In this document: in pieces, positions 1-64,000 of the stretch
Layout: every line of letters begins with the position of its first letter
Numbering within the stretch: the first letter of the stretch is position 1
Assembly (NCBI GenBank): GCA_019400425.1
Contig: JAFREE010000006.1
Location: 186,001-250,000, forward strand
From: Hymenochaete sp. R1
Taxonomy: Eukaryota; Basidiomycota; Agaricomycetes; Hymenochaetales; Hymenochaetaceae
Reading direction: 5' to 3'
Length of the DNA stretch: 64,000 nt
Made by a program: the position numbers and the translations under genes
The notes under the pieces: model-generated
The model's database searches: none
Told to the model about the DNA's origin: nothing
What the model saw: only the letters and a program-made list of their open reading frames with translations

Positions 1-3000
1 AGACGCAATCGTCGGCACGCTACTCGACGCCGATATAGACCTTCTCGCCTCCAACCATGCCCCCACACTCTTCCGCTTCCCCGCTCCCACTCCCGCCTCC
101 ATATCCGGAATTAAATCCTGACCAGCGACAACATTACCACTACTATCCTTCTCCTGCACTGCATCTCCCACTGTCGCCGAGTCAAGCGAAGAAACGTGAC
201 TCGCCCGCACCCTCGTCCTCGGGTCCTGGTCAGGATCAAGATCGACGTCGAGGTCCTGCCCCACGACGGAGATGGCGGGTTCTAGGGATGGTCTTTGGGC
301 TTCTGACGCTGGTGAAGGGTCGCCCGATTTCTCGTCCTCTTCTTCGTCTTCAGTATCAGAGCCATAGTCGCCAGAGTCCTCGTCCATGTCTTCTTCGCCG
401 CCTCCTAGATCGAGTGCTTCTTCCAGCGACATCCCCGCCCCTTCACCGCCGCTTTCGCCGATGAGGCTCGGTGTGGAGCTCTCGGGGCGTAAGGGGGACT
501 CGGGGAACTGAAATGGCGTCGAGGCGGAGGAGGATGCAGTCGCTGAAGTAGATGATTTCCGACTCTTGCTCTTATCTTTCTTGTCCTTTTCCTTGGAGAG
601 CTTGTAGAGGAGTTTCTTAATCCAGTCGTTCGCGAACTGTTTCATCTTGGAAGCCTTCGCCTCAGGGAGCTTGTCAAGCGTGCCTGCGGCGTACCAGCTG
701 GACTTCTTCTCCTTTTCAGTGAGGATGTCCGTGAGCTATAGTTTTTTGCATAGTCAGTCTGCGATTCACCTCATGCTGACATGCAGGAACAAAAGAGAAA
801 AGGCATGCTACTCACTTCCTTCGCTCTTTTCTTAAACGTCTCCTTATCCAGCTTGTGTCTCGCATGGTGATTCATCTGCCTCACGCACACCTCTCCGATC
901 AGTTTCTGCAACCTCTTCACCTTCGCTGCCTCCTTCTGGTCCGCCGTCATGCTCTTCCTCTCCTTCCTCTTCTCCTTCTTCCTCCTCTTTGCCTCCTCTT
1001 TCTCCGCCTTCTTCGCCGCCATTATGATCTCCGCCGCTTTCGCTGCCTCCTGCCGCCGCCGGTCGTCCTCTGCCCTCATCCGTGCCTGCAAGATTATGTC
1101 CTCCACCGAGACTTGCGGAGGCGCAGGAATCTTCGAAGTACCGCTCTCCTTGTCTTTGCGATCCTTCCCGGGGCGCATTTCGTCATCGTCGGGGCCTCGT
1201 GAATTCGATTTCGTAGGTTTGACGGCGGTACGACCCAGAGGAACAAATACAGGTGCGGCCAAACCTCCGGTGTCAAAATACTCGGCCCAAGCTTCATTCT
1301 TCCGACGTTTATTTGGGGGACATAGCTCGCTGACGATGGGATCAGGTGTCAGTGAACTGGCTTCGGTTCCATCCTTCATTCAAACTTGTTAGATCGTTTA
1401 CAATTTAATATTCAAAGCGACGGTGTACCTCCTTCAGCCGTTTCGGTATCCGGTATCCGGTGATCAAGTTCTTCCAGGACTCCAACAACTGGAAAGAACA
1501 TCATGTCAGAACAGTAACTTACATAGATTGTAATCGTCCCATACTTCTTTTGCAAGCGTGTTGACTTTCTCGTTCTCCGCTTCCGCGAGCTTCTCAACAG
1601 CTGCTTCGAGTTGCGAGTCCTCGACTTTATTTCGATGCGTGAGAGGCCATACACGCAAGCTATCTAAAACCTGAAAAAAAGCATATTTTAGTTAAGGTAT
1701 TGGCCTTAAGGAATAAGGTCACCTACTGTCATGCAGACTTCCATATCTGTCAGATTTTCATTGAGGACATAGCGCATGAGACTGCAACCACGTAAACGCA
1801 TGAATTGCCGGAGCGGTACAGCATCGTCCGTAAGCTAATTGGTAGGTAACATGCCGCATCACTGAGTAATTTCTGTGCGAAAAAAGTCCTGATAAAATAC
1901 CACTCACCCGCAAACGACCCAGCAACCGAATGAGCACTGTCCGACTACGCGTATTTGAAAGAGCCTGTACGACCTTGGGTACATCCTTGGCCGTGATCGG
2001 TTTGAGCTCCGGCACGTAATCCTCGTCGAGCTTCTTGGATTTCTTCTTCTTGTTGCCTTTGAGGCCGAGCATAGCGACTTCGTCACTGATTCCGAGCGCT
2101 ACGTGAACCCATTAGGGGTAGACGGAAAATAATGGGAAAGAAAAAACGTACCGTCGAGGTAGAGGTCGTCCATGGCTGCGACATCAGTCTGTGTCTTTCC
2201 GCCAAGGATCCCGATACAATTCGGTTCGCCACAGTAACATTGTTGAGCGTCATTACTACGACACAGCGTGAATGCATGAACGTAAGTCGTTTATCTCTTT
2301 CCAAGAGAAAATAATGAAATCACGTACCCGTATCGATCAACGTTATAATTGAAAGTCAACTCCTCATTTTGCTGAATTTTCCGTTTCGCATAAATACCCA
2401 TTCGAACATGCCGCCCGACGGTCCATTTCGCAACATAGCAATTCGGATTACAGCTGTGGTTTGCGAAACGGCCGATTCCCCCTCGTTTAGTAGCGTCGAT
2501 GAACTATGAAAGGTGATGTGATGAATATTAATATCGTAAATTTCGGGATTAAGCGGCCGCATAGCGAGGTCATATGACGATCGATGTGGAGGGTGCGAGA
2601 ATGTCACTGGGAAGATAGGAGATGTATAGACGAACGAAAGGAACACACCTCATCTTTCTGGAGCATCATGAAGTAGAAGTGTCTGATGCCTTCTTCGGAG
2701 TACTGACGCATGCGTTTGGCGAACGAAGGTTGGCTGACGACGTCGCCAATGTACTCGTAAATGAACCCATCTCTTTACAAGTAGCAGTCAGCTAACTGCT
2801 CTACAGTACGATGTATCCAGAGTTAAATGATGTTGAGAAGTGGTGACTGACTTTGGGATATCTGCTCCTGCTCGTAATCCAAAACCTTTCATTTCTGTCT
2901 GAACGATCTCGATGTTGGCGTATTCTTTGCGCTGCATCCTTCACGAAAGCAATGCACAATATATCAACACTTTGTACAGACATTTTTGAACGCATAGAAA

Positions 3001-3647
3001 GGACATACCGTTGATTCCTGCAGAAGGCTTTACATCGACAGTCTCCGTCTTCACATTCAACCTGCGTAAGCCTGTTGATGCAGTCCGAACCATCTCCACA
3101 CGCCATCTGGGAATCATCATAACCTACGCCAGCGCACAAAAAAGAAACAGTTCACCATCAGAACTATCTACTCTATGCGTACTATTCGACAATCAGTTTC
3201 TCGAAGGAAAGCACACGGACCTGGGTCAAAGGAGCAATCGCACGTCATGCTCTCGAGTGCCTCCCGCGAACGACCTAGTGTCTGATACTGGTAATGGTTC
3301 GCAGGAAGCTGCTCAAACGTCGCCAACGCCGCCTTCTCGGCACGAGGAAGATCTCCAATGAGGATTGGCCCCGTCTTTTCCTTGCGTGGTGCAGGCGTTG
3401 GGGTCTGTGAGCGAGATTTGTTCGACCCGGGGGTAGATGTGCTGTCTGCGCTGATGCCATTGCCGTCGATAGACTCTTTCTTCATGGATTCATCTTTTGC
3501 AAAGAGGTCATCGACAGAGTGCTTTCGGTCAGGTATGTCGATGTCCATGGGTGAAGCGTTATCTTTTGAAAGTTCAACAGAGGTATCGGTCAGCTCGAAC
3601 TTGACGGTTGGTTTGGAATCTTCTTCCGCCTTTGGAAATGGGTCCAT
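1..3647 (-). CDS. SET2: Set2-type histone H3 lysine-36 methyltransferase (C-terminus beyond window)
   Basis: Set2 methylates histone H3 K36 in transcribed chromatin and binds elongating RNA polymerase II. Order seen: an acidic Ser/Thr-rich N-terminus; a Cys-rich AWS region near 3120-3010 ([21 protein letters not shown]); the SET core between about 2950 and 2330 ([34 protein letters not shown]); and a post-SET Cys cluster ([10 protein letters not shown]) near 2230. A charged Lys/Glu coiled coil follows near 1130-900, then an SRI-like C-terminal segment at about 890-590 ([29 protein letters not shown]). The start is taken at the ATG at 3647 (MDPFPK); an in-frame ATG at 3689 exists but lacks family-like sequence. 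The first exons are 3647-3221 and 3123-3009, joined in frame with GT..AG introns. No stop occurs in frame down to base 1, so the Ser/Asp-rich tail continues outside. No clear WW domain was seen. It is divergent from RPA49. Confidence 0.93.
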
Positions 3648-4191
3648 AATGACCCCTGCCGTCTTTTTTCTACAGCAAAGTAGAAGCAAGATATGGCCTG
3701 TAGGATGTCAGAGCAAGAGGAGAGGAAGAGGAAGAATGTGCGCACCAGGGAGGAGAGAAGGACGCGATGAATGAGACAAATGGAGGAGGCGAGGCCCTGG
3801 TCACCACACCCACCGCTCGTTCGCACAGCAAACTTTCCCAACGATTTCTCGCTCAGACACCAGCAAAGCAAAGCAAATCCTCTTTTATTTAGGCTTTGCT
3901 AGCATGCAGCGCCCGAGTTTTATAGTTCAAGTGACTCTAGGTATTTTATATTTAACATTAGAAAAATATGGGGTTGAGGAGCAAAGAAAAGGAGCTCACC
4001 GCTGAGTTTACTTGAGACGAGGCACTTGGAAATCGCAAGTCAACCCGACGACGACGACAATCCTCTCCCGCGTCGACCGACTCCGACTCTGACGCCTTTG
4101 AACTGACGCTGCCTACCACCTCTGGAACCGGGGCACGGATTTATTTCGACGAGTGATTGTCTGTTCGTCTTCACAGCCGACAATTTTCGAT
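3648..4191. promoter_or_regulatory. Shared divergent promoter region of SET2 and RPA49
   Basis: About 540 bases lie between the two divergent start codons. The right half is rich in short CGACGACGAC-like runs, and an AT-rich patch (tattttatatttaac) sits near 3940-3960. No other gene was recognised. It probably holds both core promoters and both 5' UTRs; a leader intron for SET2 near 3690-3660 is possible. Confidence 0.45.
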
Positions 4192-6087
4192 ATGAGTAAT
4201 TCGCCAGTCAAGTCAAAAAAGAGAAAGCATCAGGAAGTGGATGCTGGGGAGCAGGTGACTTTCACTGTGCATGATTCAAACCCCTCCGCCGTTGGGCCTA
4301 TTCTTGGTGAGCACCTCTCTTTTGTCTCTCGTCTGCTCTCAGAACAATGCTTGTACATGTGTTTGGATGAGGTCCTCTATCATAGCATGCATAAATTCTC
4401 TTCTAGAGTCTTGGTCTTGCACTATGCAGCCGTGGTCTGACTCATGCAATTTGCAGTCAACTTCCCCGCCCTCGAACCTCCGAAATCTACGCCATTCACC
4501 GTTTCATCTCTCCCATCTGATAGAAACCTCGACGAAAACATCGACTTCGATCGTCGAGGAATAAATGTCATCGGGGAAACAGACCGCATCCTTTTCCACG
4601 CTACAGACGAAAGTGAAGTCGTGAAGCAATCATGCCGGTAAGCATAGTGGCCTATCACCTACTACTCCTATACCAGTCCTTTCATTAACTGTAATACTAG
4701 CTATCTCGTGGGCATTCGCAATAAACGCTCCAATACCGTCACCCTCCGCCCCGCTCCCGTCCAAATTCTCGCTCGACGCGTCAAAGCCCTTTCAGCCCTC
4801 CCGGAGCCCTCGAACTCGAACGCGAATGACTTCATAGCCCAGCGCACGACGCTTGGGGAGACCTTTGGTACAAAGAAAGCACAGAAGGATATCCGGGCGA
4901 GGGAGAGGAACAAGATCGATGTCGGTGCGATGGAAGGTGTTGCGGGCCATATCCAGGCAAGCATCGAGGCAAACTCCAGCGGGCTGCCAACGATAGGTAC
5001 GATGAAATCGTACCTGGTACTCTGTCAGAACAACCTCGGATTGACAGTTACTGTATCTATATCACGTAGAGCAAACAGCGGAATTAAGCGCCGATTCCCG
5101 AGCTCTCACCCTCCCTCCCTTCGACGTCTCCGCCACCACACCCGACAAGATCTACCCGCTCTTTAGTATCATCCCCGAGTCTGAGTTCGGTGCCATCTCT
5201 GTCAGGGAGCTCCTCAACACGAGCGACGAGGCAACGTGCCTCAAGCTCATGCCGTTCGCGGATTCGGAGTGGGTGAAGACACGATTGAGAGCGTGCTTTG
5301 CAGATGGGAGAGGTGCTGAAGGGGAGGGATGGGCGCTTAAACGGCAACTGTGGGCTTTCTGTGATTTTTCTTCCTTCAAAATGAAAGAGACTCAACTCGA
5401 TTTGAACCAGGCGGCTCATCACCTACGTTGCGTGTCTTCTTTCCTTCCGTATAGGTGCCGCGTTTGGCAAAATTCTCGACCGCGAGAAGCTTCAGGCTCG
5501 TCTGCGCGGGATGCCCACCGTGCTCGTCGACGGCATACTTTCGCGCTTCACAGAGAAAGCAAGGGACTCAGATACGTCAGTACTACTCCCCTTATCTGTC
5601 TTCGCCGCTGTGCCAAGTCTGAATGCATCTGTTTTCTTTTTTGCTCAATTGCGCCCAAACACGTACGCGTTTATTCCACACTCTACAGGCCAAGGTTCAC
5701 GAACGAATGCTCTCTCCGCCTCATAGCCCACATGTTCGCACTCTGTCTGCACACAGACAACTATGCCTGCGATACCGCTATGCTCGCACACGACCTTCGC
5801 GAGAGCTTACAAAAGTGCGTTTACTGCCCTCCCCTCTCCTGGGTCACGCTTTTTCTCTCAAACATTTCTCATTGACTTTTCCTTGACCTTTTCTTAATTA
5901 CAAAAATCACAGAATAAATCAGTATTTCAAGTCCCTCGGCTGCAAGTTTGAGAACCTTTCTTCGAGCGAATGTGTGCGGTTGGGGATCCCGCCTCCGCCT
6001 GCGGGCGCGGAGAAGATCAAGCGGGCGGTGTTGAGGGCGCCATTAACTTTCCCGACAGCGAAGACGGGGAAGAGGAGGCAGGGGTGA
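4192..6087 (+). CDS. RPA49: RNA polymerase I subunit A49
   Basis: A49 pairs with A34.5 on RNA polymerase I and aids rRNA initiation and elongation in the nucleolus. The start at 4192 (MSNSPVKSKKRKH) gives a basic N-terminus. Exon 1 ends before GTGAGC at about 4305; exon 2 (NFPALEPPKSTPF) runs 4457-4638; exon 3 begins near 4702 (YLVGIRNKRSNTV). The A49 core follows: TTLGETFGTKKAQK near 4850, then PPFDVSATTPDKIYPL near 5110-5165. The C-terminal tandem winged-helix part shows LIAHMFALCLHTDNYACD near 5725-5775, and the last exon reads QYFKSLGCKFENLSSSE to a TGA at 6085-6087. Family length (about 400-450 aa) fits. About seven exons are needed; I did not verify every junction. Confidence 0.9.
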
Positions 6088-6826
6088 TTGACATTTGGGA
6101 GCTTGAAGGGCAAACGGGATGAGACCGAGGCTACGTTGGATTGTGACGGTGTGCGGATGGAATGTAGGGAGGGAAGATGTGATGTCAAAAGCGCTTTTAC
6201 GCGCAAAAATACGATTACTTGTAGTTGGACTATTGGTGTTATTCCATCAGAAGACCCATGTCAAAAGAGCGTATCTCGAACCCTCTATAGTCTCATGAAC
6301 TCAAGAAAGATGCATTGGTTGTCAAAATTGCAACATGCAGCTTAAAGAATTTATAAACCGTATTAAATACACAACTACACAGACACATATATATTCGCAT
6401 TTGTATTCATATATGAGCGAGAGAAGCCCATACTTAAGCATATACTTTTACATTGTGTTTCTTCATAAACATTAAGGGCGCCAAACATATAGTATAGAAG
6501 AAGAAAAGGATTAATCAACATAAAGCGGCGAAGAAGTTCGAATGGGGTGCCTCTCGGTCTCAAGGATAGGGTAAAATAGATAAACATAAAATAGAAGAAG
6601 GTAAAGAAGTGCTAAGGCGAGCGGGAACAAAAAGGGAAGCATAGAACGTAACGAGTCGTGAATCATGAATGTCTTCATCGGACGGTGAGCGTGACTGGGG
6701 CTATTAGCTAGCTATGGCGGGAGCGTGTCTAGAAAACATAACAAAAAGAAGTCGAAGCAGGTGAGCCCGAATTATTTTAGCAATAGCAACACGACTGACA
6801 GCTCTGCCTCCCATGCTCAAAGAAGT
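6088..6826. other. Intergenic, 3' flanks of RPA49 and the pheromone-like gene
   Basis: About 740 bases between two convergent genes. The centre, about 6350-6600, is AT-rich with short ATA/TAT runs and probably carries both polyadenylation regions. No second CaaX-ended ORF and no RNA gene were found by eye on either strand. Confidence 0.4.
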
Positions 6827-7042
6827 TCAAGCAACAACGCAATACGTCGTGCTCGACCCGCCACCCGTCTCTTCATCAACCGGGCTATCTTCGCCAATCG
6901 CGGACGCAGGCTGGGGCCTCGCAGCGACGACGCAGTAAGTCGTGCTGGACCCACCGCCGGTCTCGTACGACACAGGTCCGCCGTTGGTGGAAGAGTTCTC
7001 AGACCTGGACTTGGTGATGCAGATGGTGTTGAAGGCGTCCAT
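6827..7042 (-). CDS. Basidiomycete mating pheromone precursor-like gene with two tandem CaaX peptides
   Basis: The ORF encodes 71 residues. It begins MDAFNTICITKS, like many agaricomycete pheromone precursors, and ends in the farnesylation-type box CVVA directly before TGA (6829-6827). The 14-residue block ETGGGSSTTYCVVA occurs twice: at 6964-6923 and, as the C-terminus, at 6871-6830. The 17-residue spacer is ARPQPASAIGEDSPVDE. The copies differ at eight synonymous positions and at no amino acid. In the family, the C-terminal CaaX Cys is farnesylated, the last three residues are removed and the N-terminal part is cut off, giving a short lipopeptide for an STE3 receptor. How an internal CVVA would be processed is unknown. 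The start at 7042 is preferred; an in-frame ATG at 7171 would precede family-unlike sequence. A TATAAATA lies about 140 bases upstream. An unnoticed intron cannot be excluded. Confidence 0.8.
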   Translation of the reverse strand: MDAFNTICITKSRSENSSTNGGPVSYETGGGSSTTYCVVAARPQPASAIGEDSPVDEETGGGSSTTYCVVA

Positions 7043-7181
7043 TGAATTTGGGTATGTGTGTGAGATTTGGGGGTGAAGAGAATTAAGAAGAGGATAGAAG
7101 GGTTCGCGGAATATTGGGAGTTGTGCTTGGATGTTAGAGACTAATTCGTCTAAGGTTTGAGTAGGGCCCAAGAGCAGAGCC

Positions 7182-7189
7182 TATTTATA
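7182..7189 (-). promoter_or_regulatory. TATA box of the pheromone-like gene
   Basis: TATAAATA on the minus strand, about 140 bases before the ATG at 7042. A strong TATA and a short leader would suit a small, highly expressed gene. The position is seen; the function is inferred. Confidence 0.5.
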
Positions 7190-8131
7190 AATTTGACGTC
7201 GTGATGGTTCCATTAAGCTTCTGCAGCTGCCGCTTCAGCTTCGGAGAATGCAGGGACGCAGGAAACAGGAGAAAAACGAACAGACTTAAAAAATCCAGTT
7301 CCAGTCGGTTCGCCGATTTCTATTGTTCGGTCGCCGCATACACCATCACAAACATATGGACAGGAGTCCTACGCCCGACGGACAATAAGATAATTTTCTG
7401 AGGTCTAGAGGATAGGACGACCGGGGTGACCAAGACAGGACGAGGGAGAGTTTGAGGTACGGATCTGTTAAACTCGGTTCCGAGAGCAGAAGTCTAAAGG
7501 CTGAGAAGGTTTTAGACTCTCTTAGAAATGAAGTCTCAGCATCGTGGTCTCTCAGAATCGTGAAATCAGAGGGAAGACGGGTCGATCAACACAAAAGAAG
7601 AGCACGGAGTGCTTATACTGGAGCTTCGGCGACTCTAGGCTCTTAGGTACGAATGAACCTCGGAGGACTTGAATGAATGTAGTGGCAATGGTAGTGTCTC
7701 CGGTGTCTCCGAGTCTCTCGGCGCGTATAACAAAAGACGAGAAGACGGATGCGGGATACAGGGGCAGCTGGGGTAGCGATCCAGAACTCCATTCGTCGGA
7801 AGTGGCGGTGCATACTCAAATGCTTTGGTGCTAATGTGTGCCTGTGTTCTCTATATACCTAAGCATGGTGCAAGTCAGCCAGAGGTATAAGAGACAATAC
7901 ACAATACAATACTACTCCCTATGGCCCGTACGGCCACCTTCCGCGAAACTGTCTCATATCCAGGCAACAAGAGCTAAAACGCGGCACTTCCCAAAGGTAT
8001 GGGTATGCAATGAAAGATTCAAGTTCCTCGAACACAGATATACTGGAAGGAGATGGGAAAAAGCAAAAATTAAATGCAATTAAAGCCACAAATAGTACTA
8101 CAGGTGTATTTGAAAGACTTCAATAAGAACT
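7190..8131. other. Intergenic, no gene recognised
   Basis: About 940 bases upstream of the pheromone-like gene and downstream of RPN9. Short ORFs are present but none has a recognisable motif, a second pheromone-type CaaX end, or tRNA structure. A short acaatacaatac run occurs near 7895-7910. Confidence 0.35.
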
Positions 8132-9621
8132 CTAAGCTGACGCGGTCATCTCGGGTGCGATCCTCTGCTCCACCGACTTGAGCTTATCTGTCCAGTTCTT
8201 TAGCCGTTCAGAAAGTGCACCGATTTGTTCAAGGCTGAGTACTCGAGGCTGTACCCAGGTGAATGTCGCGGTTTCACTGATTTGGTCAATCGAGCCGCGT
8301 AGGAGTGATAAGCTGTGAATGACAAGAATGAATAACTCCCCGGAGCAAATAGACAAAAAGATTTGGTTTGGGACGGACCTGAAAGCCTTCATTACTAAGT
8401 GCTCTACTTCTCGGACATCGAGCCTCGTCTCCTGTGCAATGGTTTGGAATGTCAGCGTTCGACTGTCTGCATTCCGTCGGAAGACAGATTCGATGAGCGC
8501 CATCAAGCAGATCTTTTGGTGGAGGAAAGGATAATTGTTGCTGAGAATAGGTTCTTTCGATAGTTGCGAGACAGTGCTTTCAAATTTCCCTATGTCGCCG
8601 GCGTTGAAAATGAAAAGAAGTTGTTTGATCCAGGCGTAGGGCGTTCCGTCGAGGGAAGATAATACGGGGTGCATGAGCTGGAAAAGTTGTGTTAGATATA
8701 TATTTTTGGAGGTGGTGAAAGAATACGGCGCACAAGTTCACCGAAGTTGTAGATCGTCTCTCCAAGCAGAGCAGCGACACTAAGGTCATGTGCACGAAGC
8801 ATTCGTTCCTCGGTTGTAAGATCCTTAGCGGGGTCGACGCAAGCAAGATATAGAAGCGAGTTCTTGTAGTATGGGCCGTAGTCTGCCTTAGCCTTTGCAA
8901 GAGTTTAGTCATAAGCTATTGCAACGCTACATATGAAGACCACACGCACCTTGTAATAGTCAGCTGCTACGCTGTAGTATGCCGCGTTTACAGCAGGGTC
9001 TACACCATCTAGATCATCCAAGACCTTCCATGCAGCTTCCATGTCCGTTAACGTCGCTTCAATGTCGCCGTATACGAGCTTGGCTTGCGCCAATGATGAT
9101 AAAAGAAGTACATGCGCTTCAGGCGAGTTTTCAGTGCTAATACGCCCCAGGAGGTTTTGGAGGAAGTTCAACTGGGTGGCGGGGTCTACCAAAGTCATAT
9201 ACGGTAAACGGGGTTTATGATCAGAGGGTACGAGCCTATGTGAATGAGACGAATGAACATACTATCGATCTCCTTTGATGCGATAACACCAAGCTCGACT
9301 AGCCTCAGCTGATTGAGTTTCTGCTCGAAGTCCCGTACGAAACGATCGAAGACATCGACGCGGTAAGGTCGTGACAGGTCGTTCCGGAAGAACTCGAATA
9401 ATTTCTTTGTGAGTTGATGCCATAGCCTACGCATTCACATTAAATTATTCGGTCAGTGTCTCAAGTCATTAAACAGAAATCCGAGGCACGCACTTGCGCT
9501 CGTGGAGAGAACGGAAAGACTCAAAAAACGGATGGAGGTCTTGTGGCGCCGCTGAGAGCGCTGTCGTCAGATATTGATCAACGTCCAGCTTCTCATTATC
9601 AACGGCCATTGAAGAAGACAT
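8132..9621 (-). CDS. RPN9: 26S proteasome lid subunit Rpn9 (PSMD13 type)
   Basis: Rpn9 is a PCI-domain scaffold of the 19S proteasome lid and helps place Rpn11. The start at 9621 (MSSSMAVDNEK) is chosen; the second Met at 9609 is also possible. Spliced sequence reads PFFESFRSLHERK, an intron, LWHQLTKKLFEFFRNDL, LVELGVIASKEID, then NFLQNLLGRISTENSPEAH, EATLTDMEAAWKVLDDLDGVD and NAAYYSVAADYYK. The C-terminal PCI/winged-helix end has LTFQTIAQETRLDVREVEHL and WVQPRVLSLEQIGAL. A TAG stops it at 8134-8132. Six or seven exons are separated by short introns, and the inferred length near 390 aa is normal. Its start is about 220 bases from the end of VPS36 on the same strand. Confidence 0.93.
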
Positions 9622-9843
9622 TGCGAGATTAAAAGAGAAAGTTGAGGACAAGGAAGGAGGATGAAATGAAGCTGAATGCTCGCGCGTATGCGGTCTAGTC
9701 TGAAGGCAACTTCGGAATGAACGAGCGAGCATGCGCGTCCTCAATCGACGCGCGTCGTTTGTTCATGTTTGGTACTGCTACTACTGCACTTCCCGTAAAA
9801 ATACAATAAATAAAAAATTCGAAATTAGAAGCCATCTGTATAG

Positions 9844-12333
9844 CTAATCCTGCCCGTCCCAAGAATATCCAATGAAAGCGTTTATCCACCATCTAATCTC
9901 AACACCAATCCCGGTGTCAGAGCTCGTCCTGGCAAGCGGATCGTCTCGGCATATATCTCCCCTATCCTCTACCTCGTGAACAAGTTCATCCGTCAACCCA
10001 ACCGAAAGATTCTCCGTAAAAGCAATCTCTGTCGTCGTCTTTTGTCCCTCTTCCACTATCCTCCCCACAAGTCTATCAGAGAAGACAGAGGTGGAGTACG
10101 CTGGCGTGTGCAGGACCCGAAGTCCAGAAGACAGGACGCGGGACTTGATAGGTGGCACAGTGTATCGTGGAAGAAACGGCAAGGCCTTCAGCATGATCTC
10201 CGGGCTTATTAGAGCTTTATGCCGGTTGGTGAGTATGACGGATAATAGCAAACATATCAGAACTTGACAACCGTTTTGACATCGCGAAGATATGAAACGG
10301 AAAAATACACACCAATCCCCCGCGCTCGGTTCCACCCTCCCCACACTTCGTCGAGTCCCACAATACCCCGCTTCCGCATGATTCCAGAAGCCTGTGCTTC
10401 GTCTCGACCTTCGAGAATACCTGCCAGCTCTACTGCAAGTTGCTCGACATACTTCTTCTCATCTCCACTCATATCTTGAGTGACTGCCGCGTTAGTCATA
10501 TTGAGACCAAGTTGTCCAAGTGATGAACGGATGAAGGTCGATTCTTCGGGCTCCAGCAGTTCTAGGGTCTCGCCGTTGGGCAATTTTGAAGCTGCGGTGA
10601 GTTGTTCGTTGAGGTCTTTCGCAAGCCGGACCATGTCTTGAGCCTTATGCATTAGGGCTTCTAGGTCCTCAAATGCATCGCTCATGCCTTGTTCAGCACG
10701 CATAGCGTTTGTATCGATTGTTTGAAGAATCCCGCCTGTAGATGTTATTTTTAGAATGAAAAGGGTGCTCGGAACCTGTTTCGACTGCCTACCAATCCCA
10801 GAGAAGCCTACGGGAGTCTCTCTTCCCATAGTCAAGGATTCATTTCTGCGTTTTGCATCCTTTACCTATCAGTAGAATTGAGCTGGCTTGAGTCAAAACG
10901 AAAAGAGTGAACCGGTGTACCTCCCATACTCTTTGCTGAAGAGCTGTCTTCAAAGCGGCGTAGAGCGCCTTATCGCCTCCTCTCCGAAAACTCAGTCGAA
11001 TATATCGTTCTTTAGCATCCAATGAGCGCGTATTAATATCAGACACCGCATCCGGAGAGCCTGGCCTGGAAACGGGTGCGGACTTTGACGCCGGGTTGAG
11101 CGATAGCGCCTCCAGTGGATCGTCTAGCGTAGGTGTAGACTCCCCGTGACGAGATAAAGCAGTACCACACATCTCACATTCCCGTAAGTAAGGGTGGTTC
11201 AAAAATGTACACACAGCACAAGCAACGGAATTCGGTTTCCGTTTCGGTGATGTGTTTGCAGCGAATTCGCGAGATCCTGTGATTGGCGTGGTAATTGAGA
11301 AGGGGCCCAATGGCGCAGGGGTATTCACACTGGATGAAGGAAGGGAAATGGAATGCAAGGGCACTGGTGGCGTAGAAGCAGATGAAGTTGTCACAGGCCC
11401 TTGCACCCGAGCGGCAGCGATTGGTTGCGGTGTTGACGAAACGGGGGTAACGGACGACGAAACGGAGCGCGGCATACCACAAAGGCCACATGAGCTCCGC
11501 GCTGCAGGCGACGAACCAGGGGGATTACGGTACCCACATATCTCGCATTCCCATAAGTCGAAAGTACCATCGGACTGGGTCGCCCTCGAGGAAGAGAAAG
11601 GGTCATTATCAAGAGTCGCACCATTGTGACCGGTTGGGACCGAGGCGCCGGCGACCGGTACGGGCTGTGCGAGTGCGGGATATTCTGGCTGCAGTCCGAG
11701 TTCTTGTTCTTCGGGCCCTCTGAGGTACAGTGTGATTTTGGGCGAGCTGGTAAAGAAACCAGCATAACTTTCAGTGTGGGATACGATATCGAGAGACAAC
11801 GCGACTGATGCGCTGCGTTCGGAAGCAGACGAAGGAACGTGTAACGGCGACGTGGATGTTGCTCCCGAGATGAAGAATATACGATGCGAAGTGACATGAA
11901 GTGCTCCGAGTTGGTGCGCTGGTGACTTGTTTGGGCTGTAAGATACACCGAGTCAGTCAATTGAACATACAAGGAAGTAGACACGACGGGAAAATCAGCA
12001 ACGAAAGCCAAGCCCAACTAGTAAAAAAGAGACAGCATTTTAGATAGCCAATGAAAGTCTAAAAGAGATACTAGCGAATGAATGAGCCAAGAACGCTCGG
12101 AAAGTCATCGTATTTGTCCCGGATCTCTGAGAACATCTTCGTGAAATTCCACCGATATGACCATTCACCAAAGCAAATCCTTCGTTGAGAAAGCAATATG
12201 AGCAACCCAGATTCACTTACCCATCATAGAGCCCAACCCCGTCTTGACTGGCGATCAGGGCTTCATCATCATAAAGCAAGGCTGGGATTGGGATCGTTCC
12301 GTCGACTGGCCGAGAGTATCGGTTCAGGGCCAT
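9844..12333 (-). CDS. VPS36: ESCRT-II subunit Vps36 (GLUE domain with two NZF zinc fingers)
   Basis: Vps36 binds phosphoinositide and ubiquitin through its GLUE region and sorts cargo at endosomes as part of ESCRT-II. The start at 12333 (MALNRYSRPVDGTIPI) leads into a GLUE N-terminal half. Two NZF fingers are inserted: LWECEICGYRNP..CGLCGMP near 11560-11470 and ACAVCTFLNHPYLRECEMCG near 11220-11160, as in budding yeast Vps36. The C-terminal EAP30 part contains LNEQLTAASK, GIVGLDEVWGGWNRARGI, then ALPFLPRYTVPPIKSRVL near 10190-10140. The end is a TAG at 9846-9844. The order GLUE-NZF-NZF-EAP30 is clear; the exact borders of the small introns near 12240-11900 and 10860-10730 were only partly traced. 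ESCRT sorting down-regulates receptors, but its place here may be chance. Confidence 0.92.
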
Positions 12334-13241
12334 TATTGGAGTTGTCGTCAATAAGCATTAGGAAGCTCTGAGACCGTATATAATCGTTCTTGATATTAAC
12401 CAGTAAAACGGGATTGCTCAAAGCATGACAGTGTTGAAGAGAGATGGGATTGGTTACCCATCAATGGTTCAGAGGAGGTTCTTTGGATGATTGCCTGCAG
12501 GCAGGAGCTTCTGCAGCTGACCCGAGAATATCCTTTTTCGGCTTGATCTGCTTGATCGACGCTGGGTCTCCTTACACACGTAGTCGAATCGATTTGACAA
12601 GACTTGAACTCGTTCTTTGATTCCCACCACCCTTTCTCAGGAGCCCCTACTTGTCAATTCAGGTGTGAATGGCAGTGTGCTCATTGGTTTTGTTATGAGA
12701 ACATACGAACTACGTCCGATACAATCAATCCAACTGATACCGTGCCTTTGCCTCCCACACCAGCTCCCCGCATGTGGCTCCAACGTCAGGAGCAAACAGG
12801 CCTCTCCAACTCATTCAATCTCAAGGGTGCTCATTGCCAGCACGTGAGGCCTACTTTAAGACCTGACTGGCGGTAGACTCTGGTTCTACGAGCTTCGTGA
12901 GTACTTCCGTTTGTCCTTGCCTATTTCAGGAGCGGCCAAGCGTAGAGACGCCAGCAATTGTGTGCGAACTAACCCACCCCTTCCCCGAAGACTCAATTAT
13001 GGTCCATGTGAAATAGGGTACTGTAAAGGTATCCACCAACTCCCTTTAATCTTCAGCTCCGATATTATCTCAAGAGTCCTCCCCCCGTGTCACTGGTTGT
13101 TGCTTGTACCTGCTCTTGCTCCTCCCGGGGCTCTCTCACGTCGTTTCTTTCCTTTGCACCTTAACCGACTTCATTCATTAGGTCCCATCTCCCCAAATTC
13201 CTTCTTTCCTTCGGTCACCCATCTCGGTCTCGTCGTACAAG
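12334..13241. other. Divergent intergenic region between VPS36 and the membrane protein
   Basis: About 900 bases. The right part, about 13060-13240, is CT-rich (for example cctgctcttgctcctcc), typical of basidiomycete promoters. No coding segment with recognisable motifs was seen on either strand; the ORFs here lack family signatures. Confidence 0.4.
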
Positions 13242-15845
13242 ATGTTGACATCCTTTCGATACCACCGGGGACATCGATGCCGTTCAAATCGACAACTCTT
13301 ACTACTTGCGTTTCTTGCGGCCTTGTGGGCTGAAGTCGTCTATTCTCAGACAAATGTCACATTGGACGATACTGATCTCTACATCATGTACTCGCCAGAA
13401 ACATCGTGGCACTCTAATACCGTAGCTTGTGAAACGTGTCTTGAACCTTCGAACTCGACAGCTCACAAGGGGACTTGGCACGATGGGACACATGTCGTAC
13501 CAACGACGGACGAGGATGACGAACCTACAGTGGGAGATACCGACGGAGATAGCTCTTCGACTAGCTCCGCCCCGACTTCTTCGTTCAGCAGCACCTCACA
13601 GTCATCCTCTACTGCGACCAGCAGCACCGCATCACCGTCTCCTTCCGGGAATGGGGGAAACGATAGTGATAGCGATAGCGACAGTGGAAGTGAAAGCGGT
13701 GATGACAGCGACAGCGGAGATGAGGGTGGAGGAAAGGGTGGGAAAGGAAAAGGAAATAAGCGGCGAGCTGATTTGTTTGTGTGCTTTGCCAAGGGAAAGA
13801 AGTTTGAACTGATTTTGGGGGGGTTTAGTACTGGCAGGGACGAGACCAATCCGTTTGAGGTGCAAGGACTTGATGCTGATGACCCAGGTTTTCAAGACAC
13901 ACCCGTCACTGCGACTGTCAATTTTACTGGTAAGTTCTTCCTTATAACTTCTTTGGATAAGAAAATCCATCTGATTGACATTACATTAGGAACCGCGATC
14001 TATGGTAAGTTCTGCTTGTGATAGCAGACGAGCATCCTTGTTGAACGTGTACCAGTCTTCTCGATCATTCCCCTATTCCCTGCCCCTCCCAACACTACGC
14101 CGACCTTTACCAATTTAAGCTTTATCCTGGACGGTACGAACCATGGCCAATATCTGCATCAACCCGATGCTTCGATGCCGGGTACACCCAATGTAAACAG
14201 TTCGGACTCGGACAAGTTCCTACCAAACGTCAACGTTTTCAGTGTTTCGAGTCTCGAAGACGCCCAACATTCCCTGGTGGTGAATGTCGGAGTCGATAGC
14301 GTCTTTCTTCTCGACTACGTTATCTACACTGCAGGGCCCTCCGACCCGACTTCACCAGGTAGTCAGGCGGCGTCTGCTTCCAACAGTCAGTCAGATCCGT
14401 AAGTCATTTTAGCTATCCCTTCTTTTCTTGTCATCTCCAGTAGTTTTTCCGTCGACCAATCGCGCTGAAATCTCGCGCCGGGTCTCGATTGGTGTCGCCT
14501 ACTCCGCCGTCGTTGCGATTGGTTCATCGGCCAAGCTGCGCTTGATCTTCGGCCGCTTTTGCTTCGGGCCAGTCAGAGATAATCCGCTCCTTGATTTTAG
14601 TGATAAAGTGGCCTATACTTCGCGAATTAGCGATTTCTCTCTTCTTCCCCTCTGCACCTCTTACCTTACCCTGAAGGCGTCACTAACTTCCTCTGTTACA
14701 TGCCTTCCGCGATTTACGCCCAACTTGATAGATCAACTCAAAAGCATGACATCAGCACATTTGTTGGAGCCATTGCAGGATCGGTTGGAGTTCTTTCGGT
14801 GCTCGCTTTAGGTCTTTGTATTTCAATCAAAGTCCGCCGTCGTCGGGCAGCAATTCGAGACCGCAGACAACGACTTGCTATCGCTGAACCGTTCACCGCA
14901 TGGGATCATGGCGAGAATTCTCCTGAAGACGCCCACGAAGACTCATTTGGTACATTAAGGAACACCGGCGAACCATCGATGGCGCAGGTCCAGCCTGCTC
15001 CGTTCGTTCCTCGGTACTTTCCAGGTTCTACTCCTGCATCTCCTCCACCCTATAACGCGGACGCGCCAGTCATTGCTCAATCGCCACTTACATTCTCCCT
15101 GTCGAGGTCTGGCCAGCCCGTATCCGTACCATCTGCACTTCCGCCGTCCATCGATGCACCAATGCCCATTCTCAATTTGCACAGAGTGAGTTCGAACAAC
15201 TCAAACCAAAGCTATGCGGATAGACCTCCGCCTACGCCTCCAGATGAAGAAACGCAGTTCAGCTTATTTGGTCCGGGCGGGATTCGAAGGGAAGGTAGCT
15301 TGCGTGGGGGGATTATTGGACGCCTACCTGTGGACTCCCCTATCGCTGGGGAGACGGACGCGATGCTCGGCGACGCCAGTGACGACGAAGTGAGAGAACC
15401 ATATCGTGACATCGAGATAGGCAATGAATCGAGCCAGGCTATGCCTCGAACACGTCTCCACTCTATTTCTTATTCTTCTCAGACTGGACAACACTCGACA
15501 TCTACGTCAAGTCGAGGATCACGAAGAACTTCGACTTCATCGTCAACTTCGCACACTGACCCGACATCAGTTTCAGAAGGCAATAGCGGGTTATCAACAC
15601 CCAAGCCTCGCAATGGCCTCGACCGGTCTCTCTCAACTTCTGTCTCGCTCCCTGTCCTAAAAGCACCCGTTCCCAGACGAACACCTTCCGTCTCTTCCCT
15701 TCCTCAGAGCTCCACTTTCTCACCCATTTCGATGCCCATAGCGTATCCTTTGCTAGAACCAACTCGTCATTCATCATCGTCAGCAACCGCGGATCCTATG
15801 GTCGATTTACACGACGTGCTAACGAGACATGCTAGTCGAACATAG
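13242..15845 (+). CDS. Secreted single-pass membrane protein, basidiomycete ectodomain family of unknown function
   Basis: The N-terminus has a signal peptide (core LLLLAFLAALWAEVVYS). The ectodomain begins VTLDDTDLYIMYSPETSWHS and continues GTWHDGTH, a pattern I associate with membrane proteins common in Agaricomycetes. A Ser/Thr-rich stretch, an Asp/Ser repeat near 13660-13725 and a Gly/Lys run (GGKGGKGKGNKRR) split it, then TPVTATVNFTG and SIIPLFPAPPNTTPTF resume it. A TM helix (FVGAIAGSVGVLSVLALGL) near 14757-14815 precedes RRRR and a long Pro/Ser-rich cytoplasmic tail ending at TAG 15843-15845. Introns lie near 13930-13990, 14005-14055 and about 14402-14750; the last is unusually long. 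With AG at 14750 the join reads SDP-TFVGAIAG. Glycosylation sequons (NVT, NST, NFT) fit secretion. Confidence 0.75.
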
Positions 15846-16804
15846 CAGTGCACGCTTTTGCTTTATTTTTGATAGATCTCAATGGTAAGTAACTTTTTTG
15901 CTCTGCAGTAAAATTTCTTGTTAGCCGCACTCGTCTTCCACACACGATGGATTTGAGTTACGGCCTTTCTTCATCTGCTTTTGGGTGCCCGTTCTGTTTA
16001 TTTTTGTGTCGTGTGGCAATTATGATCTTTTACAAGGTCGCGGCGCTACAACTGGTGGCGTGTGATTCTCTTTTTCTATGAGACTCCCAGCGTCTCGTGT
16101 CCGTTTCCTATCAAAGGGAAGCTATCACCCACGGCAATTTACCCCGCTCCTCTCTTCTACGCTTTCTTAACCAATCGACATCCGTACTCATACACTTAAC
16201 CCACAGGCTTCTTTGTGATTTATTGGTTTGGTGGGGTAAAAAGAAACAAAAATCCATCTAGTTTACTCGCGTTTCAATCCCAGCATCATCTTGATATTCG
16301 TTCACGCATGTACCTGTACGCACACTATGACTTCCGAACGCTTTTGTTCCTGCCTTAATGCACATGACTACCTCAGTTTCCATTCTGTTGTTTACGAACG
16401 TGCTGCTACCTAAACGGAGAACGACATCATGCAATCAGAAAAAGACGAGATGATAACTTTGATGCTGACTGATGTGCTGGAGTTTGCACATCCCAGACGA
16501 TCAAATGCTACGGTATAGAGATGGACAGGTTCTTTAGGTGAAGAACGAAGACATACTGCACTGTTGGCTCTCAGCCAGGTCAACGCACGGCGGTATCCAA
16601 GCATCGGAAACACTTGTACTCGTGTCTGTGGATTCGAGATGTCAACGTTCTATGAGTGGTTAGCGAGAGGAAATGATATTAGATGAGTAAATAAGTACGG
16701 AAGAGAATGAAATCGAATGCTAATAGATAGTTGGAATGCATGATTCGAGAGCTTATGAAAGAAAGTAATCCAAGATGACGAAGTGACCCCAACGAAAAAA
16801 AAGT
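15846..16804. other. Intergenic, 3' flanks of two convergent genes
   Basis: About 960 bases with T-rich stretches near 15850-16260, likely 3' UTR of the membrane protein, and A-rich sequence near 16640-16800 before the PPR stop. A short minus-strand ORF at 16410-16613 has no recognisable motif. Confidence 0.35.
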
Positions 16805-19723
16805 TCAAGCCCGAATCGCGGCGTCCCGCCTCTTTCTTAAGTTTCCTTGGTACGCCTTACAAAGGTACGTGAGAAAAGCCAGGTCTTTCTGGCGCTCCCA
16901 CCCGGCCGCAACAAGTCGATGATGCAGAATCTCGATATCACGGAACGTAATAACCGGAGGCACAGTGTCATCGTGTACCTCAGACGGCGTCGTCAATCGT
17001 ACGATAGGTGAATTTGCGTACAGCCGAGTCCGAGAGGTACGTTCGACAGGTTTGGGTTGAGGAACACCCACTGATTCGGGTGGAAATCGGAGGGCGAAAT
17101 CCCGGACGAGATGCATAGCGCGGTCTAGGTCATGGAGCCTGCAATAAGATGAGAAAAAGTATGTCAGCAGAATGGTTTTGCGACCTCTGGAGTTAGATTT
17201 AGCCTAGGAGAAAGGCACGTACAGAGCTGAGCAACGAATCATAGCGATATACGCGCGCTCGATCATTCGCGACGTCGTGTTCCCAACCTGCAGTGTCTTC
17301 TCATACTCCCGCCATTGTTCCCAGACTTCATCTGAGAATTCCTTCGAAATAGTCCGTTCCGAACCCGACTGCCTACGGGAGTGCCTTTCTGATCGAGAGC
17401 ATTTTTCAAGAGCATCGACGTACGAATGTAAGCTCCGTTGGGTTCCAGTGCGTCCAAAGATCTCGTGATACATTTTTCGTGCGACGTCCAATGGAGCGTG
17501 AGCGTAGTAGACTGTAAGGTACGAATTGAGGACCTTTGTGTCGGGCTCGACTTCCGCAAACGGTCCTGGCCGAGTACTGTTCTCCATCGAGTTGGTTCGT
17601 GAAGGAGTGTCTTCAAGAATACGTTCCATCAATACATCCACCTCCGCGAGAACTTCTGCAGCGGTTTGAGGAGGCGTAACACCAAATCGAGCCGTCTTTT
17701 CAGCAGGCTTGACTGCAGTTTCGCTTGACTCGGCCGTGTTCACATCCTTCTCACCAGTATCCTTATCAACAACTTTGATGGTGTGCGGGCGGATAGGTGG
17801 TATATACGATGAATATGCGTGGAAGACATGCCTCATGATATCTGAATCTGGTGCAAGATTGGTCTCTTTCTCCTCCCGCAGATCCGTTTCATGCAACTTT
17901 AGCATCTCTGCAAGAATCCAACGTGTTCGCGCGAGGTCTTTGCGGCTTTTCGCGCCAACCAACAAGGCACAGAAGGTCGTTTTATCTGGACGCATGAGCG
18001 GGTTCCCAAATGCGTCTCGGTGTGCGTCTAACATTTCCCGCGCCAGACGAAAGGCTTCATGCGCATAGTCACGAGAACGAGCGCACGCTAAAATGATCGC
18101 ATTGTACGCGTGGACGGTCGGTGTGAGCTTCGCGTCGTTGATCATTTCGGTCCACAAGTCCAAAGCGCGGATAGGATCAGCCGCATAAGACGAGTGCGAA
18201 GAACCTGTTCCTGCACACGCACGAATCATATTCGAATACATGAAAATATCCGGAGTTGGATGTGCAACATAACGCATGTGTGAAAACAAGTCCCAGGCCT
18301 GTGCGTGGTCTTGAGTGGAACGCGCTCGAAAAAGTGCATTGATGATACAAGAGTATGCCTTCATAGGTGGTGCCAATCCTCTGCCCTCGTATTCATGCAA
18401 AAGCGTGATTGCGGATTTGACTCCAAAATCGGGAGTCTGGGAGAATAAATGGGATTTTATATGTAGATATCTTTGACGTTCTGTGGGCTGAACTGAAGGT
18501 AATGCTGTTAGTTTACAATCGGGGTACAAAGGGCCTTTACGCACGAATCTCTAATTTCTCTAGTAGATTTGTTACAGCACGAACTTGACCGAGCTTCGCG
18601 TGAGCACTAAGCAGGTCATTAACCGACTTCTCTGGCACAGCGAACCCTGATTGCTGGACAAAGAACACTTGTTAGGGAAAGATTCTATGAAGGCGCGTTT
18701 GACTTACCTTGCACAGCATCAATGTATATGCCGCTAAATCCAAGTCCATTCTGGTAATCTGAAAAAAAAAATTAGTCTCAGAAGTTAGATAGATTTGACC
18801 AACTCACCGAAGCCTGAGTCAGAGCTATCCATTCTGTTTCGCTTAAAACACCGATTGGAAGCTGAGACACATTTTGAGAGTAGTTTGAAGCTTTATTGAT
18901 CCTGCCCACAACATCTTTCAGCCGCATTAAAAGTTGATGGTGAAGGATCCCCGGATCCAGTCGGGTTTTAATCTCTGCGAAAGCAGCTTCTGCGATATTG
19001 TCCTGGCTAAAATTTGAAGTAGATGCAGCGCCCAATCGAGAGACTAAAGATGGGTAATTTGTCGAAGCTGAGCGATCGGATGTCGACGTATTCCGAGGGA
19101 AAAGCCTCTCTGCTACGGATTCCAAGACTGCCTGTGGCTCGATAGGCTGGAGACCAGTTTCATTCATTGCTTCACTCGCGACCGTACCGTTATCCAGATG
19201 GGCCAGAAGGTCTGTATACAAGCCTTGAAGTTCCGTTTCATTGTAGAAGACTTCTTCAGCGGCATCTGTACTAGACTCGGCAATTTGCGGGGAAAGCTAC
19301 ATGAACGATGGTTAGAAAGATGAAAATAAAAATGAAACACTGGAATAGCGTACTTCTTGTTGTGATCGTTTCGTGAGCGCATCCACCGTCTGTTCTAATG
19401 TGCGAGCTGAAGCTGGACGACGTACAGAATACATCGATGTTAACGAACGCCTTTTGCTGTTTTGAGGGATTGCAGTTAGCTGGGAAAGCAATTTGAGGAA
19501 CTATCACTCACCGGCCCACAGAGGGAGACATGTGCGAATGATCCAGAGGATAATGAATATCTTCATCATGCAACTCCAAATTTGAAGAGCTTTTCATAGC
19601 TAAAGCGTGTGCGTGTCGTCGTAAAATAGGGTTGAGACGCAGTCGGGCGACATTGCGCTGCGACTGGGAAAGAGCAAGGTCAAGGAGAGACAAAGGTAAA
19701 TTCCATTGTTGACTCGATGTCAT
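16805..19723 (-). CDS. Pentatricopeptide repeat protein, probably mitochondrial
   Basis: PPR proteins bind organelle RNA and act in processing, stability or translation. The start at 19723 (MTSSQQWNLPLSLLDLAL) leads to a basic region, then helical repeats. Typical signatures are MKAYSCIINALFRARS, AWDLFSHMR, PDIFMYSNMIRACAG, TVHAYNAIILACARSRDY and DKTTFCALLVGAKSRKD, all between about 18360 and 17930, each about 35-40 residues apart. Later text includes LNSYLTVYYAHAPLDVARKMYHEIF near 17540-17460. The stop is TGA at 16807-16805. Seven or so exons are needed, with introns near 19500, 19300, 18780, 18710, 18540, 17210 and 17130. I cannot assign it to a named PPR such as Ccm1 or Rmd9. Confidence 0.8.
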
Positions 19724-22700
19724 TTTCCAAACTTTCTATCAAGTAGCCGCACAGCTTGCGAACACAAGCAACAGCTCGTCGATGAAGGAAAGGACATGGA
19801 AAGGTCAGCAGCGAACGCAAGGGACTTTTCGGCGGATATAGTTGCTTACGTACACATTATACGTGCACGACGCGTTACTGTAGTTACGCTAGTTACGCGC
19901 TTTCATTATCGAATTCGAAAAAACCTAATCACATGATCTAATAGTAAGGCGCAATCTTATCTCTTCACTTTCACTTCGTACTAGTACTTTCATTGAAACT
20001 GCAGGACAGAAACATCGATAGCTCCGAGGAACTATCAGACCCTACCAATCTTTTCTCCTGTGGTGCAGAACGTGCAAGCCGGAGGGGGTCTGTAGCGTCA
20101 CATTCAAGCTCACTGCTCGCGTCAGTACTAATGGCAACCCGACCGTGACATTGCCAACATGGCCACGCAACGTCTTGCGTCTATACTCGTAGCCATCTGT
20201 AGGATTTACTCACTAACGACGATATTCTATCTGGACATCGAAAACCGTCCGAATTTAGCGCGTCGGCACTCTCGCTTTAGCGCTCTTGCGGCTCTTCCAA
20301 GTAAGACACTGGGTTGGGGTTGGAGGGTTGGAGCCCTCCATTAGCCTAGTGAACTGCAAAGCGCGAATACGTTTGGAACGTTTCAGGATGGTCTTTTCCT
20401 CACGAAACGTGTCCTGTTCCTTTGTCAATGCAGTGGGTTCGAGATGGTGTTTGGAAAGAACAAAGGATTTGAGCTTCCAAGGTCCGTACGACTTGAAGCG
20501 CATCGCCGTCGTCAAACCTGCTCGCTGACCCTCAAACTTCAGAAGCGACCTGCACGATGTTTAGAGGCCGACTCAGCTAGCCCGAGCTTGATCAAGATCT
20601 AAGGCGGTTGTGAGAAAGCCTATCTGTAGCACGACCAAGCTTTTCGCCCATGATGCGTATTTTGATTTGTTGAAAAGCAGCCAATCTTCCATAGCGACGG
20701 CGTCGCCATTGGAGTTCTAGAATGGACATTCCACTGACAGACAACGAGAAATATGGCCTTGTAAGTCCGATGCCCTTCGAAGTATTACAGGTACACGGTC
20801 AATCGCAGTGGCCTCTGCTTCCGGCTTCCTGGGGCCTCCCTTCTCACCTTCCTACTCCTCAATTACAGCTGTTGATTGTTTGAATCGGAGCGAACATCTG
20901 GCAGAACTTCATTTAAAAGGGGAGAGGGTTGAGGGAGGGAAAGTCTTGCCCTACCGGCGAGACCGGAACGAACAGCTCTTAAATGTCTAGGCGTGATTCC
21001 GGAACATGGATCACCTTTAACTATCATTTGGCCACTGCATTCCACCCTTCTTTCAGACCTCCCTTTCCTTAGGGACTCTCGAAGAATGAGAAAGGTCGAT
21101 GCCTCGTGTACGGTACTTACAGGGCATCCGGTGTGGATTCGCTCCTATCTTCAGCACCGCCGGCACTTGTCTTCTTCGACAAGGTCGCTGAGGCCGTGAA
21201 GCTCAACCCTGTTGAACCCTTGCACGGCATTCTGGGGTACAGTCATCATCTGTTTTCCTACGCCAATGTTGTGACTCTTAAAACAACCGGTTGATTGTCC
21301 CGTTTCTTTGTTCTTTCAAATTGCTTGGATACACATGGATCATCAGTGTTACATAAGGTACGCTCATTCGAGAGCCACCGCGCTCCTCCAAGTCCGCCGG
21401 ACATTCGGCTCGACTAGCGTCGAATGTTGAGTACTCGCAGTTCAATATAAGGGCATCCGCGTTTACCGCGCGTTCCGGACCAAAAAAGTTCCTCCCTTAA
21501 CACTCACCACCACTATCCACAACTTCAAGACGTCCACATGGTTGTCATCAACCAACGGATGGTCAATATTGCTCAAAGCTACGAGCACGACTACCAGAGG
21601 TCATGTTCAACTGCAATGACGCCGTGCCTCTAGTTGATACTGACTTATCAAAACAGCAATTACACGATAACGCGACGTGCTCCCGGATGCTTACAAACGA
21701 TTTTATTAATTTTCCGGTCTCTAAAAGGAATGACCGATGGGCTATTCCGACTTTCTCTGCAGTTCTAGACCGGCGACGCAGAGATCTTCTCGCTACACCA
21801 GTACCCAGTACAACAACTGACGAGCCCTATTACTCCCTTACCGGTCAAACCAGTGCCTGGTGGCACTCCTGGTCTCAACATAAGGCACTGCATCGAAGAA
21901 ATGACTCTACCTAACCAGTCCAGATTGTGCAGAGAAACCGTACAAGCAACGACGGGATCATCATATATCCCCACCAAAAACAGGTGTGCTTGTGAGCAAT
22001 GTGTACAACATCACGGTGACTTTGTTTTCTTCCTATAGCTGCGTCGAGATGTGTGCGCGGTCGTATTTGAAATCGAGGCCTGAGCAATGCTTACGGAATG
22101 AGAGGAAGGAAGAAATCACTCGAATCGATCTGAAGAAGGCTGAATAAAGGCGCCCAAGAAGGGTGTGTTTATATCGTTCAGGTCCCCGTCGACGAGCAGA
22201 ATTTGAAAATCTTCCCACTACAATGTTCTTCTTCAATCGCATTTTCTCCGCGAGTCTTGAGACGCATTGAAATGCAAATGCATCTTCAAGCTTTACTGAG
22301 CATCTACCTAATCATTTGTAGCTTGCTAGTCGGACTATTTGGTGGGTCTCTGCTTTTGATTCCAGGACGAGCGGCGAGCGTGTTTTTTTCTCTCGCCGGA
22401 CCCCAAAGGGTGAATTTCACACGTGGCAAGCAGTGGAAGGAAGCGATTACGAAAACAAGCCTATTGCTTGAGACGAAAATGGAAAGTAAGTGTGGTGATC
22501 CGAGCTGCCGGATATTCCGGAATACATTAGCTAGCCTTGATATGCACTGTCCTTTCATCTCAATCCGGAAGGAGGACCCAAGGTCATCCTTCTGTGGCTT
22601 TCGTATATAAAACAGTATGTATAGCGGCGACGGAAGATTTTCCCTACCAACCAACCCAACCAACCCAACCTCATACCTCCCACTCGCAGCCTCTAACCAA

Positions 22701-22825
22701 CATCTCGCTGTGTACCACGCTCCCTCGATCGTTTTTTTCTTTCCTCTCAGCGACACATTACGCATCGCACCCTGAGCTGAGCTCCGTGGTGGCGGTGGAC
22801 ACAACTAGCCGAGCCTAACGCCAAG
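19724..22825. other. Long intergenic gap (3.1 kb) upstream of pheromone receptor 1
   Basis: This is the longest gene-poor stretch. It separates the divergent PPR and receptor 1 starts. Both strands were scanned by eye from about 20000 to 22830 for a Cys-aliphatic-aliphatic-X-stop end and none was found. A basic minus-strand ORF at 20515-20255 (MRFKSYGPWKLKSF and on) looks protein-like but was not recognised. CT/CA-rich promoter sequence with an AACC repeat lies at 22640-22690. Confidence 0.4.
22604..22612 (+). promoter_or_regulatory. Candidate TATA box of receptor 1
   Basis: TATATAAAA about 215 bases before the receptor ATG at 22826, followed by a CT-rich leader. The motif is visible; its use as a promoter is inferred. 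Confidence 0.4.
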
Positions 22826-24311
22826 ATGCTCGACCCGACCTATCCTCTTCTCCCCGTGTTCACCTTCATCTCGTTCGTCCTCGTCCTCATCCCAATTCCG
22901 TGGCATCTTCAAGCATGGAATATTGGCACTTGCTCATATATGATTTGGACAGCCATTGCAGCTCTAAATCAATTTGTAAATAGCATTGTCTGGAGGAAAG
23001 ATGCGATCGACCGAGCTCCGGTGTGGTGCGATATCTGTGAGCCACTTTTGGAAATTCTAGTGTTCCGAAACTAATCCTTTCTCTCGGGCAGCTTCCCGTA
23101 TCATCATTGCTACTAGCGTTGCGATACCTTGCGCTTCCCTTACTATAACCCGTCGATTGTATAAAATTTCTCGAGTTCAGACCGTTACCACCGATTCTAA
23201 GGAGGTGAGCTGGATTCGCAATTCTATGTGTAATACTCTTCTTACCGTTATTGTGCCGTAGAAACGCCGCGAAATGATCATTGATCTTCTCGTCTGTGTT
23301 GGATTCCCTCTGTTTGAAATTGTGTTGTGTACGCATCTCCGATCATTTCAACTAGTGCAAGTATTAACAAGGTATCCAGATTACTTTGTCCAAGGACACC
23401 GTTACGACGTCATTGAGCAAGTCGGTTGCTTCCCCGTCACGATAAACACAGAGCCGGCCTATCCTCTTGTTTTTATGTGGCCTGTGCTACTTGGTGTCAT
23501 CTCTATGGTGTACTGCTTCTTCGCGCTTACGGCCTTCATGAAGCGACGGAGGGAGATGTCCATGTTCCTCAGTATGAGCACACAGATCAACCATTCACGC
23601 TACTTCCGTCTCATGACACTCGCGATGATGGATACCATGCTGACCGTTCCGCTTGGTACCTTCGCGATCTGGGTCAACGCCGCGCAGAGCCCCATTTACC
23701 ACTGGAGAGGGCTCGCAGACATCCATTTTGGTTTCAGCCGTGTTGGGCAAGTCCCTGCTGTATTTTGGAGGCTGTCCGATATAACCACACTCTCCCTCTA
23801 CCTCACCCGTTGGTTCATTGTCCTTGCGGCCTTCATTTTCTTTGCCTTTTTCGGCTTTGCGGAGGAGAGTCGCAAAAATTACTCAAAAGGGTTTTGGACG
23901 ATTGCAAAACGCTTCGGATATTACCCAAAGCCAGCTGGGTCGACGCTGTACGGGAGTTCCAATGTATACTGCACTCCGGTCCTTCCTACGATTTCCACGG
24001 GTTCTGCAAAGGATAACAACGGCATAAATCTCACCGTCAAGACCAACGAGAAAGTCAACCGTGAATCATATCTTTCCTCAATTGGCGATCTCGACTCCTC
24101 TATCACAGTGGACAGCACTTACGATGAACGCAAGGACAGTAAACCCCAAGCTAGTTCCTCGTCATCGGACAGTCTTCCTTCATCACCTGAAAACGTCGAA
24201 TTCGCTGGGCTGCCTAATCTGAATTCTCCCAGAGTATCGCGTCACTCAACAACTCTAACCGTCCCAACACGTCCTCCTCGTCCAGCTTCATTGGGCGACG
24301 ATATTGTATAA
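22826..24311 (+). CDS. STE3-type mating pheromone receptor 1 (seven-TM GPCR)
   Basis: STE3 receptors bind farnesylated peptide pheromones of the compatible mating type and signal through a G protein to a MAPK cascade. Four exons, 22826-23036, 23092-23204, 23262-23328 and 23380-24311, join in frame to 440 residues. TM1 begins at MLDPTYPLLPVFTFISFVLV. Family signatures are QAWNIGTCSYMIWTAIAAL, WCDI before intron 1, PCASLTITRRLYKI in TM3, and VGFPLFEIVLYYFVQGHRYD across intron 3. GCFPVTINTEPAYPLVFMWP follows in TM5. The helix before the tail includes LYLTRWFIVLAAFIFFAFFG. The cytoplasmic tail of about 150 residues is Ser/Asp/Pro-rich. It is the better of the two candidates for the MAT-B specificity receptor. 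A TATA-like box lies 215 bases upstream. Confidence 0.95.
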
Positions 24312-24365
24312 ATCTCTTCCCCTTCTCATCTAACATCTCCACTTCTACCCCTACTACTCTTTATT

Positions 24366-24389
24366 TCTCAATCTCAATCTCAATCTCAA
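24366..24389 (+). repeat. (TCTCAA)4 microsatellite
   Basis: Four exact hexamer copies in the 3' flank of receptor 1, extended imperfectly by flanking CT-rich DNA. Probably slippage-derived. Confidence 0.85.
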
Positions 24390-25439
24390 ACCACTTCATT
24401 CCTTACCTTCTGTTCCCTTTCATCGTTGATTTTCTTCCTTGCTCGTGGGTTCTGATTTTTTGCTCCCCAGTCGCATCGGAAAAGGATTTTCTCGGATCTT
24501 TATTGTTTCATTATTAAGTTTGACTCGTCTGGTAAGATCCCTTGCTGTATTACTAACCGATCGCGTTCGGGCCCTCACCACAGTAGACCTTTTCGCTTTA
24601 TCTCAACCGTCCCCACACGCTCCTTTAATACTTCGTTTTCTTTTTCGCCCCTTTTGCCTCCCTCAATCTCACGTTTTTTAGTAAGTCCTCTCTTGTAGTC
24701 TGTAGCTTTCGTATTTGCTGTCGAACAACACAACACAACACCAATAAAAATGGGAAAAAAATACATACCTCTCATAAAAGGAAAGCCCGCGTCCGTTTAT
24801 TCCTGTAGCTTGTAAAAAAAAAGCTTCGATCAGGGTCAGGGTCGAATTGTCCTGTTGTTTGTGGATTGGACCCTGTGGGTGTTTGTTTGACTTCGTGCAA
24901 CACCCATGGTGGGGAAAGAGTGCACAGCCCCTGCCGAGTTCGATCCGTACTGCCTTGGTCCTGGGAGGCTCACAAATTTTAAGTTTGTCTGCATATAAAT
25001 TTTATTTCTATAGCATGGACTTCATATAATACAGAAATGAGAGAGAGAATGACACTGCTTTTATATGATTACTTATGTTAATTTAATAATATGAAAAGGC
25101 GGCAACTTAGACTTGGACAATGAGTCAGTGCCGAATAATTTAATGCCAAGTGCATTCGATCTGTTCTGCTCACCAAACCGACCGTACTGCTGTACCGCCA
25201 AACTAGAGACTTCGGGGAAAGTGACGGCCTGATGGTAAATAGGTGAGGGACACCTACGCAAAAGGTGATTGCCTCATGTTCCCATTTCTCCCATTGTGTT
25301 CTAAATTACGACAAATCAGATTGAGACAGGAACTTGAGCCGCGACTCGGGACACATACCGTTGTTAGCCGCGATCGATCGTTTCTCATTCTCATTCCATC
25401 CCCCACGTGAGATGGTTCGAAGAGCATTTAGACATTCTT

Positions 25440-25445
25440 TATAAT
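25440..25445 (+). promoter_or_regulatory. Candidate TATA element of receptor 2
   Basis: TATAAT about 165 bases upstream of the ATG at 25608, followed by a CA/CT-rich leader with ACCACAACCACC. A weak, positional assignment. Confidence 0.3.
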
Positions 25446-25607
25446 CTGCTTTTCCCCGACACACTCACCACTACAACCACAACCACCTCCGCCGACGTTC
25501 ACAACGTTCACAACCCTTTCTCTTTCCTCCATTCACATCCACTCCTTACCTCCTGCACCACCTTCGTTTAGCCCACCCTCCGCGAGGGTGAGGCAACACA
25601 TATCACA

Positions 25608-27688
25608 ATGCTCCGCACATTCTTTATCTTCTCCTGTTTCTTCAGCCTCGCTCTCAACCTCGTCCTCCTACCATGGTTCATTCGCTTCAAAAACGTCCCC
25701 GGTTTGTTCGCGCTCGGATGGCTCATCCTCACCAGTCTCTTGTTCGGCCTCAACGCGGTGGTCTTCGACACCGATAGCCTCCTGAGCGCTCCAGGCTACT
25801 GCGACTTCGGTCAGTGATGTTTTCCACCGTTTCTGAACTTCAACCACAGAAGCACGAACTGACACTGACGTTTTGTGCCTCTTCAGTGACTAAGCTCCTC
25901 GTCGGCATGCAGATGGGGTTCGCCATGTCCATGTTGTGTTATATGTTCCAGTTCGAGGACTGGCTCCATCGCCCGGATTCTCGCAATCTCGACATTAAGC
26001 ATTTAGAGTACCGAGCGTATCTCCACATCGCAGTGTGCGCGGTCTTCCCGATCTTATACATGGCTTTGCGTAAGTACAGTAAACTTCCGTGTTCTTCAAT
26101 ACATTGAACTGACCTCATACCCACAGACATACTCGGCCAAGACCACCGATTTGACATTGTCGAGGGCTTCGGTTGCATTCCATCCTCCGACGCTTCGTAT
26201 GCCGGTTTCCTCATCATATGGGCTCTGCCCATAATTCCTCCGCTAGGGGCGAGCATCCTTGCAGGTGAGTATTATGTCGGATGCTAAGAACCTCTTGACT
26301 CACCAGATCAATCAGTTCGCCTCCTCAACTACCTGAAATACCGTAACCGCCTGAGTGCCATGTACCACACGACCTGGGAGAAGATAAACTCCGACTTGTG
26401 GTTCACCCGTGCACCATACGGTATCTACCGCATCATCCGGATGGCCACCATCATGCTCATCCATGGCCTCTGGATCATCTTCACCCCCTTCTTCCCCCTC
26501 GTTATCTTCGCAAATTCAGACCCCGCACACGAGCAAGACCAAGATATCTCTCGTATCCACGTCTTTTCCTCCTTCCACGACTCTGCGAGTGCTGAATCCA
26601 TGCAACTCCTCGTCTGGTCCATCCCCGTCTTTTCCATCCTCTTCTTCATCGGCAACATCGACAAGGACGTCCTCATCTCGCTCCCCTTCCTCGTGAAGAA
26701 GCATATCCTCGGTCGCTCGAACATGCTCCCGGACCCGAGCCCAGGCATCGACCTCTCCTCCATCACGCCCATCCCAGTCCGTAAACGCCTCTACGCCCGG
26801 GTCGTGCGCAAGAGCCGCATGTACGATGCTCCGGTAACGGACGAAGAATTCGATATCCCGTTGCCTCGGTCTAGCACCGACAGCCTTGGGTACGTCGACT
26901 TGTCGCCTGTACCGATGCCTGAAGCAGTACGCTTGCCCGTCCGTGGGAGGGTTGGCAGTCCGTTCGGTACACCCAAACAGGCAGTGCGTAGCGCAAAGGA
27001 TGTTCTTCATGCCCAACGGAGAGAGCGAGCGGAGAAGCGAGCTCGTGCGTTCGAAGAAGCCCAAGCTAGGCTCGAGGCAGAAGAAGACGCCAGGCTAAGA
27101 GCTCAAGCTATGGTCACGGAAAAAGCAGCAATCAAAGCTAGAAACGCTGCCTTCAGGCGTCCAGCTCCCTTTGCTTCTATCCCAGATGACGTCGCGTCAA
27201 CCGATGGTGATTTTCACAATGACGTACAAGCCAACATTACAGCCCCCAACGGTGGCCGTCTTCGCTGTTTAACTCCGTTGAAACCCATCTACCAGGCCTT
27301 CGACATCCGGCGCTTAGCCTCCGACTCGAACCACAAGTCTCGCAAAGATCCAGAAAAAGAAGAAACCCCTTCAATCAATCTCGCAGTACCATTAGAGCGG
27401 GCAAGGCAGATCCACAACATGCGCATCCAGCAATTCCCGTTATATTCGATCAAGGAGGACGAGATCCGCGTCGTCGAGACGAAATACCGTCCGGAGACGC
27501 CTAAGTCTCCATCTGTATGGGTCCATCGAGTTGCGAAGCCTAAGCCTGGTCAGTCCGTTCGTGAAGTTGGCGAATACTCCATCGTGGAGATGGAGGGCAT
27601 CACGATTGAAGGACCTTTCGAAACGTATAACAAGGTCGAAGAAAGTCTTTCTATGGAAAAGCCTAAGAAAGGGTATGATATCGTTTAA
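25608..27688 (+). CDS. STE3-like pheromone receptor 2 with long cytoplasmic tail
   Basis: Four exons, 25608-25809, 25887-26069, 26127-26264 and 26316-27688, join in frame to 631 residues. TM1 (FFIFSCFFSLALNLVLLPWF) and TM2 (LFALGWLILTSLLFGLNAVV) are clear. YCDF-VTKLLVG matches the STE3 WCD-x-TKL position, and GQDHRFDIVEGFGCIP corresponds to the family QGHRYDIxExxGC before TM5. Later helices are IMLIHGLWIIFTPFFPLVIF and MQLLVWSIPVFSILFFIG. The tail after the last helix is over 320 residues, far longer than in receptor 1, and has an Arg/Glu/Ala coiled-coil stretch near 27000-27160 (RRERAEKRARAFEEAQARLE). The same orientation and about 1.3 kb spacing suggest an old duplication, but the two share few identities. 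It may be a non-mating-type STE3-like receptor, as found beside MAT-B loci in other mushrooms. Confidence 0.88.
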
Positions 27689-28156
27689 ACCCTTGGTGAC
27701 GGGTTAACGACTTCACCGAAAGCAATTAAACTTTCCTTCTCCTCTTCTTTCATTTTGTCTACCTTTCTTCCTTTTCGGTTTCTCTTGATTTTCCCGTTTT
27801 CTTTCCAGTGCATTAACAGTGCATCCCCGTTCCTTGTTTCAGCCGTCAAGAAGTCAATCAACCATGTATCTCTAGCGAGAAGTTCTCAAAGAATCTTCAC
27901 TCACTTTCCTTCATTGTCCCGCCATTTCCGTAGCAGTCTGTAAGTCTCCTGTAGTAGTCCAAATGTAGTCGCTCGTCAAAGTCACAGATGAATCGATACA
28001 AGCAACTGCCTTCCAACGGCAGCTGGCAGTGTCCCGAAGTACAAGTCACCCAGCATCAAGACAAAAGATAAGGTGCGCGAACAGATCGGAATTGTACGCT
28101 CATCTCATCCTGATAGGTTTAAATTTCGTAGGTATTAACATCGAATTCGAATAAGC
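27689..28156. other. Intergenic, convergent 3' flanks
   Basis: About 470 bases, T/C-rich near 27730-27810, between receptor 2 and the RG-rich gene. No CaaX-ended short ORF or RNA gene was seen on either strand. Confidence 0.35.
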
Positions 28157-29090
28157 TCATCCAAGCAAATCGTCCAAGTAATCCTCCATCTGTGCTTTCT
28201 CATCATTTGGTGGCCCTTCTTGAGGTAGCGGTGGCACCTCCTTGCGCGTATCTATGAAATATAAAAAGGGTTCAGGGCAGGATATCATTTAATCTTGGTC
28301 CAAAACTAACCTTTCTGCCGTACGCTTTCCTTCATTGATACTCCCGCTCCCGCCTGCCATTTCTTTGACGTTGGCATTGCTGCTTTCGCTTTGAAACGTG
28401 CTGTCAATTCTATGGGCAATATTTATCAGCGCTAGTGAGACTGATACGGGTTAGTTAGGGATTACCTCGTTTTGCGTCTGCCTCCTCCTTATCTCTTAAC
28501 ATTTTTTGAAGCCCTTCATCCATCTCTATCGGTTGAGCCTTTCCCTTGACTTTCTGTGTATTTGCGGTGGTGGACCTTGGCGCCAGGCGTATCAAATTTT
28601 GGTCGAATTCATCGTCATCATCCTCGTTCTGACCAAGCACGAAGTGTTGGTCGTCGTCATCTAGACGCTGTCGCGACAAAAAAGAAGATAAATCGACGTC
28701 TGCTTCGACCTCAGCTTCGCCTACCAGTCTCAATCCGCCGTCAGCTAGATGTATAAAATGGAGAAAATCTCAAAACGAGTGCTCACCATCGGAGTTCAAC
28801 ACTGGCTCCGGTTCCTTGTATCGATCAGCATTGGTTCCAAGCTGCCTCCTTGTATATTTCCTCTCGAGCTCTTTAGCTTCTTCAGGATCGAGCTCAACGG
28901 ACTCTTCGCCTTCGAGGACGAGTCTCTTGTGGAATTCCGCAGGACGCCCGCCGCCGCCTCTCCCTCGCCCTCGAGCGCGTAAATATTTGCCGAGTCCGCC
29001 ACGAGACCGAGCTCGACCTCCCCCGCGTCCACGGCCTCGGGTTCCAGCAACTGAAGACGACGACGACGAGCTTCCTACGCTTTCATCCAT
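28157..29090 (-). CDS. Arg/Gly-rich conserved-looking protein of unknown function
   Basis: The start at 29090 (MDESVGSSSSSSS) is chosen because an RG-rich block follows at once (GRGRGGGRARSRGG, LRARGRGRGGGGR). Next comes a charged segment, ELDPEEAKELERKYTRRQLG, then NADRYKEPEP. Introns near 28790-28755, 28465-28412 and 28310-28255 join in frame, and the protein ends MEDYLDDLLG at TGA 28159-28157. The inferred length is about 240 aa. RG/RGG blocks usually mean RNA binding and arginine methylation in the nucleus. I do not recognise the family. It is divergent from the PY-motif membrane protein, whose start is 283 bases away. Confidence 0.7.
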
Positions 29091-29373
29091 AACTGAGGCA
29101 AGGGGGTTGGGAAATAGGGGGCGGTGGCGTGAGCCAAAGAGGCGGTTAACAGTCACAGTATGGACTCGGAATGATGTTTCAAGTGCTTTATTGGGCACGT
29201 GCACGCTTCAAGCCTGAGGGCCCTGCAGTCGCCCTGCGCGAATTCTCAATGAGTGCTGCTCTCCCCTCCTGTCTCTGTCTTCGACCACCATCTTACGCCG
29301 GAACCGCGCGAACGGCACTGAGCTGTACTTCGACATCGTCGTCGTCGAAGCTCATACTATCTCGTAGACTCTC

Positions 29374-30562
29374 ATGTCTCCTGCAAGGCAAACCGCGTCG
29401 CCAGACGGCTCGCCGGTATTTGGACGGGCTCTAGGCGGAAGTCCCACCACGACAGAATCCAATAGTCTTGCGAACCAGTCGAGCTCGCCCACTTCATCTT
29501 CCAGTGACCCGTATTTCACGACGAGCTCGCAGAATGGCTCTGGTGGGTCGGATGGGTCAGGAGTGACAAAGGTCCGTTGTATTCACGGACGGCTGTATGC
29601 GTTACCGACTGAGGTTTACACGACGTGTCTTTAGACTGCACTGGAGTGGGTGTTCGCCATTGCTGCAATCCTTGCAGTCATTGTAGTCACCACTTGGAAG
29701 TACGTAAAGCCATTTTCGTTTATTCTGTCTACATGCGCAACATGTATGCGTCGACCTCACCCCTCGCTTACATCCCCCGCCTCCGCCACCACGCTCTTGC
29801 AGATACTCTCAAATCCGTCGGCGAAACCAGTCCCGCTACGGCCGAAACAGCTCTCCATTATCATCCAGGCGTCGTTCACTCCCCCGCACCACTGGTCTCC
29901 CCCGAACACGCACCCACAGCGCGTCCTCGCTAACCATGGCCCGCTCGATGATCGCCGTTACCCCCTCCGACGAAGCCCTCTTCTATCCCCCGAGCCTCGT
30001 ACACGGCCCTTACCCATCCATCCTCGAACCCGCTCCCGCGCACATCTCGTCCGGAGTCATCCGAAGCGGCCAACGACGAGGACGCAGGGCTGCGAGAGGT
30101 GCAGACATCGACACGAGCGGACGGAGGGGCGGTGCATATCGAGGTCCGGAAGGTGATTGGGACTCGGACGAAGAGGAGTTTAGGGACGATAAGGCGCGGG
30201 AGGACTTGCCTGCGTACGAGAGTGTCGCTGTCGGTGGCCCGCCGCGGTACGTACCTGACTCGAACAACCCTCTCGCGAGTCCAAACACGAACACGGGCTC
30301 GATTTCGATCATGGAAACGCGTCAAAACGTATCAGTGTCTCTTGCGTCGTCGCCATTTGAGATTGCCATGCCCGAACCCGCGCTGACTGCGACAACGCTC
30401 ACGCTACCTTCGATGTCCGAAATGAATGATGCGCGACGTGAAAGGTCAGCGAGCAGGTCGGAAGTTGGGGAAGATGCAGCTGCTGACAGCGACGGCCGTA
30501 GCGTGCGTCGTGATCGTGATGAAGAAAACCCGTTCCATGTGGAACCAAACGCGGGCTCGTAG
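29374..30562 (+). CDS. Single-pass membrane protein with PY motifs in the cytoplasmic tail
   Basis: Three exons fit: 29374 to about 29570 (Ser/Gly-rich ectodomain ending SGVTK); about 29635-29699 with the TM helix LEWVFAIAAILAVIVVTTWK; and about 29809-30562. Phase agrees at both junctions: AAG|ACT GCA, then AA|A TAC giving KYSQIRRRNQSRYGR. The basic stop-transfer run and long acidic tail place the C-terminus in the cytoplasm. The tail has EDLPAYESV and GGPPRYVPD, the latter a PPxY site of the type bound by WW domains of Rsp5/Nedd4 ubiquitin ligases. There is no obvious signal peptide, so the TM helix probably acts as the anchor. Family unknown; Rsp5 adaptor activity is an inference. Confidence 0.7.
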
Positions 30563-31182
30563 CTGAACTCGAACTCGAACAGACATTCACGATAATTATC
30601 TTAAGTCTGCATTGCTTACCTCTGTTCTTCTGATTTTTTTTTAAAAATTTTCTTCCTCACTGATATGACTATTACCCTTCTGTCCGTTACCGGCATCGAG
30701 TTCTTGCTTCCTTTTCTCTAAGTTTTCGCTGTTCGATTCTTGTGTTTGGTTTTATTTCGCATACTCGCTTTGCTTTCCAGTCATACATGTATCTTGTATC
30801 CCTTGCACACCGACATTCCTTCATCGGACTTTCCCGTATCTGTTTTTGTTTGTACAAGTATTCTCAGTCTCCATTGCATTCAGTTACTACATATGCGCCG
30901 ACTTTAAATTAGCACGTCATAGTACAACACGTTAATATACAGAAATACAAAGAAAGTAGACTCGTGGAAGTCCTCTGTTGAACAGCACCGAAGTGAAACA
31001 GGGTACGGTAAAACGGGTAGAACTTGGTAGAACGTAAAGGGATTTTTTTTTGAAAAAACGAGATGGCATGTCATTGATAATGACCTTGAATGCCTTGACT
31101 CGAGACAAACAGCGAATAAGTTGGTATTAAGAAATAGCTCTAAAGCATATGCCAATGCAGACATCGATACCATGGGAGATCT
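30563..31182. other. Intergenic, convergent 3' flanks
   Basis: About 620 bases, T-rich on the left and A-rich on the right, matching two convergent 3' UTRs. No RNA gene and no short pheromone-type ORF were recognised. Confidence 0.35.
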
Positions 31183-33538
31183 TCAAAATGTCATTAAAGC
31201 AGCATTCTTCTTCGACCCAAACAGATACACAATGGCAGCGCTGATGTAGACGCCTGCCAGGATGCCAATGATAACACTCAACACTATAATTCCGAGATGT
31301 CAGACACCATAATTTTAATATGTAGCAACAACGATGCACCTACTCTTTCTTGCAAGATACAAGCTTTGAGTGTACTCGTCTTGGCCAGGAGTCTCGTAAG
31401 AATGCGAGAGTCCACCAGCCGCGGAAAGCCCATCCTATAAAGTACTCATAAGCATTTGTTCTTAACAACAATTGAACAGACATACCGGAATCAAAAGGAG
31501 GACACCACTGAGCATAGCTGCAAAAGCTGTACCCCCAAACCGTCTCGAATACACGTTACCCAGGAAACCGACAACGAACGAGCCGGTCAAACTGACATAG
31601 TCTGGGTGATCCTCCAATCCAAACGTCAGCTTGCAAGCGCGAGTAACCCAGAACGCTGCGCAAGCAATGACAATCATCACAATCATCTGGCGGTCCCAGA
31701 ACCATTGCTGGCTGTTAATTGATGCACAGAGGACGAAAATTGCTACCAGCGGGATATAAGTTTCCCAAGGGAGAGGCTGAAGATACCACGGCCAGTCAGG
31801 GTCCCGGAAACATCCATTTACGATGTGTGGGGAATCCGCTGGAGTCGTGTTCAAGAAGGTCCATGTGGCAGGTATACTGAGGTTGCCGGTACCAGCGATA
31901 CCTGCGCTTGTACCATTCGTAACATTGAACGTCCCGACGAGCGTTGTTGAGCTGGTAATTGGATCCGTTGCATTTTTGAGAGCCTGTTGCGCATCCTTGT
32001 CTATGAATAAGTAGAAGTCCGATCCCATGGTCAACCCAAACCCCTGCATATAATTAGCATCGCAGTTTTCCATTCTCATTCGGGTTCACGTACGAGATAA
32101 AGAGACGTTAAGATGCCAGCGACAATCTTCGGGCCTCCGAGTTCGATATTTTTACTTGCAACATCGAGGGCACCTTGCACTATGAAAATAGTTAGTTCCT
32201 TTCCTTTGGTAAGAGAAATAAAACGGACAAATCAGGAATCCCGGTAATAGCGAAACGAGACTGGATGACGAAACTGCCGAAAAACACCATATCTGAGATC
32301 GGATGCTGGATAAACCTCTCGCAACGAAGGAGACTAAGGCGGCTGTAAAGACCTCAGTGCCACTCGCCGAAAGCTCCATATTCGTCGCATTTTGTGCCAT
32401 GAATTTGACTGTGATACCGAGGACGCCCGCCAACAACATATCAATTATACTTCCTCCAAAAGCTATTCCACAAATCAATGCGGACGATAAGAACGCCAGC
32501 GGTATCGTAACTTTGACTGGATAAATCGGAGGAGCAGCGATCAGTCGTCGCAGTTTACGCATACCCGTACTTGCGTACATATCGTCATGCAAGACGTCAC
32601 GGTAGATAGTGTGGACCTCAGAAATTCGGCTGAGTTGAACTCCTCCAGTGGCTTTAACGAGATGAGGCTCTCCGGCCCTTCCGAATGCAATCAGCATCTT
32701 TTCTGGCCAAAAGGCGAACGCGGCACGGATAGAGAAGACTTTAGCGAGCGAGCTGAGCTGAGCTACCACGCGATGGGAGGGGGTTCCAAATGTCATGAAT
32801 GCAGCGGCCAGTCTGATAATGAACTTATGATACCCATCCGCTCCTGTAGGTGGTGCAAAAATGAATTTTAGTAAAGTAAAAGAAAAGACCGTGATAAGCT
32901 GATGCACCTTCAACATGTCGCCGAATGACATGCTGCTCAACCTTACGGCGTTTTCGGTATTTCTTGACGACCGAGTTGACTCGTCGCACACCGGTGGTCT
33001 CTTGGTTTTCCTCGCCATACTCATCTTCGTCGTCTTCTTCTTCCTCTTCCTCTGTGTTTCCGCTTTTAGCTTTCTCTCTTTCAGGATCGTCATCATCCGA
33101 CGGAGACTCATCGCCGCTTGAATCGGTAAGCAGCTGTTCCAAGTGACGACCAGAGGCGGCAGTGTTAATACGTGCTTCGTCTGGATCTGTTATGAAATCG
33201 GACACGACAGATCTGACTCTTTCCATCATTGGGGGAGCAGGTGAATTGCCTTGCTCTCTAGTTTCATCGTACTTGCCGCTGAATGGATTCATTTTGGAAC
33301 GGCGACGTGCGTTGGACTCGGTGGCACTCGCGACTCTTTGCTCGTTTACGGGCTGCGCTCTTTCCGAACGAGTTGTCGCCGTACCATTTTCTTGTTGTCT
33401 CGAGCTAGAAGGCATTCTCTGGGCGTAAACAAGGCTATCTTTGGCTGAAATCGAAAATACTGCAGGAGGCTGTGGTGGACTCGAAGAAGAGGCAGAAAGA
33501 ATGGTTGCTCCCAGAAAACGTTGCCCTAACGAAGTCAA
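31183..33538 (-). CDS. PRM10: Pheromone-regulated membrane protein 10-like (ThrE/DUF1212 transporter family)
   Basis: The family combines a ThrE-type domain with about ten membrane helices; yeast PRM10 was named for induction by mating pheromone, and its transport role is unproved. The start at 33538 is provisional; ATG 33415 (MPSSSRQQENG) also works. The first about 210 residues are hydrophilic with an acidic run (EEEEEEDDEDEYGEE). The family core starts LAAAFMTFGTPSHRVVAQL near 32800, with FAFWPEKMLIAFG, VTIPLAFLSSALICGIAFGG, LLAGVLGITVKFMAQN and TEVFTAALVSFVARGL. The second half has LPWETYIPLVAIFVLCASI and SFVVGFLGNVYSRRFGGTAF. The end is VYLFGSKKNAALMTF at TGA 31185-31183. About eight exons. 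Confidence 0.85.
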
Positions 33539-34122
33539 TCCGGTCAGGATTGAAATCCGCCTTCGAGTACTAGTAGAGTGCGCACATGCCAGTGCATCTT
33601 TTCCATACTAGCACTAGTAGCAGACACCCCGTATCGCGGAAACAAGTCCGAAAGTCACAACGAGGCGATCGACCTCCGAGTCAACGTCCTGTCTGGTCAC
33701 TGGTGTAAGAAACTCGACTTCACAGCGCTTCATATGAATGCATCTGCACAAGTTCCAGTTCTCACTACACGTTTGGATATGCTTGAGAGTTGAGGCCGCT
33801 GATTCGCTAACAAATTTAGAGGCTGGAATGATGGGGGCGAGCGGAGAAAGAAGTGATGAACACGTTTTGGCGAAAGTGCTGACGCCGACATGCTCACGCT
33901 GGACCGTTGGACCGTGGTGCGCGTTCACATTTTGATGGAAATTGTAACGGATTTCATTCAACTACATGAGCCTGGATAATATCTCCCAAGCTATACAAGT
34001 TGTTTATAGTATTTCCAACTGCGCATTATTAGAAGCTACTTGCGAGTGACCCTAGTCACTGTATCCATAAACGGAAGCAACTTCAAAAAAACTACGCACT
34101 TCCCATTTCTCGGGGACGGCAT
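33539..34122. other. Intergenic, upstream of the PRM10-like gene
   Basis: About 580 bases holding the PRM10-like promoter and the 3' flank of DML1. A short imperfect palindrome (ctagcactagtag near 33608) is present. Nothing else was recognised. Confidence 0.35.
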
Positions 34123-36313
34123 TCACGCCCAAGCCTCCTCATAACCCTCACTCACGCCCCTTAGGAGCTCACTCATATCCTGCAATTCACTCCTCTCAAA
34201 CCCAGCAGCATTTCCCTTCTCGAAGTTTCTCTTCTCGCACGTATCAACGAAGTCGGCGTATGCCCGAAGAACAGGCGCGCTTGCGTGTGTGGAACAGAGA
34301 GAGGAGAAAACGGGTACCGTAGGTTTGGGTGGCTTAGGTCGGAGATTGGATGGGAGCGGACGAGAGGACGGAAAGGGTCTTTCACGTAAGGCTTCGAAAG
34401 GAAGGATGCGAGGGAAAGAAGAAAGGATGGGATAGCCTCTCTTCAAGGACATACTAAGAAAGTTGAAACGATAAGCATGAAAAGGAAGCAGATATTCGCA
34501 CGAAAAATGGCGATATACCTGAGGATACCAGGCCCTTTTCTGGATGATTGTTGGTAAAGACTCGCAGGTAATGTAGTTGAATAGTTATGCTGTGGCATGT
34601 CTGACTCATATCCTCTCCAAATACCGATCGTCGTACTTTCCAGACGCTATTGCAATAAGAAGTCAGAACAATTATTTTGAAATAGTTTTGCTTTACACTT
34701 ACTGCGCTCGTGTCCTCCGAAACGGATGAGAAATCGTACAATCGCACATTTGCAGTGTCCAAGTTATCGAAACCACCAGACGGCACAATGCCTGTCAGAT
34801 GCGAGAACGGAACAACTTGCTGCCAGTTCAGGTGAGTAACGAGGCTATGAAGATCATTCACATCCGCGGCTCGAAGGTCATCATTATGATTGCTTTTCCA
34901 TTTACGTTCCTTCATCCTGCAAAATTAATACTTGTCAATTCACATTTTTGCTGTTCCAAGTATAGAGACAATACCGAAGAGGCAGGGTTGCACTTTCGAT
35001 GTGAGCGGAGAGTATAGCAGATGAATGATACATGTTGCTTTTATCCATCGAGAGGGTGTCTAACCATCTCCCCTCTCTCCATGACGAAGGGTGCTGTATT
35101 ACCACAGTCTGTGCCTCGAGTTCTTTCAATGCGCACAGACATCCCGCGTCCTGTAGTATAGCAGAACGCATGTTCGCCTGTTTCTTTGACACGCATACAA
35201 TCAGCTAGTGTCCGCCCAATAATAAATACCACGAACGTCATTTGCATCATTTACACTTGGTCGAACGCCGGAAAGGATAGGGAAGGCAAGGGCCGGTGCT
35301 TTAGGGAACTCGTCTCGTACGTTTTCAAGTAGCGCGACAGAGAAACCGCCAAAAGGCGTATTGTCGAAGGTCAACTGAAAACCTTGCAGGCCGTCACACT
35401 CTTCTGCAAACTTCCGTAGACAATCATCATTAACCGAGAATTCCTAGAAGGGAGGGGTAAACCAGTGTCAATCAATGATAAATGTACAGCAGTACTGTGG
35501 CTGACTCACAAGATCATAGCGCTCAAAAGCTGTCTTCCCATACGCCCATTCACCCTTGTTTGCCTCCCAGTCTGGCAAGTCAGGGACTTGCTGGAGTGAT
35601 CGAGGAACGTAGAACACTCGGTTGTAATCCGACCAATACCGCGCTCTTTGCACAATATGGGGCATATCTGTATGCGATTCTACTGTCTCGGCCTCGCGGT
35701 CATAGCCCGATTCATCGTCTTCACCACGATCCAAGCGTTTTTGGTATTCACATTTTTCTATAGCGCCTTGTCGTACTTCGGCAATGTTGCCGCCCCTGAT
35801 TCATCTGTGAGATCTAATGAACTGATGCGCAGTAACGTTGGTGTCTACGAACCAGAGAGATTGGGCATTCCTTTCTTCTTCGTTCGGTCCATCAGGATAA
35901 AGCACATTGTACTTTCCAAGCGTCCCGAAATTGGCTATTTTGGCAGGATTTTCAATGTGATTCGAGTCAGAGTAGGTATGCACTCACATTTCCAGTCAAA
36001 GATAAGGACCCTTGGACAATATGTTTCTTCTTTCTGTTCATCATCAGTGTGCCGTCGCGCATATTGGAAGCCAGAAGGACCAACTTGCTTGATTAGACGT
36101 TGCTACGCCTTCGCGAAAAGATACGTCGTGGTTGATCTCGACTTCATCGTTCGGCGATTTTTGCTGCAGCTCATGCTGTCGGCCATAAGCATCGACCAGG
36201 TGTTTTTGGTGGGTTTCGTCGCTATACGAAAAGTAGCTCTCTTGCGTATTCCAGAAATGAGTACCAGTAAAGTTAGCAGCGGTGCCAGCCTGTATATAGA
36301 TGATTTCTTTCAT
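34123..36313 (-). CDS. DML1: DML1/Misato family protein (tubulin-FtsZ-like, mitochondrial inheritance)
   Basis: Yeast Dml1 and animal Misato affect mitochondrial DNA inheritance and morphology. The start at 36313 (MKEIIYIQAG) begins the family opening, followed by NFTGTHFWNTQESYF. Further family segments are PRVLIFDWK, LGKYNVLYPDG, VQRARYWSDYNRVFYVPRSL and FGKTAFERYDL-like text near 35690-35510. DGLQGFQLTFDNTPFGGFS (35400-35340) corresponds to the tubulin signature-like loop. The C-terminal exons read WQQVVPFSHLTGIVPSGGFDN, then RLESTTIGIWRGYES and, after an intron, MSLKRGYPILSSFPRI to TAG at 34123. Eight or more exons; inferred length about 500 aa, normal for the family. Confidence 0.9.
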
Positions 36314-37043
36314 GTAACGACCTTGCAAAGGAAATCGATAGTAAGCTTTGATGGCCAGCCAGATCGAATTGCCTAAATTAAATGCCTGACTGTGACATAC
36401 GCGTTACGTCACACACGGCCGTGACAATCACGAAGGGATCGTTGCTCACGAAACTCAATTCGAACGACCATCTTGCACTGACCATTGCCGCCAGGCGCAG
36501 GCACACTCCAATTACCATGGTCAGGGATACTAATCAAAATTTCGCTGCTTTACATGTACGACTGGTATCAATTATGACGCAGCGCTGTTACAGTACTGGT
36601 TTCCAGAGGATCAGTCTTGGTACGACTCTGTCTTGAAAAAAGTACCAGAGACGGCGACAGTAAAAGAACATTTTCGGCCACCGTCACCAGAGACGGCATC
36701 CTGACCAGCTACTCCATGTTGGATATCTATCTCAATTCAACGATCTGGTAGCATCATCCGGCGTTTGAGCAAATTATTATCTCCTTGCTTTTCCTATCAG
36801 TCCGATACCTATGTCCATACTATCGCCGGGACGCTCGGAAACTGCGGCTGTCCAAGCACACACACCCATATCAAAATTTCTGTAGGCCCATTCGTCAGAG
36901 CGCTCAAGCCCGCCCATACTAACTTCAACCTTGACGAGGCACGCCCGACAGAGACCGGTGATGCTCGTGGCTTCAGTTGATACTGAAAGCTGTGGATCAC
37001 ATCAAGCCGACCCCCACCGTGTACTTGTCGGAGTGGCTGCCGC

Positions 37044-37065
37044 AATACAATACAATACAATACAA
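37044..37065 (+). repeat. (AATAC)4 microsatellite
   Basis: Four exact pentamer copies plus two bases, between DML1 and the P450. The two strands of this stretch give overlapping ORFs that are artefacts of the repeat. Confidence 0.85.
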
Positions 37066-37802
37066 CGGGTTTCCCGGATACGGCTGCCAAAGTTTTCAAA
37101 TTGTCGATGGGCAAAAGCCGTGTACCGGGGTACGCATACGAGGTCGATATTTCCGCTAGATGCGGACCCGATCCGGCAAAACATGTAGGTGCTGGTATTA
37201 TGCCGACCTGTTCAAACATTGTGGCATATCGTGTAAGTAAACGCTCACTCTGCTTCAAGGGATACAGCTAACATCACACCATACGTCTTATGTAGATTCA
37301 ATTCGATCGTACAGGGACAAGTCCTTTCTAAACCTAGAATTCTAAAAAAAACTAGGGCGCCTCAAACTTTACATCCTTCGGGGTGACCACCTGGCCGCCT
37401 GTATCTGGCAAACTGCTGAATAGTTACGTTGGCGAACCTTCGCGCTCATCTGCTGTACAACCGAAGTCGCATTGCCTTTCTGCGCGCCCGGTTTTTTATA
37501 CTAGGTCATCTGATGGAGGCGTCTTTAAACGCAGTACAATGCTTTCATGTCAATAGAAAGGACTTGAATGGGCTTCCCTTGGCCTTCGCACGCAGTAGAC
37601 CACGTCCTATCTTCGGCGTCAGGCCATTTGATATTTTCCCTCTTCATTCCAGCTCATCATTATGGTGGGAAAGTAGTGGTGGCAGTTGGATACTGCTGTA
37701 CCATTTTCGAGTTTGAAGGGACCCCTTGAAACGCCAACACTGATTAAGGTATCCCTGCATACCGAGTCAAGCGAGACATTCATTTATTCAAGTAGCCTGC
37801 TG

Positions 37803-37809
37803 TATAAAA
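37803..37809 (+). promoter_or_regulatory. TATA box of the P450 gene
   Basis: TATAAAA 49 bases before the ATG at 37858. The short distance implies a very short leader. Confidence 0.5.
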
Positions 37810-37857
37810 CCCCAACGAGGATGTTTCTAGGAGGTCGAACACCCCCGATACTACGAG

Positions 37858-40156
37858 ATGAGTATCATTTCCCTCTCGCTGCTAACTAACCTCGACTTTC
37901 TGGCTGTTGCCGCCTGTGCAGTCTTTCTTCTATATCTTGCCATATCAAGCAGGGGGACCCGCAAAGACTTGCCTCCTGGTCCCACTCTTGATCCCTTTAT
38001 TGGCCATTTTCGGTTTGTGCCGGCAACAGACCAATGGGAGACCTTCGCTGAGTGGGGAAAGAAATGGGGTAAGTTGTCAACGTCATTGCGATCAACTACA
38101 TCTCCTCATCCCTATCTCAAAGGCGACATCATATACACCTCCGTTTTTGGCCAACCGATGATTATTATTAACACCGTCGAACTGGCAAGAGAGCTTCTAG
38201 AGAAAAGAGGCTCAATCTACAGTGATCGGCCCCGCGCAGTATTATGGAGCGAAATGTATGTCACAAATTGACATCCACTTGGTCGGGTCGTGTCATTTAC
38301 CTTTGTTGCCGACAGAATTAACTGGGAATCGCTCATTTCTCTACGATACGGTGATAGGCACCGTACACAACGAAAGTTATTGCAGTCAAATCTCAGCCCT
38401 CAAGTTATCACTATATACCGAGAATACCAGGAGCACCGGACGAAGGTTTTAATGGAGGACCTTCTGAGAGAACCTGAAAAGTCTCAGCATCACCTTCACC
38501 GGTGAGTATCGGATGCTTTGATAGTTAGCAATACCCTGCTCTGATCACCCATTACCCTCGAAGATATGCGGCAGCTACGATAGTAAAGATGACTTACGGC
38601 CATGACATTGACAAAGAAAGCTATGATTACGTCGAATTGATCGGGCAGGCGGACAATCGCATTGTAGCCGAAGGTGCCCCTGGAACAACTATCTTCGACG
38701 TCCTCCCTATTCGTAAGTCTAAATTTCATAGTTTTTTTCAACATCAAGTGTTCATGGGCATGAAACCTCGCAGTTCGATTTGTCCCTTTATGGCTCCCTA
38801 TGCCAGACATTCTTAAGCGCGTTGCTATACTTAAAAAGCTATTCCATGATGTTGTGGAAGTCCCTTTCAATCAAGTGCGGGAAGACAGAGTAAGACTGAT
38901 TAAGAAAATATTCCTTTTCCTCATGGATTACTTATGGTTCTACAATGAACAACAGAAAGCGGGAACGGCAGAAGACTCTCTGACATACCGCTTCATTGAC
39001 GAGGCTGAAACTAATATCTCTCCGGACGCGACTCCTATAAAGGAGATGCAACTTGCGGCCAGTGCAATGTATGTTGGTGGGTGAGATTTCCTTCTCATGT
39101 GCGTATACGTGGACTGATGTTCTGCATTTAGCCGGGACAGACAGTGTAAGACATTGCTCCAAAGCTCTTGAAAACGAAAGTTTACTAATCTACTTCTTAA
39201 AAAAGACATTCAAGTTCCTCTCATCCTTCCTTTTCTTGATGATGTGCCACCCGCATGTCGTCAAACAAGCCCAACAAGAAATTGACGCCGTTTTAAACCA
39301 AGAAAGGCTCCCGAACCTCGACGATAGGAAGAGCATCCCTTTCATCGATTGCATCATGAAAGAATGTTTCCGGTTAGTGCTTTGACCCCTTTCTCACTCA
39401 ACGAACTTGTACTCATCTTCACCAGCACTCAATCGACGCTACCATTTTGTAAGCACTTGGTCTTTGATAGTCTTCCTTCTTCAGTTCGGGGACTGACTAT
39501 GCCCTAGGTATCCCTCATGCGACTATGGACGAAGATAATTTCAGGGGCAAGCACATTCCTAAGGGCGCTGTTGTCCTCCCAAACATCTGGTGTGTCGATT
39601 TCCACCCATACGCCCAAACAGACTATTCTAACCGTTCCCAGGCAAATGATGCACGACGAGCGGCACTTCCCTGAGCCCAACACCTTCAAACCCGAGCGCT
39701 TCAGGAAGAAGGTGGAGGCTATGGACGACCCAACAAAGGGCTTGACCGGCACAGATCCAGATGACCCGAGCTCCATCGTGTACGGATTCGGGAGGCGGTA
39801 CGGCACACATCTATGGCATTTGCCTGATACTCATATCAAACGCTGATTTCTCCCTCTCTTTGATTTTAGTATCTGCCCAGGGCGATTCTTCGCCGATACC
39901 AACGCGTGGCTCGCCATGTCGTATATTCTGTCCGTCTTTGATATCAGTGCTCCTACCAATGCGAAGGGCGTGCCGCAGATCCCCGAGATCAAGTTTACAT
40001 CTGAGATGACGAGGTTCGTCGCGCTGAGAATTTTTAACCCACCTAGTAATGTCATTGACCCGTCTCGCGCATTATTTTAGGCAACCACTTCCGTATACGT
40101 GTATCATAAAACCGCGCAATGCCAAATGTGCAGCTTTGATAAGGGACTTAGCTTGA
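37858..40156 (+). CDS. Cytochrome P450 monooxygenase
   Basis: An endoplasmic reticulum-anchored heme monooxygenase. The N-terminal helix FLAVAACAVFLLYLAI is followed by the hinge DLPPGPTLDPFIGH. The I-helix spans an intron and reads AMYVAGTDSTFKFLSSFLF once spliced (AGTDST oxygen-activation motif, near 39060-39230). The ExxR is in IMKECFR (39354-39372). Before the heme site come PHATMDEDNFRGKHIPKGAV and MMHDERHFPEPNTFKPERF. The heme loop FGRR-ICPGRFFADTNAW spans the intron at about 39795-39870 and keeps the ligand Cys. With a last intron after EMTR the end is PLPYTCIIKPRNAK to TGA 40154-40156. About ten exons. The pattern resembles basidiomycete CYP families of the CYP5144/5150 kind, but substrate and family are not determined. 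Confidence 0.88.
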
Positions 40157-40893
40157 GGAAGAGACGCCGACTCGCAAGATAGATAGAGCTGTGGGGAGTT
40201 CGGTGAAGATGTGGGGTACAATTTCAATTAGATCAAATGTAATGTATCTTGTTTGTTAAGATATGCATTCTCAGAAGATTTCAATATTATATTTGTTCAA
40301 ATGAGCTGCGCTACCGTGTGCACCAGAAGCCTGGACTTGATTTGAGAAGCTTGGCGTATGCGAATTATATAAATATATTTGCTATTCTGTTGGATTTCAC
40401 CTTAGTGCAGGCACCAGAGAGTGGACCCTCATCCCCATCCCCAAGTTCTCCCTGCATTCTTGGCCTTGCTCTCATTTGGGCCATCATCAACTTCAAAGGT
40501 AAAGGAATCGTATCATTACATCGGAGTGCCGATCGTAAAACCGCATGTTACATCGGAATCAGTTCGGAAGGTCGTTACCACATCCACAACGGAAAAAAGA
40601 TTTAAGAGATAGGAAGAGAGAAAGGAAGGGTGAAAAAGGAAAGGGTAGAGGAAATTAGAGAAAAAAGGAGAGAAGACAAAAAATCAAAGAGTTTCGTAGC
40701 ATAGTATCGTAGTTCTTAGAGAAACAGGGGGACAAGCAAGGAAGTAGAACAGAGGGCGGAGGGGAAGAGGTCGAGGGAACAGAGATCGGTTGAGGATGAT
40801 GCGTCCGTACACGTGAAGACGTGATACCTTCCCCAACTTTGAAAGGAATAAAAGACTGAAGTTTGAGGTACAGCCCGGAAAGTAAAAACCCGA
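40157..40893. other. Intergenic, convergent 3' flanks with a polypurine tract
   Basis: About 740 bases between the P450 and CLA4. A nearly pure A/G run lies at about 40600-40690 (ggaagagagaaaggaagg and on). No gene was recognised. Confidence 0.4.
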
Positions 40894-43800
40894 TTAGTTT
40901 GACGGCCGCGTCTTGAAGAGGAGTAAGGGCGAAAGACCCGATGGTGGGCACGCTTTCTTCATGAATTCGTTCTGTAGAATGGAAAAACACCAAGGTCAAC
41001 AATCTTTTTCTAATCAAAAGGAAGTGGAAAAGATAGGAAGCTAACCTCCAATAACTCGCTCGCCGACGCCCGACTCTTCACGTCGACACACAAACACACG
41101 CTCAAGAAGCTCTTCAATTCCCGACTCAGCGCATCCGGCTTCTTCAACGTCGGCGTCCCGTTCGTCGCAATCAAGTAAAGAGCTTTTAGTGGCTCTTCAT
41201 CAAGATACGGCGGTTCGTTCTCAATCATCTCGATGGCCATGATGCCAAGGGACCATATGTCTACTTTTGCCCCGTATTCCTTTTGTTTGACAACTTCTGG
41301 GGCCATCCAGTACGGCGTGCCGACCATCGTCGCACGCTTCGATTTTTGATCAGTGAGCTTTGCGCAGAAGCCAAAGTCAGCTATTAATAAGAATAGGTTT
41401 TTAGCTTCAGGACATTAAAAGAGGGTAGAGTAATACGTACTGATTTTGACTCGGCCTTGTGAATCAAGAAGGACATTATCAGACTTGATATCACGATGTA
41501 TAATATGCTGCTCATGCAAATGCTTCAAGCCCTTGCACGTCTAGAAATGGCTATTTATCAGATACTATCACCAAATCCACCAAATGAAAGTACCCACTTC
41601 GAAAGAAATCGCCGAAATCTGTTCCTCTTCCAGCGTATTGTTCTCGATAATATCCGTCAATGCACCGCCCTCCATATACTCCATCACAACCCACAGTTCG
41701 TTGTTGCGGACAAGATAGCTCTCCAGGAAGTTTACGATGTTCGGGTGTTGCGACTCCTTCATGACGAGGATTTCATTGACGATGAGCTCGATACGCGGCT
41801 GGCGTGAAAGATCCATCTCCTTAATCGCGACCTTCTTGCTCGTCGGGATCGTCTTGGCGACATATACATGACCAGAGGCTCTAAAGGTTCAAACACCATG
41901 AAAACCATGAACACCCAGGGCCTCGGATCAGAATCATAGTCAGATGGCAGAAAATATACACGCACCCCTGCCCAATTTTCTTGATCTTGCTATAGAGCAA
42001 TTTTGGATCGTCTGGGCTCACTACACTCCTTAGCTTATCCATGATCTGTCCTTCCGACATCGTGCTAATACGCCTTTCCTTCTCCTTCGGTTTCTCAAGC
42101 GCTGCAGCCGCAGCCGCTACGCTTCCACTCGCGGGCTCTTCTACCTGTTGAGTCTGACCCTGTTGATGTTGCTGCGCTCCACCGTCCTTTGGCAGCTTCT
42201 TCGTCGTTTGCAGCGGCTTGACGGGCGGCGGCCCAACTGTCGTTCCCGCCGCACCACCAGCAGGGTGGCTCGCCGGCGCGCTTGTCGCAGGGCTCGACTT
42301 CGAAGGCGCAATCTGTGGCCGATGTCGGTCATCCTCTCGAGAATCCTTCCTCTGCGGCGGCATTTGTTGCGGTTGTTGTTGCCGATCGTATTGCTGTTGG
42401 TCATGATCCAGTCCAGGAGGACGTACTTCGACACGGTCAGCGGGACCTTGTGCTTTCGTGCGCATACGGAGGTCCTGACTGGAAGGAGTATGATCTGGGC
42501 CGCCAGACTTAGGTGCGGAAGGCGCGGGCCGGGTGCCAGTAAGAAGCGGTCGTTGAGGTGCTGGCGGTGCAGGACGTGAAGCTTGGAGAGAGCCGGATGG
42601 CATACCTGGGAGACCCGGCCGGGCCTGAGGGCCTGCACCGATCGTGTTAGCATGCTGGACATGGGCTCCGTTGACCAGCTCCGCGGCACGCGCAGCAGCG
42701 ATTGCCGTTGACGACTTGCCATTCATTCCAACAGCAGGTGTTGAATCCTGCCGCGACATGCCTGGCCGATCGGCAGGTTTGTTAGATCCTGCGAGGCCTG
42801 TTCCAGCGTTGAAGCGCGGAGCGGAGGGCGACTCTGCGTATGGAGACGGCGCGCTACCAGTGTTGTTGGCTGTCGAAGCGCTTCTGGACATGCCAGGAGC
42901 GAGACCAGCGATCTCATCCATCTCGCGTTCGCGCTTTTGATGGTCGGTATAAAATTCAAGGACGTCAAGAACGGCTTGGGGATCTTTGGCATAGTCCTCG
43001 CGAGTAATGGCTGAACGCGTTAAAAGCTTGCTCCATTGATCAGGAAGTCCCTAGAGAAGAGTGACAGAAATGCCATAATAATGGCATTAGCATACAACAA
43101 CACGAATGTAGTGCAAGCTAAGCAAACAGCGACGCGAGATGACATTATGGGGTGAAGGCCCAAGCGGCATCGTCACGCCGCAGGGCTTAAGGAGATTCGT
43201 AACACTCACTGTGAAACCTCCAGAAATTGGGTCAAAGCCAACATGGACCTTGTGTTGGAAGTTTGTGGGTTGACCGACGCCGCTGAGCGGGCTCCGCGAG
43301 TAGATATCATCGATCCATTCATATACCTCTTCGTCATTCTTTAGCGAAAGGAATACACGCTTGTCGGGTGTCTCGACAATGAGGCAGTACGGTTTGAGTT
43401 CTACTCGTTCGACATTGGAGACATCGCCAAGCTTGATTGCGTTTTGTTGCGAAGCCGACTAAATCCCAGGGAGACCCCATCCATCAGCGATCAAGGTATA
43501 AAAGGAATGTGTCTGAAAAACTGACCTCATTCTTGTGGAACGTCAAAGTGGTTTCTTTGAGGACCAACCACTTTCTCGACCAGAACAGGCTTCCAATAGC
43601 AAAGCCATCTTCTTTCACGCTTGCCCAGCCAGTACGCACGATGTCGCCGTTGGGACCAGAGCCCGGGTTAGTGTTTTGACGGATTGGCGATGCACCGATG
43701 CCAGAGTATGAAGTGGCGTAGGACGAGCCTGCGCCGGAGGGCGCGTTAAATTGGAAAGACGTCTTGTAGCCTGCGTTCACGAGCGATGAGCTCGTGCTAG

Positions 43801-43939
43801 AGTATACAGTTGGTTGGCCGTTGGAGTAGCCAGCGGAGTTAGAGTCGTTTGTGCTGAATGAGTTCTGTCGGTGGGAGGGAGCCTGGGGAGCGGGTCTTGA
43901 GGGTGTAAGGGAGGTCGCGGTAACCTGATGAAACGACAT
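40894..43939 (-). CDS. CLA4: PAK-family kinase Cla4 (PH, CRIB, Ser/Thr kinase)
   Basis: Cla4 is a Cdc42 effector acting in polarity, septation and hyphal growth. The start at 43939 ([15 protein letters not shown]) leads to a PH domain: [33 protein letters not shown], then [15 protein letters not shown] and [14 protein letters not shown]. The CRIB reads [20 protein letters not shown] near 43250-43190. A long Pro/Ala/Gln-rich linker follows (about 42900-42100). The kinase has [19 protein letters not shown] start, [36 protein letters not shown] near 41500-41465, [11 protein letters not shown], and [17 protein letters not shown] near 41320-41275. The end is [16 protein letters not shown] to TAA 40896-40894. 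The PH domain separates it from Ste20. About eight exons. Linkage of CLA4 to STE3 receptor genes has been described in other Agaricomycetes. Confidence 0.95.
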
Positions 43940-44953
43940 CCTGCCCTGCTTCGGCTCAAGTTCCTTTTGCCCTTCCTTGCCGCTGTTGTGAGTGCTAGTG
44001 CTTGGTGTCTTTGGTGCGTAAAAGGACGGCGCTAGGCGTGATGGATTACTCTATGCTCTCTTTGCCGATTTCGATCGCCAAAATCGGTTACCGGCACGCG
44101 CAAGTGTATGCTCTGGCCTCGTTGCAGCCCAAATATGACGATACTTAGAACGTGTGTACGGTGGCGAGACGGGAAAACGATGGGACTGGAGAGGGGTCGT
44201 GGTGGTCGTCGACAGAGTTGAGAAGAGGAGGGAAGGAGGACACGAGATGAAGCAGTAACAACAACACACGCGCGTTTTCGGATGAATTTATAATACAAAA
44301 ATACAGTTTTTTTTACTATCCCTCGACTACCTTCACTCTTTTCTATCTTGCTGAGGACTCTCTGGCGTTGGCGATGGTTAAACAATCAAAGGAGACGACG
44401 ACTGACCATACACTCGGTGTCGGCAAGTCGTAGTGAGAGTGCGTCGAAGAGGGTGCCGGAGACAACAAAGCAGGCAGTAGCAACGGAAAGTGGTGTGTAG
44501 AATTGGAAAATAAAATAAAAAGAGAGCAACAAGACCCGTAAAAGTCTCACCTTCTCCCACTTCTCATATGCAGTCAGTTACGATTAATCGTAGACTATTC
44601 TAACAGACAGCGTCTCTTGTCTATCGATTAACAAAGCTCAACACTCGACTTCGTCAGCACTGTTGCGGTTGAAACATTCGTGGACCATGGGCGCATCGGA
44701 ATCAACAAATCAAAGTTCCAATCTCCATCGAGTTACCATCCCTCGACCGTCTCGATGCAACGGTCCTTTTATAGCCCCCAATCACTCCCCCGAAACTCAA
44801 CCGGTCTCTACCGCCATTGGCCCAAGTCTATGGCCAATCCGCCAACGTCATGGACCTAAACGTACGAACATGTTACCTGTTCTTCGTTTGTCTGGGAAAT
44901 CGCATTTGATCCACATCAGCGATTGTAAATGGAGAAAGACAAATGGAATTCAC
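43940..44953. other. Intergenic, CLA4 promoter side
   Basis: About 1 kb between the CLA4 start and the uS19m stop. It contains TTTATAATAC near 44287 and an A/T-rich run at 44305-44315. The uS19m gene could extend into it through a final intron starting at 44957. No other gene was recognised. Confidence 0.35.
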
Positions 44954-45315
44954 TCACTTGTAGACAAAGCGCTTCTTCGTCGGTGCAAACTCGCCCAGTT
45001 TATGTCCGACCATGTCCTGGGTCACGTTCACGGGTACATATTGCTTCCCGTTATGTACCATGAACCGGATCCTAAGTCGGGACGTCAGCATCGTCGCTTT
45101 CATAAGTCGAGTACTATAGCGTTCGGGTATCCCAAGAAAAGTAAATGTTAAACGTTGGGTACTCACCCAACGAAATTGGGCAAAATCGTACAGCTCCGTG
45201 CTTGGGTCTGAATAGGAACCCTGTTTTGCAAAGCTTCCCTCAGATTCGGAAATGCAACGAAGTATGGCCCCTTCCATGCCGAACGGCCACCCAGAGCCGG
45301 GAATGAAGGACGCAT
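44954..45315 (-). CDS. RSM19: Mitochondrial small-subunit ribosomal protein uS19m
   Basis: uS19 binds the head of the small ribosomal subunit. The start at 45315 ([19 protein letters not shown]) opens in the uS19 way, followed by [19 protein letters not shown] and LPNFVG. An intron from about 45170 to 45080 joins FVG to [16 protein letters not shown], then [19 protein letters not shown] and VYK before TGA 44956-44954. The product is about 90 residues, normal for uS19. The organelle class is chosen because cytosolic S15 (uS19) of eukaryotes differs strongly. The stop lies within a perfect GTGAGT donor, so a last small exon further left is possible. Confidence 0.9.
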
Positions 45316-46430
45316 CGTCACCGAGACGTTTTGAGAGAGGATAAAGTTGGGAGGATGGCGTCGCTGGACTGGACTCTGCAACGAAAGAGAGAAGTAAGTG
45401 TCGATCGCTACCCAATAACGCCGATCATCGCTTGTTTACGTGATGCGTGATGGGCACTTCGCACGACTTAATTCGTAAGCGTCATCAGACGTCTTGGTTC
45501 ATGTTTCCCGGTTAACACTCCCAAATCACCTATACAAGCTGTCGCATATTCTGACATCAGACTATACGAGGCGCATACAAAAGATATGGACAAGATTATG
45601 TGCATCATATTTCGAGAAAAGATTACTGGGCCTCATCAATTTGGCACCGAGCCCGAGTTCATAGCACGTTCGATAAAGCGATCCTAAAGCACAGACATCA
45701 CTACTGAAAGTATCAGCCTTAGACTAGGAGTTGACAGGATGATTTTATATCACCATTCGATGGCTCTTAGCTGCTTTTGAAGCGTGCAACGTGCAGCAAA
45801 TGCAACCGGCGCCTCCTGCAACTCCTCTCGTTCTTATATCACAATGGCTAGTGTCGAACGATGTCCAGAAAGGTATCATAAGTAAGCAGCTTTATGTTAT
45901 CATTGATCTATATTTCTATCCTTGACTATGTTTGTGGAAGTAAGGCAGACATCCACCACCGATTATCAGTGTCAATCCACGTTTCGTGTCGTCATTCAGC
46001 ACCATGCCGGCGCTAATGAGACTGCCGAAACCCAGTCAAGTCCAGCGAAACAACTCTTAACCTAAAAACATACGTGCGGCACTGAAAAAATGTATTCAAT
46101 GATTTCTCGAAGGGTCAATGACACCGAGTCGCCGCCAGTCATTTGGGTGTTTTGCTACGGGAGGAAAAAGAAAGATACTCCCTCCGTGGAGCAGAAACGT
46201 TATGGGTCACATCTCGGGCTGGTACGATTTGAAACTCGCCCCAGGTAAGTTTCTGCAATATGACCGCGAAATGCCAGGATTCTCAAGATTTCTTAAAGAG
46301 TATGGTATGGCCGCCAAGATCAGTCCTGGCGAGAAACGATCGGTACGACTGCAAGATACAATATGCCTTGACTGGCTTACCACTCGAAAAAATTTTCAGA
46401 GGTCTTTCGTAGTCGACACTCGCCTCCATT
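45316..46430. other. Intergenic, gene-poor
   Basis: About 1.1 kb upstream of uS19m and leading into the NLR-like relic. An ORF at 46118-46432 (+, MTPSRRQSFGCFATGG start) may belong to the relic's 5' side but has no recognised domain. Confidence 0.35.
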
Positions 46431-49400
46431 AAGCCACAGAAGCACTGCAATCCAAGGAAGAGTTGATGCAGCACGTTGCCGCAGGAACCGAGAGCTTACA
46501 ATTACTATAGGACATTGGCTCGGGCGTCTTTGAAGTAAGTATTAGAATTAATTAAATCCAAACGTACCCCTCATTAATTTTGAACCTGTCTTGGTGAGGG
46601 CAGAAGCAAAAGTAGTCAATTTCGTCATTCGGGCGATATTCGACAGACATCTCTCGGATTGAATTCCAGGTTCTCACCTCTCTAATAGCGAATCGAAGAC
46701 ATTCCGTTGGCGTATGAATGTTTGCGCGGAATCATCGTGTATCTCACGTAGGATTCGGAAGCGGTAACAAAATCTGAAAGGAATTTCAGGACGGAAAGCG
46801 TTCAAAAAGCTTTGGATAAGTTGATCGAGCTGGTCCTCCAGGACGTATATGAGATGTCGTTCTACTACTCTCAGTCCAAAAAGGTAAGTCTGAATCTATA
46901 TCAGTTTGTCCATGCCCTCATAGTGAATCTTTTAGTAGTCGCAAGCAAGCTGTTCTACTGGTCGAGGAATGCTCAAATAGAAGATTTGGAACGCGTCCTT
47001 AGAAGACACAAAGAGATCATCCGCGACGTATTTCTAAACGAGATCCTTGGAAGCATAGTTAAAGCCAATAATGCTGAGGCCAAGTACAGGTACATCAACG
47101 AAGACAAGAAAGAACGGAACAACAAGCTTCTACAACCTGAGTCTAGCCTCCCGCTCAAAGAGAACACGTTCTCAGGAAAGCCAGAGTGTTTTCCCGGAAC
47201 ATGACATTTGGTGTTCCACAATATCGAACAACGACCAACAATTCGTCAAGGCCGTCATGTCTCTTCTGGTTATATGGTGTTACCCATTGTGGGAAGAGTA
47301 CAATGACAGTTTCGATGTCTCACATTCTCAAAAGGTGAATAGGATGATCGTTCTTCTGCAAAAGGGATCAGAATGCACGGTGCATCCAGGTCCAACTTAT
47401 CCGGTCGATCGCTTTCTTTCTCACACAAGCTGACTTATCATATAAGGAGTTGCTCTTGAACGCTCTCCAGTGCACTGACTCCTTCGCGAACGAGAGTCTA
47501 GGATCTTATTTTGGGCGTCTTCTGAGAGAACCACTTCACAAACTCGGAACATCATCCTTCTTTGCTTCGACACCGTTTGTTTTCGACGCGCTTGATGAAT
47601 GGTAGCGACAGCAAGGCCATGTCCAAGCTCGTTGCGGAAATTATCGAGCTCACCCCGTGGCTTTCATTTTTCGCGACGACTCGCGATCTACCCGGTATTC
47701 GAAAGAGGCTAACGACACTCAGCGAGGAGATTGAACAAAATCTCTTCCAATACAACGCACACGAAGATATTCGAGTTTATGTTACCGAGCAATCTTTGGG
47801 GAACGACCAGCCAGTGGACCTTCAGGCATTCGTCGCGCGGGACGACAAGGAGCTAAAGTATTTATCAAGAAATCTCAGGGCCTCTTTATACGGATTCATA
47901 TGGTCGTCGAATTGATCATCAAAGCTGGGGAGCTCGAAACGCTCAAAGTCATTAGATTGGAAAAGGGTGTTAACTTGGAAGTCGCCCTCGATGACATCAT
48001 CCGTACGGTGCTCGAGAAGGCCGCAGGGGCAACAAAGACGGAGGAAGAGACTGTGCACTTCATCGTTAGTGTTATCCTTGCCACGTCCTCGAACTCCCTC
48101 CTCAGCATCATTATCGCCGCTATTCACGCGTTTCTCCCGCCGTGGCTCCCAGTACTGATCTCAGAATTCATAATGGTGCTTAAGAAACTCTTGCCGGTGT
48201 TCATCATAGGGATGGATAAACTCATACGCGTCTGCAATGCTCCGTTCCCTGTCCTCCCGAATCGATTCCGATGCAAGAACGCTCACGAGCCATCCGTGTT
48301 ACGGGAGTCCATGACTCGAGATCATGAAAAACGGGACTAGGAACGCCAAGCGTAAGAAACTCGTCTCTTCAGGCTTGAAATTCAATGTATGTCATCTTGA
48401 GGCGCCGCATATAACGAACAGCCAAGTAATGGATCTCGAAGAAGAGATCGCACGAAATATACTCGCGGAACTTCGTTACGGCTGCACGTATTGTTTATAA
48501 CACTTTAATCTAGCGATTCTGGATGGCCAAAAGTCACAGATCTTAGTCATTGTCAATCATTCTCTGGGTACGAGCCGCGCGTTGTTTGGTTGGAGGTGAA
48601 GCATATTGGACAGTTTGCATGCTGTGCGCAGAATATTGCAGAGGCCAAATCATTACCGGAAGGTAAGCGACTTTCTCATCAAATCTAAACTGCGACTAAG
48701 AATATGCGCAAGCTGACACATTGTATGTTTTCACTGGTTCAGCTTCCGAGTTACGACTCCTTCTGGATCAGAACTTTGAGGTCATTTCTACCAGTACTTC
48801 TCATTTGCCAGTGCACATTTTGGCCTTCGCTTGCCTGCTGAAAAATTCGAGACTCTGAAACGGCTAGAAGGGCGGATTTCCTGGAATCGACATTCTATCT
48901 CATCCCATTGACCACCCTTTCCCATTCTTACTCCGAACTATCAATCTTGCAATTATTCAAAGCATCGTCGTCTCGTTGGATGGGAAGCACGTTGCATCTG
49001 GATCATTAATAGCTATTATCACATTTGGAACTCTTAACCAAGTATACATGTAGGGAGAAGGATAAAAGCACACGGTGGTGCAATAATCGCATCGGGATCT
49101 CATGATGAAACGTGGGTTCATCCTCTTTACACCGAAGCGCATTCATCTTATGGTCAACTATTGCAAGGAAATTCGAAAGGTATCAAGTATTTTGCTTTTG
49201 CGCCACTCGGCCGGCTTTTGGACCGAGCTATGAAACTACCGGACCCGACCTTATCCATTTATACCTTAATTCCCCGTGATCTCTCCGATCTCATGCATTC
49301 TTTGTTGTTCTCTACCGATGTCAGACTCGTCTTCATCGGTTCACCGTAATTATGGATCCAAGCTGAGAACACGTATGGAGGTGGCTTAGTCGACAACTAC

Positions 49401-49710
49401 TGCACATGGTCGTACCGGTGGGACTACCAGTATGGGCACCTCGTAGGACGGTTCACGAATCATCTCTGACCCCTTCGACAAAACAATTTGCATATGGAGC
49501 TCGCAGTCTTTCTTCTGGGACCCAATGGGCAGCTCGAGCGGATGCGAAGTCTTTGGCTGTGAACAAATCGCTGCACAACTTTCCCGGGATGAATGGAGCC
49601 GTTCGAAAGAAGGGGCGTCGTTGCTGTGGGTCCTAGTTCAGTATTGGAAAGCAAAAATGGAAATGTCTCTCTCAAACGAACCCCACTTCCGATTCTTCGG
49701 TTCTTAAAAT
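46430..49710 (+). pseudogene. Decayed NACHT-WD40 (NLR-like) gene relic
   Basis: Fragments in several frames follow the order of basidiomycete NACHT-WD40 proteins. The N-terminal helical part shows ALDKLIELVLQDVYEMSFYYS near 46806-46870, then RRHKEIIRDVF and KPECFPGT near 47170-47205. A Walker B-like VFDALDEW at 47579-47602 is followed by TAG and a frame change, after which MSKLVAEIIELTPWLSFFA and TTRDLPGIRKRL (47620-47710) continue the NACHT core. WD40-like pieces include VVSLDGKHVASGSL (48967-49008) and GAIIASGSHDETWVH (49079-49123). I did not find a P-loop. Stops and frameshifts are frequent, and AT-rich insertions separate the pieces. Such genes act in fungal self/non-self recognition. Borders are approximate. 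A partly functional smaller protein from 47562-48340 cannot be ruled out. Confidence 0.55.
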
Positions 49711-50519
49711 CTCTCACGTAAAGCGCTATTCGGCGCTGAGAACGAGGAGCTCTTAATGAACTGATGAAATCCGGACTTGAAGCTGGACATGTCGACGGAC
49801 ATGTTTTTCTTCTGTGTCTCTACAAGAGACGAAGATCGCCCGAGTCGTATTGCTTGGCACTGACTAGTACTGCTTCATGGACGAGCGTTTAGACACCCTA
49901 ACTTTTCTGACATCTTCGTTTGTTGCATTTGTAAAATCTAGTTTGTCCTCTTCACTCTACGTCATAGGCTGTCATGCTTGTTCTACTTCATACATCATGA
50001 CGGAAGAATAAATTCCGAACACTGCATGCTGGATTATTGGATGTCCAGCATCGAAGAACCTCTCGATAGGGAAACAAGAGATACACATTTAATTCCAAAT
50101 AAACGAGGAAAACACAACGATACACGATACTGATAGTGATACGTTACAAATATTTTCAGCGCACTCCATATTTTAGCTACATAACACTCCTATTTCTCCA
50201 CGACAACTCGACGCCCCGCAAATATTAAAAAGGGAAAAGAATAAAAATCAAAAGCTTAAGTAAGCCATACAGCAGACAGGGTGCATAGGAATGAAAGTCT
50301 ATTTATTCAATGGGGGTGATTCTTGATCCAAGCAAATTTGGCGGCTCGATATTGAAGGACGTGTGGCGCAAATTTTGAAAACCTGAAAACCGTTAAAGGA
50401 CAGAGAAATACCAAAGGAATGGGAGGAAGAGACGAGAGCGAGGTCCCTCAAGGTCTAAGTTATCATCAATAAATTCATCGAGGTCGTACATGGAGCGAGC
50501 AGGAGGTTGCAGGCGGTTA
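49711..50519. other. Intergenic between the NLR relic and CNOT11-like gene
   Basis: About 800 bases, AT-rich near 50080-50260 with A runs; likely the 3' flank of the CNOT11-like gene. No coding content was recognised. Confidence 0.35.
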
Positions 50520-52606
50520 TCAAAACTTGCCCATGACAAGCATCCGATATAACGCATGCGCGTCCTCGAATTGTGCGTGTGCGAGAGCAAAATGCGCTAT
50601 CTCGGCAGACTCGGTGTCTGAACTGATGTCGAGTAGGTTGAGCTTGATGAGAGAGTTGTAAAATCGGCAAAGCTGTTGAGAATACACCAATTTAGCGTTC
50701 GAACCCTTGGTTATGCAAGAATGAAAGGATAAGGGCCCGAAAAGAAAGGAGATACGCTTACGTTTTGAACACCCTTCACCGCTCTGTCATCGCTTATCAA
50801 CCCTTCTTGCGCCTGTCTTTCTGCGTCTTGTACCCACTCAATTGCATTGTGCACAAAAGCGCCGAGAACCTCCGTCCTTACCAAGTCTGCAATCGCAACC
50901 TTTCGCCGAGAGATCATTCCCACGCCCGCGGCGGATCCATTTGACCCCTTTTCAAGCCCATAGCTGTGCGTCATGAATCCCTGACCGCTCGGTCCATTGA
51001 AGTTTGGACTATCTGTGGTTCCCAGAGAACTCTCTTCGTCTGGGGCCAAAACCAAGGTTGGGTCACGAAGGAGGCGACCGAGGATATCGAAAGAAGGAAG
51101 CGTCGGGGTGAGGTGACGCAGGACATTAATCATTTCCATACAAGCTGTTGAAGAGCTGGCGGTCAACGCATTCACGTTTGTTGAGCCGCCAAGGTATGCC
51201 ACTACGTAAGGATGTCCAAGGACCGAGTTGAAGACAAAAAAGGATGGTATCGATTGTAAAGGCAGAACCGAGCGAGGATTGAAGTATGGTAGCGCAAGTG
51301 CTACCGCCTGTGGCAATAGGTCAATTAGACGTGAGTGTGGAGCAAAGAGAAGCCAGCTGTAAAGGAGTACTAAAGGCGAGTTAAACGTACTCTTTGTTCA
51401 GACAGTAACAAAACGCGCTGGCTTGCAGCCTGCAAAAGTCGTATACCTTGTTCGATCAACTCGTATTTGGAGCTATCAGACTGCGGCATGGGCGAAGCTC
51501 TCGAGCTGCCTAAAGGCGTGTGCGAAGTCGAAGAAGCATATGATGCGCCCGGGGAAACACCGTGGCCGAGTCCCTCAACGCCATTATGCGCCGAAGTCTG
51601 GTTGTCATTCGAACTGCTACGAAAATTGAGATCAAGGCCAAAGAAAACGAATTTGAGTAAACACCAAGTTGGCAGATTTACGGAGGGAGAAGAAATAAAG
51701 AAACACACAAATCGTAAGAATCATCATCATTCAAAGCCAGCGAGCCGTCTATCGTAAGTTGGGTCGCTCTGAGCTTCGGAGGGAGCTCCGAAGTTGCAAG
51801 TGTGACCGGTGAGTAAGGGCCCAGCTAAAACCCCACATGATTATGAGAAAGAAAGCTTGCATCAGCAAAAAAAATTGCATGAAATAACGAGATGCGATCA
51901 AAGAAGTTACTCACATCTGTGCCGTCGCCCTTCAAGATTTTCCACAATACCCACACAAGCTGCTCGTTCTCGCTGGAAGTAGAAGGACCTCGCTCACCAT
52001 CTCCGCTTGAAGAAGCTTCGTCCTTCTCGCGACAGAAGACCTCGATGAAAGCGGACCGAAAGGGATTCATGCTGATAGGATGCGCAGCGTAGAGGTGGTA
52101 CATGATGTATGCCGCCAAAATCCGCCTAGGAACCTGCTTGATGGAGGACACCACGACAAACGTTCGGTAGAATCATGATTCCATTGGAGGTACAGTAGCC
52201 CCATCGTAAAAAAAATAGAGACGTCCCAGTAAGATAGTATACAGTAGCCACGCATTCAAGCAGCAGCGTTCAGTTTGTCGTTAGCCACCTCAGTCACGCA
52301 AGAATCTCAATCACAACTCACCCCAACCCTCCCAGACAGCACTGGCAGCACTAGGTCCAGTGCAACCGCAAACCTCGTCGTGGGCTGCACAAGCTGGTTG
52401 AACGCCTGCGCGGCAGCCTGGCATGGAATGCCATGCGCACGGGCGAGCAAGTGCGCCACGGAAGTTCGTACTGCGTCTCCTCCACCACCGCCGGCAACGC
52501 CTCCTCCTGGAGTCGTGCTTCCCGACGCAGGGCCTGGCAGAAATCCCGACGTCGTCGAGAGCGAGGGCGAAGGGAGTGGCGAGGGACGAAAGGCGGTGGC
52601 CTGCAT
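50520..52606 (-). CDS. CCR4-NOT subunit CNOT11-like protein (DUF2363 type)
   Basis: Animal CNOT11 pairs with CNOT10 on the CCR4-NOT mRNA deadenylation complex. The C-terminal part carries the family feature set: FVHNAIEWVQDAERQAQEG, ISDDRAVKGVQN, then, across an intron at about 50750-50680, LCRFYNSLIKLNLLDISSD, AEIAHFALAHAQFEDAHAL and YRMLVMGKF before TGA at 50522-50520. Upstream, PRRILAAYIMYHLYAAHPIS and NPFRSAFIEVFCREK near 52150-52030 match the N-terminal helical region. The start at 52606 (MQATAFRPSPLPSPS) opens a Gly/Pro-rich lead. About six exons. The family is strong in the C-terminal third; the start and the exon junctions near 52310-52150 are less certain. Confidence 0.8.
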
Positions 52607-53431
52607 TGAGGTTAAGAACCAAGAGGCTGGTTGATCGAAAGGAAAGGAAGCGGAACGCGTCGCGCCGAAAAGGAAATCGCCATTTTTTATTTATTTACAT
52701 ATTTATTTTGCTTTCCAATCGTCTCCACCCACTTCTCGGATGTCTAACTTCTGGATCTCTTCTAGCTGCGTTTTGCGCAGCTATTTTGATCGAATCATTC
52801 GTCGCAAGATGATGGGGAGATATCGAAGTGGTTATATGCATTGGAGAGGATAAAAGTACATTATGTTCCAATTTACATGAATCCCGGGCCGAAACAAGGG
52901 CTTGAGTCAACGGAATCAAATCTACTTTACGCTTGGATCTTCTTGAGTCTTGGATTATAGTATACATACAGAAAGCATCACGAAAGAGAGGAACGAGAAG
53001 AACGAAGAAAGGATAAAAGAATCGAAACGTACTTGAGAGGACGGAGCGAATGTTCTATTCCTTCATACACATCCAATGCCTCTGATGGATTGCGGTCATG
53101 ATCACAGGGTTTCGGAAGAAAACAGGCCTGCGATGGAAGTCGTAGATGGGTAAAGAGAGAGAAGGGAATAAGATGGAAGATGTGCGGTAGGCGTGACAAA
53201 GAATGAAAAGGATGCTGTAGTGAATTGCAAAAAAGGAGGCAAATGCGCGAAAAGAAAAAAACAAAATGCATTTAAAAAGCTTTGGGAGATGTTTGGGATC
53301 CATTCCGGTATCAACTGGATAACGCGCATGCATACTCAGAGCTCATGTTGCCAAAACATTAGAATGCGCGAACTTCCGTGAGTCTGGCTGACTCCAGATG
53401 TGGACCAATGCCTTTCAATTCGACCAGAAGC
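52607..53431. other. Intergenic, CNOT11-like promoter and OTU gene 3' flank
   Basis: About 820 bases. AT-rich tttatttatttacatatttatttt lies at 52687-52710, about 80-100 bases before the CNOT11-like start. Other ORFs lack family motifs. Confidence 0.4.
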
Positions 53432-55454
53432 CTAAATCTTGAGCTCCTTGAAGCCTCTCACATCCACCCTCCCACTTCCATTCCGCACCCATGCCTCCCC
53501 AGCTACGCTCCCCGCCTTACTCACAGGCTTTGACGTCGTCCCACTCTCCGCTAAGCCGTCCTTTCTAAATCGCCCGCCAGGCACCCTGATCTTTCCAGCG
53601 CTCACCTTCACCTCCGTCGTCCCCTTCCTCGCCTTGGGCAGCCCCATTTTCTTCCTTTCTCTCTTCGGCATAGCATGAGCCTTTGCGGATGTAGGAGAGG
53701 GAGGAACGACGACCATCGACGGCGGCGGTGGGGTCGTAGCCGGCGACGACGAATCGTTCTCGCTGGAGTCGGCTTCGGCGGACGAAAGCAAATCTGGTGT
53801 ATCTGCATCTCCGTCTTCGCCTCCTTCCTGATAACGCCCACCCAAACGGGCTTTGATAGTGGCAGATGATCGCACTCTCGAGCTTCTACGCGACCGCTTC
53901 GCTTCTCCCTGAGAGTCCTCAGCCGCCTCTTCAGCATTGTCATACGCTCGCTTCGGGGAGCCGTTCACGCGCAAGCGCAATCTAGCGTAGTCTGGCGGGC
54001 AGTTGTACCCAGGAAGGAGAGGGATAGTAGCAGACTGTGATGATGAGGCCGAGGCCGAGGCAGACGCGGAGGTTTCGGAGGAAGGTGGGGGAGAAGGCGT
54101 CCGAGACATGGGAAGTGGGACAGCTATGGGTGAGACGAGAAGCTGTTCCCCAGTCGCTTGATCTTGCATCTGTTCTTGTGATACGTGTTCGTCTTCCATC
54201 TCGAGCTTACGTTCAAGGTCGTCATCCATATCCGTTAATGAAGATGAGTCCAGTGAACTCTGCGATTGAGACGATACTGGTGGCAGTGGCGTCATCGGTG
54301 TTTTCACCCTGTTTACCTGCTTTGCCTGGGCAGTTGTAGCAGGCTTTTCCACAACATACGGCAGACCCGCATGTGGGCCCGTCAGGTTCCGTACAGACGA
54401 AAAGTGCTCCCAATCGTGATATCTGCAAAACATGCAAGATCCGTCCGATAAGATAATCGTCTCACATCAAAGTAGCACAACACGAGAAAAGGGTAGATGA
54501 GAAAATCTGCACGTACGCAACATAGACCGCTCCGAGACGTGAACTCTCGTCTCCATCCTCGTCGCCAAGATCAGATTGCTGGAGAGCAACATGCTTCGCT
54601 CTCACCACCGACTGTTTGAGTTCCTTCTTGCGCTCCCGTCGTGTCTTCCGAGAATCTCCCTCCGGAACAGGCGAGTCCGGTAAGGGAAGCGACTCAGAAA
54701 CTCTAGGTGACAAGTCTGCGCCTGATCTCCATTCTATAACGTAGACAAGACCAGGCTGGATGACTTTAACATCTCGGTGCTTAAGGTGTGCGAAGGCTGT
54801 AAGCTCAAGATGGCCCCCATACGTTCCTTAAAAACCCCAAAATATCAAATAAGTTAATAATCATACCCGTAAATGAATCGAGATGGAAATAACACAGTTA
54901 AAGAATGAGGCGGGTAAAGTCACACAAGCAAACACGTACCAGGCTGCCGCATACACCTCAGGTGCATGTCTAGCCCTCTTTCGTCATCGCAGAACGGCGC
55001 ATACCGCGACTTGTGAGCTTCCAACCAATTACAAATCTCGTCTCGCAGCCTTAGATGCTGCGAAGGTGAACCATAAAACTGATCGGATAGCGCTCGAAAG
55101 AGACAATTTCCGTCGCCGAGGGTAGGGGCTGGGTAGAGCCCCAGAGCGCGTAGCTGCTCTGTGAGGTCTTGGTTGCTCTGTGTGGGGTCTGTTGCGAGCT
55201 GAGTGTGACCATACACCGTAATTCGTGTAACAAATTTTACATTAGAAGATACTTCCTATGCATGAAACACGTTTAGTAGCACTCACCGCAGCATCCCTGT
55301 TGCGTCTACTACGAGTGCGCGCTGGAGAGAAAGTCATTCGTGGCACCCCAAACAGAGATGTTGATGAGCCTCAAGTTCCAAGCACAAAAAGATTCACGCA
55401 ACGATACTCACTCTGCCGGGGAGGAGGGGCATAACGTTGATGTCTCTTGCCCAT
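53432..55454 (-). CDS. OTU-domain cysteine protease (deubiquitinase, OTUD3-like)
   Basis: OTU proteases cleave ubiquitin chains. The start at 55454 (MGKRHQRYAPPP) follows the basic opening common in this group. The OTU core reads DLTEQLRALGLYPAPTLGDGN then CLFRALSDQFYGS (55170-55080), with catalytic Cys in DGNCLFRA. QHLRLRDEICNWLEAHKSRY and YGGHLELTAFAHL follow in later exons. The catalytic His is likely in YHDWEHFSSVRNL near 54430-54395. The C-terminal half, about 300 residues, is Ser/Pro-rich and disordered with basic clusters (KRSRRSSRVRS), ending RGFKELKI at TAA 53434-53432. Five or so exons; about 600 aa. The start lies about 280 bases from the helicase stop on the same strand. Confidence 0.88.
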
Positions 55455-55729
55455 CGTACTCAGATCCGGGCAAATAAAATGAGAAGGAATCGCTGTGTTC
55501 GGGGCTGGGACACGGAGGACGTGCGAGGGGTGGAAAGTAGGATATTGCCGATTAGGGCTTAGCCGAGTGGTCGCGTGGACCAAAGACAGAGGCAGAGACA
55601 AACGGACGCGTACGCTTCCCGGCTTCAGCCTCGAGCCACACAACCTCTCAGCAACCTTGTATTACATCTATATCTACTCTAAAATAGTCTTTAAGTGATA
55701 ATGTGTGGTGGTAGTTATTCATCTGTTCC

Positions 55730-58700
55730 CTAACGAAATATATAAGTTTCCTGAGGTGTCTTCCGGGTCTGCTTGGCTGCGTACGGGGACACCATCTGCC
55801 GCAGCTCCTTCTCCCCAAGTTGCATAACCAGATTCTGTCCCTTTAAGAACTGCGCGTAATTCTTCCATGCTTGAACTCCCTTATTCATCCTTGAAGCCGT
55901 CAGCACACTCCCGCCCATCTGCTCTGGCGACCGATAGCCATATTTTCCTTTCTGAAGCGTCGCCATACTCCCAACAACGAACAGTGCTCGTTTTGCTCGC
56001 GTGAGCCCGACGTTCAGCCTCCTTCGATCCGCGAGAAAGCCGATATGCCCAGCATCATTGTTTCTCACAGTCGAAAATATGATTGCTTCCTTTTCGCGAC
56101 CCTCAAACCCATCAACGGTGTCCACCTCGATGTCAGCCACTTCTGATGCTCGATCACCAAGTCGACCGACGAGATGTCCGCGCACGTTGACATCCTTATA
56201 CAAAAGTCGCTTCAACACCGATTCCTGGGACTTATAAGGAGCAATAATTCCGATATCCGACCCGCAGAGATCCTATAATACAATCGTTGGGTCAACGAGT
56301 ATGAACGAGGGGGGATGGAGCTGAACAATGACTCACAGGATTTTGCGATAACAAGTCCTCCACGATACTGCAGATAATGTAACCTTCCGTATAGTTGACC
56401 CTACTTTTCCTCATCATCGCCTCGGGACCTTGATGATCGATGAAAATCAAAGATGGACGATGTCCAGTCTCGGGATGTGGTACCAGGTGAGTTGACGACG
56501 GAGGCGCCAAGCTAGGGGAGACTTCCCCGCTTTTCACGGTCCCATCCAACAGCATCATGTCGTAGAACTCTGCAGATGGGAACTTCGATATGGTCGGATG
56601 CATCCGGTATTGTATATCGAGCATCACTGAGGGAACATCTGGAATGGTCATGATGTGCTTAGTGTCATCAAAGTGATGCTAACACCGTAGGCGTATAACT
56701 CACCACCTTCGTGGATTAGGCGTTCGAACAGGCTTACGTCCAGTTCTCCTTCTTTGGCTATATCACTGACTACTATGGGTGGGAGCTGCTTATGGTCGCC
56801 AATGAGAGCCAAGTGCTTGCACTGGGCCCAGTCAATTTACATTTCTAATACTATGCGAATGAATGACTCACTCCTTTCATGAGGGGTATGAGCGTTGAAG
56901 GTTCCGTAGACATAGAAGCTTCGTCTAAGAATACGACTGGCAGATCAATCCCGGATAAGGTGAAGGAGCTGGACCGGATACAAGTCGTACAGATCTATGT
57001 CCGGAGAGTGAGTCGCATCAAGGGCACAACGTCAAAGCCCGACACGTACCACATCAGCTCGCTGCAGTATCTCACGGGTTATCCTATTCCTTAGGATCCG
57101 TGCTCTTCGGCCTAGGACATTATAACGCGCATTCTTTTGCTGCAAGTCCTTCTTCATGTTATCTAAGACGTCTCTCAGAGTTATACTATGCAATTTTCAG
57201 AACAACCGACCTGTTCTTTCCTTCCATCTAAGCCCTTTCGCATTCACAGCATTTTCGATATCCTTCGATAGTCCCTTGATCCTGGCTTCCACATCCTTCC
57301 GCTCTTCGAGTACATGATCTAGCTGAGGCTTCAATTCATGATGATCAAATTGATACCCAAACATGTGATGTTCAAGCTCCTCATTCCGACTCGTTTCTAC
57401 GCCAACCCGAACCGGCTTCATTCCTGCAGCAGAGAAGCCCTCCAGCAGATTATCTACGGCGACGTTCGTGTACGTGCACACCAAAATAGGATGTGGAACA
57501 CTGAAGAACGATTTAAGAAGCCTGATCGTCTCCACGATTGTCTTGGTCTTTCCGGTCCCTGGGGGCCCTTGAACAAGACTGATTCGTTCCCCGATCATGT
57601 TTGCCATAGCTCGTATCTGTGATCGATTGAGGTGCGAAAGATCCGGGTCGCCTTCCACCACAGTCGGGTCGTGACGCTGATACCGACGAGCCCAGCTCTG
57701 AAGGAACTGGTTCTCAGAAAAGGCCCCGGAACCTCTCAGTCCATTTAAGTGACTTTCGTGCTCCAGCTCTTCACGAGGAAGGTAGTGAGTTTCGGCTGGG
57801 TCTTGAGCGTGGTTGGTATGTTTAGGATTATGGTCGTACTCCGAATCGGTGAACGATCTGAGAAGGACATCCCGCAAAGCTACGCCCTGCAAGATCACTT
57901 CTTCGTTTTCGGAAAGGTTCAATTGGCTATTTTCCATCTCAACGGGGTCGAAATCGAGGGTCATGATGGCTGCGCGCATGCGTTCGTATGCAATGATACA
58001 ACAACCAAGATCCAATCTATAAGCGTTTTCCTTTCGCATGAGTAATTGTAGCAGACATTATAATGACTTCACGAACCTCCATGATCCATCCGTTAACTCA
58101 TCGAAATGTTCCTGAAAGTAGACTTCAATTTGTTCGCCCGTGACCTTCCTCACACTTCCTTTATACGGTATATTCTCTTTAAGAGGATCAATCCTTGAAA
58201 CATACACCTGGTTCCCGTAACTATCCATCCGGCGTCAGTAGATTACACAAGAGAGAAAAGAAGGGAAAGAGGGAAGCAGGAGAGGTGGACATACGCGAAT
58301 ACATTAGATGGCAGCTTGACTCCTTCTTGAGGTAATCTGAACGCAGCGGCCGGTCGATCATCTTTGTCCCGCTTGTCCAGCCAAAAAGCTTTCATACCGG
58401 AAAGGCAGTATCCTTCTTGGATCAAACGTTGCACGCCCCATCTGGATAGTCGGTTCTTGATGACATTTTCCTCTGCTTCGTGTTCAGCGTCAATAAGAGG
58501 AAGAAATCTGTGCAGATGTCAAAGTGTTATAAGTTCAGTGCATTCCAGCAGAGAGGTTAAGACGAACGTACTTCTTCTTATAGAGCTCTATTCTTTTCGA
58601 CATTTGTTTATCTGCATCAACACCCGCTGGTCTGTTTCCTTCGATTCTCCTCTTGAACATATGCGTATCCGTGAATTTTCCCGTCTGCGACACCGCTCGC

Positions 58701-59014
58701 AATCGCCAGTCGACTCGACGTGGTACACCGCTTCCTCCACCTCGTTTATTCGGTTCCTGTTGTGGCCTGTGATACTTCCATTCGACTTGAGCCTTTGACA
58801 GCGGTTTCCGTCGCACATGTGATGGCGATATAAGATGCTTTGAGCCAGGGGATTTTGAGACAGCTGTTGAGGTAAAACGAGACTGAGGCTGCTTGCATTG
58901 TCGAGGCCTTCGGTGCTGGTGGTTGCATGAGCTCCTAGTGATAAAGGAGCGCAGCTGTAACTTCAAGTCGCTTTCAAACCTATTTCTTAAATTTCTTTGG
59001 CGCTGCAAGGCCAT
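55730..59014 (-). CDS. UPF1-like superfamily 1 helicase with basic, possibly mitochondrial, N-terminus
   Basis: An SF1B RNA/DNA helicase. The start at 59014 (MALQRQRNLRNRFESD) gives an Arg-rich N-terminus that could be a mitochondrial presequence. Motif I is GERISLVQGPPGTGKTKTI near 57590-57545; motif Ia VCTYTNVAVDNLLEGF near 57470. Motif II is VVFLDEASMS near 56935-56910. Motif III-like LALIGDHKQLPPIVVSD lies near 56830-56760, motif IV LDIQYRMHP near 56620, motif V EVDTVDGFEGREKEAIIF near 56130-56085, and motif VI RRRLNVGLTRAKRALF near 56020-55985. The end is QETYIFR at TAG 55732-55730. There is no Cys/His-rich UPF1 domain, so it is not UPF1 itself; it is closer in outline to IGHMBP2/Hcs1-type helicases. 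About nine exons. Confidence 0.88.
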
Positions 59015-59728
59015 GGGAGGAAGGAACGATAAAACGTTGGGCTGAGGACGCGTTCTTGAAAACACGACAACACACCCAAACAAAGTCTGTTGGCCCGGCT
59101 TGGGTGTGATCTGTCATTCTTTCGCTCTTGCTACGACCTCTGAGGTCTCTATGCTTAAAGAACTACCGCCCCCCTATTCGAAAATGGAATTTGACGTGGA
59201 AGCTCTTTTCTAACTTCTCAGGACTTGCAATGATCTGTAAGAGAAGGCTGGGAATGCGATCATAGGAGAGGGTGTGGACAACTCAAAGGTATTTCGTCGT
59301 GAGTCCTGCCACTTCTATACGTTTGTATATGACGTCTGAAAGGATTTAATAAGCGTCACAAATGACTCGACACTGTATGAGGAGAGCCGAGAAGCTCTTC
59401 GGAAGATGAGAAAAGCGTTACTAGAGTAATGTCGGTATTCAAAACAGGGCTCGATATCATATCACAGCCACCACCATACAAGACGAAGTGAGACTCAAAC
59501 ATGTTCGTCTGAGTTCACCCGACCGCGAAAAACATATTGGTTTCAAGAATTCAAGGGCATGGGAAAATTGGCTTTGGAATAAAACGAGGGGAGGCAAGCA
59601 AATCACCTTTTCTTGAACAGTGCAATATTTTTTAACGAGTGCTCTTTATTGTTCTGTACGTATTTCGAGGGTAAGATAGACCTAGTTTCTATTTATTGAA
59701 ATCTTGAGAATATTCTACATGCGATAAA
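59015..59728. other. Intergenic, helicase promoter and 3' flank of next gene
   Basis: About 715 bases. No recognisable coding sequence; the AT-rich end near 59640-59710 fits the 3' UTR of the coiled-coil gene. Confidence 0.35.
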
Positions 59729-61036
59729 CTACTGCAATGACCCCTCCAAATGCCATGTAGCACACATCAAAAATGCAATACGATCCTCCATCTCCCGCAT
59801 TTTCTGCGTAATGGATACACCCTGCCCAGAGATATTGACAAGTTCAGCGGCCCGTGCATGTGCACCACCCATCACCGGCGCTGTATGTTTCGCATCGTGC
59901 TGAAGAAGGGGGAGATAGACACCCTCCACTTTGTTCCGAGCTGTTATCAAGCTAGACAGCTCTTCGTATAATAAGCTGGGAAGAGAGGAATGCTCTCTTG
60001 CCAAGCCTACCAGTGCTGATTTCTCTTCTGCAATACGTGAACTGGTGTAAGCTCGCAATACTTCGAAACGTTCTGCCGCCCCTTTGTCGTTACCTTCATC
60101 CATTTCGCTTGCTTCGATGTCGACCTCGATCATCTTTCTGTACTTAATGTAATGCCTCTCATAGAGAGTTACAGGGGAGTCGGTCCGTGACTTTTCCGGT
60201 GCTCGGAAATATCCGTCGTCCCATAATGCTCGAATGGGATGATTGGATGGGAGGTTGTCAATAATCTCTCGAACCTCTTTAGGCACTTCACTGGATACAT
60301 TAACCCTCTTTCCTGTGAGAAAATTCCATTGCTCTACAACTGTGATGTGTTCTTGGACGAGAGCATCGAGTTCCCTTCGGAATGTCTGGAGCTGGTCGTA
60401 GTGTTCGTTCCGCTGTTCGCCGAGAGATATTGATAGATTGCTCCGCTGTTCAGAAATGGAACGAAGGCGGGAATGAATATTCGCAAGGTTGAGAACGAGA
60501 CCTTTGCCTTTCTCCCTCCATTCTTTGCAATGTTGCTTTACAGCATTCGAGATATCTGTCATGGTCTTCATCCGATTGCGCTGATCCCAAATGAGGTCTG
60601 AAAGATGGCATTTCAGTCTCGACACCGGATGAGCGCGGGTTTGAGATATGTTTTTGAGACCTTTCAACTTGGTAGTCATATCGACCGCTGCCTTCGTCGT
60701 TTCGAAATAAATCCTCAGCTTCTCGAGTGGGCGCTTATCCTTCGCATAAGTATCCTGGTTAAGAAGCCTGTGTCGATATTTGCCTATGAGGGCGTCAAGC
60801 TTGTCATCGTCTGAACCGGGCTCAGGAGCATCAGTTGAAGAAGAAGTTCTCGCTGATTCCAATGCTGCTTTGAGTCCTGTGTCCGCATCGTCTTCTTTTC
60901 TTGCATCGGGAATGTGTGATCCGAGTTGATCAAACAGAGTGCCATTCTTGTTCCTTTTGACGAAACCCGGACTACTAGTAGATGTTTGATCAGAGTAGGG
61001 GAGGTCTTGTCTCTTTCGTTTGCTTGAAGAGGACAT
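59729..61036 (-). CDS. Intronless coiled-coil protein of unknown function
   Basis: A single open frame of 435 residues from ATG 61036 (MSSSSKRKRQDLPYSDQ), which has an early KRKR nuclear-localisation-like cluster. The middle is largely helical with long charged stretches, for example RSISEQRSNLSISLGEQRNEH, a likely coiled coil, and ERHYIKYRKMIEVDIEASEMD. Trp residues are scattered (DLIWDQRNRMK, CKEWREKGKG, ATWHLEGSLQ). It has no intron, unlike almost every neighbour. No family recognised. It could be a kinetochore or scaffold-like protein, but that is only a shape impression. Two paths of doubt: it may be lineage-specific, or a retrocopy. Confidence 0.65.
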   Translation of the reverse strand: MSSSSKRKRQDLPYSDQTSTSSPGFVKRNKNGTLFDQLGSHIPDARKEDDADTGLKAALESARTSSSTDAPEPGSDDDKLDALIGKYRHRLLNQDTYAKDKRPLEKLRIYFETTKAAVDMTTKLKGLKNISQTRAHPVSRLKCHLSDLIWDQRNRMKTMTDISNAVKQHCKEWREKGKGLVLNLANIHSRLRSISEQRSNLSISLGEQRNEHYDQLQTFRRELDALVQEHITVVEQWNFLTGKRVNVSSEVPKEVREIIDNLPSNHPIRALWDDGYFRAPEKSRTDSPVTLYERHYIKYRKMIEVDIEASEMDEGNDKGAAERFEVLRAYTSSRIAEEKSALVGLAREHSSLPSLLYEELSSLITARNKVEGVYLPLLQHDAKHTAPVMGGAHARAAELVNISGQGVSITQKMREMEDRIAFLMCATWHLEGSLQ

Positions 61037-62131
61037 GATGTCGAAGTAAGAAGGGATTCGTATGTGATGTGATCCTGCAGATGGTACAGTCCAACCGATA
61101 TAATACCTAGGCTGGTAGTAGAACAGGGGCTTTTTACAAGCTCGGAAGCTGTCGTACGATTGCCCGCCTGCGGAGGGATGTAAGAGTAGGGCTTGACGTT
61201 TAAGAAAGAAGAAGGTTACGAGTACGTGTGGATCAATGCGGAACGAGCGGTGAATAAATAAGCCTAGAACGGAATACCTGCAAGCTGTCAGTAGATCAAT
61301 AGCAAGAGATACAGATGAGAATGAGCTCAGGGTAATGTGGATGGGAGCAATACGGTAGCTTCACGGGGAACAGGAATGAATGGTAGGGACTATTTAATAA
61401 GACGAATTAACTCCAGGGTTTATCAGAGACAATTTTGCACTAGTTTGCGACGTCGAAGTGCATTGTAAATGAAGCGATAAGAGAGCGTGATTCCGCACAG
61501 TAGCGACTAGAACTTACTACTATGCTGATCCACTCCATCTGATAAGCAAACCCTCGGTCTGAAGATTATATGTCAGATATCTGAGAGTTGTATCAGAGAG
61601 ACGTAAGTTGCGGATGATGATGTTGGGTTGAGCGGGGTCACTGCGACTCGGCGAGGTTGTGTGATGGATATGCGATTGTCAAGACGAATCACTAGCGCAA
61701 CATGCTGACAGCCTATTGCACACCTCTGCAAACTTGAGGTCTGCTGCAAAGCTGGTACTCCTTGAACTTCGAACCCTGAGCAAGTCATCGATTTCGGGAG
61801 TTCAGACAACACAACGCGTTACTGGAAATGGGCCTTTTAAATCGGTACCTTGTCATTTCGAAGGGCGCTTCATAGCACAGGCAATGCATAAATCAGCCAG
61901 AGGATAGTATTCAAATAAATATTGGACTCGGACGTACTAACAGTGGGAGGAGAGAGAAGAGAAGTCTGTTGCCGAAATCTTTGAGGGTTTTCGGAAGACG
62001 ACATGCAACAACACGACCAAACAAAAGCAACACAAACAAACATTAATATTAAAGGGCAAGACGCGAGACGCGACTTCTGCACACTACAGACAAATGAAGA
62101 TTTGTGACCTCAAAAAACCCATCGCAAATTC
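61037..62131. other. Intergenic, gene-poor
   Basis: About 1.1 kb upstream of the coiled-coil gene. Short ORFs on both strands carry no recognised motif. An A-rich, purine-rich patch (acacgaccaaacaaaagcaacacaaacaaac) lies near 62013-62041. Confidence 0.35.
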
Positions 62132-62497
62132 TTGAAAAATTCTAAGTATGTTTTTGAAGTTTTTTGTGCAGGTATATCCGAAAATATATCCGTATTTTGG
62201 CAGGAGGATAAGAGCTTGTTCCAGAATTTTGTCAACCTCACAAATTTTGAGACAAACTTAGAAAACATTTCACAGTTTTTGACGCATTTATCCGGCCAAC
62301 AAATTGGACCATGTCTGCTGTGGCAGTCGTATTCGCCATCTGTCACCGACTTTCGCCGTTCCGCGCCAATGCAAATCAAGCGCCTCTCATTGCTCACTGT
62401 CGTTGAAATCGACGTCGGAAATTTTCTTCAAGCCTCGATAATATATGACAATCTGCAGGAGAAGTATGGGAAGGATCCGGAAGGTAACCGACCCTAA
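62132..62497 (+). CDS. Orphan ORF, 121 residues
   Basis: Opens MKNSKYVFEVFCAGISEN and ends YGKDPEGNRP. It is rich in Phe, Asn and Ile (NFVNLTNFETNLENISQFL) and lies in AT-rich DNA unlike the neighbours. No signal peptide, TM helix or known domain is visible. It may be a chance ORF, part of a longer spliced gene, or a fragment of a mobile element. Confidence 0.25.
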   Translation: MKNSKYVFEVFCAGISENISVFWQEDKSLFQNFVNLTNFETNLENISQFLTHLSGQQIGPCLLWQSYSPSVTDFRRSAPMQIKRLSLLTVVEIDVGNFLQASIIYDNLQEKYGKDPEGNRP

Positions 62498-62678
62498 GGG
62501 CATTTGACTGGGAGGAGTAAAAACATTTCTTCGTGAGTTCAACTCTTTCTATGTGCATGAAATTAGTTTCACATGTTTATTAAAGGCCCAGAAGGAACTT
62601 GATTTTGTACCACGAGGGCCGTGATACCCTTTATAGGCTCAGAAAAAAATCGAAACTCGGTCGCTACCTCACATAGCA

Positions 62679-64000
62679 ATGGACATGAAAATTCCTTCGC
62701 TAAAGCGTGGGGTCATCCCAGCATCGCACCATATCGCGTTCGAGAAACTCCCAGATCAACATCTACTGCCCACCCTGGAACTATGTATGCCAGAGCGGAT
62801 GTACAAGCTTGAGCGTGCTGCCAATCTTCTCGGACTCAGACGACACGCTCAAACTAAGCCTCGTCAATTGCCGATTCCGCGAACTCATCCACAAAACTCT
62901 GGCAATTTGGTATGCCATCGGACTTACCTACGAAAGCGCACGCGGGACCGTACATCCATCATGATCAAGAACGACGCAGATCAGAAATCTCGAGACATGT
63001 TCTCTCGCACCTTGCGTGTAGAAATCCAGGTGGCCTTTTCTCAACGCTGGCAGCGGTGTAGGGGCCTCCGCATTTACCCTCACGTTATCGGCCACGGTGG
63101 CTCCTGCGCCAGGGGCCTTGGACCAGAGTATGTATGTCAACACTCGTTCAGGTCCGTTTTTGAGTAACTGGAGGTTTCCTGCGGCATAGAATCTACAGCT
63201 ATCAGGGTTCGTGCCCCGTCACTGCGCCTTACACAATTTGACACCATTGTCTATTGAACGTGTTTTCTACGATACCCTGGAATCCTATTCCGCTTCGCAA
63301 CTGCCCTTGGTCCTTAGACATACACCAAACCTTCAGCACTTATCTTCCGAGTGCGGGATCAAGGACCATTACACGCATGATGAAAGTGATTACTATACTA
63401 GGCCTCTAAGATCCGGCGATCGAGTCGAATTGTCGAAACTCGCAATACCTCTTTCAACTACAACGAGATCTTCGACAGACGGGATCTTGATCGAGAGTTG
63501 GTCACGCGTAGATTCAGATAAGCTTACAAGCGTAGATCTGCCCATCTCCCCACATCTCCGGCGCTTTGCTCGGCCTTCCCGCCGGACAGATCGTATTCAA
63601 AGCCTCAAGCCATATTCATCGGCTCGCCTCAAAGCATTCACGCGTCTCCCAGTCGCCAATCGCGACGACAGCATCTACACATTTATCCCAACTCACCTTC
63701 GACGTTTCTCCACTACGAAACCCTTAATTCACTGCGGACATGGTCACTCTATGGCAAGGACTGGACCATCGCGATCACTCCGTACAATTGGATATGTCGA
63801 TCCTAAAGTGGCTTTTTTGAAGGTCGCCAACAAAGATCTTGGTGCAAGACGGGCGGAGGCCCGAATGGATCCACTTCTACACTTACTGTAGCATCGACCG
63901 AGGATCCATGCCTTCCAGTTCCGAACGAACGGAGAAGCAGGCTCTGCTCTCACTCAACTTGCAGAACAATGGCCAGGTCATCTTTTCCTCGCTCCGTCCA
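62679..64000 (+). pseudogene. F-box/LRR-like fragments, possibly degraded or multi-exon, reaching the window edge
   Basis: In one frame near 62815-62960 the text LSVLPIFSDSDDTLKLSLV and NCRFRELIHKTLAIWYAIGL resembles a fungal F-box. Further right, in another frame (63211-63891), LPLVLRHTPNLQHLSSECGI, TSVDLPISPHLRRFARPSR and related text look like leucine-rich repeats of F-box/LRR proteins. The pieces are in different frames and I could not connect them with convincing splice sites, so this may be a decaying member of the large, fast-evolving F-box family of mushrooms. It may continue past base 64000. Confidence 0.35.

What the first reader, a model, noticed from the sequence alone, without database searches (positions are those of the whole stretch)
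6827..7042. Pheromone precursor-like gene with two tandem copies of the same CaaX peptide
Most agaricomycete pheromone precursors carry one peptide and one C-terminal CaaX box. This 71-residue ORF repeats ETGGGSSTTYCVVA twice, the first copy ending in an internal CVVA followed by ARPQPASAIGEDSPVDE. Internal CaaX-like boxes are known from the tandem RHA pheromone genes of Rhodosporidium, but I do not know of them as a norm in mushrooms. If both copies yield peptide, an unusual maturation step is needed, because prenylation and CaaX proteolysis normally act on a free C-terminus.
Basis: partly seen in the sequence, partly recalled or inferred. Interest (0 to 1): 0.88.

Follow-up and report, generated by a model that had tools for sequence, protein, structure and literature searches.

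The report
Mushroom pheromone gene with two peptides
This small mushroom gene encodes the same lipid-tagged mating-type peptide twice in a row, and it belongs to a recurring but little-noticed group of such two-copy genes, which raises the question of how the buried first copy can get its lipid tag.

Summary
Its 71 residues carry ETGGGSSTTYCVVA twice, and the copies differ only at 8 silent third positions of 42 bases: selection on both copies, not an assembly duplicate. It passes Pfam PF08015, has a TATA box at -147, and lies about 16 and 19 kb from two STE3 receptors and 35 kb from a PAK-like gene, a matB-like region. It is not a one-off: a diverged paralogue in the same genome has two CaaX boxes, and so have 99 of 127 database relatives returned, among them Agaricales, Jaapiales and Hymenochaetales. 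That share is biased, since the later profiles were built from two-box proteins. Within a precursor the two peptides nearly match (88% identity; 43% between precursors), but tails differ by position: terminal X is Ala in 96 of 101, internal X in 44. Best reading: a two-copy lipopeptide precursor whose internal peptide is cut free in the linker, then prenylated; cut and prenylation are inferred. Tandem-CaaX precursors are known in red yeasts, rusts and Trichoderma, so this is a new variant of a known kind.

The parts
6827..7042 (-). ORF of the two-copy pheromone precursor, 71 aa plus stop
   Evidence: Pfam PF08015 25.1 bits, cut-off 22
6923..6964 (-). first peptide copy with internal box, ETGGGSSTTYCVVA (residues 27-40)
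6872..6922 (-). linker ARPQPASAIGEDSPVDE (residues 41-57), with an Arg two residues after the box and a PVDE(E) site like the PVSYE site before copy 1
   Evidence: compared with relatives
6830..6871 (-). second peptide copy with C-terminal CaaX box CVVA (residues 58-71)
7180..7189 (-). TATA box TATAAATAGG, 147 bases before the ATG; the same ten bases lie at -193 of the paralogue on contig C295
6729..6799 (-). weak candidate for a 3'-UTR intron (GTCAGT donor, CTCAC branch-like site, YAG)
   Evidence: consensus match only
22856..24311 (+). STE3-type pheromone receptor, first gene
   Evidence: (pieces with E 1.2e-21 and 6.1e-55)
25635..26266 (+). STE3-type pheromone receptor, second and more divergent gene
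   Evidence: pieces with E 6.2e-7, 0.0155, 3.3e-5
41881..43050 (-). ORF with a p21-Rho-binding domain, PAK/CLA4-like, of the kind that flanks matB in other mushrooms (kinase domain itself not shown here)
   Evidence: PF00786; matB flank per PMC8970355 passages

Best explanation
The ORF is a basidiomycete lipopeptide pheromone precursor that carries the same peptide twice. Shown by sequence: the two copies differ only by silent changes, each has its own acidic N-terminal processing site (PVSYE / PVDEE) and its own CaaX box, and this layout recurs across mushrooms. Inferred: one chain yields two molecules of a farnesyl-methyl-ester peptide of about 10-11 residues ending in TTYC. The terminal copy matures by the usual route (farnesylation, aaX removal, methylation, N-terminal cut). 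The internal copy needs an endoproteolytic cut in the linker just after its box, often next to a Lys or Arg, to expose a C-terminus before prenylation.
For: Eight silent and no replacement differences between copies (simulation). PF08015 match over cut-off. Paralogue C295 with two boxes whose two peptides have diverged from each other, yet both boxes are kept. 101 two-box sequences of 129 examined, i.e. 99 of 127 database proteins plus these two genes. Within-precursor peptide identity 0.88 against at most 0.48 in 2,000 shuffles. Internal a1 is Val in 100 of 101 and internal a2 Val or Ile in 100 of 101. Of 99 precursors of 50 aa or more with a terminal box, 97 keep the internal box. Lys/Arg within three residues after the internal box in 73 of 101. 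Location beside STE3 and a PAK-like gene. The genome has prenyltransferase-repeat, STE24-type and ICMT-type matches.
Against: No transcript, peptide or mating data. 28 of 101 lack Lys/Arg just after the internal box, so a basic cut cannot be universal. The X residue of the internal box is unlike the terminal one (non-Ala in 57 of 101 against 5 of 101), so it may not be read as an ordinary CaaX. P0103 of Piloderma croceum has lost the internal Cys, so the internal copy can be dispensable; P0004 also lacks an internal box. [quoted passage not shown] No RCE1-like match in six frames (weak, since introns split genes). No HMG/pheromone-response-like core in the 500 bases upstream of this gene or of the paralogue. 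The pattern that called two boxes requires the Cys, so Cys invariance among the 101 is by construction. The silent-change test was possible for this one gene only.
Confidence: 0.62

Rival explanations
1. Only the terminal copy becomes pheromone. The internal copy is a pro-region that is kept because it helps folding, enzyme docking or timing, and is discarded or released without a lipid.
For: The internal X residue differs from the terminal one in most precursors. Piloderma P0103 lost the internal Cys. Farnesyltransferase acts on C-terminal motifs (general knowledge). Prenylation is reported as only raising efficiency in Coprinus cinereus (PMC3068285 passage).
Against: Peptide bodies of the two copies match within precursors (0.88) far above shuffles, and in the window by silent changes only. 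A pro-region need not track the terminal peptide residue by residue, nor keep C-V-[V/I].
Confidence: 0.22
2. Copies are kept alike by gene conversion or repeated duplication, not by function of both.
For: Within-precursor identity is high in many relatives (59 of 101 identical over 9 residues). DNA of the relatives could not be read here.
Against: In the window 8 silent differences separate the copies, so there is no recent homogenisation here. In 44 of 59 identical-body precursors the four-residue box differs between positions, which simple conversion of the whole unit would erase.
Confidence: 0.1
3. An intron removes one copy, so the mature transcript has a single peptide.
For: Two candidates share one acceptor and one branch-like site behind the first copy: 58 nt with a partial donor (GTACGA) and 44 nt with a full-consensus donor (GTGGGT).
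Against: Both shift the reading frame (58 and 44 are not multiples of 3) and the paralogue has no candidate under the same rule. An intron would not evolve by silent changes only.
Confidence: 0.03
4. Chance ORF or assembly artefact.
For: None found.
Against: Silent-only divergence, PF08015 match, TATA box, paralogue and many relatives.
Confidence: 0.01

Closest known systems
Agaricomycete single-peptide pheromone precursors (PF08015; B mating-type and pheromone-like peptides)
   Same: MD[SA]F start, charged site about 10 residues before Cys, C-terminal CaaX, Gly-rich peptide ending YC, location near STE3
   Different: Two peptides and two boxes in one chain. The own genome also has three single-box precursors (C52, C293:139735, C325).
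Rhodotorucine A / RHA precursors of red yeasts
   Same: [quoted passage not shown] PMC3236058 passages)
   Different: Different peptide in Pucciniomycotina; the repeat number and the Lys-containing spacer are recalled, not read here (the original paper is not held); no homology was tested.
Puccinia MFA1
   Same: Three tandem peptide repeats in one precursor, also reported for Microbotryum (PMC10977897 passages)
   Different: Other subphylum (recalled), other peptide sequence; no homology was tested.
Trichoderma h-type precursor hpp1
   Same: Several CaaX-like motifs in one chain; its authors suggest a rhodotorucine-like route to several prenylated peptides (PMC3068285 passages)
   Different: Kex2 sites between repeats and a CPAX motif, both absent here.

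Membership tests
Fungal mating-type pheromone (PF08015) | whole-protein score over Pfam's gathering cut-off | tested here: met
   25.1 bits, cut-off 22; paralogue 29.4. Of the 9 database relatives scanned, 4 pass (P0008, P0010, P0014, P0016), 3 fall just below (P0001, P0066, P0091) and 2 have no match (P0024, P0082).
Fungal mating-type pheromone (PF08015) | C-terminal CaaX box | tested here: met
   CVVA at residues 68-71
Fungal mating-type pheromone (PF08015) | MD[SA]F start and a charged site about 10 residues before the Cys | tested here: met
   MDAF; E27 is 10 residues before C37, E58 is 10 before C68; rules from PMC8305134 and PMC8686365 passages
B (matB) mating-type locus | linkage to STE3 receptors and PAK/CLA4 | tested here: met
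   two STE3 genes about 16 and 19 kb away, PAK-like domain about 35 kb away; linkage rule in PMC8970355 passages. Looser than the 30 kb region reported there.
B (matB) mating-type locus | allelic polymorphism segregating with mating type | not testable with these tools
   one assembly only
Tandem-CaaX precursors of the rhodotorucine kind | tandem peptide copies separated by CaaX-like spacers | tested here: met
Tandem-CaaX precursors of the rhodotorucine kind | basic residue in the spacer right after the box (recalled feature) | tested here: inconclusive
   Arg two residues after the box here; 73 of 101 two-box sequences have K/R within three residues, 28 do not
Tandem-CaaX precursors of the rhodotorucine kind | common descent with RHA genes | not tested
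   RHA sequences were not fetched
Trichoderma h-type precursor | Kex2 sites between repeats and CPAX motif | tested here: not met
   linker ARPQPASAIGEDSPVDE has no dibasic pair; boxes are CVVA

The most novel reading that the evidence does not exclude
Two-box precursors form an old, widespread class of mushroom pheromone genes with a positional grammar: the same peptide is made twice, but the internal tail has evolved its own code (CVVF[AS][KR], CVV[AST]...), distinct from the terminal CVVA/CTIA. A dedicated linker protease would read the internal tail, and in the CVVF class the internal peptide, if cut after Phe, would be a GGTase-I-type substrate, so one gene could issue the same peptide with two different lipids.
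Probability: 0.13. Interest if true: 0.85.

Novelty: new variant of a known kind. Interest (0 to 1): 0.63.

Why it matters
How a precursor with internal CaaX boxes matures is open for tandem lipopeptide precursors in general; the Trichoderma paper leaves the maturation and export route to future studies (PMC3068285 passage). Here is a sizeable set of natural two-box precursors in mushrooms, some of them in or near transformable species (recalled), with a repeated internal-tail signature that points to where the cut should be. It also warns that gene finders can drop such genes: one study set aside hits longer than 200 bp or distant from STE3 (PMC8970355 passage), and this ORF is 216 bp and about 16 kb from STE3.

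Tried and rejected
Intron removing a copy: the two candidates shift the frame and are not shared with the paralogue. Shared upstream 9-mers among the five pheromone genes of this genome: none in three or more; TATA-like boxes were found in all five, the ten bases TATAAATAGG in two. HMG/pheromone-response-like cores: found upstream of two single-box genes (C52, C293:139735), not upstream of the window gene or the paralogue. Relatives' DNA in viral contigs: three scans found no encoded relative, so the silent-change test could be done for the window gene only. PDB sequence search: 0 matches.

Literature: the ten searches that ran listed no paper whose title or shown abstract start announces a two-CaaX mushroom precursor. 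I read passages found by search terms, not whole papers or supplements, and subscription journals are not held, so a description elsewhere cannot be excluded.

Prevalence: the second and third homologue searches used profiles made wholly of two-box sequences, the third scored only the 7,984 candidates sharing most words and listed 120 of 151 matches, so 99 of 127 is not an estimate of how common the class is.

The PVSYE motif resembles PISYE of a Hymenochaetales precursor (P0091), which is a hint only.

Full report
Observation. The ORF at 6827-7042 is on the minus strand and encodes 71 residues. ETGGGSSTTYCVVA stands at residues 27-40 and 58-71, with ARPQPASAIGEDSPVDE between them. The two 42-base copies differ at 8 bases; all 8 are third positions and none changes an amino acid. 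For single substitutions in this stretch 27% are silent, and 2 of 200,000 simulated sets of 8 substitutions were all silent. An assembly duplicate would be identical in DNA, and a decaying copy would change amino acids. The plain reading is that both copies have been held constant as protein while silent changes accumulated.

It is a pheromone precursor. Pfam PF08015 scores 25.1 bits against a cut-off of 22. The start MDAF, a Glu 10 residues before each Cys, and the terminal CVVA follow the rules given for mushroom precursors (PMC8305134 and PMC8686365, passages). A TATAAATAGG lies 147 bases before the ATG; the same ten bases lie 193 bases before the ATG of the paralogue. STE3 matches lie at 22856-23882 (open frame to 24311) and 25635-26266, and a PAK-type p21-binding domain in the ORF at 41881-43050. 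PAK/CLA4 and STE3 mark the matB region in Trichaptum (PMC8970355 passages). All five STE3 matches that the genome search scored fall here, on contig C293; such counts are lower bounds. Of 114 window ORFs of 110 aa or more, 30 were scanned against Pfam.

Own genome. Searches with the protein and with PF08015 give the same five precursors. Two have two boxes: this one, and C295:103425-103643, MDSFTTLS...SYEVGGGACTMYCVVSQRPEAPSTDVPVDQELFGSDSTTKMYCVIA. Three have one box: C52, C293:139735 and C325. Searches with the paralogue and with P0008 added none. The C52 precursor ends ETSGGSSTTYCVIA, nearly the window's peptide. In the paralogue the two peptides have diverged from each other, yet the internal CVVS is kept.

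Relatives. Three protein searches gave 4, 30 and 151 matches at E up to 10 (120 of the 151 listed), in all 127 different proteins with sequences. With the two genes above, 129 sequences were examined: 101 have two boxes, 23 only the terminal one, 5 only an internal one, probably because the gene model ends differently. Four of the 101 have extra residues after the second box (P0023, P0044, P0053, P0108). Named sources of two-box precursors include Tricholoma matsutake, Tricholomella constricta, Lyophyllum shimeji, Hypholoma sublateritium, Pholiota conissans, Coprinellus micaceus, Coprinopsis marcescibilis, Dendrothele bispora, Stygiomarasmius scandens, Jaapia argillacea and Phellopilus nigrolimitatus. 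Jaapia is Jaapiales, Phellopilus Hymenochaetales, Hypholoma Agaricales. The second and third queries were profiles of two-box proteins, so these counts are not a prevalence. Of nine database relatives scanned against Pfam, four pass the PF08015 cut-off, three fall just below and two have no match.

Grammar. Within a precursor the nine residues before the two Cys agree at 88% on average, against 43% between precursors, and the best of 2,000 shuffles reached 48%. In 59 of 101 they are identical. In contrast the tails differ by position. Terminal X is Ala in 96 of 101; internal X is Ala 44, Phe 30, Ser 18, Thr 5, Cys 2, Ile 1, Asn 1. Terminal-Ala with internal-other occurs 56 times, the reverse 4 times. 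Internal a1 is Val in 100 of 101, tighter than the terminal a1 (Val 77, Thr 17, Ile 6, Ala 1). All 30 internal boxes with Phe at X are followed by AK, AR or SK. Lys or Arg falls within three residues after the internal X in 73 of 101; 28 lack it. After crude thinning to 42 representatives most of the picture holds: internal a1 Val 42 of 42, internal X non-Ala 21 of 42, terminal X non-Ala 4 of 42, within-precursor identity 85% against 41%. But Phe at internal X falls to 6 of 42 and terminal Thr at a1 to 3 of 42, so the Phe class is inflated by close relatives, and among identical-body representatives X differs in 13 of 23. Of 99 precursors with 50 or more residues and a terminal box, 97 keep the internal box; P0103 of Piloderma croceum shows a clear loss of the internal Cys, and P0004 lacks an internal box too.

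Mechanism. Shown: two copies held alike as protein, each preceded by its own acidic site, each with a box. Inferred: both become lipopeptides. Farnesyltransferase needs a C-terminal box (general knowledge), so the internal peptide must be cut free first. The residues just behind the internal box are where such a cut should fall, and the recurrent Lys/Arg there suggests, but does not prove, a basic cut in many of them. The window has an Arg two residues after its internal box. Phe at X is named as a GGTase-I feature (PMC9231725 passage), which opens the bolder reading that the internal copy in the CVVF class gets another lipid. The main rival is that the internal copy is only a pro-region or is released without a lipid; a passage in PMC3068285 says prenylation merely raised pheromone efficiency in Coprinus cinereus. 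That rival does not explain why the internal peptide tracks the terminal one and keeps C-V-[V/I].

Processing genes in this genome: prenyltransferase-repeat matches on three contigs (which one is the farnesyltransferase subunit was not worked out), STE24-type and ICMT-type matches exist; an RCE1-like match was not found in six frames, which is weak evidence because introns split genes.

Introns. Inside the ORF only two candidates met a loose donor-branch-acceptor rule, of 58 and 44 bases, sharing one acceptor; both shift the frame, and the paralogue has none under the same rule.

Known kinds. Tandem pheromone sequences with CaaX-like spacers are reported for rhodotorucine A (PMC3068285; PMC3236058), three repeats for Puccinia MFA1 (PMC10977897) and three motifs for Trichoderma hpp1. 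In the mushroom papers of which I saw passages (PMC8305134, PMC4101180, PMC5473757, PMC3140503, PMC8970355, PMC8686365, PMC12387193, PMC4938666) the passages shown speak of a C-terminal box and mention no internal one. One of them discards candidates over 200 bp. None of the ten literature searches that ran listed a paper that announces two-box mushroom precursors, within an open-access library only. I therefore call this a new variant of a known kind: known gene family, known principle elsewhere, apparently unremarked class in mushrooms.

Noticed in passing
G000 contig C295:103425-103643 (L003 1501-1719): Second two-box precursor in the same genome whose two peptides differ from each other, so one gene may encode two different pheromones. 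It is the better test object for maturation.
   Followed up: partly
P0105, P0106, P0109, P0110, P0119 (Hypsizygus, Ephemerocybe, Coprinellus, Crepidotus gene models): Annotated models that end inside or before the second copy in other residues, perhaps predicted introns or frame changes that cut off the terminal box; may be annotation errors.
   Followed up: no
P0103 (Piloderma croceum): Two-copy precursor whose internal Cys is replaced by Gly while the peptide body is still recognisable: a natural loss of the internal box.
   Followed up: no
window 25635-27688: A second, divergent STE3-like receptor right after the first; the open frame that follows it (26288-27688) has no Pfam match.
   Followed up: no
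window 8132-9261: PCI and PSD13_N matches on the minus strand: probably a proteasome lid subunit gene next to the pheromone gene.
   Followed up: no
G000 contig C293:139735-139920: A single-box pheromone precursor about 53 kb from the two-copy gene on the same contig.
   Followed up: no
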